This document shows positions 1 to 40,397 of a stretch of 40,397 nucleotides of DNA, piece by piece (the stretch's first letter is position 1; each line of letters opens with the position of its first letter). Source of the stretch: Eubacteriales bacterium (lineage in GTDB: Bacteria > Bacillota > Clostridia > Lachnospirales > Lachnospiraceae); contig JAUNFZ010000018.1 in assembly GCA_030524785.1 (NCBI GenBank), positions 1 through 40,397 on the forward strand, in the 5' to 3' direction. The notes beneath the pieces were generated by a model. The model was not told where the DNA came from and ran no database searches. It saw only the letters and a program-made list of their open reading frames with translations. A program made the position numbers and the translations under genes.

Positions 1-6
1 AGGAGT

Positions 7-38
7 AAATTCCACCGCATAAGCGGGCGGTGGAATTT
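7..38 (+). terminator. Hairpin terminator of an upstream gene outside the window
   Basis: A 12-bp perfect stem (7-18 pairs with 27-38) closes an 8-nt loop and is followed by an AT-rich tail. It probably ends the transcript that enters from the left. The T tract is weak, so efficiency is uncertain. Confidence 0.6.
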
Positions 39-79
39 AAAATTTCATTTTAGGAAATTTTGATAAATGAAAAAAAATA

Positions 80-108
80 TTGAGATTCAGAGGGAACCAT
101 GGTATACT
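80..108 (+). promoter_or_regulatory. Sigma-A-type promoter of the SCIFF operon
   Basis: TTGAGA (80-85) and TATACT (103-108) are separated by exactly 17 nt and lie about 50 nt upstream of the SCIFF peptide start. This is the only good promoter between the upstream terminator and the peptide gene. Confidence 0.7.
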
Positions 109-156
109 TAGGGGCAGATAGCCTGAAGAAAGGTATAAATTAGGGAGGAATGTGCC

Positions 157-300
157 ATGAAACATATTAAAACATTGAACACACAGAGTCTGCAGAACTC
201 ATTGAAAAAGGGAGGATGCGGCGAATGTCAGACGTCCTGCCAGTCAGCCTGCAAGACTTCCTGCACAGTGGGAAACCAGAGCTGCGAAAATAGAAAATAG
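157..300 (+). CDS. scfA: SCIFF peptide (six cysteines in forty-five residues), RiPP precursor
   Basis: This short gene encodes 47 residues starting MKHIKTLNTQSLQNSL. It has six cysteines at 21, 24, 28, 32, 36 and 43 in a Ser/Thr-rich core. Length, the conserved leader and the cysteine spacing match the SCIFF precursor family, which is nearly universal in Clostridia. In studied members the neighbouring radical SAM/SPASM enzyme installs a Cys-Thr thioether cross-link (sactipeptide/ranthipeptide type), and the final biological role is unsettled. The start is fixed by GGGAGGAA at 143-150, a few nt upstream. A hairpin lies between this gene and the maturase gene, so the peptide is probably made in excess over the enzyme. 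No leader protease gene or dedicated exporter gene sits next to it. Confidence 0.93.
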   Translation: MKHIKTLNTQSLQNSLKKGGCGECQTSCQSACKTSCTVGNQSCENRK

Positions 301-310
301 GGTATACGGG

Positions 311-339
311 TAAGCAGCGGATATAAGATTCGCTGCTTA
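311..339 (+). terminator. Intercistronic hairpin between SCIFF peptide and maturase
   Basis: A 9-bp perfect stem (311-319 with 331-339) closes an 11-nt loop and is followed by TTATAAG rather than a long T tract. It most likely acts as a partial terminator or mRNA stabiliser, setting a high peptide-to-enzyme ratio from the promoter at 80-108. Confidence 0.6.
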
Positions 340-374
340 TTATAAGTACTTTGGAAATAGGATGTGTGAGAAAC

Positions 375-1733
375 GTGGTCTATCAATATAAAAACAATGG
401 TTACAGCATTGTCCTGGACACAAACAGCGGAGCCGTTCATCTGGCGGATGATATTATATATGAAGCGATACGCATGATGAATGAAAAAAAGAGTCCCGCG
501 GAAATCATGGATGCGCTGACGCGCACCTGGAGCCGCAAGGAAGCAGAGGATGCGCTGGCCGAGTGCGAGGAACTGAAGAAGGCGGGACAGCTCTTTACGG
601 AGGACATTTACCGGGACGCCATTATGGATTTTAAGAAACGCCAGACGGTGGTAAAAGCGCTTTGCCTTCATATCGCCCACGACTGCAATCTGGCATGCCG
701 GTATTGCTTTGCGGAGGAAGGCGAATACCATGGAAGACGGGCGCTTATGAGCTTTGAAACCGGGAAAAAAGCGCTGGACTTTCTCATTGCAAATTCCGGG
801 AACCGCAGAAATCTGGAAGTGGATTTTTTTGGCGGAGAACCGCTGATGAACTGGCAGGTGGTGAAAGATCTGGTAGCCTATGGCAGAGAACAGGAAAAAC
901 TGCATAACAAAAATTTCCGGTTTACTCTGACGACAAACGGCGTGCTTCTGAATGATGAGGTCATGGAATTTTGCAATCGTGAGATGGCAAACGTGGTTTT
1001 AAGCATTGACGGGCGGAAGGAAGTACACGATAAGATGCGTCCGTTTCGTGCAGGCAAGGGAAGCTACGATCTGATTCTGCCGAAATTCCAGAAGTTTGCG
1101 GACAGCAGAAATCAGGAAAAATATTATGTGAGAGGCACTTTTACAAGATATAATCTGGATTTTGCAAAGGATGTGCTGCATCTGGCGGACATGGGATTTA
1201 AACAGATCTCTGTGGAGCCGGTGGTGGCGCCTCCACAGGAAGATTATGCGATTCGTATGGAGGATGTGCCCGCAATCTGCGAGCAGTATGACATACTGGC
1301 CAGGGAAATGATCCGCAGGGAGAAGGAAGGACGCGGGTTTACGTTTTTCCATTTTATGATTGATCTGACCGGCGGTCCCTGCGTGTATAAGCGCCTGTCC
1401 GGGTGCGGGTCGGGAACGGAATATCTGGCGGTGACACCCTGGGGAGATCTCTATCCCTGCCATCAGTTTGTAGGACAGGAAAACTTTTTGCTGGGAAATG
1501 TGGAGCAGGGAATTATCAGAACAGATATTGTGGACGAGTTCAAGTGCTGCAATGTGTATTCCAAAGAAAAGTGCAGAAACTGTTTCGCAAGATTTTACTG
1601 CAGCGGCGGATGTGCGGCAAATTCGTATAATTTTCATGGAAATATCAATGACGCCTACGATATCGGCTGCGAGCTTCAGCGCAAGCGGGTGGAATGTGCC
1701 ATTATGATTAAGGCGGCGCTGGCCGATTCATAA
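375..1733 (+). CDS. scfB: SCIFF radical SAM/SPASM maturase (thioether bond-forming)
   Basis: Radical SAM enzyme that modifies the adjacent SCIFF peptide. The translated protein has the iron-sulfur/SAM motif CNLACRYC, the GGEPLMNW segment, and a C-terminal SPASM region rich in cysteines (GCGSGTEY, LYPCHQF, CCNVYSKEKCRNC, CSGGCAAN) for two auxiliary clusters. The N-terminal VYQYKNNGYSIVLD segment resembles the peptide-binding region of SCIFF maturases. I chose GTG 375, giving about 452 residues, because family members usually begin just before this segment. In-frame TTG 351 and GTG 366 are alternatives, and none has a strong ribosome binding site. The enzyme is cytosolic. It follows the peptide gene closely and is followed by secDF, which could be a coincidental neighbour. 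Confidence 0.92.
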   Translation: MVYQYKNNGYSIVLDTNSGAVHLADDIIYEAIRMMNEKKSPAEIMDALTRTWSRKEAEDALAECEELKKAGQLFTEDIYRDAIMDFKKRQTVVKALCLHIAHDCNLACRYCFAEEGEYHGRRALMSFETGKKALDFLIANSGNRRNLEVDFFGGEPLMNWQVVKDLVAYGREQEKLHNKNFRFTLTTNGVLLNDEVMEFCNREMANVVLSIDGRKEVHDKMRPFRAGKGSYDLILPKFQKFADSRNQEKYYVRGTFTRYNLDFAKDVLHLADMGFKQISVEPVVAPPQEDYAIRMEDVPAICEQYDILAREMIRREKEGRGFTFFHFMIDLTGGPCVYKRLSGCGSGTEYLAVTPWGDLYPCHQFVGQENFLLGNVEQGIIRTDIVDEFKCCNVYSKEKCRNCFARFYCSGGCAANSYNFHGNINDAYDIGCELQRKRVECAIMIKAALADS

Positions 1734-1773
1734 ATTGCCTGCGGGAATAAAAACGAAAAGAGGAGAAAAGATC

Positions 1774-3918
1774 ATGAACAAGAACAAATCGCTTGCCGTT
1801 GTTATCGGCGCGGCTATCCTGGTGATTCTGCTGGGATTTACCACGATTGTGGGTTTTGGGCCGACCGGAACCGGCGCGGCAAAAAACATACTGCTGGGTC
1901 TGGATTTGTCCGGCGGTGTCAGCATTACTTACCGGGCGGTAGGAGACGAGACGCCCTCTGCTGAAGATATGGACGATACCGTTTATAAGCTGCAGCAGCG
2001 TGTAAACGGATACAGTACGGAAGCCCAGGTTTACCAGGAGGGCAGCGACCGTATCAACATTGAGATACCGGGCGTATCCGATGCAAATGCCATTCTGGAA
2101 GAACTTGGCAAGCCGGGTTCTCTGACCTTCCAGCTGGAGGACGGCACTGTGGTTCTGGAAGGCACGGATGTGCAGACAGCCAGAGCGGGCACGATGGCGA
2201 ACGAAATGGGCAACAGTGAAAATATTGTGGAACTGGTGCTGACAGACGAGGGAAGTACAAAATTTGCGAAGGCTACCTCAGAAAATGTGGGAAAAATTAT
2301 TTATATTGTATACGACGGAGCCGTAATCAGCAATCCGGTGGTGCAGACGGCAATTACCGGAGGAACGGCGCAGATTTCCGGCATGGCGAATCACGAGGAA
2401 GCGGAGCGCCTGGCGTCTTCCATTCGTATTGGTTCTCTGTCTCTGGAGCTTGAGGAGCTTCGCTCCAATGTGGTGGGAGCCCAGCTTGGCCAGGAAGCGA
2501 TTTCTACCAGTGTGAAAGCCGGCGCAATAGGACTGCTTCTTGTGATTATCTTTATGGCGGTGGTATACCTGGTGCCCGGCATCGTGGCGGGGGTTTCTCT
2601 GCTGATTTACACAGGGCTGGTTCTGGTCTGCTTAAACGCTTTTGACCTGACCTTGACAATTTCCGGCATCGCAGGCATCATCCTTTCCATCGGTATGGCG
2701 GTGGATGCAAACGTAATTATTTACGCCCGTATCCGGGAGGAAATTGCGGAGGACAAATCTGTAAAATCCGCGATTAAGATTGGTTTCCAGAAAGCGCTTT
2801 CAGCGATTCTGGACGGCAATATCACAACGCTTCTGGTGGCGGCTGTCCTTGCCTGGAAGGGGACCGGAAGCATCCAGGGCTTCGCGCAGACGCTGGCTCT
2901 TGGTATTGTGCTTTCCATGTTTACCGCCTGCGTGATTTCCCGGCTGCTGATGAACGCCGTTTACACGCTGGGCGTGCGCGACGAGAAGTATTATGGCAGG
3001 GCGAAGAAAGTGTCGCCTATTGATTTTGTGGGAAAAAGACGTATTTTCTTTGTGATTTCTATTCTTTTGATTCTGACTGGCCCTGCGGCGATGATGATGC
3101 ACAACAGCAGTCAGGGCAAGATTTTGAATTACAGCCTGGAGTTTATGGGCGGAACTTCCACTACGGTTACATTCAATGACGACCTGTCCATTGAAGAACT
3201 GGAAGCTCAGGTGAAACCGGTCATCGAGGAAGTAACGGGCGACGCGAATATTCAGATGCAGAAAGTGACCGGAGGCAACCAGGTAATTATCAAGACAAGA
3301 GAGCTTACGGTAGACGAACGCGAAGAAATGGAGACAAAGCTGGTGGATGAATTTGCCGTGGATGCGTCCCTGATCGCAACGGAGAGTATTTCCTCTACCA
3401 TCAGCGGAGAGATGAAAAGCGACGCGGTAACGGCAGTGGTAATCGCCATCATCCTGATGCTTCTGTATATTTGGTTCCGGTTTAAGGACATCCGGTTTGC
3501 TACCAGCGCGGTGATCGCTCTTACGCATGATGTTCTGGTGGTGCTGGCCTGCTACGCAGTGGTATGGATCAGCGTGGGCAACACCTTTATTGCCTGTATG
3601 CTTACGATTGTGGGATACTCAATCAACGCGACGATCGTTATCTTCGACCGTATTCGTGAGCATCTGAAGACCATGAATAAAAAGGACAAGCTGGAGGACA
3701 TTGTAAACTTAAGCATCACACAGACACTGACAAGAAGTATCTATACTTCTATCACCACCTTTATTATGGTGGCGGTGCTGTATATACTTGGCGTGAGCTC
3801 CATCCGCGAGTTCGCTCTGCCGCTGATGGTGGGAATTGTCTGCGGCGGTTATTCTTCCGTATGCATTACCGGTCCGCTGTGGTATGTGATGAAAGATAAG
3901 ATCAAAGGAAAACAGTAA
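1774..3918 (+). CDS. secDF: Protein translocase SecDF, fused single polypeptide
   Basis: Integral membrane partner of SecYEG that uses the proton gradient to help pull secreted proteins across the membrane. The 714-residue protein joins a SecD half (N-terminal TM, GLDLSGGVSITYR motif, periplasmic-type P1 domain, then a TM bundle with SIGMAVDANVIIYARIREE) to a SecF half (starting near YSLEFMGGTST, TM bundle with GYSINATIVIFDRIRE). About twelve TM helices are expected. ATG 1774 is chosen because AGGAG at 1761-1765 precedes it; an upstream in-frame TTG at 1735 lacks such a site. Fusion into one chain is known in Bacillus and is seen here directly. A strong terminator follows. Confidence 0.95.
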   Translation: MNKNKSLAVVIGAAILVILLGFTTIVGFGPTGTGAAKNILLGLDLSGGVSITYRAVGDETPSAEDMDDTVYKLQQRVNGYSTEAQVYQEGSDRINIEIPGVSDANAILEELGKPGSLTFQLEDGTVVLEGTDVQTARAGTMANEMGNSENIVELVLTDEGSTKFAKATSENVGKIIYIVYDGAVISNPVVQTAITGGTAQISGMANHEEAERLASSIRIGSLSLELEELRSNVVGAQLGQEAISTSVKAGAIGLLLVIIFMAVVYLVPGIVAGVSLLIYTGLVLVCLNAFDLTLTISGIAGIILSIGMAVDANVIIYARIREEIAEDKSVKSAIKIGFQKALSAILDGNITTLLVAAVLAWKGTGSIQGFAQTLALGIVLSMFTACVISRLLMNAVYTLGVRDEKYYGRAKKVSPIDFVGKRRIFFVISILLILTGPAAMMMHNSSQGKILNYSLEFMGGTSTTVTFNDDLSIEELEAQVKPVIEEVTGDANIQMQKVTGGNQVIIKTRELTVDEREEMETKLVDEFAVDASLIATESISSTISGEMKSDAVTAVVIAIILMLLYIWFRFKDIRFATSAVIALTHDVLVVLACYAVVWISVGNTFIACMLTIVGYSINATIVIFDRIREHLKTMNKKDKLEDIVNLSITQTLTRSIYTSITTFIMVAVLYILGVSSIREFALPLMVGIVCGGYSSVCITGPLWYVMKDKIKGKQ

Positions 3919-3927
3919 GAGACAGAT

Positions 3928-3952
3928 GGCCGGGCGTATGCCCGGCCTTTTT
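3928..3952 (+). terminator. Rho-independent terminator after secDF
   Basis: GGCCGGGC (3928-3935) pairs perfectly with GCCCGGCC (3940-3947) around a GTAT loop and runs into TTTTT. It ends the scfA-scfB-secDF transcript. Confidence 0.9.
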
Positions 3953-4001
3953 GTATCACATGATACAAAGGATATGAGATTCCTTTTTGCAGGAGGTACA
4001 C

Positions 4002-5762
4002 ATGGAAAAATGGGTAGTAGCCGCCAAACGGGCAAATTTTGGGGAAATCGCCGAGAAATTCGGCATCGACCAGGTGACGGCCCGGCTGATTCGCAATCGC
4101 GATATTATAGGGGATGCGGCCATTGAGGAATACTTAAATGGAAGCCTTCTGAATCTGCACAGCCCTTATCTGATGAAAGGAATAAAAAAGGCAGTGGAGC
4201 TTCTGACGGAGAAAATTGACGGGCAGAAAAAGATACGCGTGATTGGCGATTACGATATTGACGGTGTGATGGCGACTTATCTGCTGCTGCGGGTGCTGTG
4301 GAGGCTGGGGGCAAATGCAGATTATGATTTGCCGGACAGAATCCGGGACGGCTACGGGCTGAATAATAACCTGGTCGATCTGGCCTATGACGAGGGTGTG
4401 GATACAATTCTGACCTGCGATAACGGCATTTCCGCGCTGGAACAGATAGAGTATGCCCGAAGCCTTGGCATGACGGTGATTGTGACGGATCACCACGAGC
4501 TTCGGCAGGCGGAGGAAGGGGGAGAAAAGAAAGCGGTGATTCCGCGGGCGGATGTGGTAATCAATCCTCATCAGCCGGATTGCCCCTACCCCTACAAAAA
4601 TCTCTGCGGAGCGGCGGTGGCATATAAGCTGGGATGCGCGCTGTACGAGGCAATGGGGATTTCTTCAGAGGAGAGCGAGGCGCTGATAGAGTTTGCAGCT
4701 TTTGCAACTGTTGGGGACGTGATGGATCTGACGGGAGAAAACCGTATTTTGGTAAAGGAGGGGCTTTTGCAGCTGAATCAGACGGAAAATCCGGGACTGC
4801 GGGCGCTGATTCGGGTAAACCATCTGGAAGGCCGGGAGATTACCTCATATCATATTGGCTATGTGCTGGGACCCTGCCTCAATGCCGGCGGCCGTCTGGA
4901 CACGGCAAAGAAATCTCTGGAACTTCTGCTGGCTCAGTCGGAAGCGGAGGCCACAGAACTGGCGGAGGAGCTGCTGGAGCTGAATATAAAGAGAAAGGCA
5001 ATGACACTGGAGGGGTACCGCCAGGCGGTGCAGATGATTGAGGAGAGCTCAATGAAGCAAGATAAGGTTCTGGTCGTATACCTGCCCAATTGTCATGAAA
5101 GCCTTGCGGGAATTATTGCCGGCCGCTTAAGAGAGAGATACTACCGGCCGGTGATTGTGCTGACGGACGGCGAGCAGTCTGTGAAAGGTTCAGGGCGTTC
5201 CATAGAGAGCTATTCCATGTTTGAGGAACTGCAGAAATGTGCCAAACTGTTTCTCAATTTCGGCGGCCATCCCATGGCGGCCGGATGTTCCCTGAAAAAA
5301 GAAAATGTGGAGGAACTGCGAAGAAGGCTCAACGAACAGACCACGCTGAGCCGGGAGGATCTGACAGAAAAGGTTGTGATCGACGTCCCCATGCCGATCA
5401 ATTATATTACGGAGCAGCTTGTCGGTGAACTTTCTTACCTGGAGCCCTTTGGAAAAGGAAATCCAAAACCGGTCTTTGCGGAAAAGGATGTAAAGCTTCT
5501 GGAGGTACGGGTAGTAGGCCGGGAGAGGAAAGTGGTGAGGCTGCGCATAAAAAATATCGCCGGGACGGTGATGGACGCGGTATATTTTGGAGATCCCGAG
5601 GAGTTTCGCTCTTACCTGGAACAAAAATTCGGGGCTGTCGAGACAGAAAAATTGTATCAGGGCAGAGAAAATGCGGTGAAGCTGTCTGTGGTCTATTACC
5701 CTTCGGTCAGCGAATATGGCGGCACAAGGAGCCTGCAGATTACGGTACAGCGCTTTCAGTGA
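4002..5762 (+). CDS. recJ: Single-stranded-DNA-specific exonuclease RecJ
   Basis: 5'-3' exonuclease of recombination and mismatch/base-excision repair. The 586-residue protein has the DHH-superfamily metal motifs in order: VIGDYDIDGVMATYLL, TCDNGISA, VTDHHE and AFATVGDVMDL. These are followed by the DHHA1 region with NFGGHPMAAGCSL and a C-terminal OB-like domain. ATG 4002 is preceded by AGGAGG at 3991-3996; two more in-frame codons exist upstream without support. The length is typical of short Firmicutes RecJ proteins. It stands alone between the secDF terminator and the leuS promoter. Confidence 0.95.
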   Translation: MEKWVVAAKRANFGEIAEKFGIDQVTARLIRNRDIIGDAAIEEYLNGSLLNLHSPYLMKGIKKAVELLTEKIDGQKKIRVIGDYDIDGVMATYLLLRVLWRLGANADYDLPDRIRDGYGLNNNLVDLAYDEGVDTILTCDNGISALEQIEYARSLGMTVIVTDHHELRQAEEGGEKKAVIPRADVVINPHQPDCPYPYKNLCGAAVAYKLGCALYEAMGISSEESEALIEFAAFATVGDVMDLTGENRILVKEGLLQLNQTENPGLRALIRVNHLEGREITSYHIGYVLGPCLNAGGRLDTAKKSLELLLAQSEAEATELAEELLELNIKRKAMTLEGYRQAVQMIEESSMKQDKVLVVYLPNCHESLAGIIAGRLRERYYRPVIVLTDGEQSVKGSGRSIESYSMFEELQKCAKLFLNFGGHPMAAGCSLKKENVEELRRRLNEQTTLSREDLTEKVVIDVPMPINYITEQLVGELSYLEPFGKGNPKPVFAEKDVKLLEVRVVGRERKVVRLRIKNIAGTVMDAVYFGDPEEFRSYLEQKFGAVETEKLYQGRENAVKLSVVYYPSVSEYGGTRSLQITVQRFQ

Positions 5763-5872
5763 CGGCAGCGGCTGCTGATTTTCTCAGGCAGTGAGCCGGA
5801 CGGCGGCGGACGTTGATTTTTGCAGGCGGCTGGCCGGACGGCTGCGCCAATATCCGTTGGTCTGGCTTGTGA

Positions 5873-5934
5873 GAAATCAGAAATGGCTTTGCCTGTGAGC
5901 TTTGTCTGTGGAATCAGTGAAATCAGAAATGGCT
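5873..5934 (+). repeat. 16-bp direct repeat upstream of the leuS promoter
   Basis: GAAATCAGAAATGGCT occurs at 5873-5888 and again at 5919-5934, a 46-nt period. It sits in the 252-nt gap between recJ and leuS, just before the leuS promoter. It could be a regulator site or a chance duplication. I see no T-box leader in this gap. Confidence 0.6.
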
Positions 5935-5943
5935 GTGTCATGC

Positions 5944-5972
5944 TTGACAAATTTGTATGAAAAGCATAGAAT
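5944..5972 (+). promoter_or_regulatory. Strong sigma-A promoter of leuS
   Basis: Consensus TTGACA (5944-5949), a 17-nt spacer and TAGAAT (5967-5972) lie about 40 nt upstream of the leuS start codon. The short leader leaves no room for a T-box, so tRNA-dependent attenuation is unlikely from this promoter. Confidence 0.8.
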
Positions 5973-6014
5973 GAAAAAAGCAAAAATCTGGCGAATTATC
6001 AGGAGGAGAGAGAA

Positions 6015-8426
6015 GTGGCAGTACCTTATAACCATAGAGCGATAGAACAGAAATGGCGCAGGAACTGGGAGGAAAAACCGGTGAATGTGCAGGATGGCAA
6101 AAAGCCGAAATATTATTGTCTGGACATGTTCCCATATCCTTCGGGAAACGGACTTCACGTAGGCCACTGGAGAGGCTATGTGATTTCTGATGTATGGAGC
6201 CGTTATAAAATGCTGCAGGGATATTATCTGATTCATCCCATGGGCTGGGATGCTTTTGGCCTGCCGGCAGAAAACTATGCCATCAAGATGGGCGTACACC
6301 CGGCGAAGTCGACAGCGGAAAATGTGGCCCATATCAAGGAGCAGATCAATGAGATCGCAGCGATCTATGACTGGGATATGGAAGTAAATACCACAGATCC
6401 CGAGTTTTATAAGTGGACACAGTGGATATTTGTGAAGATGTTCAAGGAAGGCCTGGCATATGAGAAGGAATTTCCGATTAACTGGTGTCCTTCCTGCAAG
6501 ACAGGTCTTGCCAACGAGGAAGTGGTAAACGGCGTCTGCGAGCGCTGCGGCACACCGGTGACAAAGAAGAATCTTCGCCAGTGGATGCTGAAGATTACCG
6601 CCTATGCGGAGCGCCTCTTAAACGATCTGGATAAACTGGACTGGCCGGAAAAGGTGAAAAAGATGCAGACAGACTGGATCGGAAAATCCTACGGCGCAGA
6701 GGTGGATTTCCCGGTTGAAGGCCGTGAGGAAAAGATTACGGTATACACTACGCGTCCGGATACGCTTTACGGCGCAACCTTTATGGTGCTGGCGCCGGAG
6801 CACAAGTTGGCGGCGAGCCTTGCCACTGACGAGACGAGGGAAGCAGTAGAAAAATATATTTACGATTCTTCCATGAAATCCAATGTGGACCGTCTGCAGG
6901 ATAAGGAAAAGACGGGCGTGTTTACGGGAAGCTATGCAATCAATCCCTTAAACGGTGCAAAGACGCCCATCTGGCTGTCCGACTATGTACTGGCGGATTA
7001 TGGCACGGGCGCTATCATGTGCGTTCCGGCCCATGACGACCGCGACTTTGAGTTTGCAAAGAAATTTGACATTCCCATCATCCAGGTAATTGCAAAGGAT
7101 GGAAAAGAAATTGAGAATATGACGGAGGCCTACACAGAGGCTGCCGGAACCATGATTAATTCCGGCGAGTGGAATGGTATGGAATCTGCTGTCCTGAAAA
7201 AGGAAGCGCCCCATATCATTGAAAAACGCGGCCTCGGCCGGGCGACGGTAAATTATAAGCTTCGGGACTGGGTATTTTCCCGCCAGCGCTACTGGGGAGA
7301 ACCGATTCCGATCGTGCATTGTCCGCACTGCGGAAATGTGCCTGTGCCGGAGGAAGAACTGCCTTTGCGGCTGCCGGATGTGGAATCCTATGAACCTACA
7401 GGTACGGGGGAATCACCGTTGGCGGCCATTGACGAGTGGGTGAACTGCAAGTGTCCGGTCTGCGGCGCCGATGCAAAGCGGGAGACAAACACCATGCCCC
7501 AGTGGGCAGGCTCCTCCTGGTATTTCCTGCGCTACGTGGACAACAAAAACGATAAGGAACTGGTTTCCAGGGAAAAGGCAGATAAATATCTTCCGGTGGA
7601 TATGTATATCGGCGGCGTGGAGCATGCGGTACTCCATCTCTTGTACTCCAGATTTTACACAAAATTCCTGCACGATATCGGCGTGATTGATTTTGATGAG
7701 CCCTTTGTAAAGCTGTTCAACCAGGGAATGATTACCGGGAAAAACGGTATCAAGATGAGCAAATCCAAGGGCAACGTGGTATCTCCGGACGATCTGGTGA
7801 GAGATTACGGCTGCGATTCTCTGAGAATGTACGAGCTGTTTGTAGGCCCGCCGGAGCTGGACGCCGAGTGGGACGACCGGGGAATCGACGGCGTTTACCG
7901 TTTCCTGAACCGTTTCTGGAAACTGGTGATGGACAACAAGGATAAAGATGTCCGGCCCACAAAGGAAATGATAAAGCTGCGCCACAACCTTGTTCATACA
8001 GTTACGCAGCGTCTGGAGAACTTCAGCCTGAATACGGTTATCTCTGCTTTCATGGAGTTCAATAATAAGATGATCGACATGGCAAAGAACGAGGGCATAG
8101 ATAAGGAAACGCTGGAGACGGCGGTCATTCTTCTGGCTCCGTTTGCTCCCCATATCAGCGAGGAACTCTGGGAGCAGCTTGGCCATACAGAGTCTGTATT
8201 TAAAAATATCTGGCCTGAGGCAGATAAGGAAGCTATGGCGGATGATGTGATAAAGGTGCCGGTTCAGGTGAACGGAAAGACAAGGGCCGTTATTGAGATC
8301 CCGGTGGATATTTCCAGAGAAGATGCGGTGGCTAAGGGAAAAGAAGCCGTTGCAGACAAGATTTCCGGTACGATTGTAAAGGAAATCTATGTGCCGAAAA
8401 AGATTATCAATATTGTCGCAAAATAA
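6015..8426 (+). CDS. leuS: Leucyl-tRNA synthetase
   Basis: Charges tRNA-Leu with leucine in the cytoplasm. The 803-residue class I synthetase shows the HIGH-type signature PYPSGNGLHVGHWRGY, a zinc-like CPSC/CERC pair, an editing domain (TTRPDTLYGATFMVLAPEH, GTGAIMCVPAHDDRDFEFA), a second CPHC/CPVC pair, and the KMSKSKGN loop. The GTG start at 6015 follows GGAGGAGAG (6002-6010) and is the only start that fits both the ribosome binding site and the family N terminus. It is monocistronic, with its own promoter and terminator. Confidence 0.97.
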   Translation: MAVPYNHRAIEQKWRRNWEEKPVNVQDGKKPKYYCLDMFPYPSGNGLHVGHWRGYVISDVWSRYKMLQGYYLIHPMGWDAFGLPAENYAIKMGVHPAKSTAENVAHIKEQINEIAAIYDWDMEVNTTDPEFYKWTQWIFVKMFKEGLAYEKEFPINWCPSCKTGLANEEVVNGVCERCGTPVTKKNLRQWMLKITAYAERLLNDLDKLDWPEKVKKMQTDWIGKSYGAEVDFPVEGREEKITVYTTRPDTLYGATFMVLAPEHKLAASLATDETREAVEKYIYDSSMKSNVDRLQDKEKTGVFTGSYAINPLNGAKTPIWLSDYVLADYGTGAIMCVPAHDDRDFEFAKKFDIPIIQVIAKDGKEIENMTEAYTEAAGTMINSGEWNGMESAVLKKEAPHIIEKRGLGRATVNYKLRDWVFSRQRYWGEPIPIVHCPHCGNVPVPEEELPLRLPDVESYEPTGTGESPLAAIDEWVNCKCPVCGADAKRETNTMPQWAGSSWYFLRYVDNKNDKELVSREKADKYLPVDMYIGGVEHAVLHLLYSRFYTKFLHDIGVIDFDEPFVKLFNQGMITGKNGIKMSKSKGNVVSPDDLVRDYGCDSLRMYELFVGPPELDAEWDDRGIDGVYRFLNRFWKLVMDNKDKDVRPTKEMIKLRHNLVHTVTQRLENFSLNTVISAFMEFNNKMIDMAKNEGIDKETLETAVILLAPFAPHISEELWEQLGHTESVFKNIWPEADKEAMADDVIKVPVQVNGKTRAVIEIPVDISREDAVAKGKEAVADKISGTIVKEIYVPKKIINIVAK

Positions 8427-8460
8427 TTGAGAAGAAATTTTCACAACAGAACATTAGAAG

Positions 8461-8501
8461 AATAACGCAGATGATAGAGGTATTGTCTGCGTTATTTTTT
8501 A
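8461..8501 (+). terminator. Rho-independent terminator after leuS
   Basis: AATAACGCAG (8461-8470) pairs with CTGCGTTATT (8488-8497) as a 10-bp stem that ends in a T run. Confidence 0.88.
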
Positions 8502-8560
8502 CAAGGATGTGAAAATTCGTGGATTATCCAGCAAATTAGTAGGAGGAATTGCGGTATAAA

Positions 8561-10114
8561 ATGCAAAGAAAAATAATTTCCGGATTAAAACAGACAGGAC
8601 AGAAGATGTTTTTGCTTTTTATCACCATTGCTGCACTGCTTTTGACGTTTCAGGCAAAGGTTTGTGTCCGGGCGGCGCTACTTCCCACATCAGAGGAGGC
8701 TCTGGAGGAGGACGCAAGGAGCGTAGCGGAAGCCATGAGAGAGGGAGCCTTTGATAAGGTGACAGAGAAATTCGACGACCGCATGGCGGCAGCCCTTGAC
8801 GAGAAAAAGCTGAAAGAAAGCTGGGACAGCGTGACGGCCATGGTCGGCGGTTTTGTGGAGGAGGTATCGGCAGAGGGCGCATGGCAGGATGGCTATTACG
8901 CCGTAGAAGTATTGAGCCGTTACGAAAAAAATGGTCTGCTTGTGCGCGTCGTATATGATGAAGATGAAAAGATTGCCGGACTTCTCATCACCTTTGCAGA
9001 CCCGGGGGAACAGGAAGACGAGAAAGGTGCCGGTGAGGCAGAGAGCAGCGCTTTGGATGGCAGATCGGATATCGCTGAAGAAGAAGTGGAAGTGATTGCC
9101 GATACTTCCATGCCCTTGAATGGAACGCTGACGCTCCCGGAGGAGGCGGCGGAACAAAAACCGGCGGAAGATGATGCCAGACAAAAGCAGCAGGAGGAGG
9201 CGGCGGAAGACGATGCCGGACAAAAGCAGCAGGAGGATGCAGCAGAGCAGCAGCCGGAGACAGTTTCAAAAATTCCGGCGGTGATTCTGGTACACGGCTC
9301 GGGAGTTTCCGACAGGGACGAAGAAATTTTGGGAAATAAGCCTTTTGCGGATATTGCCTATGGTCTGGCAAAACGGGGCATAGCGGTGTTGCGCTATGAT
9401 AAACGCCACTATGTATACCCTGAAAATGCCCAGGAACTTGGAACTGCTCTGACGCTTCGGGAGGAGACGCTGGATGATGTGGATGCGGCGATCCGTTTGA
9501 TGGAAGAAGATGCGCGGATTGATCAAAACCGGATCTTTGTGCTGGGACACTCCCTCGGCGGAATGTTGACCCCGGCGATTGCCGCAGAACATCCCAAGCT
9601 TGCAGGGGTGATTTCTATGGCGGGGAGCCTGCGGCCCCTTTGGGAGATCCTTTATGACCAGATACAGGAAGCGATTGCGTCTGAAGACGAAGAAAGTTTA
9701 ACGGCGGAGGAGAAAACGCTTTTTGAGGAGCAAAAGCGGCAGGCCGGGGAGGATATCAGGGTTCTTAGGGGAGATTTCTCAGATCTTCCTGAGGATACGA
9801 TGCTGCTGGGTATCGCTGTGGGATACTGGAAATCCCTGAAAGAGTATCAGGGAATGAATTTTATTGACGAGGTGACAATGCCGATGCTGATATTGCAGGG
9901 AGACGCCGACTTTCAGGTGTATCCTGACAAAGATTACCGGCTTTGGCAGGATACGCTGAAAGACAGAGACAATGTGACGTTTCATCTCTATGAAGGCCTG
10001 AATCACCTGATGATGCCAACTCAGGGCAAGCGGGATATCAGTGAATATGCGGCAAAAAGCCATGTATCCGACCAGGTTCTGGACGACATAGCTGAGTTTG
10101 TTCAGAATAATTAA
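8561..10114 (+). CDS. Exported alpha/beta hydrolase with N-terminal DUF3887-like domain
   Basis: Probable membrane-anchored or secreted serine hydrolase acting on an unknown ester or peptide. A signal/anchor helix (MFLLFITIAALLLTF) is followed by a DUF3887-like domain (about residues 45-145), an acidic Glu/Gln/Ala linker containing a 13-residue tandem repeat, and an alpha/beta hydrolase domain. The hydrolase shows the oxyanion HGSGVSDRDE segment, nucleophile elbow GHSLGG, an Asp in LQGDADFQV and the His in GLNHLMMP. ATG 8561 is preferred; an in-frame TTG at 8549 sits only 2 nt from AGGAGG (8541-8546), whereas ATG is 14 nt away, so the start is uncertain. The domain pairing is common in Clostridia; the substrate cannot be read from the sequence. 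Confidence 0.8.
   Translation: MQRKIISGLKQTGQKMFLLFITIAALLLTFQAKVCVRAALLPTSEEALEEDARSVAEAMREGAFDKVTEKFDDRMAAALDEKKLKESWDSVTAMVGGFVEEVSAEGAWQDGYYAVEVLSRYEKNGLLVRVVYDEDEKIAGLLITFADPGEQEDEKGAGEAESSALDGRSDIAEEEVEVIADTSMPLNGTLTLPEEAAEQKPAEDDARQKQQEEAAEDDAGQKQQEDAAEQQPETVSKIPAVILVHGSGVSDRDEEILGNKPFADIAYGLAKRGIAVLRYDKRHYVYPENAQELGTALTLREETLDDVDAAIRLMEEDARIDQNRIFVLGHSLGGMLTPAIAAEHPKLAGVISMAGSLRPLWEILYDQIQEAIASEDEESLTAEEKTLFEEQKRQAGEDIRVLRGDFSDLPEDTMLLGIAVGYWKSLKEYQGMNFIDEVTMPMLILQGDADFQVYPDKDYRLWQDTLKDRDNVTFHLYEGLNHLMMPTQGKRDISEYAAKSHVSDQVLDDIAEFVQNN
9163..9237 (+). repeat. Tandem 39-bp period repeat encoding the acidic linker
   Basis: Two near-identical 36-bp copies (9163-9198 and 9202-9237) with period 39 encode two 13-residue units of the type AEDDAGQKQQE. 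They lie in the linker of the hydrolase, so unit number may vary among strains by replication slippage without breaking the frame. Confidence 0.8.
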
Positions 10115-10144
10115 GGCTTCGCACCGGAAAACCGGCGGCAGATG

Positions 10145-11131
10145 TTAGTCTCTGTTTTTGTCAAGTACGCCCAGAATACCCATAAGGGCTGCAAAGAGGA
10201 CGCCGGCAATTGGCCAGACAACCCAGGTAATATCCCAGTGACGGTTGTCGTAGTTAACTGCAAGATAGATGGCGGTGACAATGCACCAGTAGGCGGTGCT
10301 AATGGCGGAACTTCTGCGGCTTCTGCGTTTTCCATCAGGAGTAAAGTCTCCTTCCTGCAGAAGCTGGTGGAAGCTTTCATTTGTCATCCCAACGATGATG
10401 AGAACAGGGACGGCGGCTGCGCAGAAGATCAGCAGAAGGCAGAGGCAGGAGATAAGAATGAGATCCGGCGCTTCGAAACATCCGGCGATGAGCAGAGGAA
10501 TCACACCAAGAATACAGGCGGCAACGCCTGCGCAGATACCCTTCAGATACGTAGGGGCATATTGTTCCTGGCGGGTTTTGGCAATGCCGGTGACTCCGTA
10601 TTCGGAGGAAAATTCATTTTCTGTGATATATTTGTATTTTTCAAGCTTCATTCCGCTGCGGATAAAAAGAACGACGGCGCAGGCTACCATGCACAGCAGT
10701 ACGCTGATACCAAACCCTGCAGCCATGGCTTCGGTGACAGGAGTGTGTTCTAAGTTGGAAAGTCCGCCAAGGAGCAGGAGCGTGACCGGGGATAAAATAC
10801 AAATAGAGACTCCCGCAGCGATCTGCTTTGCAGCGGCAATCCGGTCAGAAAGAAAACAGTTTGCTTCTTCTACAGATACGCTGGGAAAAGAGGTATCCGG
10901 CGCGCTTTGAGTGTATTCAATGTCTTCGCTGCCTTTTTCATCCTTTACCAGATAATCGACAGAGACACCGAAAATTTGGCTCATCAGCAGGAGCTTATCA
11001 AGATCAGGAACGGACTGGCTGCCCTCCCATTTGGATACAGATTGTCTGGAAACGCCCAGCTGCTGAGCCAGCTCCTCCTGGGACCAGCCGTTTTTCTTTC
11101 TTAACAGTGAGATCTTTTCTGATAAAATCAT
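10145..11131 (-). CDS. XRE-family transcriptional regulator with C-terminal membrane domain
   Basis: DNA-binding regulator with a membrane part. The 328-residue protein starts with a Cro/CI-type HTH (residues about 6-60, with WSQEELAQQLGVSRQSVSKWE). A linker follows, then several hydrophobic helices in the C-terminal two thirds (for example SILSPVTLLLLGG-like and GFGISVLLCMVACAVVLF), interrupted by charged loops. This architecture is frequent in Firmicutes as envelope or stress responsive regulators, but ligand and targets are unknown. It converges on the hydrolase gene, leaving about 30 nt between stop codons, so the two are unlikely to be co-transcribed. Confidence 0.85.
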   Translation of the reverse strand: MILSEKISLLRKKNGWSQEELAQQLGVSRQSVSKWEGSQSVPDLDKLLLMSQIFGVSVDYLVKDEKGSEDIEYTQSAPDTSFPSVSVEEANCFLSDRIAAAKQIAAGVSICILSPVTLLLLGGLSNLEHTPVTEAMAAGFGISVLLCMVACAVVLFIRSGMKLEKYKYITENEFSSEYGVTGIAKTRQEQYAPTYLKGICAGVAACILGVIPLLIAGCFEAPDLILISCLCLLLIFCAAAVPVLIIVGMTNESFHQLLQEGDFTPDGKRRSRRSSAISTAYWCIVTAIYLAVNYDNRHWDITWVVWPIAGVLFAALMGILGVLDKNRD

Positions 11132-11244
11132 GTGGTTATCCTCTTTTCATTTTCATCATTTTCTGGTTTCTGCAGGTGCTGCTGCAATGAAATCAGAGTA
11201 CCATGGCAAACGATTTTTTACAATCAACCTGGCCTGGAAATTTG

Positions 11245-11763
11245 TCAACTGCCGGTTGCATCTTTGATGTCAGATTTCTGATATGCCATCCGGGGTGTGC
11301 CGTCGTGCGTAGTGATTTCGCCGCAGTAAATAAAGCCGTTCTTTTTCAGGACATTCTGCATCACAACGTTATCCCTGTGGGTGTCGATGCGGATGTTCGG
11401 ACATTGGGCGAAGGCCCAGTCGAAGCAGAAGGCGGCCGTGCCTTTGGCGATTCCGGAGGCGGCGATCCGGTGGACGGTTCCGTAGGGATCATCATTTAGC
11501 CATGCGCCGTTTCGGATAACGCGGTAAGTAGCGTCCTCCCCGGTGAAGTAGGCAAAGACGGCGGCGATTTCATGCACGCCCTGTGTTTCCTGGATGCAGA
11601 CGTAGAGACAGCCCTGGACGAGATCCTCAAGGAGCAGTTCCCTTTGGGGATACCCATCCTTCCACTGGTTAGGGTTTCCGGTGCTTTTTTGAAAGTCCCG
11701 GGCCCGGGCATAAATACTTAATATGGTTTCCATATCTGCTTCTTTTGCTTTTCTTATATACAT
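11245..11763 (-). CDS. GNAT-family N-acetyltransferase
   Basis: Predicted acetyl-CoA-dependent N-acyltransferase of 172 residues, substrate unknown. The N terminus (MYIRKAKEADMETILSIYA) is the usual GNAT beta1-alpha1. The acetyl-CoA loop is seen near RIAASGIAKGTAAFCFDWA, and the C terminus contains VMQNVLKKNGFIYCGEI, typical of the last strands. GGAG lies 8 nt upstream of the ATG on the minus strand. The gene ends at the edge of the core region, 89 nt from the tRNA gene. Confidence 0.85.
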   Translation of the reverse strand: MYIRKAKEADMETILSIYARARDFQKSTGNPNQWKDGYPQRELLLEDLVQGCLYVCIQETQGVHEIAAVFAYFTGEDATYRVIRNGAWLNDDPYGTVHRIAASGIAKGTAAFCFDWAFAQCPNIRIDTHRDNVVMQNVLKKNGFIYCGEITTHDGTPRMAYQKSDIKDATGS

Positions 11764-11806
11764 ATACTGTGCTCCATTTCCGTGTTATATTTTTTGAATT
11801 TTTCTA

Positions 11807-11834
11807 TTGAAATCCTGAATAAATGTGTTATACT
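11807..11834 (+). promoter_or_regulatory. Promoter of tRNA-Ala(CGC)
   Basis: TTGAAA (11807-11812), a 16-nt spacer and TATACT (11829-11834) lie 18 nt upstream of the tRNA 5' end, as expected for a monocistronic tRNA. Confidence 0.7.
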
Positions 11835-11852
11835 ACTAAAGTACATAATTTT

Positions 11853-11925
11853 GGGGACATAGCTCAGCTGGGAGAGCGTTGCGTTCGCAACGCAAAGGTC
11901 GCGGGTTCGAATCCCGTTGTCTCCA
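11853..11925 (+). tRNA. tRNA-Ala, anticodon CGC
   Basis: A complete 73-nt cloverleaf is present: acceptor GGGGACA/TGTCTCC with one G-U pair, D stem GCTC/GAGC, anticodon stem TTGCG/CGCAA with loop TTCGCAA giving anticodon CGC, and T arm GCGGG-TTCGAAT-CCCGT. The discriminator is A and CCA is not encoded. The 3' 36 nt (11890-11925) also form the start of the attachment repeat of the adjacent integrated element. The 3' half now present was therefore probably supplied by that element, with tRNA function preserved. Confidence 0.93.
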
Positions 11926-12034
11926 TTTTTTTGTAGAAGCAGAGATCAAGAATCCCTTATAAAATGGGTATTCCTGATCTTTTCTTTTTGTCGGGACAGT
12001 GTGATTTGGGGTGAAAAAACCTCAAAAAAGCTTA
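11890..12034 (+). repeat. attL-like direct repeat (tRNA 3' end plus terminator)
   Basis: About 145 bp starting inside the tRNA anticodon arm is repeated at 19260-19402. The first 42 nt are identical; the rest is about 90% identical with single-base indels. The repeat contains the tRNA terminator hairpin (about 11943-11980, followed by a T-rich tail). The integrase gene begins just inside it, as is normal for tRNA-targeting elements. Confidence 0.9.
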
Positions 12035-12049
12035 CTAACTTTTACTAAC
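12032..12049 (+). promoter_or_regulatory. Arm-type recombinase site candidates, left end
   Basis: Two TTACTAAC copies (12032-12039 and 12042-12049) with a 10-nt period sit at the inner edge of the left repeat, just beyond the integrase stop codon. Matching copies occur near the right end, so they are plausible arm-binding sites of the integrase. Confidence 0.6.
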
Positions 12050-12059
12050 ATTTTCAAAT

Positions 12060-13400
12060 TTAACAATTTTGAAATAATTGCAAAGATGGATTTGCTAAGC
12101 TATTGCTGATAGCAAGTCTTTTTTCATTTGTCCGTTCCACAATTCTTTCTTTTTCTTCCAAACCAGACACATCAAACGTATAATGCTTTTCATTAACGGC
12201 TGTTGAGTTGCCGATTAAACTTGACGTTATCACTTCCGAGACACCGTCACACCGCATATCGGAATTAATCTGCCGGCGAAAAGCATGTGTTCCTTTCGGG
12301 CGGATACCGATTTCTTTGCAACGGTTTTTCAGACAATCGGAAATCTGGCGTTTATGGATATGCCCGAAATTTTCATGGTAAAAAATCCACTCACTTTCAA
12401 TTCCCGAATCCCGCTGTACCGTTTGAATACGGAGAAGAAGTTGATGAATCTGCGTGGAAACAGGATAAACGCGGCTGCGATGATTTTTGACATCGCGAAT
12501 ATCATACTGTTTCGTTTTGACATCGTAGGTTTCGCTACGGCAGATGCCTATGTAGGTACGCCCCGAAATGGGATCAGTACGGATGTCGCTCCACTTCAAG
12601 ACAGATAACTCACCGACGCGCATCCCGGTTAATGCTGCCAAAAGGATTGCATATGGCGGAAAATAGAGAGAGTTTTCGTTTAGATCGTCTTGAAGGCGAT
12701 CGTATAACAGCTTCCAGTCTGCATCGGGAATCAGCACTGCGTCCAGAGGACGTTCTACCTCAACACACTTGCAAAAAAACTCCGAGCGTTGAATGTCTTT
12801 TGTCACATCTTCTGTGATATCCCTGTTTTTCTTTGCGGAACGGAACACATTTTTTATGTAGCAGAGAAAAGATTTTACCGCTTCCCTGCATAAATGAAGT
12901 ACCTCCATTTTGGAAAAGATAAACCTCTCCACTTCTTCCTCGGTAATATCGGCTATTGGACGCTCTGAAAAAGCTTCTCCTTCAAAATAACGCTTATAAT
13001 CTGTGTCATATTTTGCAATGGTATTGTTGGAGATTTTTAAATCATGCACTTCCCTCCACCGCCAATAGCACTCCTCAAAAGTTATGCCTTGCTTCTGCGC
13101 TTGTTGGATAGCTTTGTATGCTTCTACGATATCATCTTCCAGTTTCTCGCGCGTGGTGCGAACCTTTAACTTGGGCTTGCCAGAGGGTGTTGGTACATAG
13201 GTGCGCCAACGTCCGTCCTTGTGCTGTGAAATTGCCGCTTTGTGATTTTTCAATATTTCTTTTCTGGTCATGTCCTCCTTTATCTGGCTGTAATCGCTCA
13301 TGCTCATCTTACCAGCGTTTACAAAAGAACGCAAGATGCTATCGGCATCTTGTGCAGGCATTTCGTCAATTATTTTCCATAAAAAATCCTTGTCAAGCAT
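12060..13400 (-). CDS. int: Tyrosine integrase of the tRNA-Ala element
   Basis: Site-specific recombinase expected to integrate and excise the element at tRNA-Ala. The 446-residue protein has an AP2-like DNA-binding N-terminal segment (KDGRWRTYVPTPSGKPKL, about 61-78), a core-binding SAM-like domain (about 105-200) and a catalytic domain. The catalytic domain has Arg261 in LTGMRVGELSVLKW, Lys305, His372 and Arg375 in THAFRRQ, an Asn in LIGNST where His is common, and Tyr407 in KHYTFD. All key residues are present. The ATG is preceded by AAGGAG on the minus strand. Position next to the left repeat and orientation fit the Tn916/phage integrase arrangement. Confidence 0.93.
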   Translation of the reverse strand: MLDKDFLWKIIDEMPAQDADSILRSFVNAGKMSMSDYSQIKEDMTRKEILKNHKAAISQHKDGRWRTYVPTPSGKPKLKVRTTREKLEDDIVEAYKAIQQAQKQGITFEECYWRWREVHDLKISNNTIAKYDTDYKRYFEGEAFSERPIADITEEEVERFIFSKMEVLHLCREAVKSFLCYIKNVFRSAKKNRDITEDVTKDIQRSEFFCKCVEVERPLDAVLIPDADWKLLYDRLQDDLNENSLYFPPYAILLAALTGMRVGELSVLKWSDIRTDPISGRTYIGICRSETYDVKTKQYDIRDVKNHRSRVYPVSTQIHQLLLRIQTVQRDSGIESEWIFYHENFGHIHKRQISDCLKNRCKEIGIRPKGTHAFRRQINSDMRCDGVSEVITSSLIGNSTAVNEKHYTFDVSGLEEKERIVERTNEKRLAISNSLANPSLQLFQNC

Positions 13401-13419
13401 AGAGAAAACTCCTTTTCTC

Positions 13420-13533
13420 TTTAATATGCTTTTTAAGAAATTTTATCCTCGGTACTTCATGCCTCTATTTTTGTGACATTTATGTGGGCTCTGAGTTAGA
13501 CAAAACTAACCGAATCAAAAAAAGCATATTAAA
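13420..13533. repeat. 15-bp perfect inverted repeat in the int/helicase control region
   Basis: TTTAATATGCTTTTT at 13420-13434 has its exact complement AAAAAGCATATTAAA at 13519-13533. Both arms lie in the region between the divergent integrase and helicase genes, upstream of the helicase start chosen here. The core TTTAATATGC also occurs twice in the control region at 16.5 kb. It is a good operator or replication-site candidate. Confidence 0.75.
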
Positions 13534-13561
13534 AGAAATGGATATGCGGAGGTATCGAAAT

Positions 13562-15547
13562 ATGGGAAAACAGAATTATGATTTAGGGTTGGTAGAGAAA
13601 TTATTTACAATCATCAAAAAGGCGTATGATTGCGAATTCAGCAGCCAGCAGATGGACGGGATGCTGTACATATTGGATCGTGTCTATTCTATGATGAATG
13701 GGATTCATGTTTTAGCAGTGCCATGTGGAATCGGAAAAACAACGGTTATAAAAGTCATGGTTGCGTACAGCATTATAATGAAAATTCCCATGTTGATTAT
13801 CACTGATCGTCTAGAACGATTGGCAGAATATACGTCGCAGGTAGAATTGCAGCGGTATGTCAAGAAAATGTGCGGAAAAGACAGCTATAAAACAGATATT
13901 GTCAATTTATCCCAAAATACAGACGCACAAGCATCTCAAACGTTGGATAGGATGATTGTACTTATGTCATTGCAAAAATTTAATGGGTTGGCAACTGATC
14001 AGCGGGATTCACTCTATCATTTTGTTTCCACCGAAACAAGAAAAGATCGGATTGTGATTATAGATGAGGCACTGATATCGCATGATGTTGTTAAAATTAA
14101 TAACAATGTACTGGGACGTATAGAAGGAACGCTGCGAGATACCGTGGCCAGATTGGAAAATACATATGATGAATTACAGAACGCTATTAATGTGTTTTCG
14201 GGGTTTGCCTGTTATTTGCGTGACGAAATGGCGAGATTGGAACAATTAGCGGATAATGTGACACTGCCATTTGTTTGCTGCCGCGACAGTTTTACTGGAA
14301 AAGGAAAAGATAGTGAGGAAGAAGCGGCATTTTTGAGCACAATGCAGCAAAACATGAGTACAATAATGGGAATTGATGGAGACTTCAAGAAAAGCTTTGG
14401 AGCGTTATTGAATATTTTGAACAAAGAAGTTACATTTTTTGTATCGCATGGGAAAAACGATGCGCAGAATCAGAAAGAAGGAAACCGATACTTTCTGACA
14501 AAAATAGATTATAAAAACAGATTGCCAAAAGGTGCATCCGTCTGGATATTGGATGGGACGGCAGATATTGATATTCAATATGATTGCGAGAAATATCTGT
14601 TAAAGACTTCCAAGAAATTGCACCGCGATCTATCGAATATGACAATAGGGTTTCACACTGTAGCAACAAATTCAACATTATTAAAGAATAGAGAAAACAG
14701 GGATTACATTCAATTGCTCTGGGAAATAATTCGAGAAAAAATATTAATAAACTATTCGCTAGGTGATGTGATGATTTCCACATACAAGGATAAAGAAATT
14801 ATTCGGTTAGTAAAACAGATATCGGGGATTGAGCGAGTGGCTACCTATGGCGATATTACGGGACGTAATGATTGGAAAGATTGCCATGTTTTGGTTAAAA
14901 CAGGCATCCTGCGAAAGCCGATGATTGTTTCTTTGATGGACGCTATAGAATATTATCCCTATATCTGGGATGAACTGACAAGTGATTCTATGTCTACAGA
15001 GGAAAAAATTAAGCTGCTAAATTCAATCAGTGTAGGCGCATCAGAAAAATGGAGAAATGAAATAGATACGACGATTGTTAGCTGTTGGATGGTTGATTTA
15101 GTGCAGGAGATATATCGCCTGTGTATCCGAAACTATAACTGCACAGATTTAGTGACCGTACATATTTACAGTATGGCGCACAAGGCGGCAGAAGGAGAGG
15201 AAAATATTTATACAAAATTTTATGACGCGGTAGAATCATATTTTTCCGTAAAAGGTACGAAAATTATCAATTATGGGGGCGAGTACGATCTATATGAATT
15301 GCGCAGAAAAAAGCGCAAAAGCGCGAAAGGAAATGGAGAACCGGCAACATATGGGAAAATCATGCGGTATCTGGAAGAAATGCCATCTGGTACGGTTTTT
15401 ACATTGGGGCAATTAGCGGAAGATGTAGGAATCAAGTATGACACATTAAGAAAAGAGAAAAAGCGCCATAAAGAAATTGCCGATATGATTGACGGTATGA
15501 AAACGGGAAAACGAATTGGGAAAAACGAAGAATATTGCAAACCGTAA
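13562..15547 (+). CDS. P-loop ATPase, helicase-like, with C-terminal HTH
   Basis: A putative DNA-unwinding or DNA-loading ATPase of the element; I do not recognise its exact family. The 661-residue protein has a Walker A motif LAVPCGIGKTT (Lys59), a following LIITDRLERLAEY segment like helicase motif Ia, Walker B IVIIDEA (164-170), VLMSLQKF, and ILDGTADID (about 329-337), which recalls SF2/DinG-like motifs. The C-terminal 60 residues (TYGKIMRYLEEM, FTLGQLAEDVGIKYDTLRKE) look like a winged HTH. ATG 13562 is chosen for GGAGG at 13548-13552; an upstream in-frame GTG at 13484 would add 26 residues across the inverted repeat. An SSB-like gene nearby supports a replication role. Confidence 0.72.
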   Translation: MGKQNYDLGLVEKLFTIIKKAYDCEFSSQQMDGMLYILDRVYSMMNGIHVLAVPCGIGKTTVIKVMVAYSIIMKIPMLIITDRLERLAEYTSQVELQRYVKKMCGKDSYKTDIVNLSQNTDAQASQTLDRMIVLMSLQKFNGLATDQRDSLYHFVSTETRKDRIVIIDEALISHDVVKINNNVLGRIEGTLRDTVARLENTYDELQNAINVFSGFACYLRDEMARLEQLADNVTLPFVCCRDSFTGKGKDSEEEAAFLSTMQQNMSTIMGIDGDFKKSFGALLNILNKEVTFFVSHGKNDAQNQKEGNRYFLTKIDYKNRLPKGASVWILDGTADIDIQYDCEKYLLKTSKKLHRDLSNMTIGFHTVATNSTLLKNRENRDYIQLLWEIIREKILINYSLGDVMISTYKDKEIIRLVKQISGIERVATYGDITGRNDWKDCHVLVKTGILRKPMIVSLMDAIEYYPYIWDELTSDSMSTEEKIKLLNSISVGASEKWRNEIDTTIVSCWMVDLVQEIYRLCIRNYNCTDLVTVHIYSMAHKAAEGEENIYTKFYDAVESYFSVKGTKIINYGGEYDLYELRRKKRKSAKGNGEPATYGKIMRYLEEMPSGTVFTLGQLAEDVGIKYDTLRKEKKRHKEIADMIDGMKTGKRIGKNEEYCKP

Positions 15548-15550
15548 GAG

Positions 15551-15599
15551 AACAGGGGGACAATTCCTATATATACCTTATAAGATTTGTCCCCTTGTT
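15551..15599. terminator. Large hairpin between convergent helicase and SSB genes
   Basis: A 13-nt arm (15551-15563, ending GGGGACAA) pairs with 15587-15599 (TTGTCCCC...) with one mismatch around a 23-nt AT-rich loop. It lies between two converging stop codons and probably serves as a bidirectional terminator, although long T runs are absent. Confidence 0.6.
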
Positions 15600-15630
15600 G
15601 GATGATTATTTATTATGTAAATGATAGAAA

Positions 15631-15993
15631 TTATTGGTGTTCGTATGCATCATCTGTTTCACACGGAACGCCCCAACTGCTTCCGATGATTTTTAATACA
15701 TCAATTGGGGTAGCATCGGTCTGACTGTAAATTATAGCAGACGGTATGATGTAACCGCTGACACATACCGTGTCCCCCATTTTTATTGTCCCATCGCGTA
15801 GGCATCTGATGATGCCATCGGCTTCCCCATCGTAGAAAATCACGGGTATCGTGAAATCCTCGGGGTAGCCATTTTGATATATTTCTGTGCGTAGACATAA
15901 GCGTATTGCTTTTTGATGTTCCTTTGCAGATACATCATAGGGTGCGGTCGCAATGCGACCGATCAATGTTACTTCGTTACAACTCGTATTCAT
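15631..15993 (-). CDS. SSB-like OB-fold protein
   Basis: Predicted single-stranded-DNA-binding protein of 120 residues. The N-terminal NEVTLIGRIATAPYDV matches the first OB strands of SSB/PriB proteins, and VCVSGYIIPSA matches the later strand. The middle (FTIPVIFYDGEADGII) fits the SSB pattern in which a Trp/Phe core is replaced. An acidic tail is short and atypical (ETDDAYEHQ). GGAAGGAG precedes the ATG. It forms an operon with the upstream minus-strand gene, 18 nt away, and faces the helicase gene, as replication partners often do. Confidence 0.7.
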   Translation of the reverse strand: MNTSCNEVTLIGRIATAPYDVSAKEHQKAIRLCLRTEIYQNGYPEDFTIPVIFYDGEADGIIRCLRDGTIKMGDTVCVSGYIIPSAIIYSQTDATPIDVLKIIGSSWGVPCETDDAYEHQ

Positions 15994-16011
15994 GATATTA
16001 TACTCCTTCCG

Positions 16012-16392
16012 TTAATTTGCGGGTTTTATCAGTTCTGGGATAATACACCAAAATGATACAAACCATGTTTGGGCTGTCATAAAAATGTCATCGATATCAA
16101 CGATAACGGATTCACTGCTGTGTGACGTGAGCCATTCGTGCGCCGCCTCTACATTGCGATCAAACGCGCCAGGAGCACGGTCAATCAGATTGCAGACACG
16201 GTGGGCGCACAGGGCATCGCGCGCCGTAATGTTATCCGGCAAAAACGTGAGTCCATGTGTACTAACAACGGTAGCTAATGATTTGGCAACGGTCTGAATA
16301 TCAGCAGATGATGATATTCCGGTGTTTACGAATATCAACATTGCGATTTCGCCGCACGGATGTGCCGCCTTTTTAATTCTTGTGATCGTCAT
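16012..16392 (-). CDS. Hypothetical protein of the element, operon partner of the SSB-like gene
   Basis: I do not recognise this 126-residue protein. It starts MTITRIKKAAHPCGEIAMLI and has a predicted alpha/beta pattern, with CAHRVCNLID in the middle and an acidic stretch ESVIVDIDDIF near residue 100. The C-terminal region TAQTWFVSFWCIIPELI is hydrophobic and Trp-rich and could be a membrane-contacting helix. A near-perfect ribosome binding site (GGAGGTGAT) sits upstream of the ATG, so it is probably well expressed. It is co-oriented with and 18 nt upstream of the SSB-like gene. Confidence 0.65.
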   Translation of the reverse strand: MTITRIKKAAHPCGEIAMLIFVNTGISSSADIQTVAKSLATVVSTHGLTFLPDNITARDALCAHRVCNLIDRAPGAFDRNVEAAHEWLTSHSSESVIVDIDDIFMTAQTWFVSFWCIIPELIKPAN

Positions 16393-16464
16393 AAGATATC
16401 ACCTCCGTGATCACTATGGGTGCAATTGTTAACGAGTTACAGCGTAGGTGTAAAATTATTCTTT

Positions 16465-16553
16465 CCTACATATTTAATATGCAAGATTAGAAATTGTTTT
16501 TTAGGGGTTTGACAGTATCAATTCGCTGATTCACACCTACATATTTAATATGC
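16465..16553 (+). repeat. Two copies of an 18-bp direct repeat
   Basis: CCTACATATTTAATATGC occurs at 16465-16482 and 16536-16553 (71-nt period), each followed by a similar AGATTA-rich stretch. The inner TTTAATATGC is shared with the inverted repeat at 13420-13533. Iteron-like or operator-like. Confidence 0.75.
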
Positions 16554-16736
16554 CAGATTAAAAATTTTTTTTGCGGTATTTTGGAACTTATTATGCGCGA
16601 TTTGGAAATTTGAGAAATAGCATATTAGTATTGTAGTAAATTTATATACACGCAAATTATTTGATGAAAGGAGAAGAAAACGCCAGTGCTGCGATGGCGG
16701 ACGGAAAATATTCGTAGGGAAGTAACGCAGATATAT

Positions 16737-16795
16737 CATATCTAAAAGGTTATTTTTTGGAGTGATAACCACAGAAAATAACCAGTTTAGATATG
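16737..16795 (+). repeat. About 20-bp imperfect palindrome upstream of the second recombinase
   Basis: CATATCTAAAAGGTTATTTT (16737-16756) is complementary to 16775-16795 apart from a one-base indel/mismatch. The 18-nt loop contains a second ATAACC (16765-16770) that can also pair with GGTTAT (16748-16753), giving two mutually exclusive hairpins. This could act as an attenuator-like switch or as a protein-binding palindrome. Confidence 0.7.
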
Positions 16796-16955
16796 AAATA
16801 CGCGTATAGTGATATGGATGATTTATGCCGTGACAGCTTGCGACTGTTTCTTGGCGTGCCGTGAAAGTCCATATGATGATTTCCATGATGGGGCAACATG
16901 CAAAATGCCTTACGGCGGTTCAACAAATTGCAAATTTATCAAAGGGGGGAGTATT

Positions 16956-17993
16956 ATGGGGAATTTAAGATATGACATGAAGGAAGCCTGTTTAAACCAT
17001 ACTTATGCAGATGGCGCTGGAAAGCAGATACAAGATAACGATAGCGCAAGGATATATCGCAAGAGTATTAATTCCTTTTGTTTATGGATTAAAAACACAT
17101 ATAAAATTAACAATATTAGACAGCTTGAAAAAGCCGGCGGAGCGTTGAAATATGTGCAGGAGTATGAGCAGAAATTGGAGACACAGGGAAAAAGCGCCAG
17201 TACAATTCATACATATCTTTCACCGATTTGTAAAGGGCTTGGAATACATTTGAATGAAATTGAAAAACCGCATCGCAATGCAACAGAAATAATACGCAGT
17301 AGAAATGTGGACAGCAACCGGCAAGGCAAAAAGGATGTACAAAACCAGAAGTACCGGCGTCTGGTGGAATTTCAGCAGATGGTTGGCTTGCGGCGATCTG
17401 AATTGGCACGGTTGAAAGTTGGTGATGTCGCCAGAGACGAGAGAGGTTATTTTTGCATATCCGTTTCACGGGGAAAAGGCGGAAAAGCACAGTTGCAGAG
17501 GATTTTGCCGGAGGACATTCCGGCGGTAAAAGAGATTATAAAATCAGCAGTTGCCGCGGCGAGAAGCAGCGGTATGCCTTATGATGAGATTAAGCTGTTT
17601 ACACCGGTCGAATTAAAGAATAAAATTGATCTGCATGGTATGAGAGCAGCACAAGCAAGAAAAGCATATGCATATTATTTGGATAGATGTAAAACAGCGG
17701 ATGGAAAAGAAAAGATTCGACAGGAGTTAGTGGATAGGTGGAATGTTTGCCATGGGGAAAAAGAGCGGATTAGAGCATCTGGGGACGGATATACTGCTTT
17801 TTCATCCGCTGCGCGGCGGTTTATTCGGGAGTTTTCTATGGCTGGGAAATATGAACTACGCGGGGATAATAAGATTCGCGCGTTGGCATCCGGCAGACCG
17901 ATTATATATGATCGGACAGCATTATTGGCAGTGAGTGTGTTTCATTTGTCGCATTGGAGAAATGATGTGACAGTAAAACATTACATGCTTTGA
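16956..17993 (+). CDS. Second, atypical tyrosine recombinase
   Basis: Predicted DNA strand-exchange enzyme of 345 residues. The N-terminal half (about 25-110) resembles a SAM-like core-binding domain. Catalytic candidates are Arg146 in MVGLRRSELARLKVGD, Lys176 or a nearby Lys in SRGKGGKAQ, His227 and Arg230 in DLHGMRAA, His333 in HLSHWRNDVTV and Tyr343 in KHYML at the very C terminus. About 100 residues separate HGMR from LSHW, whereas about 25 is usual, so this family has a helical insertion. ATG 16956 follows GGGGGGAG at 16944-16951. It might act in excision, dimer resolution or inversion; the sequence does not say which. Confidence 0.75.
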   Translation: MGNLRYDMKEACLNHTYADGAGKQIQDNDSARIYRKSINSFCLWIKNTYKINNIRQLEKAGGALKYVQEYEQKLETQGKSASTIHTYLSPICKGLGIHLNEIEKPHRNATEIIRSRNVDSNRQGKKDVQNQKYRRLVEFQQMVGLRRSELARLKVGDVARDERGYFCISVSRGKGGKAQLQRILPEDIPAVKEIIKSAVAAARSSGMPYDEIKLFTPVELKNKIDLHGMRAAQARKAYAYYLDRCKTADGKEKIRQELVDRWNVCHGEKERIRASGDGYTAFSSAARRFIREFSMAGKYELRGDNKIRALASGRPIIYDRTALLAVSVFHLSHWRNDVTVKHYML

Positions 17994-18098
17994 CAGTGGC
18001 AGTATTTTTCCGATACATTTCCTATATAAAAACATAATCAGTAAGGGCGGCAGCATTTCCTGCTGTCCGTCCTTGACTACCAACTCGTAAAAGCAAAG

Positions 18099-18151
18099 CG
18101 AGACTGTCAACGGCGGGCGTAGCCCGTTCATCTGGACCGTTGACCGGCTCG
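18099..18151. repeat. Nested extended stem-loop, possible origin or RNA structure
   Basis: CGAG (18099-18102) pairs with CTCG (18148-18151); after a 3-nt internal loop, GTCAACGG (18106-18113) pairs with CCGTTGAC (18137-18144). Inside, CGGGC (18114-18118) pairs with GCCCG (18122-18126), leaving a 10-nt bulge. There is no T tract, so a plain terminator is unlikely. A GC-rich island in AT-rich DNA downstream of the recombinase fits a double-strand or single-strand origin, an oriT-like site or a structured RNA. Confidence 0.65.
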
Positions 18152-18172
18152 ACTGATTTTGCTATGCATTTA

Positions 18173-18346
18173 TTAATTTGACATATTATCGGATTTGACA
18201 TATTCGGCTAATTCCGGACATAATTCCACAAATTTCATTTGCTCCTCTAATGTCATATCAGATACAAATTTTTCAAAAAACTCGTTGTCCGTCATGCTTA
18301 CTAATCCTTTAATGTTTCGCAACTGTTTGTCTGTATAGTTATTCAT
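18173..18346 (-). CDS. Small acidic protein of the element (57 aa)
   Basis: A short gene encoding MNNYTDKQLRNIKGLVSMTD and a further 37 residues, ending YVKSDNMSN. It is rich in Glu and Met, predicted helical, and has no membrane segment. GGAG lies 8 nt upstream of the ATG. It is divergent from the first HTH gene with a palindrome between them, a pattern seen for regulator/antirepressor or regulator/partner pairs. I do not recognise the family. Confidence 0.6.
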   Translation of the reverse strand: MNNYTDKQLRNIKGLVSMTDNEFFEKFVSDMTLEEQMKFVELCPELAEYVKSDNMSN

Positions 18347-18417
18347 TTGCTTTGCTCCATTTCATTTATGATTTTTGTAGTACTTCGTCTTATAAAAATA
18401 TATTCGGTTTCACGAAG

Positions 18418-18437
18418 ATATTCAAGCATATGAATAT
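18418..18437. promoter_or_regulatory. Operator-like palindrome between divergent small genes
   Basis: ATATTCA (18418-18424) and TGAATAT (18431-18437) form a perfect 7-bp inverted repeat with a 6-nt spacer. It lies between the minus-strand 57-residue gene and the first HTH gene and is a plausible binding site for a dimeric HTH repressor. Confidence 0.55.
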
Positions 18438-18482
18438 GTTTTATGGTGTATCTTACAAGATAAAGAGGGTAGGACAACCATA

Positions 18483-18701
18483 ATGATTGATTACAGTCCA
18501 TTTTGGAATACGTTGAGAAATTCTGATGAGAATTGGTATACATTAACAACAAAACATAATATGTCCCACAGCACATTACACCGCTTGAAGCATAATAAGG
18601 ATGTTTCCATGAAAACTGTTAATGACCTATGTAGAATTTTGCACTGCAATATTCAGGATATCTGTATTTACGTCCCATCTGACACCGACCAACCGCTATA
18701 A
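18483..18701 (+). CDS. Cro/CI-type HTH regulator 1
   Basis: A 72-residue DNA-binding protein consisting almost only of an HTH domain (HTH_26/XRE type). HNMSHSTLHRLKHNKDVSMK is the likely recognition region, followed by TVNDLCRILHC, the usual end of the fold. It is paralogous to the next gene (shared MIDYxPFW, SDE, NDLCRIL and PSDxDQ). It probably controls the element's genes as a repressor or Cro-like factor. Confidence 0.82.
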   Translation: MIDYSPFWNTLRNSDENWYTLTTKHNMSHSTLHRLKHNKDVSMKTVNDLCRILHCNIQDICIYVPSDTDQPL

Positions 18702-18817
18702 GAACAGCTTAAAAATATTTTCTATTTTAATGATTAAAGCATAGTCATTTTCCTAACTATAGTCAAGAATGAAACCACGAATTATGCTCATAATATAATT
18801 TATTGTGAGGGTTTACT

Positions 18818-19036
18818 GTGATTGACTATACGCCATTTTGGGATACATTAAAAAAATCGGATGAGACAACATATACGCTGATTCATAAGCATGGTATTTC
18901 AAGTGCGATAATTGACAAGCTGCGTAAAAATAAGCCGATGAATACGACTACATTAAACGACTTGTGCCGTATTCTGAATTGCCAGCTATCAGATATAGCA
19001 CGCTATATTCCATCTGATGCTGATCAATCACTATAA
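18818..19036 (+). CDS. Cro/CI-type HTH regulator 2, paralogue of the preceding gene
   Basis: A 72-residue HTH protein that aligns over its whole length with the preceding one but differs in the recognition helix (HGISSAIIDKLRKNKPMNTT versus HNMSHSTLHRLKHNKDVSMK). It therefore probably binds a different site. It starts with GTG at 18818 after GTGAGGG. A terminator follows directly. Two paralogous mini-repressors in tandem suggest a CI/Cro-like switch made by gene duplication. Confidence 0.82.
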   Translation: MIDYTPFWDTLKKSDETTYTLIHKHGISSAIIDKLRKNKPMNTTTLNDLCRILNCQLSDIARYIPSDADQSL

Positions 19037-19037
19037 A

Positions 19038-19069
19038 AGCCGGAACATTTTTCATGTCCGGCTATTTTT
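19038..19069 (+). terminator. Terminator after the twin HTH genes
   Basis: AGCCGG (19038-19043) pairs with CCGGCT (19058-19063), with an extra ACAT/ATGT pairing inside, followed by ATTTTTT. Confidence 0.85.
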
Positions 19070-19149
19070 TGGAAATAATATAAAGAGATAGCTAAAAAGG
19101 AGCGATTACAACCAGTATTCCTTTCTATAATTTTAACTGAGCTTACAAG

Positions 19150-19179
19150 ATACTAACTTTTTACTAACATCTTACTAAC
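19150..19179 (+). promoter_or_regulatory. Arm-type recombinase site candidates, right end
   Basis: ATACTAAC (19150-19157), TTACTAAC (19161-19168) and TTACTAAC (19172-19179) recur with an 11-nt period, about one helical turn. They mirror the two copies near the left end, in the same orientation, as expected for integrase arm sites flanking attP. Confidence 0.65.
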
Positions 19180-19259
19180 TTTTGCTTTTTTGCGAAATTG
19201 TTAATTTAAAAATGCCGTATTTATGCGGCTTCCGGCGCCTTTCAAATTTGCCTTGAGGG

Positions 19260-19402
19260 ACGCAAAGGTCGCGGGTTCGAATCCCGTTGTCTCCATTTTT
19301 TGTAGAAGCAGAGGTCAAGAATCCTTATAAAATGGGTATTCTTGATCTCTTATTTTTTGTCGGGACAATGTGATTTAGGGTGAAAAACCTCAAAAAATCT
19401 TA
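19260..19402 (+). repeat. attR-like direct repeat with partial tRNA-Ala
   Basis: The first 36 nt equal the 3' end of tRNA-Ala (11890-11925) without the 5' half. The rest repeats the tRNA terminator hairpin and downstream DNA. This is probably the original chromosomal 3' end, displaced by integration. The gap from 19037 to 19443 otherwise holds only the terminator, the arm sites and this repeat. Confidence 0.9.
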
Positions 19403-19443
19403 GTATGCTTTGGTTCTCTTGACAGGATGCGCACCAGCATGTT

Positions 19444-21177
19444 TTACCGGCACTGCTTAATTCCGCTGATATCCGAGTCGATCACCATGGAGTAATTTGT
19501 GTGATAGATCACAAATCCCGGCTTCGCGCCGTTTACCTTTTTGACGTGTTTCTTTTCCACATAGTCGATCTCCACCTTTTGAGCGGAGCGGTTGCTGGAA
19601 TAATATGCGGCAAGTCGTGCGGCTTCCTCGAAGGTGGAATCCGGCGGCATCTCATTGTTTGCTTTTACGATTACATGGGAGCCCGGCGCGCCTTTGGCGT
19701 GAAACCACCAGTCGCTTCCCACAGCAAATTTAAAGGTTAAATCTTCATTTTGAAAATTATTTTTCCCCACATACATATGGTAGCCGTCCGAAGAAATATA
19801 GTGGAAAGGGCGGGAGGTGACTTTGACGCGCTTTCCTGACGTGCGGCGCCGGATATAACCGTATTCGGTCAGCTCCTCCTTAATTTCCACAAGATCTTCC
19901 TCGGTAAGCGCGATATTCAGGGCGGTTTCCACAGAGGCCAGATGCTCAATTTCTTCTTTTGTCTCAAGAATCAGGCTGCTGAGTGCTTCATAGGTGCGCT
20001 TCAGCTTACCATATTTGTCAAAATATTTTTTTGCGTTTTCCTGGGGCGTGAGAGTCTGGTCCAGGGGAATGGTGATCGTTTCCCCGGTATAATAATTTAC
20101 TGCCTCAAAGCTTTTTGCCCCTTCCGGCACGCCGTATCCGTAGGTGTTGATCAGTTCGCCGTAAATGCGGTATTTATCCCGCTTTTCGGTGTCTTTCAGC
20201 TGCTTTAGCTGAAGCTCGTACTTCTTGCGGGAACGGTCCAGGGCGGTCTGAACAATCCGGCGCAGGTCCGCAGATTTCTGGCGGATGCGGGTAAGCGTGT
20301 TTTTGACCGCATAATACGATTCCAGCATAGCGGAGACGCTTGGAAAGTCCTCCCGGCGCAGGTCGCTGTAGAGCGTCAGGGGAAGTACGGAAAAATCCAC
20401 GGGTTCCCGGCCGCGGTAAATGATGCCGGGCGTAAATTCACAGCTTTTAATGCTGTCCGTCATCAGCTCAAACTGACGGAACAGATGGCAGAGCTCGGTT
20501 TCGGAAAAACTGTTGGCGCTTTGGGATGATTCCAGCGAGGCCCTGTGACAGAGCTCCTCGGCAATCAGAGGGCTGATGCCGGTAAAAGAAGTATAGATGG
20601 CTTTTGCCAGCGAAACAGGTTTTTTGGTTACTGCCTCTGTGAAATCTTCCAGCGAAACGCTGAGGGGATCAAGCTTTTTCTGGGTGTCGGGTATAAAGTA
20701 GGTTCTTCCCGGAAGCACCTCCCGCACGGAGCTTACCTGCGCGGAGATATGCTTAATGCTGTCGATAATCATATCCTCCTGCCGGAAAATAATGTTGCTG
20801 TGCTTGCCCATGATCTCCAGGGTAAGAGTCTTCTGGCAGACGTCTCCAAGATCATTTAAGTGCTCAATATCAAAATGAATGATACGTTCCAGGCCGGGCT
20901 GGCGGATGGCGGTAATTTTGCCGCCGCTGATATGCTTGCGCAGAAGCATACAGAAATTTGGAGCCGTCAGCGGGCTGGGTTTATTTATCTCCGTAAAATA
21001 GATCAGCGGAAGGCTTGCATCGGCGCAGAGAAGCAGGCGGTAGGAAACGCGCCCGTTTTTGATGGTGAGTATCAGTTCATCCGGCTCTGGCTGTGCAATT
21101 TTATTGATGCGTCCGCCAAGAATACAGTCGTTCAGTTCCCGGACCATGGCGGCGATCACAATTCCGTCGAGTGCCAT
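19444..21177 (-). CDS. rqcH: Ribosome quality control protein RqcH (NFACT family, Rqc2/FbpA homologue)
   Basis: Binds stalled 50S-peptidyl-tRNA complexes and recruits tRNA-Ala to add C-terminal alanine tails that mark truncated proteins for degradation. The 577-residue protein has NFACT-N (about 1-200), HhH and coiled-coil regions (about 285-430), and NFACT-R (YHMYVGKNNFQNEDLTFKF, DWWFHAKGAPGSHVIVKA). The position that is Asp97-Arg98 in Bacillus RqcH reads Glu97-Arg98 here (GLERII), a conservative change. GGAGG lies just upstream of the ATG. It is divergent from yicC. Its partner tRNA-Ala type happens to be the tRNA disrupted and rebuilt next door. Confidence 0.92.
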   Translation of the reverse strand: MALDGIVIAAMVRELNDCILGGRINKIAQPEPDELILTIKNGRVSYRLLLCADASLPLIYFTEINKPSPLTAPNFCMLLRKHISGGKITAIRQPGLERIIHFDIEHLNDLGDVCQKTLTLEIMGKHSNIIFRQEDMIIDSIKHISAQVSSVREVLPGRTYFIPDTQKKLDPLSVSLEDFTEAVTKKPVSLAKAIYTSFTGISPLIAEELCHRASLESSQSANSFSETELCHLFRQFELMTDSIKSCEFTPGIIYRGREPVDFSVLPLTLYSDLRREDFPSVSAMLESYYAVKNTLTRIRQKSADLRRIVQTALDRSRKKYELQLKQLKDTEKRDKYRIYGELINTYGYGVPEGAKSFEAVNYYTGETITIPLDQTLTPQENAKKYFDKYGKLKRTYEALSSLILETKEEIEHLASVETALNIALTEEDLVEIKEELTEYGYIRRRTSGKRVKVTSRPFHYISSDGYHMYVGKNNFQNEDLTFKFAVGSDWWFHAKGAPGSHVIVKANNEMPPDSTFEEAARLAAYYSSNRSAQKVEIDYVEKKHVKKVNGAKPGFVIYHTNYSMVIDSDISGIKQCR

Positions 21178-21277
21178 AGAGAAATTCCTCCTTTCAGATG
21201 TTTCCCTCCAAGTATACCATCTGGGGGAAAAAGTGGCAAGATTTAGAAAGGTTTTAGAAATGAATCAAGGGAAACGA

Positions 21278-21306
21278 TTGACTGAGAAATTAATTTGACT
21301 TATAAT
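21278..21306 (+). promoter_or_regulatory. Promoter of the yicC-remA-gmk-rpoZ operon
   Basis: TTGACT (21278-21283), a 17-nt spacer and perfect TATAAT (21301-21306) lie about 57 nt upstream of the yicC start. Confidence 0.8.
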
Positions 21307-21362
21307 ATCTTACAGTGGTTTCATATGCCATACGATCAAATGGCAGTGTAAGGAGAAAAAAT

Positions 21363-22241
21363 ATGATTAAGAGCATGACAGGCTTTGGCAGATGCGAAAG
21401 CCAGCAGGGAGACCGGAAATTTACGGTGGAGATGAAATCGGTAAACCACCGGTATTTCGATGTGAGCATAAAAATGCCGAAGAAACTGAGCTTCTTTGAA
21501 TCGGCAATCCGGGCTTTGCTGAAAAACTACATTCAGAGAGGAAAAGTGGATGTATTTATTACATACGAAGACTTTGCCGCAGAAAACGTATCTCTGAAAT
21601 ATAATGAAAATCTTGCGGCTGAATACCTGAAGTACTACAGACAAATGGCGCAGACCTTCGGCCTGGAGGACGATATGCGCGTGTCTGCCCTGGGACGGTG
21701 CCCGGAGGTGCTTACCATGGAAGAACAGACGGTGGATGAAAACGAAATCTGGGCTGTTTTGGAGGAAGCATTAAACGGCGCCAGCCGTCAGTTTACGGAG
21801 AGCAGGATCCGCGAGGGAGAGGCGCTGAAAGCCGATATATCCGCAAAGCTGGACGGCATGCTTGTGGATGTAAAGGCGGTGGAGGAGAGATTTCCGCAGA
21901 TCATGGAGGCGTACCGCCAGAAACTTACGGAGAAGGTGAAGGAGCTGCTGGGCGATACCCAGATGGACGAGGGGAGGATCGCCGCGGAGGTTGTATTGTT
22001 TGCCGACAAAATATGCACGGATGAGGAGACCGTCCGGCTGAAAAGCCATATCGAGAGCATGCGGGGAGAACTGGAAAAAGGCGGAAGCGTCGGCCGCAAG
22101 CTGGATTTTATTGCCCAGGAAATGAACCGCGAGGCAAATACGATTCTCTCAAAGGCAAACGACCTTGAGACGTCAAATCTTGCGATCAATTTAAAAACGG
22201 AAATTGAAAAAATCCGTGAACAGATTCAAAATATTGAATAG
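21363..22241 (+). CDS. yicC: YicC/YloC family endoribonuclease
   Basis: A 292-residue cytosolic protein of the YicC family, whose members have been shown to be endoribonucleases. The N-terminal signature MIKSMTGFGR and VEMKSVNHRYFDVSIKMP, and the C-terminal DUF1732 segment RKLDFIAQEMNREANTILSK, identify it. ATG 21363 follows AAGGAG at 21350-21355. It is the first gene of an operon whose next genes are remA, gmk and rpoZ, a conserved order in Clostridia and Bacilli. Confidence 0.93.
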   Translation: MIKSMTGFGRCESQQGDRKFTVEMKSVNHRYFDVSIKMPKKLSFFESAIRALLKNYIQRGKVDVFITYEDFAAENVSLKYNENLAAEYLKYYRQMAQTFGLEDDMRVSALGRCPEVLTMEEQTVDENEIWAVLEEALNGASRQFTESRIREGEALKADISAKLDGMLVDVKAVEERFPQIMEAYRQKLTEKVKELLGDTQMDEGRIAAEVVLFADKICTDEETVRLKSHIESMRGELEKGGSVGRKLDFIAQEMNREANTILSKANDLETSNLAINLKTEIEKIREQIQNIE

Positions 22242-22253
22242 GTGGGAAAAAAG

Positions 22254-22526
22254 TTGGCTAGATTAATGAATATCGGTTTTGGAAACGTGGTAAACACAGC
22301 AAAGATCGTTGCAGTGGTAAGTCCTGAGGCGGCTCCTATCAAGCGCTTGGTGCAGAACGCCAGACAGCTTGGAAAGGTGATTGACGCAACCCAGGGCAAA
22401 AGAACAAAATCTGTGATTGTTACAGAAAATGATTACATAGTGCTCTCGGCCCTGTTGCCGGACACACTGGGAAAAAGGTTTTGCGTGAATTTTGAGGACG
22501 CGAAAGGGGACGCAGATGAAACGTAA
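22254..22526 (+). CDS. remA: RemA-like DNA-binding regulator (DUF370)
   Basis: Small regulator of 90 residues that in Bacillus activates extracellular-matrix and osmoprotection genes as an oligomeric ring. The signature LMNIGFGNVVN and VSPEAAPIKRLVQNAR is clear. I chose TTG 22254, which gives MARLMNIGFGN and lies 8 nt after AGGTGG (22240-22245); an in-frame GTG at 22242 overlaps the yicC stop region and lacks such spacing. It overlaps the start of gmk by 11 nt, so translation is coupled. Confidence 0.9.
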   Translation: MARLMNIGFGNVVNTAKIVAVVSPEAAPIKRLVQNARQLGKVIDATQGKRTKSVIVTENDYIVLSALLPDTLGKRFCVNFEDAKGDADET

Positions 22527-23166
22527 AGGGATTTTGCTGGTGATTTCCGGTTTTGCGGGAACGGGAAAAGGCTCTCTGGTCTCTGCGCTGACAGAAAATT
22601 ATCCGAATTACGCTCTGTCTGTCTCGGCGACTACGCGGGCCCCGCGTCCGGGTGAAAAGGAAGGCGTGCACTATTTCTTTAAGTCAAAAGAGGAATTTCA
22701 GAAAATGATCGCCGCCGGAGAACTGATTGAGTATGCTCAGTATGTGGAAAATTATTACGGTACGCCGAAAGCATATGTGGAGCAGCAGATGGAAGCGGGA
22801 AAGGATGTGATCCTGGAGATAGAGATACAGGGAGCGCTGAAGATCAAGGAGAAGTTTCCGGAGGCGCTGCTGTTGTTTGTAGTTCCGCCGGATGCGGACA
22901 CTCTGGAGGAGCGGCTCCGCAAGAGAAACACAGAATCCCCGGAGGTCATCCGAAAACGCCTGCTCCGGGCTGTGGAGGAATCGGAGTACATCAGCCGGTA
23001 CGATTATCTGATCGTCAATGACGATCTTATGGCGTGTATGGAGGAGACCCATGCGATTATTCAGAGCGAACATTTCTGTACATTCCGCAACGGGGAATTT
23101 ATTGAGACTTTGCAGCGCGATCTGAAAAAGTTTCAGCTGCCAGCGCAGCAGCAGGCTGCAAAATAA
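22516..23166 (+). CDS. gmk: Guanylate kinase
   Basis: Phosphorylates GMP to GDP with ATP. The 216-residue protein has the P-loop SGFAGTGKGSLV, the GMP-binding SVSATTRAPRPGEKEGVHYFF segment (split here as SVSATTRAPRPGE and GVHYFF), and the LID-region RLRKRNTESPEVIRKRL. In the P-loop, FAGTGKGS replaces the more usual GPSGAGKST, a form common in clostridial paralogues. ATG 22516 overlaps the end of remA. Position between remA and rpoZ is the conserved one. Confidence 0.93.
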   Translation: MKRKGILLVISGFAGTGKGSLVSALTENYPNYALSVSATTRAPRPGEKEGVHYFFKSKEEFQKMIAAGELIEYAQYVENYYGTPKAYVEQQMEAGKDVILEIEIQGALKIKEKFPEALLLFVVPPDADTLEERLRKRNTESPEVIRKRLLRAVEESEYISRYDYLIVNDDLMACMEETHAIIQSEHFCTFRNGEFIETLQRDLKKFQLPAQQQAAK

Positions 23167-23197
23167 AACAGACAGAGAGTATGAGGAGGAAAAAATT

Positions 23198-23536
23198 ATG
23201 TTGCACCCATCTTATGCAGAATTAATCAAAGTGGTAAACAATGAGACAGAAGGTGATACGCCGGTGGTAAACAGCCGTTATTCCATCGTGCTGGCGACGG
23301 CGAAAAGAGCGCGTCAGATTATCAATGGAAGAAAGCCCATGTCTATGCCAAGCGTTGATAAGCCGCTGAGTATTGCGGTAGACGAATTAAATAAGGGACT
23401 GCTCAAAATCCAGCCCGAGGAGGAAGTAAGCGACCTTGAGGTGAGCGAAATGCCAGAGGAAATCAAAAGCCAGAGCGTGGACGGCGCACAGGCGGATGTG
23501 GACGATACCGCACAGGAGCAGACTGCGGAAGAATAA
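23198..23536 (+). CDS. rpoZ: RNA polymerase omega subunit
   Basis: Assists assembly of RNA polymerase. The 112-residue protein shows the omega signature SRYSIVLATAKRARQIINGR followed by KPLSIAVDELNKGLL. The C-terminal 40 residues are an acidic, poorly conserved tail. GAGG precedes the ATG, and it directly follows gmk in the operon. Confidence 0.93.
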   Translation: MLHPSYAELIKVVNNETEGDTPVVNSRYSIVLATAKRARQIINGRKPMSMPSVDKPLSIAVDELNKGLLKIQPEEEVSDLEVSEMPEEIKSQSVDGAQADVDDTAQEQTAEE

Positions 23537-23579
23537 TCGTCAGACAGTGTCCGCTGTTATATGACAGGAGGCGACTTCT

Positions 23580-24251
23580 ATGGAAGGAATAAGAGAAGTA
23601 AAAAAGAGTTTTTGCGTATTGTCGGTGGCCTATATCGTACTGGGACTGGTTCTTTTACTGTGGCCCGACATTTCCGTCAAGACATTTTGTTACGTGTTTG
23701 GCGTGGGACTGGTGATCTTTGGCCTGGCTCACCTGATTTTGTATTTTACGAAGGACAAAATGGAGTCTGTCATGCAGATGGACATGGTGGCGGGAATTGT
23801 GGGACTGGCGACGGGAGCTTTTATACTGCTGAAAATGGAGTATATGCTGGAGATCATTCCCTTTGCCATTGGTATTGTGGCGCTTTTGGGAGCGGTCGTC
23901 AAACTTCAGAACGCCTTTGACCTGCGTCGGCTTGGCGCAGGAAAATGGTACATTATGCTGATTTTTTCCTGCGCCCTCTTTGTGCTTGGCGCTCTTTTGG
24001 TTGCAAATCCCTTTGAGGGGATGCAGGTGATTGTAGTGCTGATCGGCGTTTCGCTGATGCTGGACGGCATTGGCAATCTGATCGGTATTTTCTGGATTGG
24101 CCATGCGTTTAAGCACTTAAAGAAAATGGCACAATCCACGGACCGCTATGATGTGGCGGAGGTTTATGACGGCTCGGCCGATGTGGAGGACATACCGGCA
24201 GAGGCGGAGGATGTATCGGCTGAGGTGATCGTTTCCGGGGGAGAAAAGTAA
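23580..24251 (+). CDS. DUF308/HdeD-like membrane protein
   Basis: A 223-residue integral membrane protein with about six hydrophobic helices in three hairpin-like pairs (for example SVAYIVLGLVLLLWP, VFGVGLVIFGLAHLILYF, WYIMLIFSCALFVLGALLV). A cytosolic acidic tail (about 185-223) follows. The pattern matches DUF308/HdeD proteins, linked in enterics to acid stress but of unknown role in Firmicutes. GGAGG lies upstream of the ATG, and the stop overlaps the leader of rimO by spacing of one base, so it is in the operon. Confidence 0.8.
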   Translation: MEGIREVKKSFCVLSVAYIVLGLVLLLWPDISVKTFCYVFGVGLVIFGLAHLILYFTKDKMESVMQMDMVAGIVGLATGAFILLKMEYMLEIIPFAIGIVALLGAVVKLQNAFDLRRLGAGKWYIMLIFSCALFVLGALLVANPFEGMQVIVVLIGVSLMLDGIGNLIGIFWIGHAFKHLKKMAQSTDRYDVAEVYDGSADVEDIPAEAEDVSAEVIVSGGEK

Positions 24252-24252
24252 T

Positions 24253-25590
24253 ATGAATGTGTTGTTTATATCCCTGGGCTGCGACAAAAACCTTGTGGAT
24301 TCTGAAGTGATGCTGGGCCTTCTGGAGAAAAAGGGATATCGTATGACGGATGATGAAAGCGAGGCAGATATTATCATCATCAATACCTGCTGCTTTATCC
24401 ATGATGCGAAGGAAGAAAGTATTCAGACGATTTTGGAAATGGCGGAGCACAGAAAAAACGGTCGGTGTCAGGCATTGATTGTGACAGGGTGTCTTGCCCA
24501 GCGTTATCAGGAAGAAATCACCCGGGAGATCAGCGAGGTGGACGCCGTTCTTGGAACGTCGTCTTACGATTCGGTTGCGGAGGCGATAGAACAGGCGCTG
24601 GCCGGTCAGCGCTACCTTAAGTTCCTCGACCGGGACCGGCTGCCCCTTCCTGAGGCGAAAAGAGTGGTTACGACAGGCGGCCATTACGCTTACTTAAAGA
24701 TTGCAGAAGGCTGCGACAAGCACTGCACGTATTGCATTATTCCAAAAATCAGAGGAAATTTCCGCAGCGTGCCGATGGAACGCCTGCTTTCAGAGGCAGC
24801 GGAACTGGCAGAGGGCGGGGTCAGGGAACTGATTCTTGTGGCCCAGGAGACCACACTTTACGGGGTAGATCTGTATGGGGAAAAGAGTCTCCACCGTCTT
24901 TTGAGAGAACTGTGCAAGATCAAAGGACTTCGTTGGATTCGGGTGCTTTATTGCTACCCGGAGGAAATCTATGATGAGCTCATTCAGACTATAAAAGAAG
25001 AAAAGAAGATATGCCATTACCTTGATCTTCCCATTCAGCACGCGTCCGATCGTATTTTAAAGCGTATGGGACGGCGTACGACCAGAAAGCAGCTCACAGA
25101 GATCATTGAAAAGCTTCGCAGGGAGATTTCGGACATTGCTTTACGCACAACGCTGATCTCGGGATTTCCGGGAGAAACCGAACAGGACCATGAGGAACTG
25201 ATGGACTTCGTGAATGAAATGGAATTTGAGCGCCTGGGCGTGTTTACGTATTCGCAGGAGGAAGGAACGCCGGCTGCTTTCATGGAGAACCAGATAGAGG
25301 AGCAGGTGAAGGAAGAACGGCGCGCCGCCCTTATGGAGCTTCAGCAGGAAATTGTGTTTGAGAAGAACGAGTCCATGCAGGGCAGAAAAATGACGGTGAT
25401 GGTGGAGGGCTATCTTCCCGAGGAGCATGTATATGTGGCAAGAACTGCCGCAGACGCCCCGGGGGTGGATGGTTATCTGTTTATTGAAACATCGGAAACG
25501 CTTGTGAGCGGCGACTTTGTCAAAGTGACGGTTACCGGCGCGCAGGAATACGATTTGATAGGAGAGATGGAGGATGAATTTACCGAATAA
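24253..25590 (+). CDS. rimO: Ribosomal protein S12 methylthiotransferase RimO
   Basis: Radical SAM enzyme adding a methylthio group to an aspartate of ribosomal protein S12. The 445-residue protein has the N-terminal MTTase cluster cysteines (FISLGCDKNLVDSE, INTCCFI, VTGCLAQRY), the radical SAM motif GCDKHCTYCIIPKIRG, and a C-terminal TRAM domain ending SGDFVKVTVTGAQEYDLIGE. The sequence SLGCDKNxVD distinguishes RimO from MiaB. It starts one base after the DUF308 gene and overlaps pgsA by 17 nt. Confidence 0.95.
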   Translation: MNVLFISLGCDKNLVDSEVMLGLLEKKGYRMTDDESEADIIIINTCCFIHDAKEESIQTILEMAEHRKNGRCQALIVTGCLAQRYQEEITREISEVDAVLGTSSYDSVAEAIEQALAGQRYLKFLDRDRLPLPEAKRVVTTGGHYAYLKIAEGCDKHCTYCIIPKIRGNFRSVPMERLLSEAAELAEGGVRELILVAQETTLYGVDLYGEKSLHRLLRELCKIKGLRWIRVLYCYPEEIYDELIQTIKEEKKICHYLDLPIQHASDRILKRMGRRTTRKQLTEIIEKLRREISDIALRTTLISGFPGETEQDHEELMDFVNEMEFERLGVFTYSQEEGTPAAFMENQIEEQVKEERRAALMELQQEIVFEKNESMQGRKMTVMVEGYLPEEHVYVARTAADAPGVDGYLFIETSETLVSGDFVKVTVTGAQEYDLIGEMEDEFTE

Positions 25591-26110
25591 GCTGACGGTG
25601 GCGCGGATGATTTTGATTGTGCCCTTTGTCGTCTGTATGATGCTGGATTCCCAGGGGAACGGCCGGTTTGCCGCGCTGGCTATTTTTGTTATCGCAAGCC
25701 TTACGGATATGCTGGACGGCTATCTGGCAAGAAAAAATCATTTGGTGACAAACTTTGGAAAATTTATGGATCCTCTGGCAGACAAGCTGCTGGTCAGCGC
25801 CGCACTGATCTGCCTGGTTTCGCTGCACCGCATACCGGCCTGGGTGGTCATTGTGATTATCAGCAGGGAATTTGCCATCAGCGGATTTCGCCTGATTGCT
25901 TCCGATAATGGAATTGTGATTGCAGCCGGCTGGTGGGGAAAATGCAAAACGGTATCGCAGATGGTGATGATTATTGTGCTGATCGCCAATTTGGGAGGCA
26001 CATTCGCCGTTATAGAACAGATATTGATTTGGCTGTCGCTGGCGCTCACCGTGATTTCGCTGATTGACTATATTGTAAAAAATAAGAACGTATTGAGTAT
26101 GCAGTCATAG
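25574..26110 (+). CDS. pgsA: CDP-diacylglycerol-glycerol-3-phosphate 3-phosphatidyltransferase
   Basis: Makes phosphatidylglycerophosphate in the membrane, the first step to phosphatidylglycerol. The 178-residue protein has the CDP-alcohol phosphotransferase motif seen as TDMLDGYLARK...TNFGKFMDPLADK, with the DG...AR...G...D...D residues. Four to six hydrophobic helices surround it. It begins inside the last codons of rimO, indicating translational coupling. Confidence 0.93.
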   Translation: MNLPNKLTVARMILIVPFVVCMMLDSQGNGRFAALAIFVIASLTDMLDGYLARKNHLVTNFGKFMDPLADKLLVSAALICLVSLHRIPAWVVIVIISREFAISGFRLIASDNGIVIAAGWWGKCKTVSQMVMIIVLIANLGGTFAVIEQILIWLSLALTVISLIDYIVKNKNVLSMQS

Positions 26111-26149
26111 GAAACTGGATGTACAGCTTCGGACGGAGGAATAAAATAC

Positions 26150-27400
26150 ATGATAGTTGAGTTGATTTCAGTTGGGACAGAGATACTGCTGGGGAATATT
26201 GTAAACACAAATGCGGCCTACCTTTCAGAGAAATGTGCTCTTTTAGGCCTGTCCTTATATTATCAGACCGTGGTGGGGGATAATGAAGAACGTCTGTATG
26301 AGACGCTGAAAACGGCGCTGGAACGTTCGGATATTGTGATTTTATCCGGCGGCCTTGGGCCTACTCAGGACGATCTGACAAAAGAGACGGCGGCGAAGGT
26401 GATGGGAAAACAGCTTGTGGAGGACCAGCACTCGAGGGAGCGCATTGAAGCCTATTTTAAGAACAGCCGTTCCGCAAAGATTACGGACAATAACTGGAAA
26501 CAGGCGATGGTGCCGGAAGGGTGCATTGTGGTGGACAACCAGAATGGAACAGCGCCGGGAATCATTATGGAGGACAATGGAAAATCAGTGATTTTGCTTC
26601 CAGGGCCGCCAAATGAATTAAAGCCGATGTTTGAACACGATATCTTTCCTTATCTGAACCAGCTGCGCCCGGAAGTGATTCATTCTGTTATGGTTAAACT
26701 CTGCGGCGTGGGTGAGAGCGCGGTAGAGACACAGATCCGCGACTTGATTGACAATCAGACGAATCCCACGATTGCCACTTATGCGAAGACAGGGGAAGTA
26801 CATCTGAGGGTAACTGCCAGCGCTGCTGATGAGAAAGAAGCAAGACGGCTGATAAAGCCCATGCTGAAGGAACTGAAAAACCGCTTTGGCAATGCCATCT
26901 ATACCATGGATGAGCATGTGACGCTGGAGGAGTCGGTGCTTCAGATGCTCCGGGGAAGGGAGCTGACGCTGACAACGGCTGAATCGCTGACCGGAGGCAT
27001 GCTTTCGGCACGGCTGACAAATGTTCCCGGCGCTTCTGAAGTATTTCGGCAGGGATACGTCACGTACAGCAACCGAGCCAAGAGAAAGATTCTTGATGTG
27101 AAAAAGAGTACATTAAAGGATTACGGGGCGGTCAGCGAAAAGACGGCGAAGGAGATGGCGAAGAACGGAGCTTTTATCACAGGCGCCGATGTCTGTGTGG
27201 CTCTGACCGGAGTCGCCGGACCCTCCATGCAGGAGGATAAGCCTGTGGGCCTGGTCTACATTGCCTGCTCTTATAATAATAATATTACGGTAACGGAGTG
27301 CCATTTCAACGGCGAGCGGGCAAAGATCCGCGAAAGCGCCGTGGTGAAGGCGCTGACGCTTCTGCGGAACTGCATTTTGGAGGACGGTGCAAAAAATTAG
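26150..27400 (+). CDS. cinA: CinA family protein (NMN deamidase/ADP-ribose pyrophosphatase type)
   Basis: A 416-residue protein with an N-terminal molybdopterin-binding-like domain (VGTEILLGNIVNTNAAYLSE, LSGGLGPTQDDLT, LLPGPPNEL) and a C-terminal CinA/PncC domain (TTAESLTGGMLSARLT, ALTGVAGPS). CinA proteins recycle NAD by-products and are competence linked in streptococci. GGAGG precedes the ATG. It is the last gene of the operon. recA, which often follows cinA, is not in this window. Confidence 0.92.
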   Translation: MIVELISVGTEILLGNIVNTNAAYLSEKCALLGLSLYYQTVVGDNEERLYETLKTALERSDIVILSGGLGPTQDDLTKETAAKVMGKQLVEDQHSRERIEAYFKNSRSAKITDNNWKQAMVPEGCIVVDNQNGTAPGIIMEDNGKSVILLPGPPNELKPMFEHDIFPYLNQLRPEVIHSVMVKLCGVGESAVETQIRDLIDNQTNPTIATYAKTGEVHLRVTASAADEKEARRLIKPMLKELKNRFGNAIYTMDEHVTLEESVLQMLRGRELTLTTAESLTGGMLSARLTNVPGASEVFRQGYVTYSNRAKRKILDVKKSTLKDYGAVSEKTAKEMAKNGAFITGADVCVALTGVAGPSMQEDKPVGLVYIACSYNNNITVTECHFNGERAKIRESAVVKALTLLRNCILEDGAKN

Positions 27401-27431
27401 CGGAAAATTTTTTGTGGGATGGAAGACAGAA

Positions 27432-27722
27432 TTACCGCCGGGGTTTCATCTGACGGATAAGGCTGACCATCTGCTCCATTTTTGCAATTTCTTCCGGGGA
27501 TTTTCCCTGCTTGAGGACATTCAGAATAAGGTCTGTCTCCTCGCGGGTAAAGGAAGTGCCGCCGGCTTTTGATTTTGAGGCTGCTGTCATGAGAAATGGC
27601 AGCAGCTCATTTTGTGATTTGCCCTTGCCCTGGGCGGCCATAGTCATCAGCATCTGCAGCTTTGCCGCGTCTATATTCTTCAGAGCCGGATTGTTCATCC
27701 AGCTAAAATCATTATTCTCCAT
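27432..27722 (-). CDS. Conserved-looking hypothetical protein (96 aa)
   Basis: A soluble 96-residue protein, MENNDFSWMNNPALKNIDAA at the start, with Met/Gln/Lys-rich helices and a basic C terminus (IRQMKPRR). It has no membrane segment or catalytic motif I recognise. It lies 13 nt downstream of the next minus-strand gene and is likely co-transcribed with it. Codon use resembles the core genes, which supports a real gene. Confidence 0.65.
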   Translation of the reverse strand: MENNDFSWMNNPALKNIDAAKLQMLMTMAAQGKGKSQNELLPFLMTAASKSKAGGTSFTREETDLILNVLKQGKSPEEIAKMEQMVSLIRQMKPRR

Positions 27723-27735
27723 AAATAGATAACCT

Positions 27736-28068
27736 CTAACAATTTTTTTGAATTTCCTGATACATTTTCAGAGTATTAATCAGATGAAGGGCCTGGTCGA
27801 GAGACTGACGCTGGGTATCGTTGCAGTAGCTTCGGATATCATTCAGAATGTCTTCCGCATTTGTTTCCTCCGACGGTGCACTGCAGGCGCGGACAGGCTG
27901 GTTATAATAGGAGAGCACATTGCTTACTTCCATAATCTTTACGTAGACAGAAAAAGATTTCTGCATGGCCAGAGGAAGGTAGGGAATCGCGGCTTTCATC
28001 ATTTGAAGACCGTTTCCGTCTGCAATCCGGTCTACGGCAGTCAGAGGAGTTTTTGAGGATTCTTCCAT
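27736..28068 (-). CDS. Conserved-looking hypothetical protein (110 aa)
   Basis: A soluble, largely helical 110-residue protein. The segment ADGNGLQMMKAAIPYLPLAM is its most distinctive part, and a C-terminal helix carries ALHLINTLKMYQEIQ. AAGGAG lies about 7 nt upstream of the ATG. It pairs with the following 96-residue gene as a two-gene minus-strand operon convergent with cinA. Function unknown. Confidence 0.68.
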   Translation of the reverse strand: MEESSKTPLTAVDRIADGNGLQMMKAAIPYLPLAMQKSFSVYVKIMEVSNVLSYYNQPVRACSAPSEETNAEDILNDIRSYCNDTQRQSLDQALHLINTLKMYQEIQKNC

Positions 28069-28194
28069 GAAAGACTCCTTACGGTTTTTTGTAAATATAT
28101 GCGCTGATCTTTGAAGCTATGCCATAAATGTTTTGACGGAAAAACATGTTTTATCATACCGTAGATTATATGAAAAAGGAGTAAGAGGCAGATT

Positions 28195-28467
28195 ATGAAA
28201 AGTCATATTGTAATAGATGGAAATGCATTTTACGAGGTTGACGAGGAATGTATGAAACGCCTGCAAAATGAGCAGAGCCGAACAAAGAACAGGCAGACGG
28301 CCGGCAGCGGCGCGCAGCAATTTTCCGCCGGCGGTCCGCAGAAACTTTCCGGCAGCGGCGTGCAGCAGTTTCCAGCCGGCGGTCAGCAGCAATTTCCTGC
28401 TGGTAGCGTGCAGAACACAATGGAGGCGGACTGCCTTATGGGAAGAAAGGGCCGGGAAAGAGGGTAA
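28195..28467 (+). CDS. Small Gln/Gly-rich repeat protein (90 aa)
   Basis: Begins MKSHIVIDGNAFYEVDEECM with an ordered-looking 30 residues, then a low-complexity region of four imperfect units of the form QQFxAGG (SGAQQFSAGG, SGVQQFPAGG, QQQFPAGS), and a short basic tail. Such repeats are typical of disordered surface or coat-associated proteins. AAAGGAG lies upstream of the ATG. Repeat number may vary between strains. Function unknown; the N-terminal 30 residues are the part most likely to be conserved. Confidence 0.6.
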   Translation: MKSHIVIDGNAFYEVDEECMKRLQNEQSRTKNRQTAGSGAQQFSAGGPQKLSGSGVQQFPAGGQQQFPAGSVQNTMEADCLMGRKGRERG

Positions 28468-28482
28468 ACAGAAGATTCCCGC

Positions 28483-28509
28483 AAAAAGACCCGGCCGTCT
28501 GACCGGGTC
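28483..28509 (-). terminator. Minus-strand terminator of the cysteine-rich gene
   Basis: GACCCGG (28488-28494) pairs with CCGGGTC (28503-28509). On the minus strand the stem is followed by TTTTT (complement of 28483-28487), so it ends the gene at 28553-28816. It may also help stop the plus-strand gene. Confidence 0.8.
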
Positions 28510-28552
28510 ATTGCCCCAGGGCACAGGGCCCAGGGCGCAGATCTTTTGGCAG

Positions 28553-28816
28553 TTAGCAGCCAAAGCCGCCAAAGCCGTTGTCGCCGCAGAAAAGAAGAAG
28601 CAAGATGATAATCCAGCAGCAGTTATTGCCGCCGTCACAGCCGTTTCCGCAGCCATTGCCGAGGAAATTTCCGTTTCCGCACAGGCTGAGCAGAATGAGA
28701 ATCCAGAGAATCGAGCATCCGCAGTCTCCGCCGAAGATGGAACGGTTGTTTCCGCAGCCGTTATCACATCCGTTATCGCATCCGCATCCACAGTTTGTAG
28801 CTGTTAAATCACTCAT
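28553..28816 (-). CDS. Glycine/cysteine-rich small protein ('chorion class high-cysteine' type)
   Basis: An 87-residue protein with 14 cysteines by my count, mostly in GCGCDNGCDNGCG-like runs, and two short hydrophobic stretches (SILWILILLSLCG and CCWIIILLLLFCG). The composition matches small proteins often annotated as chorion-class high-cysteine in Clostridia. Function is unknown; metal binding, cross-linked coat structure or membrane association are all possible. GGAGG precedes the ATG and a terminator follows, so it is a single-gene transcript. Two protease genes lie just upstream. Confidence 0.72.
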   Translation of the reverse strand: MSDLTATNCGCGCDNGCDNGCGNNRSIFGGDCGCSILWILILLSLCGNGNFLGNGCGNGCDGGNNCCWIIILLLLFCGDNGFGGFGC

Positions 28817-28875
28817 GATAAATCCTCCATGAATTTTGTTTTACACTTCAGGTTATGCAAAAGATGGGATGTGTG

Positions 28876-30591
28876 TTACATCAGAGTTTCAAAAACGCGG
28901 TAGAGGTTCAGCGTTCCGTAGCCCCATTCGCGGTTGGGGTAGGACAGGCCAATCTGGCGGTCGGCTCCGCGGGTCAGATAATCCTTGACGGCCCGGTTGG
29001 TAATCAGGCGCTGGGATGGCTGGTCTGAGTTCCAGTTCAGCAGGAGAGCGACGGCTCCCGCGGTGATGGCGCTGGAGACGGAGGAGCCTGTCTTTCTGGT
29101 ATACGGGTTTAAGGATGGCAGCGAGCTTTCGGGGCTGACGGAAGGACCGTAAACGTCTGTGCCCGGCGCGGTCAGATCCGGCTTTATTACACCGGTGCGG
29201 GTATAGCCGCGCCCGGAATTGATGTTCAGGCTGCCGGTGTATGCGCTGTAATTTGCCACGGTGATGACAGAATCCGCAGTGGAGGGCACCGTGAGGGTCG
29301 TATAGGGGCTTGGATTCAGAAAAACCGTTCCCGGGGAGATAAAACCGGTTACCGGAAGCCACATATGGAAGGAACCAAGGGGAGCGCCGGAACTGGATAC
29401 ATTCAGACGCCAGATCCCCGGCGTGGGATTGATAAAACGCAGGACGATAAGCTGAGCTCCCGACGTATACTCCGCAATTTCATAAGTCACCTCCAAAACG
29501 GTCCGCTCCGCCACAAAACTGATGGTGGTGCTCGAACCGAGGCGCGGCGGTATTTTAGGAATGTTTTCTCCGAGGGGAGATATGACGGAGACGCCGAACA
29601 GGTCGGGGGAATCTGCCCAGATCTCCAGCATAAATCCCTGCGTGCTTTCATCCACCAGAATTTCAGTAGTGGGAGCTGCTGCGGCATCTGTGCGGGTTTG
29701 ATAGTAATGATGGGCCATGGCGGTTTCGTTGCCGGCTGCCGCGGTGCAGAAGCATCCAAGATAGTCCAGAACAAAGGCAAGATACCGTTCAAGGGGCGAA
29801 TTGCCGCTGTGATCTCCCTGATTTGTGCCAAGGCCAATACAGATTACAATCGGTTTGCCGTAGTTTTCTGAAAGTGAAAGCAGATAACGTATTCCCATCA
29901 TGATATCATTTTCCTGATAGGCCACGGCGCTTTCCGGAATCAGGAAGTAGTCCCGGACATTTTGTTTGGCCGGCTTTAATTTGACCATGGCGATGTAGGC
30001 TTCGGGTGCTGCGCCCACAAAGCCGAAGGATGCATCTTCCCGGCCGGCGGCGACGCCGGCAAGGAAAGTGCCGTGACCGTTTGTATCTCTTTGCGGCACA
30101 ATGCTGTAGGGGTCTTCAGAGGCAAGCGCCCGCATAATGTCGCTGTTTGTATACTCGGTGCCATATCCCATATCGTAGGGCGGTGTTTCGGAGGGAAGCG
30201 TCTGATCCCAGATCCCAAGAATACGGCTGCGGCCAAAGGAATCGAGAAAAGCGTCCAGAGTATAGTCGATGCCGGTATCAATAAATCCAAGAAGCACATT
30301 TTGTCCCTGGTATCCTAAAGAAGGCTGTGCCTGTACGCGAAGAATACCGGAGCTTTCCAGACTGGCGGTATCCAGTGGGGTGAAAAGCTTTGGCACCTGA
30401 GAGTATCCGATCTCCTCTGGAATGACACCCCGCCCTGTCGGTATGCGAAGGACGCCGAAGCGGGCCCCCAGAACCTGGGCGCCCAGGGGTGCATAAGCTT
30501 CCAGAAAATTTTGATCGTTGATACGTATGGGAAGCAGAACGTCAAAATATTGATTTGAGTATATTTTTTCCTGTAACGAAACGTCGTTCAT
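28876..30591 (-). CDS. Subtilisin-like serine protease (S8, Csp-like), about 571 aa
   Basis: A large S8 protease with triad candidates Asp105 (GFIDTGIDYT), His173 (NGHGTFLAG) and Ser504 (TGSSVSSAITAG), and oxyanion Asn288 (AAAGNE). Between His and Ser lies a long insertion with a jelly-roll-like beta region (about 300-450), the architecture of clostridial Csp germination proteases and related proteins. No signal peptide is visible; the first about 90 residues look like a prodomain. The usual GTSMA box reads GSSVS. The ribosome binding site is weak. It is divergent from a second, smaller S8 gene. Substrate unknown; a role in sporulation or germination is inference only. Confidence 0.87.
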   Translation of the reverse strand: MNDVSLQEKIYSNQYFDVLLPIRINDQNFLEAYAPLGAQVLGARFGVLRIPTGRGVIPEEIGYSQVPKLFTPLDTASLESSGILRVQAQPSLGYQGQNVLLGFIDTGIDYTLDAFLDSFGRSRILGIWDQTLPSETPPYDMGYGTEYTNSDIMRALASEDPYSIVPQRDTNGHGTFLAGVAAGREDASFGFVGAAPEAYIAMVKLKPAKQNVRDYFLIPESAVAYQENDIMMGIRYLLSLSENYGKPIVICIGLGTNQGDHSGNSPLERYLAFVLDYLGCFCTAAAGNETAMAHHYYQTRTDAAAAPTTEILVDESTQGFMLEIWADSPDLFGVSVISPLGENIPKIPPRLGSSTTISFVAERTVLEVTYEIAEYTSGAQLIVLRFINPTPGIWRLNVSSSGAPLGSFHMWLPVTGFISPGTVFLNPSPYTTLTVPSTADSVITVANYSAYTGSLNINSGRGYTRTGVIKPDLTAPGTDVYGPSVSPESSLPSLNPYTRKTGSSVSSAITAGAVALLLNWNSDQPSQRLITNRAVKDYLTRGADRQIGLSYPNREWGYGTLNLYRVFETLM

Positions 30592-30673
30592 AGAAGTCTC
30601 ACTTATTTTTTCTTAACATATAGTATGATATCGGAGGTAAAAAGTCAGATATCAGGTGGTGAGAGAAAAATAT

Positions 30674-31552
30674 ATGAACAGAGCCAGAAAAATTATTCAT
30701 GCGGAGGAAGCCTGGAGATATGGGCTTACCGGAAAGGGGATTACAGCGGCTGTTCTTGACACCGGTGTGTCCGGACATCCGGATTACAGTCCGCGTCTTC
30801 TCTGCTTTCGGGATCTTGTCAACGGACGCTTGGGAGCTTATGACGATTATGGCCACGGGACTCATGTGACCGGGATTCTTGCCGGAAATGGGAAAATGGC
30901 CTCCGCTTATCGGGGCGTGGCTCCGGAGGCATCTATTGTTCACATAAAGGTTTTAGATCAGAATGGAAATGGAAAAAGGGAGGACGTCATAAATGGCATA
31001 CGCTGGGTGATCCGCCACCGGCATCAGTATGCCATACGGATACTGAATATTTCCGTGGGAACCGTGAAGGAAGGGGATCTAAGGGACGAAAAGCTGGTGG
31101 AAGCGGTGGAGGATGCATGGGACGCAGGACTTGTAGTGGTGGTAGCGGCGGGCAATATGGGGCCCCTTCCCCAGAGCATTACGGCGCCCGGAAACAGCCG
31201 AAAGGTAATTACCGTCGGATCTTCTGATGAAGCAGGTCCGGTATATTCCGGCAGAGGCCCCACAAAGAGCTGTATCTGCAAGCCGGATATTGTGGCGCCG
31301 GGCTCTAATATTACGTCCTGCAGTACTCTCTGGCAGAAGGGAGGACGCCCATACTGCCAAAAGAGCGGCACTTCCATGGCGACCCCTATGGTATCAGGGG
31401 CGGCGGCGCTGCTTCTGTCGAAGGAACCATGGCTTACCAATGTGGAAATTAAAATGCGCCTGAGGGAATCGGCCACGGATCTTGGCCTGGAACACAGCCG
31501 CCAGGGGTGGGGGCTTCTCAATATAAAAAGATTCTGCCGTCTTATGGGATAA
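30674..31552 (+). CDS. Compact subtilisin-like serine protease (S8), about 292 aa
   Basis: A minimal S8 catalytic domain: Asp29 (AAVLDTGVSGHPDY), His61 (DYGHGTHVTGILAG), Asn161 (VVAAGNMGP) and Ser234 (KSGTSMATPMVSG). It lacks a signal peptide and prodomain, so it is probably an intracellular protease of the ISP type. ATG 30674 is chosen; in-frame GTG codons at 30656 and 30659 would add 6 residues. It is divergent from the larger protease with about 80 nt between starts, so shared regulation is possible. Confidence 0.9.
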   Translation: MNRARKIIHAEEAWRYGLTGKGITAAVLDTGVSGHPDYSPRLLCFRDLVNGRLGAYDDYGHGTHVTGILAGNGKMASAYRGVAPEASIVHIKVLDQNGNGKREDVINGIRWVIRHRHQYAIRILNISVGTVKEGDLRDEKLVEAVEDAWDAGLVVVVAAGNMGPLPQSITAPGNSRKVITVGSSDEAGPVYSGRGPTKSCICKPDIVAPGSNITSCSTLWQKGGRPYCQKSGTSMATPMVSGAAALLLSKEPWLTNVEIKMRLRESATDLGLEHSRQGWGLLNIKRFCRLMG

Positions 31553-31629
31553 TTTCCAAGTTCTTTATTAACAAATCAAAAAGAGTGTGGTATATTAAAA
31601 ATATCATCGGGAAAGGACGGGCTTTACGG

Positions 31630-32724
31630 ATGGAAAAAGAAAAATACGTAGCGTATGTCGGCACATATACCCACGGAAGCAGCGTGGGAGTGCATGTATA
31701 TGAGCTGGACGTGGAAAACGGCTATATGAAAGAGCGGGATGTGGTGCCTGTCAATAATGCGTCTCATCTCACAAAATCTACCAACGGCAAATATTTGTAT
31801 TCCATTGCGGACGAGGGCGTGGAAGTTTTGAAGATCGATCAGAGCACGGGCGATTTGACGCCGATCAATAAAGTGGGAATTGACGGGATGCGCGGATGCT
31901 TCTTATCTACAGATCAGCGCGGCAAATTTCTGTTTGTAGCCGGCTACCATGACGGAAAGGTGACGGTTGTGCATACCCACAGGGACGGCCGCCTTGGAAG
32001 CGTGATGGACGGTATCTTTCACAAGGGGCTTTTCAGCGTGGCAGAACGCAACTTCCGGCCTCACATCAGCTGTGTGATGCCGACTCCGGATGGAAAATTT
32101 CTCTGTGTGGTGGACAGCGGCATTGACCATATCAATATTTATAAAGTAAATCCCACTAGCGGAAAGCTTAAGCTTCTGGATATTGTGCGGTGCGACCTGG
32201 AGTCCGGACCCAGACTGATCCGCTTCAGCAGCGACGGCAGATTTGCCTATGTCAATTGTGAACTCAGCAACGAGATCCTGGTGTATGAGTATGACGGCAG
32301 CGGAAAGATTCCCAAATTTGAACTGATTCAGAAAGTCGATCCGCGAATGGATAAGGATGAAAAGGGCTGCGCAAGCTCCGGCCTGCGTATTTCGCCCAGC
32401 GGCAAATATCTTTATACTTCTACAGCTGGAGAAAACAGCGTGGCGATCTTTAAGATCAATCAGAAGGACGGGAAGCTGACGAAGTTGTGTATTCTGCCGA
32501 TCAGCGGAAAGTATCCCAAGGACATTGAAGTGTTCCCGGATGAGAAAACGCTGGTGACGCTGAACCATGAATCAAACGAAATCCGTTTCTTCAGAATCGA
32601 TTACCATAAGAAGCTTTTTGTGATGAAAGGGAGGCCGATCAAGATTGATACGCCAAACTGTATTTTGATTTCAAAGCTTGGGGATGTAAAAGAGCCGGCG
32701 TACACGTCGGAGGATGAGGGTTAA
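31630..32724 (+). CDS. Lactonase-family seven-bladed beta-propeller protein
   Basis: A 364-residue protein with repeated propeller blades (VGTYTHGSSVGVHVYELDVE, HLTKSTNGKYLYSIADEG, GLRISPSGKYLYTSTAGENS, KDIEVFPDEKTLVTLNHES). It matches the YkgB/Pgl-type 6-phosphogluconolactonase family. A pentose-phosphate role is possible but family members vary. ATG 31630 is preferred; the in-frame extension from 31507 would overlap the preceding protease and lacks a ribosome binding site. A bidirectional terminator follows. Confidence 0.83.
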   Translation: MEKEKYVAYVGTYTHGSSVGVHVYELDVENGYMKERDVVPVNNASHLTKSTNGKYLYSIADEGVEVLKIDQSTGDLTPINKVGIDGMRGCFLSTDQRGKFLFVAGYHDGKVTVVHTHRDGRLGSVMDGIFHKGLFSVAERNFRPHISCVMPTPDGKFLCVVDSGIDHINIYKVNPTSGKLKLLDIVRCDLESGPRLIRFSSDGRFAYVNCELSNEILVYEYDGSGKIPKFELIQKVDPRMDKDEKGCASSGLRISPSGKYLYTSTAGENSVAIFKINQKDGKLTKLCILPISGKYPKDIEVFPDEKTLVTLNHESNEIRFFRIDYHKKLFVMKGRPIKIDTPNCILISKLGDVKEPAYTSEDEG

Positions 32725-32765
32725 AAAATGCGCTCCTGCAGACGGCAGGAGCGTTATTTTTTTTG
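32722..32765. terminator. Bidirectional terminator between lactonase gene and aroC
   Basis: CGCTCCTGC (32731-32739) pairs with GCAGGAGCG (32745-32753) around a 5-nt loop. The stem is preceded by AAAAAA and followed by TTATTTTTTTTT, so it works for both convergent genes. Confidence 0.9.
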
Positions 32766-32776
32766 CAGACAAAATC

Positions 32777-33883
32777 TCAGTCTTTCTTGTAGAACTTCTC
32801 TATGGCGTCCATCCGACATGCCATATTGGAAAAAAGTAGATCCGTGATGGTCAGCGCAGCCATGGATTCTACGACCACCACAGCCCGCGGCACAATGACC
32901 GGATCGTGGCGACCCTTTACGCGGACTTCGATCTCTTTATGATCCCGGGTGACGGTCTTCTGGGGCAGCGAGATGGACGGCGTGGGCTTGACGCCAACCC
33001 GAAAAACAAGGTCGCTGCCGTCGCTGATTCCGCCTAAGATTCCGCCGGCATGATTGGTGAGCTTTCCAAAAGAGCCGTCCTCTGAAAGAAAAAAGCAGTC
33101 GTTGTTTTCGCTTCCCCTTGCCATGGAGGCTGCAAAGCCGTCGCCGATCTCGAAGGATTTTACGGCTCCGATAGAAAACATGGCTTTTGCCAGATTAGCG
33201 CTCAGTTTATCGAAAACGGGCTCGCCGATGCCGGGAATCATGCCTGTAGCGACACATTCAATCACGCCGCCCGAGGAATTGCCTTCCTTTTTGCAGTCCT
33301 CCAGATATTCAGAAGCCCTGCCGGCGGCTTCGGCATCCGGCATATAAAGGGGATTTTCCCATATCTGAGAGGAATCAAAGTTCTGCATATCGATTTCAAC
33401 GGGACCGATGGAACGGGTGTAAGTCATCAGGCGGATGCCGAGAGCTTCAAGAATTTTGGAAGCGATGGCTCCGGCGGCAACACGGCCGATCGTTTCACGG
33501 CCGGAGGAGCGGCCCCCGCCCCGGTAATCCCTGAAGCCGTATTTCTGATCAAAGGTATAGTCCGCGTGTCCCGGGCGGTAGTAGGAAGCGATTTCCGTAT
33601 AATCGGCGGAGCGCTGGGTTTCGTTTTTTACGATCATGGAGATGGGACAGCCGGTAGTTTTGCCTTCAAATACGCCGGAGAGAATTTCTACGGCATCATT
33701 TTCCCGCCGCGGGGTGGAAAAGCGGTTTTGGCCGGGACGCCTCCGGTTTAAAAAGATCTGTATATCCTGTTCGCAAAGGGGAAGTCCCGCAGGACAGCCG
33801 TCCACTACGACGCCCAGCGCTTTTCCGTGGGATTCTCCCCAGGTGGTGAGCTGAAAATGTTTTCCGAATGTAGAACCAGACAT
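32777..33883 (-). CDS. aroC: Chorismate synthase
   Basis: Converts EPSP to chorismate using reduced FMN, the last common step of aromatic biosynthesis. The 368-residue protein has family segments TTWGESHGKALGVVVDG, RRRPGQNRFSTPR, DYRGGGRSSGRETIGRVAAG and GGILGGISDG. AAAGGAGG lies upstream of the ATG. It is transcribed alone from a promoter that overlaps that of the divergent rhomboid-like gene. Other aro genes are not in the window. Confidence 0.96.
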   Translation of the reverse strand: MSGSTFGKHFQLTTWGESHGKALGVVVDGCPAGLPLCEQDIQIFLNRRRPGQNRFSTPRRENDAVEILSGVFEGKTTGCPISMIVKNETQRSADYTEIASYYRPGHADYTFDQKYGFRDYRGGGRSSGRETIGRVAAGAIASKILEALGIRLMTYTRSIGPVEIDMQNFDSSQIWENPLYMPDAEAAGRASEYLEDCKKEGNSSGGVIECVATGMIPGIGEPVFDKLSANLAKAMFSIGAVKSFEIGDGFAASMARGSENNDCFFLSEDGSFGKLTNHAGGILGGISDGSDLVFRVGVKPTPSISLPQKTVTRDHKEIEVRVKGRHDPVIVPRAVVVVESMAALTITDLLFSNMACRMDAIEKFYKKD

Positions 33884-33913
33884 GTATCTTTGCCTCCTTT
33901 AAACGATACACCC

Positions 33914-33985
33914 AGTATAGCGAATTATGAAAAGATTGTAAAGTTATTTGGTTTCATTGACAAACTTTGCCGAAGATTTTATACT
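33914..33985. promoter_or_regulatory. Divergent promoters of aroC and the rhomboid-like/LtaS-like operon
   Basis: Minus strand: TTTACA (complement of 33937-33942), 17-nt spacer, TATACT (complement of 33914-33919) for aroC. Plus strand: TTGACA (33957-33962), 17-nt spacer, TATACT (33980-33985) for the downstream pair. The two -35 boxes are only 14 nt apart. Confidence 0.75.
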
Positions 33986-34029
33986 ATGAAAATAGATTTA
34001 AAATTATTGAAGAAAGAACAGGGAATGAT

Positions 34030-34893
34030 ATGAAATGGATCAATAAGCTGGAGAGAAAATACGGCAGGTATGCGATTCACAATCTGTCTGCGTATATAAT
34101 TGCGCTGTATGCGGCCGGATATCTGATGCTGCTGTTTACGCCGGAAATTATGAATTATCTCACACTGGAACCCTACAGGATTCTGCAGGGCCAGGTGTGG
34201 CGGCTGGTTTCATGGCTTCTGGTGCCGCCTCAGAATCTTAACCTTTTTACCATCATTATGCTTTATTTTTATTATTCTGTGGGGAATACCCTGGAGCAGA
34301 CCTGGGGAGCTTTCCGGTATAATCTCTATATTTTTTCAGGGATTCTCTTTACGGTGCTGGGTGCGTTTATTCTGTATGGAATTTTTCGGGTGGTATATCC
34401 GGGCGTTATTCCCACTATGGGATATGCCTTCAGTACGTACTATATCAGTACGTCCATCCTGCTGGCATTTACAGCCACCTATCCGAATACCCAGGTACTG
34501 CTGTACTTTTTTATCCCGATAAAAATGAAATGGATTGGGCTGATTTACGGTGTTCAGATCCTGTATTCTTTTATCGTAAATTCCTGGGCGGGCAGAGCTG
34601 TTATTCTCGCATCGCTTTTAAACTTCATTGTATTTTTCCTGGGAACGAGGAATCTGAAACGCTACTCGCCCAAAGAACAGAAGCGCAGGCATGAATTTAA
34701 AAAGGCCGCTGCGCAGTCTGCGGGACAGCCCACGGCAAAGGGGCCGACGGCCCGCCATAAGTGCGCCGTCTGCGGAAGAACGGAGCTGGACGGAGAGAAT
34801 CTGGAGTTCCGCTTCTGCACGAAATGTGAGGGCAATTATGAGTATTGCCAGGACCATCTGTTTACCCATGAACACGTTCACAAAGGACATTAA
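34030..34893 (+). CDS. Rhomboid-like membrane protein with C-terminal zinc ribbon
   Basis: A 287-residue protein with about six TM helices, resembling the rhomboid/derlin fold (GQVWRLVSWLLVPP, GNTLEQTWGAFRYNLYIFSG). The GxSG serine box and the active-site His are not visible, so it is probably a non-proteolytic pseudorhomboid. A soluble C terminus (about 210-287) carries CAVCGRTE and CTKCEGN, a CxxC...CxxC zinc ribbon, and a final HEHVHKGH. ATG 34030 is chosen by AGGGA at 34020-34024. It lies 3 nt before an LtaS-like gene and probably assists or regulates it; this is inference. Confidence 0.75.
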   Translation: MKWINKLERKYGRYAIHNLSAYIIALYAAGYLMLLFTPEIMNYLTLEPYRILQGQVWRLVSWLLVPPQNLNLFTIIMLYFYYSVGNTLEQTWGAFRYNLYIFSGILFTVLGAFILYGIFRVVYPGVIPTMGYAFSTYYISTSILLAFTATYPNTQVLLYFFIPIKMKWIGLIYGVQILYSFIVNSWAGRAVILASLLNFIVFFLGTRNLKRYSPKEQKRRHEFKKAAAQSAGQPTAKGPTARHKCAVCGRTELDGENLEFRFCTKCEGNYEYCQDHLFTHEHVHKGH

Positions 34894-34896
34894 GCT

Positions 34897-36699
34897 ATGA
34901 AAGCAATTTTGAAATACAGGATCCAGAAAACAGTGCCGAATGTGATATTGCTGATATTGCTGCCGGCACTGACGCTTGTCTGCACGGAATGTTATACCCA
35001 TGTGCCATGGGATTTGTCCGTGCCGATCTTTTTTCTGAATCTTTTGTTTTACTATCTTTTGTTTTGGATATGCACGTTTCTTTTCGGCAGTACCGGGGCC
35101 GGATATGCAGTTGCCCCGCTGCTTCCTATGCTGTTTGGCCTGATCAACTATTTTGTGGTGGATTTCAGGTCTTCTCCGGTGGTGCCTTGGGATCTCTATT
35201 CCCTGAATACGGCGATGTCGGTGGCGGGAAACTATGAGTATGAAATTACGGCGAGAGTTGTTTTTGTGACGCTGGGATTTCTGGCCATCTCCCTTGCGGG
35301 CAGCAGGACAGGCATAAGAATAAAGCCGGCGGGCAGGCGCCTTGTATGCCTGCTGGCGATGATTGCCGGAATGGGCATCTACGTAAAGGGCCTTGGCATG
35401 GAAACGGTGATTGACGCTGCAGGGCTTGACACTACGCTGTTTACCCCGAAGGTGCTTTACAGAAATAATGGATTAGCCGTGGGATTTCTGGGAAACCTGA
35501 AATATATGAAGGTAGAGAAGCCCCAGGGATATTCACCTCAGACCGCCGCAGAGATTGCGGAGGAATACCCCGCCGAAAGCGAGGCAGGGGGGGTGGATTT
35601 TCCGAATGTAATTGTGATTATGAACGAGGCATTTTCCGATCTCTCTGTGTTTGGGGAATTTGAGACGGATTATGATTACATGCCTTTTATCCGTTCCCTG
35701 GAAGAAAACACGGTGAAGGGAAATCTTTATGTGTCCGTAAAGGGAGGAAATACGGCAAACACGGAATACGAATTTCTGACAGGCGACACTATGGCGTTTC
35801 TGCCCGCCGGCAGCGTGCCTTACCAGCAGTTTATTAAGGGAGATATGTCTTCCATGGCAAGCTGCCTTAAAGAACTTGGATATCAGACGACGGCCATCCA
35901 CCCCTATAACGCTTCGGGCTGGGCAAGAGATAAGGTATATCCGTGGCTGGGCTTTGACACAACGTTGTTTAAATCGGATTTTGAAGATCCGCTGCTGATA
36001 CGGAACTATATCAGCGATTACTCGGCCTTCAGCAAAATTATTGAGCTCTATGAAGCGAAGGACGCCAAAACGCCCATGTTTGTGTTTGAAGTTACGATGC
36101 AGAATCACGGAGGATACAGCAAGGACGTGGAAGGCTTTGAGGAGACCGTTCATCTGACAGAGCTTACCAGGAAAACGACCAGCGTGCGCGCCGCGGAGAA
36201 ATATCTGACGCTGATGCTGGAGACGGACAGAGCCTTTGAGATGCTGTTCAATTACTTTCAGGATCAGGAGGAAGATACGGTGATTCTGATGTTCGGAGAC
36301 CATCAGCCTTCGGATTATATTACCAATACCATCCTGCGGCTTCTGGATCTGGACCGGGAAACATCAGAGGATGTATATTTTGATAACTATATTGTTCCCT
36401 TTGTCATGTGGGCCAATTTTGAAATCGAGGAGGAGCAGGTGGAGGCCATCAGCCCCAATTACCTGGGCGGGCTGCTGTTTGAAAAGGCCGACATTCCCCT
36501 GACGGGTTATCAGAAATTTCTTCAGAAGCTGCGTGCCGATATACCGGCGCTTACGGCAAATATGCTGATGACAGCGGAAAAAGAGAGATATCGCTATGAG
36601 GAAGCGCCTGCAGCGGCGACAGACCTTTTGAATGATTACCGGATTTTGGACTATAATCATCTGGCAGATAGGAATCATTGTCTTGAAAAATTTTTCTGA
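34897..36699 (+). CDS. LtaS-type sulfatase-fold membrane enzyme
   Basis: A 600-residue membrane phosphotransferase or phosphodiesterase of the LTA synthase/alkaline phosphatase superfamily. About five TM helices (1-165) precede an extracellular sulfatase-like domain. This domain has the metal Glu in VIMNEAFSDLSVFG, the catalytic Thr286 in VKGGNTANTEYEFLTG, and FGDHQPSDY near the C terminus. It could transfer phosphoglycerol to lipid or glycan anchors; the exact polymer is unknown. It starts 3 nt after the rhomboid-like gene, implying an operon. Confidence 0.87.
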   Translation: MKAILKYRIQKTVPNVILLILLPALTLVCTECYTHVPWDLSVPIFFLNLLFYYLLFWICTFLFGSTGAGYAVAPLLPMLFGLINYFVVDFRSSPVVPWDLYSLNTAMSVAGNYEYEITARVVFVTLGFLAISLAGSRTGIRIKPAGRRLVCLLAMIAGMGIYVKGLGMETVIDAAGLDTTLFTPKVLYRNNGLAVGFLGNLKYMKVEKPQGYSPQTAAEIAEEYPAESEAGGVDFPNVIVIMNEAFSDLSVFGEFETDYDYMPFIRSLEENTVKGNLYVSVKGGNTANTEYEFLTGDTMAFLPAGSVPYQQFIKGDMSSMASCLKELGYQTTAIHPYNASGWARDKVYPWLGFDTTLFKSDFEDPLLIRNYISDYSAFSKIIELYEAKDAKTPMFVFEVTMQNHGGYSKDVEGFEETVHLTELTRKTTSVRAAEKYLTLMLETDRAFEMLFNYFQDQEEDTVILMFGDHQPSDYITNTILRLLDLDRETSEDVYFDNYIVPFVMWANFEIEEEQVEAISPNYLGGLLFEKADIPLTGYQKFLQKLRADIPALTANMLMTAEKERYRYEEAPAAATDLLNDYRILDYNHLADRNHCLEKFF

Positions 36700-36710
36700 T
36701 ATGTTATAGT
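36683..36710 (+). promoter_or_regulatory. Promoter of nagB-nagA
   Basis: TTGAAA (36683-36688), a 16-nt spacer and TATAGT (36705-36710) overlap the end of the LtaS-like gene and lie about 50 nt upstream of nagB. No obvious operator for NagR is seen. Confidence 0.7.
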
Positions 36711-36760
36711 GGAAGTAGCAATATTTTGCGATAATTTCAGGTTAAGGAAGGAGAATGAAC

Positions 36761-37498
36761 ATGAGATTTGTGAAAGCGAGGGATTATGACGACATGAGCC
36801 GCAAGGCGGCAAACATTATCAGCGCTCAGGTAATTGTGAAGCCGAACTGCGTACTCGGTCTGGCGACAGGTTCAACGCCGATTGGAGCTTACAAGTGCCT
36901 GACGCACTGGTATGAGAAAGGTGATCTGGATTTTTCACAGGTGAGCAGCGTCAATCTGGATGAATACCGCGGGCTGACCCATGACAATCCCCAGAGTTAC
37001 TATTATTTTATGAACGACAATCTGTTTTCTCATGTGAATATTGATATTGCGAAAACGCACGTGCCGGATGGAACGATTGAGGACGCCGAGGAAGCCTGCA
37101 GGCAGTATGATGAGACTATCAAAGCGACGGGCGGCGTGGATCTGCAGCTTCTTGGCCTTGGCCACAACGGGCACATCGGCTTTAATGAACCGGACAGCGT
37201 GTTTGCAAAGGGAACCCACTGTGTAAATCTTGCCCAGTCTACGATTGATGCCAATGCGCGTTTCTTTGCATCCAGAGAGGAAGTGCCCACCCAGGCGTAC
37301 ACGATGGGTATCCAGACGATTATGCAGGCAAAGAAGATTCTGGTGGTAGTAAACGGCGAAGGCAAGGCGGATATCGTGGAAAAAGCCTTCTTCGGCCCGG
37401 TAACGCCCCAGGTGCCGGCGTCCATCCTGCAGCTTCATCAGGACGTTACGATTGTAGGAGACGAGGCTGCATTCAGCAAGATCGCCAGCCGCATTTAA
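36761..37498 (+). CDS. nagB: Glucosamine-6-phosphate deaminase
   Basis: Converts glucosamine-6-phosphate to fructose-6-phosphate and ammonia. The 245-residue protein has LGLATGSTPIGAYK, the catalytic SVNLDEYRGLTHDNPQSY and LGLGHNGHIGFNEP. ATG 36761 is chosen because AAGGAG (36748-36753) is 7 nt upstream; ATG 36755 would leave 1 nt. It is followed by nagA with a 15-nt gap, giving a complete GlcNAc-6-P to fructose-6-P module. Confidence 0.95.
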   Translation: MRFVKARDYDDMSRKAANIISAQVIVKPNCVLGLATGSTPIGAYKCLTHWYEKGDLDFSQVSSVNLDEYRGLTHDNPQSYYYFMNDNLFSHVNIDIAKTHVPDGTIEDAEEACRQYDETIKATGGVDLQLLGLGHNGHIGFNEPDSVFAKGTHCVNLAQSTIDANARFFASREEVPTQAYTMGIQTIMQAKKILVVVNGEGKADIVEKAFFGPVTPQVPASILQLHQDVTIVGDEAAFSKIASRI

Positions 37499-37513
37499 GG
37501 AAAGGAAAAGAGT

Positions 37514-38647
37514 ATGCTTATATCAAACGGAATGGTTTTCGGGGAAGACGGCACATTTTCGAAGCGTGATATAAAAATAGCGGACGGCGTGTTCGAAAAA
37601 ATTGCCGATGCGATTGAGCAGCATGGGGAAGAAACCATAGACGCCGAGGGACTTTACGTCATCCCTGGCCTTGTGGACATTCATTTTCATGGCTGTGTAG
37701 GATACGATTTCTGTGATGGAACGGTGGAGGCGATTGACGCAATTACCCACTATGAGATGGAACAGGGCGTTACCAGCATTACGCCGGCCACCATGACGCT
37801 GTCGGAGGGGCAGCTCTCAAAAATTTTTGAGAATGCCGGGAAGTATAATAACGACAGGGGCAGTCATCTGCGCGGTATTAATATGGAAGGACCTTTTGTG
37901 TCTGAAGCCAAAAAGGGAGCGCAGAACGGAAAATATATTCACAAACCGGACATTGCTTTTTTTGAAAAAATGCAGAAGCTCTGCGGCGGTATGATTCGCC
38001 AGGTGGCAGTAGCGCCGGAGGAGGATACGGACCTTGCTTTTACAAGAGAGGTTTCGAAAAACTGCGTTGTGTCTGTGGCCCATACAACGGCGGATTATGA
38101 TACGGCAAGCGCTGCTTTTCGGGCCGGTGCATGCCATGTGACACATCTTCACAATGCAATGCCGGCATTTACCCACCGGGCCCCCGGCGTGATAGGAGCA
38201 GCCTTTGATGCAAAGGACGTTTATGTGGAGCTTATCTGTGACGGTATCCACATCCATCCTTCTATGGTGCGTGCGACATTCGCCCTGTTCGGTTCTGAGA
38301 GGATTGCGATGATCAGCGACAGCATGATGGCGACCGGGCTTGAGGACGGCGATTACGCCCTTGGCGGTCAGCCGGTAAAGGTGGTCGGCAGACTTGCCAC
38401 CTTGAAAAACGGGGGGAGTATTGCAGGTTCCGCTTCCAACCTGATGGACTGCCTGCGCGTGGCGGTAAAGGAGATGGACGTGCCCCTGACGGACGTGGTG
38501 CGCTCCTGCACCCAGACACCGGCAAAGTCCCTTGGACTTTATGACGTGTGCGGAAGCATCACCGAGGGAAAAGCGGCGGACGCGGTGCTTCTTGATAAAG
38601 AGCTGAATATTGTGCAGGTGATCTGCAGAGGCAAGTGTGTGAAATAG
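37514..38647 (+). CDS. nagA: N-acetylglucosamine-6-phosphate deacetylase
   Basis: Removes acetate from GlcNAc-6-P, feeding NagB. The 377-residue amidohydrolase has metal motif VDIHFHGCVGYD, GPFVSEAKKGAQN, the metal-ligand His in VSVAHTTAD and THLHNAMPAFTHRAPG, and catalytic Asp region MISDSMMATG. GGAAAGG lies upstream of the ATG. A hairpin follows 28 nt after the stop. Confidence 0.95.
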   Translation: MLISNGMVFGEDGTFSKRDIKIADGVFEKIADAIEQHGEETIDAEGLYVIPGLVDIHFHGCVGYDFCDGTVEAIDAITHYEMEQGVTSITPATMTLSEGQLSKIFENAGKYNNDRGSHLRGINMEGPFVSEAKKGAQNGKYIHKPDIAFFEKMQKLCGGMIRQVAVAPEEDTDLAFTREVSKNCVVSVAHTTADYDTASAAFRAGACHVTHLHNAMPAFTHRAPGVIGAAFDAKDVYVELICDGIHIHPSMVRATFALFGSERIAMISDSMMATGLEDGDYALGGQPVKVVGRLATLKNGGSIAGSASNLMDCLRVAVKEMDVPLTDVVRSCTQTPAKSLGLYDVCGSITEGKAADAVLLDKELNIVQVICRGKCVK

Positions 38648-38675
38648 AACTTTATAAAATCTGAATTGTGCATGT

Positions 38676-38708
38676 TTGGGGCATCGGCAGAGAGCGCTGA
38701 TGCCCCAA
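38676..38708 (+). terminator. Hairpin after nagA
   Basis: TTGGGGCATC (38676-38685) pairs perfectly with GATGCCCCAA (38699-38708) around a 13-nt loop. There is no T tract, so it may stabilise the mRNA or act as a weak terminator. Confidence 0.6.
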
Positions 38709-38729
38709 GTTGGGTTAGGATATTTGATT

Positions 38730-38895
38730 ATGAAAACAATTTTTCTGATGCGTCATGGCGATCCGGAGATTTCTAAACGCGGTTGCTTACTACGAGGGTG
38801 AAAAGGACTTCCTTGGCAACTGCGGTATCGTGCATCTCTTATATTCAGATCAGAAGTTTTTTGTAAAAGAGATTATAAATCCTGATGCGCAGTGA
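38730..38895 (+). pseudogene. Histidine phosphatase family remnant with internal deletion
   Basis: The first 18 codons read MKTIFLMRHGDPEISKRG, the RHG start of a histidine phosphatase/phosphoglycerate mutase protein, and reach a stop at 38799-38801. In another frame, AYYEGEKDFLGNCGIVHLL and a short tail to the stop at 38893-38895 look like the C terminus of the same family. The central part of the usual about 200 residues is missing and the two ends are out of frame, so a deletion with frameshift is inferred. Confidence 0.7.
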
Positions 38896-39108
38896 TCAGT
38901 CGACAATGGTGACGGAGAAAGGGGATGTTCCACAGATTTTTTGTATTCTTCTGTGAGAACTGCCCTGGATTACCCATTTCAGAAAATCATTGATTTTGTG
39001 AGCGCTTCTTCATTTACCTGGTGGGAATGAAGAATCTCCATAGACAGACCGGTAATCGCGAAAAGCTGCCCCAGTTCGCTTTCTGTGTAGAAATCGACCG
39101 GAACGGAT
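38896..39108 (-). pseudogene. Possible degraded minus-strand coding remnant
   Basis: On the minus strand, VDFYTESELGQLFAITGLSM and EILHSHQVNEEAL read in one frame and a following FLKWVIQGSSHRRIQKICG in another, ending at 38896. The residue patterns look protein-like, but no start codon, family or ribosome binding site can be named. It may be a frame-shifted gene tail or noise. Confidence 0.3.
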
Positions 39109-39178
39109 TATTATGTTTAGGACGGAATACTCCGCACAAAAACATAAAAAATCTACTGGTATGTAGGAGGTGGCATGA

Positions 39179-39340
<162 letters not shown>

Positions 39341-39391
39341 ACCGCTTATTTGATACAAAGGAAATGAACAGAATATTGGGGAAACCGCTGA

Positions 39392-39437
39392 AAACAAGGG
39401 ATTCCGGCACATGAGCTGTTGCTGGAATCCCTTGTTT
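39392..39437. terminator. 14-bp perfect stem hairpin
   Basis: AAACAAGGGATTCC (39392-39405) pairs with 39424-39437; an added G-U pair extends the stem. Placed after the recombinase remnant, it may be the surviving terminator or end of a lost element. T richness on both strands suggests bidirectional action. Confidence 0.7.
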
Positions 39438-39456
39438 GTGTCACAGTAAAAATAAA

Positions 39457-39501
39457 GGGGCTGTCGCTTTAACGATTAGAAAATCGCGAAACGACAGCCC
39501 C
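39457..39501. terminator. Long hairpin, element-end or terminator type
   Basis: GGGGCTGTCG (39457-39466) pairs with CGACAGCCCC (39492-39501); inside, CGATT pairs with AATCG around AGAA, giving a stacked stem-loop. Such structures occur at the ends of clostridial mobile elements. It immediately precedes the candidate structured RNA. Confidence 0.65.
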
Positions 39502-39509
39502 AGCTGTGA

Positions 39510-39640
39510 GTGTGGTGCAGTTGGCAGACCCTCAGTGCGTCTCCCGGGCGCAAGCAGGTAATAGCCCCTTATAGGGGCGGTGCAAGCCACCCGCTAAGCG
39601 GGTGGTCTTGACTGTGGGTCGGATAGCCCCAGTTGAGTAC
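39510..39640 (+). ncRNA. Candidate structured RNA, multi-branched (orphan)
   Basis: GACCC (39527-39531) pairs with GGGTC (39616-39620) and encloses three hairpins: TGCG (39536-39539)/CGCA (39549-39552), GCCCC (39564-39568)/GGGGC (39574-39578), and CCACCCGC (39587-39594)/GCGGGTGG (39598-39605) with a 3-nt loop. A closing stem with three internal hairpins is unlikely by chance in about 95 nt. No ORF is present on the plus strand. It may be a relic RNA of a transposon-associated nuclease (HEARO/omega-RNA class) or the end of an IS200/IS605-type element; this is a guess from resemblance. The strand is assumed. Confidence 0.4.
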
Positions 39641-39671
39641 AAAACCGCCGTACAGAAATTTTCCATACGGC
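39641..39671 (-). terminator. Terminator of the toxin-antitoxin operon
   Basis: GCCGTA (39647-39652) pairs with TACGGC (39666-39671). On the minus strand the stem is followed by TTTT (complement of 39641-39644). It lies 10 nt beyond the toxin stop. Confidence 0.7.
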
Positions 39672-39681
39672 AGCAGGCGCG

Positions 39682-39972
39682 CTAATTACCGAACAGGTCG
39701 CTGTGCGTCCCGGTGCGGGCAAGTGTCAGCACCAGCACGTCATCCTCAATGCGGTAAACCAGCAGCCAGTCCGGCTGGATATGGCATTCGCGGTGTCCGA
39801 CCCAGTTTCCGGTCAGGGCATGGTCCCTGTTCTTCTCCGGGAGCGGCTCACCCATCGCAAGGGCGGCAACCACATCCTCTAACAACTTGATTTTCAGCCA
39901 GCGCTTTATTGCCAGCTTATAGTCTTTTTTGAACTGCGTCGTGGGCTTGACGGTATATTTTGTTTTCCTCAT
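39682..39972 (-). CDS. yafQ: YafQ-family mRNA interferase toxin
   Basis: Type II toxin that cleaves mRNA on the ribosome. The 96-residue RelE/YafQ protein keeps the conserved DHALTGNWVGHRECHIQPDW segment and ends LARTGTHSDLFGN, with His in the position of YafQ catalytic His87. The core VYRIEDDVLVL strand follows. The start codon overlaps the antitoxin stop by 4 bp, so the two are translated together. The toxin appears intact. Confidence 0.92.
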   Translation of the reverse strand: MRKTKYTVKPTTQFKKDYKLAIKRWLKIKLLEDVVAALAMGEPLPEKNRDHALTGNWVGHRECHIQPDWLLVYRIEDDVLVLTLARTGTHSDLFGN

Positions 39973-40247
39973 GTTTTCAGGTTTGCGAACAGCTCATCCA
40001 GATCCGTATACCCTTTCACGGACGGGTCTCTCGCAATCCTTTCCGCTTCCAACATAGCTGCAATCGTCTCCTTGTTGGGATAATTTAAGGAAACGTCAAA
40101 TGGAATCCGGCCCTCACGGAGCGACTGGCGGACAAAGATATTGAACGCTGTAGAAAGGTTCATGCCGAGTTCCCCAAAGAGCGCATCAGCCTGTGCTTTC
40201 AAATCCGAATCCATGCGGATGCTGATATTTGTGGTAGATCCAGCCAT
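39969..40247 (-). CDS. dinJ: DinJ/RelB-family antitoxin
   Basis: A 92-residue ribbon-helix-helix antitoxin that neutralises YafQ and represses its own operon. The N-terminal TTNISIRMDSDLKAQADALF and LGMNLSTAFNIFVRQSLREG are the RHH domain; the C-terminal part (about 60-92) wraps the toxin. ATG 40247 is chosen because AAGGAG lies 8 nt upstream; an in-frame ATG at 40265 overlaps that site and has no such spacing. Confidence 0.92.
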   Translation of the reverse strand: MAGSTTNISIRMDSDLKAQADALFGELGMNLSTAFNIFVRQSLREGRIPFDVSLNYPNKETIAAMLEAERIARDPSVKGYTDLDELFANLKT

Positions 40248-40397
40248 ACAACCATCTCCTTTCATTGTTCCTGCCCATGTTCCCAGGGCATAATGGTATA
40301 CCCTTGCGGTATTTCATGCTGGTGGTTATAGTATATTCCATTCCTCAATTGTAATCCAAGATTCCATACCTGCTATCCTGGATAGGTGTAAAAGTTA
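40248..40397 (-). promoter_or_regulatory. Upstream region of the TA operon
   Basis: On the minus strand TTGGAT, an 18-nt spacer and TATACT form a possible promoter (-10 within about 40330-40340). The palindrome GGTATACC (40295-40302) is a candidate operator for the antitoxin. The same stretch also holds a frame encoding GIYYNHQHEIPQGYTIMPWE and a few more residues, ending at 40262, which looks like the tail of a protein but has no clear start. Confidence 0.45.

Follow-up and report, generated by a model that had tools for sequence, protein, structure and literature searches.

Phage-inducible chromosomal minimalist islands (PICMI) are 6110 bp long and lack capsid-remodelling genes; in the available part of their description, the PICMI model requires an integrase, AlpA, a primase and Fis and concerns the Vibrionaceae (PMC10803314). 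Relaxase-less integrative mobilizable elements (IMEs) are treated as an accepted class in the available text of a second source (PMC11389934), and some IMEs carry replication genes that are thought to maintain the excised form (available text of PMC5704250). In the accessible portions of these two sources, Rep_3, Rep_Trans, RepA/RepC, replisome organizers and DnaC are given as replication genes of IMEs, and a helicase is fused to the relaxase of some IMEs (PF01719-helicase) (PMC11389934, PMC5704250). An atypical strand-biased integrative element has been described that, like the element reported below, is integrative and has tyrosine recombinases (PMC9345347). For small integrative elements that carry neither relaxase nor virion genes, the way of moving is hard to assign.

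The window, the whole stretch of DNA analysed (40,397 nucleotides), contains a 7370-bp unit (11890-19259) integrated in the 3' end of a tRNA-Ala(CGC) gene; this unit may represent a small type of hitchhiking DNA that has so far been poorly described. In common with PICMI, as presented in the available part of PMC10803314, it is small (7.4 versus 6.1 kb) and has an integrase, few genes, one replication-type gene and no capsid genes; it differs in its SF2 helicase, tRNA site, second recombinase and the absence of a known helper. With IMEs of the iOriT type it shares an integrase, a site at the 3' end of a tRNA or other gene and the lack of a relaxase, whereas its stand-alone helicase is not among the replication genes named for IMEs in the accessible text of PMC11389934 and PMC5704250. 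The element is near PICMI in size and near iOriT elements in lacking a relaxase, and can be identified with neither. The following features were assigned.

11852..11926, plus strand: tRNA-Ala(cgc), the attachment gene, left complete by the element (ARAGORN; Rfam tRNA, 70.5 bits)
11890..12034, plus strand: left direct repeat, a perfect core (11890-11931) followed by ~104 nt in which a terminator-like inverted repeat can be made out by eye
12033..12049, plus strand: two TACTAAC copies at the left end (starts 12033, 12043), candidate integrase arm sites
12060..13400, minus strand: tyrosine integrase, 446 aa (PF00589 E=1.8e-12, above cut-off; phrog_1 E=5.3e-35)
13422..13531: two TAATATGC motifs in inverted orientation, lying between the integrase and helicase genes, candidate operator or iteron
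13562..15547, plus strand: SF2-type helicase by sequence motifs and sub-threshold ResIII, 661 aa from an ATG behind GGAGG
15631..15993, minus strand: 120-aa protein, possibly OB-fold/SSB-like (one weak host-SSB match)
16012..16392, minus strand: 126-aa protein (phrog_19676, unknown function, E=0.0023)
16458..16627: two copies (81%) of a 53-nt direct repeat, with three TAATATGC motifs
16725..16805, strandless: candidate origin or recombination site formed by a long imperfect hairpin within the 563-bp intergenic region 16393-16955
16956..17993, plus strand: second tyrosine recombinase, 345 aa from an ATG behind a G-rich ribosome-binding-like sequence
18173..18346, minus strand: 57-aa ORF that may not be a gene
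18483..18701, plus strand: HTH_26 regulator 1, 72 aa (Pfam), with a copy in contig C56 of the same genome
18818..19036, plus strand: HTH_26 regulator 2, 72 aa (Pfam), 54% identical to regulator 1, with a copy in C56
19151..19179, plus strand: three TACTAAC copies at the right end (starts 19151, 19162, 19173), candidate integrase arm sites
19260..19402, plus strand: right direct repeat, outside the 7370-bp unit

The tRNA-Ala(cgc) gene was the only tRNA gene detected in the window by ARAGORN. A perfect 42-nt direct repeat (11890-11931 and 19260-19301, 7370 bp from start to start) takes in the final 37 nt of this gene and, with gaps allowed, extends to about 12034 and 19402 (146 columns, ~145 nt, ~92% identity, with 7 mismatches and 4 gaps counted by hand from the printed alignment). 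With its integrase and with direct repeats by which the target gene is kept complete, the unit has the arrangement of a site-specific integrative element, and the tRNA call and perfect repeat bear out an earlier note that had described a 7.4-kb tRNA-Ala element here. The span claimed in that note, 11890..19402, is correct at its start and too long at its end; given that 19402 closes the second copy of the repeat, the element proper is 11890-19259. G+C content is 0.34-0.44 inside the element (500-base steps) and about 0.45-0.55 in the sampled flanks. An Rfam tmRNA match at 19256-19298, under the cut-off, corresponds to the right repeat.

Three copies of the 104-nt segment following the tRNA were found in the genome (E<1e-30), all of them adjoining element ends, and 11927-12029 is 96% identical to positions 1-103 of C56. 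Among eight same-genus genomes compared, no same-species empty site was seen; two (G402 and G401) carry an identical tRNA-Ala followed directly by a different terminator-like sequence. Given the three copies at element ends and the other sequence in these two genomes, the segment is unlikely to be native flank, and its right-hand copy may have been left behind by a previous insertion or a tandem one. The gene after the tRNA-Ala site in G402 resembles, by eye, the neighbouring gene in the window.

The assignment of the integrase is upheld by its Pfam match. Relatives at E≤1e-40 were present in 2 of 396 other genomes of the family (G191 and G349, 36-37% identity), neither with a phage or ICE context, the one in G349 lying at a contig end with its element undelimited. 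No phage record matched at 1e-20, and none of four stretches from viral_contigs was confirmed. In this search of 397 family genomes and the phage records, nothing placed the gene set within a larger ICE or prophage family. The relative in G191 lies in a 5.0-kb tRNA-Pro element (L034 6858-11907) with a rolling-circle Rep (PF23343 E=2.8e-23). That element is like the one in the window in its integrase (37%), tRNA 3' end, small size and, by eye, short repeats at both ends and HTH-like genes; it differs in having the Rep and a GNAT-like gene (by eye), and neither helicase nor second recombinase was noticed among its listed ORFs.

Eight ORFs of the window element were scanned with Pfam, NCBIfam, PHROGs and PADLOC. 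No convincing relaxase, replication-initiator or virion match was obtained in them, in agreement with the claim that mobilisation and virion genes are absent, and no origin-binding initiator or primase was recognised. Slight counter-signals were seen for a terminase small subunit (E=0.003) and a MobF relaxase. The former, a PHROGs match over 32 residues at the helicase C terminus, was set aside. The latter concerns the 126-aa protein, for which three plasmid matches were found (E 0.3-0.7), two of them, both at E=0.7, bearing a MobF relaxase annotation; these are the only relaxase hints in the eight ORFs that bear on an iMOB assignment. Pfam and PHROGs likewise revealed no terminase, portal or capsid genes as in a prophage, and no HUH-type Rep as in a rolling-circle integrative plasmid. 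From the PICMI set of int, AlpA, primase and Fis, int alone is present, and the site is tRNA-Ala.

The longest frame of the helicase begins at GTG 13484, and its sole Pfam match is a sub-threshold one to ResIII (E=0.0032). GxGK, DE, DxT, GxxxGxN and QxxxRxxxR are common to six aligned helicase sequences of 18-42% pairwise identity, and we take these invariant residues to be those of the SF2 Walker A, DE box and motifs III, V and VI. The protein was called a helicase in the earlier note, which agrees with motifs kept intact across all six sequences, although Pfam scores remain below the cut-off. A sequence search of the PDB returned nothing, and the predicted model (pLDDT 40) is too poor for use. 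The family is divergent, the window protein being 18-23% identical to its relatives. Single-sequence searches gave no match in viral_contigs, PLSDB plasmids or INPHARED phages, and none of 19 pattern stretches in genome_contigs was confirmed. With helicase profiles, 0 of 60 and 0 of 59 viral_contigs stretches were confirmed, as were 2 of 166 from genome_contigs, one of them taken as the same Robinsoniella record as G179. Given that pattern scans overlook divergent relatives, the rarity of the helicase holds for those searches only. The NCBIfam scan of this family covered the window protein alone.

Pfam matches to the second recombinase are both sub-threshold (Smr, E=4.5e-5, at residues around the HxxR motif; PF00589, E=9.8e-5). 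R146, K174, H227, R230, H333 and Y343 are invariant in 10 aligned sequences, a selected part of the matches found, and presumably form the catalytic set; with R-K-H-R-H-Y complete, its identification as a tyrosine recombinase is confirmed. Relatives occur on the small plasmids pYA01-1 and pATHE02 (both with RepL) and pRGI00233 (26-29% identity over 46-58% of the query), on a 4098-bp contig (36% over the C-terminal part) that is probably circular, given that its first and last 55 nt agree, and on large contigs. At 98% coverage the only matches were two S. suis phage records, which contain such a protein at 37.9% identity; these and the relatives on large contigs rule out a plasmid-only protein. 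None of 33 viral_contigs stretches was confirmed, and a sequence search of the PDB gave IntI4 (E=0.083) and a XerC-like recombinase (E=0.34).

Both HTH_26 proteins score above the Pfam cut-off (E=1e-10 and 1e-12). For the 120-aa protein, which had been named an SSB, neither Pfam nor the PLSDB plasmids gave a match at E≤1, and in 17 genomes the protein matched only itself; in a single BLASTP comparison, 26 N-terminal residues aligned with the host SSB domain (38%, E=0.015). Its PDB sequence matches were two ribosomal proteins at chance level, and its AF2 model (pLDDT 41) is uninformative. The SSB identity is therefore not established, and consequently the proposed helicase/SSB replication cassette is not supported.

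A genome search for the helicase, as the earlier note had suggested, yielded a second compact element in a host from another family within this class (G879; L074 5964-13078), with integrase, regulator, helicase and serine recombinase. It shares with the window element the helicase family, a tyrosine integrase, an HTH protein, a second recombinase and a size of 7.0 kb (repeat spacing 6998 bp), and no transfer or virion family was detected in its six ORFs scanned. It differs in its serine second recombinase, its zinc-ribbon and NUMOD4 proteins and its site; the layout recurs, but at a protein-gene 3' end, bounded by a 117-nt, 89% repeat, and not at a tRNA. The description of the window element as compact and intact-looking, with no transfer or virion genes recognised in it, is supported. 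The two helicases are 22% identical, that of G879 is nearer to the Robinsoniella helicase (31.5%), and the tree does not resolve them (support 48); the two elements may thus have acquired the helicase separately.

Read from its sequence, the window element has about an even chance of being a self-excising, helper-dependent integrative element. For its replication it probably relies on a helicase of phage type; replication, transfer and helper are what we infer. Here, the integrase would excise a 7370-bp circle and leave the tRNA whole, and the helicase, possibly assisted by the small proteins of 15631-16392, would open an origin in the repeat and hairpin region 16393-16955, after which host or phage polymerases could replicate the circle. 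Multimers might be resolved by the second recombinase, which has relatives among small-plasmid genes, and the paired HTH proteins would prevent expression of the element. To move between cells it would hitchhike, either in phage particles or with a relaxase supplied in trans.

One special case of this reading, a rather unlikely one, is a phage satellite that owes its helicase to a phage carrying a YonO-type polymerase and that, once a phage of this type infects, excises, replicates and is packaged by it. Seven helicase relatives were found, one in the G879 element and four in phage-like loci (L061, L015/L077, L067 and L068), each of the four near a candidate YonO-type RNA polymerase (for YonO, see the available part of PMC5467207). 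PHROGs assigned terminase genes at two of these loci, the other two being phage-like by weaker signs; unlike the window element, the loci carry phage genes. Identity to the window helicase is 20-23% for three and 18% for L068, and the helicases of L067 and L068 had no INPHARED match. With four of seven relatives in such loci, phage descent is likely for the helicase gene, not for the element as a whole. A satellite would accord also with the S. suis phage match of the second recombinase and with PICMI, similarly small and described without capsid-remodelling genes in the available text (PMC10803314). Against it, no AlpA-like, packaging or capsid-remodelling gene was recognised by Pfam, NCBIfam or PHROGs, and no second helicase copy was found in the host genome, which implies that no helper of that kind resides there. 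The helicase, of a rarely met family, ties the element to a definite phage type with a candidate YonO-like RNA polymerase; given this tie and the second element of similar layout, helper and replication mode are directly testable, and the element offers a starting point for working out what this phage helicase family does, its matches in the Pfam and PHROGs scans being sub-threshold or absent. It is doubtful that these elements constitute a new Clostridia family of minimal hitchhiking elements (integrase, YonO-phage-type helicase and second recombinase), satellites of RNA-polymerase-carrying phages that arose at least twice via helicase capture.

A second special case, which we consider unlikely, is an iOriT-type element that depends for its transfer on a resident ICE or conjugative plasmid, which would provide both relaxase and mating channel. 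The acceptance of relaxase-less IMEs (PMC11389934) and the replication genes of some IMEs (PMC5704250), both as given in the available texts, are compatible with it, as is a strong hairpin in a large intergenic region; yet no oriT was identified among the general repeats and folds examined. This hairpin (16725-16805) gave z values of -7.49 (plus strand) and -7.40 (minus strand), none of 200 shuffles folding equally well, and the two other intergenic stretches that were folded were not unusual (z -0.83 and -1.72). Conservation of the hairpin as a partner of the recombinase was unsupported, since the upstream regions of four of nine relatives had no inverted repeat at the settings used. An Rfam mir-9571 match at 16720-16808, far under the cut-off, reflects the hairpin.

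It is improbable that the helicase is anti-phage or phage-interference cargo instead of a replication protein. One distant homologue (profile E=5e-20) adjoins and follows genes that we take to resemble pglX, pglZ and brxL of BREX, which would allow a defence role; the window helicase had no PADLOC match, and four homologues lie in phage-like loci. Most improbable is a reduced, now immobile remnant of a prophage or ICE, for which the mainly phage-like loci of the helicase kin and a decayed-looking island in C56, where a truncated integrase occurs together with the two HTH genes, might speak, but against which stand the open main ORFs, the preserved catalytic residues of the second recombinase, the presence of both repeats, the compact G879 element of similar layout and the two E≤1e-40 integrase matches, for which no surrounding phage or ICE was seen (in one case with the element undelimited).

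Two short motifs recur in the element. Enrichment of TAATATGC was spotted post hoc, and a longer form of the motif, with two mismatches allowed, was not enriched (39 occurrences versus 32.5 expected). TACTAAC occurs seven times in the 40 kb against 1.58 expected, a count reached in none of 100 shuffles; five of the seven lie at the two element ends, all on the plus strand, an arrangement that would fit integrase arm sites.

A perfect 42-nt direct repeat has copies starting at 11890, within tRNA-Ala(cgc) (11852-11926; the sole tRNA of the window by ARAGORN), and at 19260, so the element unit is 11890-19259 (7370 bp). The left border of the span proposed in the earlier note (11890..19402) was therefore retained, and the right border was moved to 19259. 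An imperfect extension of the repeat reaches ~12034 and ~19402 (146 alignment columns, among which manual counting gave 7 mismatches and 4 gaps). The G+C content is 0.34-0.44 within the element versus about 0.45-0.55 in the sampled flanks. The window has seven copies of TACTAAC where 1.58 would be expected; five of the seven lie at the element's two ends and are candidate arm sites for the integrase. The following genes were assigned to the element:

12060-13400, minus strand, integrase (PF00589, E = 1.8e-12)
13562-15547, plus strand, helicase (ATG preceded by GGAGG; best Pfam match ResIII, E = 0.0032, below cut-off)
15631-15993, minus strand, small protein (no Pfam family above cut-off)
16012-16392, minus strand, small protein of 126 aa (no Pfam family above cut-off)
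16956-17993, plus strand, second recombinase (Smr, E = 4.5e-5, and PF00589, E = 9.8e-5, both below cut-off)
18483-18701, plus strand, HTH_26 protein (Pfam)
18818-19036, plus strand, HTH_26 protein (Pfam)

Given that the Smr match of 16956-17993 overlies the stretch aligning with the HxxR motif of its relatives, recombinase was taken as the right family for this protein. In line with the absence of mobilization and virion genes claimed previously, NCBIfam, PHROGs and PADLOC scans of eight element ORFs added no gene that could be convincingly assigned to a relaxase, an initiator, a capsid protein or a defence system. There were slight counter-signals: the C terminus of the helicase matched a PHROGs terminase small subunit (E = 0.003 over 32 residues), and the 126-aa protein matched a MobF-annotated plasmid protein (E = 0.7). 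By contrast, the SSB named in the same note, taken here as the protein at 15631-15993, was not substantiated. This candidate had no Pfam match, no PDB match of note and no relative among plasmids, and at E ≤ 1 among 17 genomes it matched only itself; PF00436 detects SSBs in all seven genomes where they were sought. A direct BLASTP comparison with the host SSB domain gave 38% over 26 residues (E = 0.015, calculated for this comparison alone). The structure model was unusable, and the product is possibly an OB-fold protein.

Searches for the helicase family retrieved the window copy and seven others, with relatives 18-23% identical to the window helicase. In overlapping genome samples, matches including the window copy itself were obtained in 2 of 397 family genomes (the relative being in G179), 3 of 295 order genomes (G435 and G467) and 4 of 255 class genomes (G879, G779 and a weak match in G907). 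The latter is a profile match at C26:12902-13222 (L071; E = 5.9e-5). Two of 166 stretches also matched, namely locus L061 and apparently the G179 record again (Robinsoniella peoriensis). Among the features invariant across six aligned helicases are GxGK, DE, DxT, GxxxGxN and QxxxRxxxR, which we take to be SF2 motifs I, II, III, V and VI. The homologue in G779 (L075, 8636-10228) is distant and lies close to a contig end, behind genes that are presumably BREX-like.

In G879, a 117-nt repeat (89%) at 5964 and 12962 of locus L074 (spacing 6998) is located at the 3′ end of a protein gene and encloses the following:

tyrosine integrase (PF00589, E = 1e-29)
HTH_3 protein
zinc-ribbon protein
NUMOD4 protein
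helicase (DEAD, E = 0.0018, below cut-off)
serine resolvase (E = 6e-23)

No relaxase or virion family was found in the six scanned ORFs. This is a second compact element with a relative of the window helicase; of the two genomes searched from the bacterial family of G879, only G879 itself gave a match.

Other helicase relatives lie in phage-like loci (L067, L068, L061 and, in G179, L015/L077). In L067, a 1168-aa protein (Pfam RdRP, E = 1.1e-14; also phrog_8308) is followed by the helicase and then by terminase small and large subunits. In L068, where terminases are also present, the helicase adjoins a 1164-aa protein with a DKDGD motif by eye and no Pfam or PHROG match. L061 combines the helicase with a 1072-aa phrog_8308 protein, a phrog_32441 protein and an ORF that appears tape-measure-like by eye (sole match DUF745, weak). 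In G179, the helicase lies in L015, with a Rha regulator some kilobases away; ~6.5 kb behind the helicase, L077 contains a 1075-aa protein that lacks a Pfam match and shows ADFDGD by eye, together with a 2968-aa ORF, tape-measure-like on inspection. YonO, the RNA polymerase that phage SPbeta encodes, has a catalytic aspartate triad (PMC5467207). Assignment as YonO-type is firmest for the L067 protein and moderate for that of L061; the large proteins of L068 and L077 are candidates by motif only.

At E ≤ 1e-40, the window integrase had matches in 3 of 397 family genomes including its own. One relative (G349) sits at a contig end. The other, 37% identical to the window integrase, belongs to a 5.0-kb element of G191 at tRNA-Pro (L034, 6858-11907), bounded by 35-nt repeats (86%; spacing 5015) and carrying an RCR Rep (PF23343, E = 2.8e-23) with HTH-like and GNAT-like genes by eye. 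Integrases of this lineage thus also act in at least one further small element, whose replication gene is a different one; no INPHARED phage matched the window integrase at 1e-20. GTTGG repeats seen by eye at both ends of the G191 element resemble the TACTAAC copies, if these are arm sites.

The second recombinase was found in 10 of 397 family genomes including its own, and its catalytic residues are invariant among ten aligned sequences, the window's included, which are a subset of the matches. Two phage records gave 37.9% identity over 98% of the query, and three plasmid records 26-29% over 46-58%, two of them being 3.5-3.7-kb plasmids with RepL. One of the genome matches (L017) lies on a 4098-bp contig of G383 (C100) that is probably circular, given that the same 55 nt stand at its start and at its end; this probable small plasmid also encodes a 240-aa product with no Pfam family. 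In G229 (L016, 9516-13252), a relative has an ArdC-type antirestriction gene and a Tn916-type integrase as neighbours and may mark another very small two-recombinase element. A relative 33% identical to the window's lies near the end of host contig C77 (L018, 608-1465).

The window element is best read as a self-excising, helper-dependent integrative element. From their known families, the integrase would excise it and the HTH proteins would keep it silent. The likeliest role of the helicase would be replication of the element, given that an RCR Rep occurs in the G191 element with the related integrase and that replicons carry some relatives of the second recombinase. The main transfer options are special cases of this reading. 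A phage satellite is a tentative possibility: PICMIs (phage-inducible chromosomal minimalist islands), described in PMC10803314 as 6110 bp with int, alpA and primase, are comparably small, so elements of this size can be satellites. An iOriT, an integrative mobilizable element without a relaxase, is a tentative possibility too, slightly less probable than the satellite. The literature searched, of partial coverage, yielded no account of an element that this helicase defines, which is no proof of absence.

At E < 1e-30, the genome has just three copies of the ~104-nt segment that follows the tRNA copies: one at each window repeat and one at the end of contig C56, where it comes after a different tRNA-like 3′ end. 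It is preceded on C56 also by a near-identical copy of the HTH pair (~99%; about 725 nt with 5 differences by manual count). The C56 island (L046, 1-4000) appears decayed, with a truncated integrase, a CopG-like ORF and AbiEi/AbiEii-like genes (named by eye). In two other genomes of the host's genus (G402, G401), tRNA-Ala is followed by another terminator-like sequence, and the next gene in G402 resembles the window's neighbour gene by eye. Related elements that exchange modules have presumably inserted one after another, and the host would contain one intact-looking (window) and one decayed (C56) example of them.

Within the intergenic DNA, TAATATGC is present in seven copies in the window against 1.62 expected, a count reached in 1 of 100 shuffles, and five of the seven lie in the element's two main intergenic regions. 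The motif was picked after the repeats had been seen and its longer form, allowing two mismatches, is not enriched (39 versus 32.5 expected); the count is therefore descriptive. Inverted repeats lie upstream of some second-recombinase relatives (none in four of nine). At 16725-16805 there is a long hairpin with a fold far stronger than that of shuffled sequences, at z = −7.5 for the plus strand and −7.4 for the minus strand.
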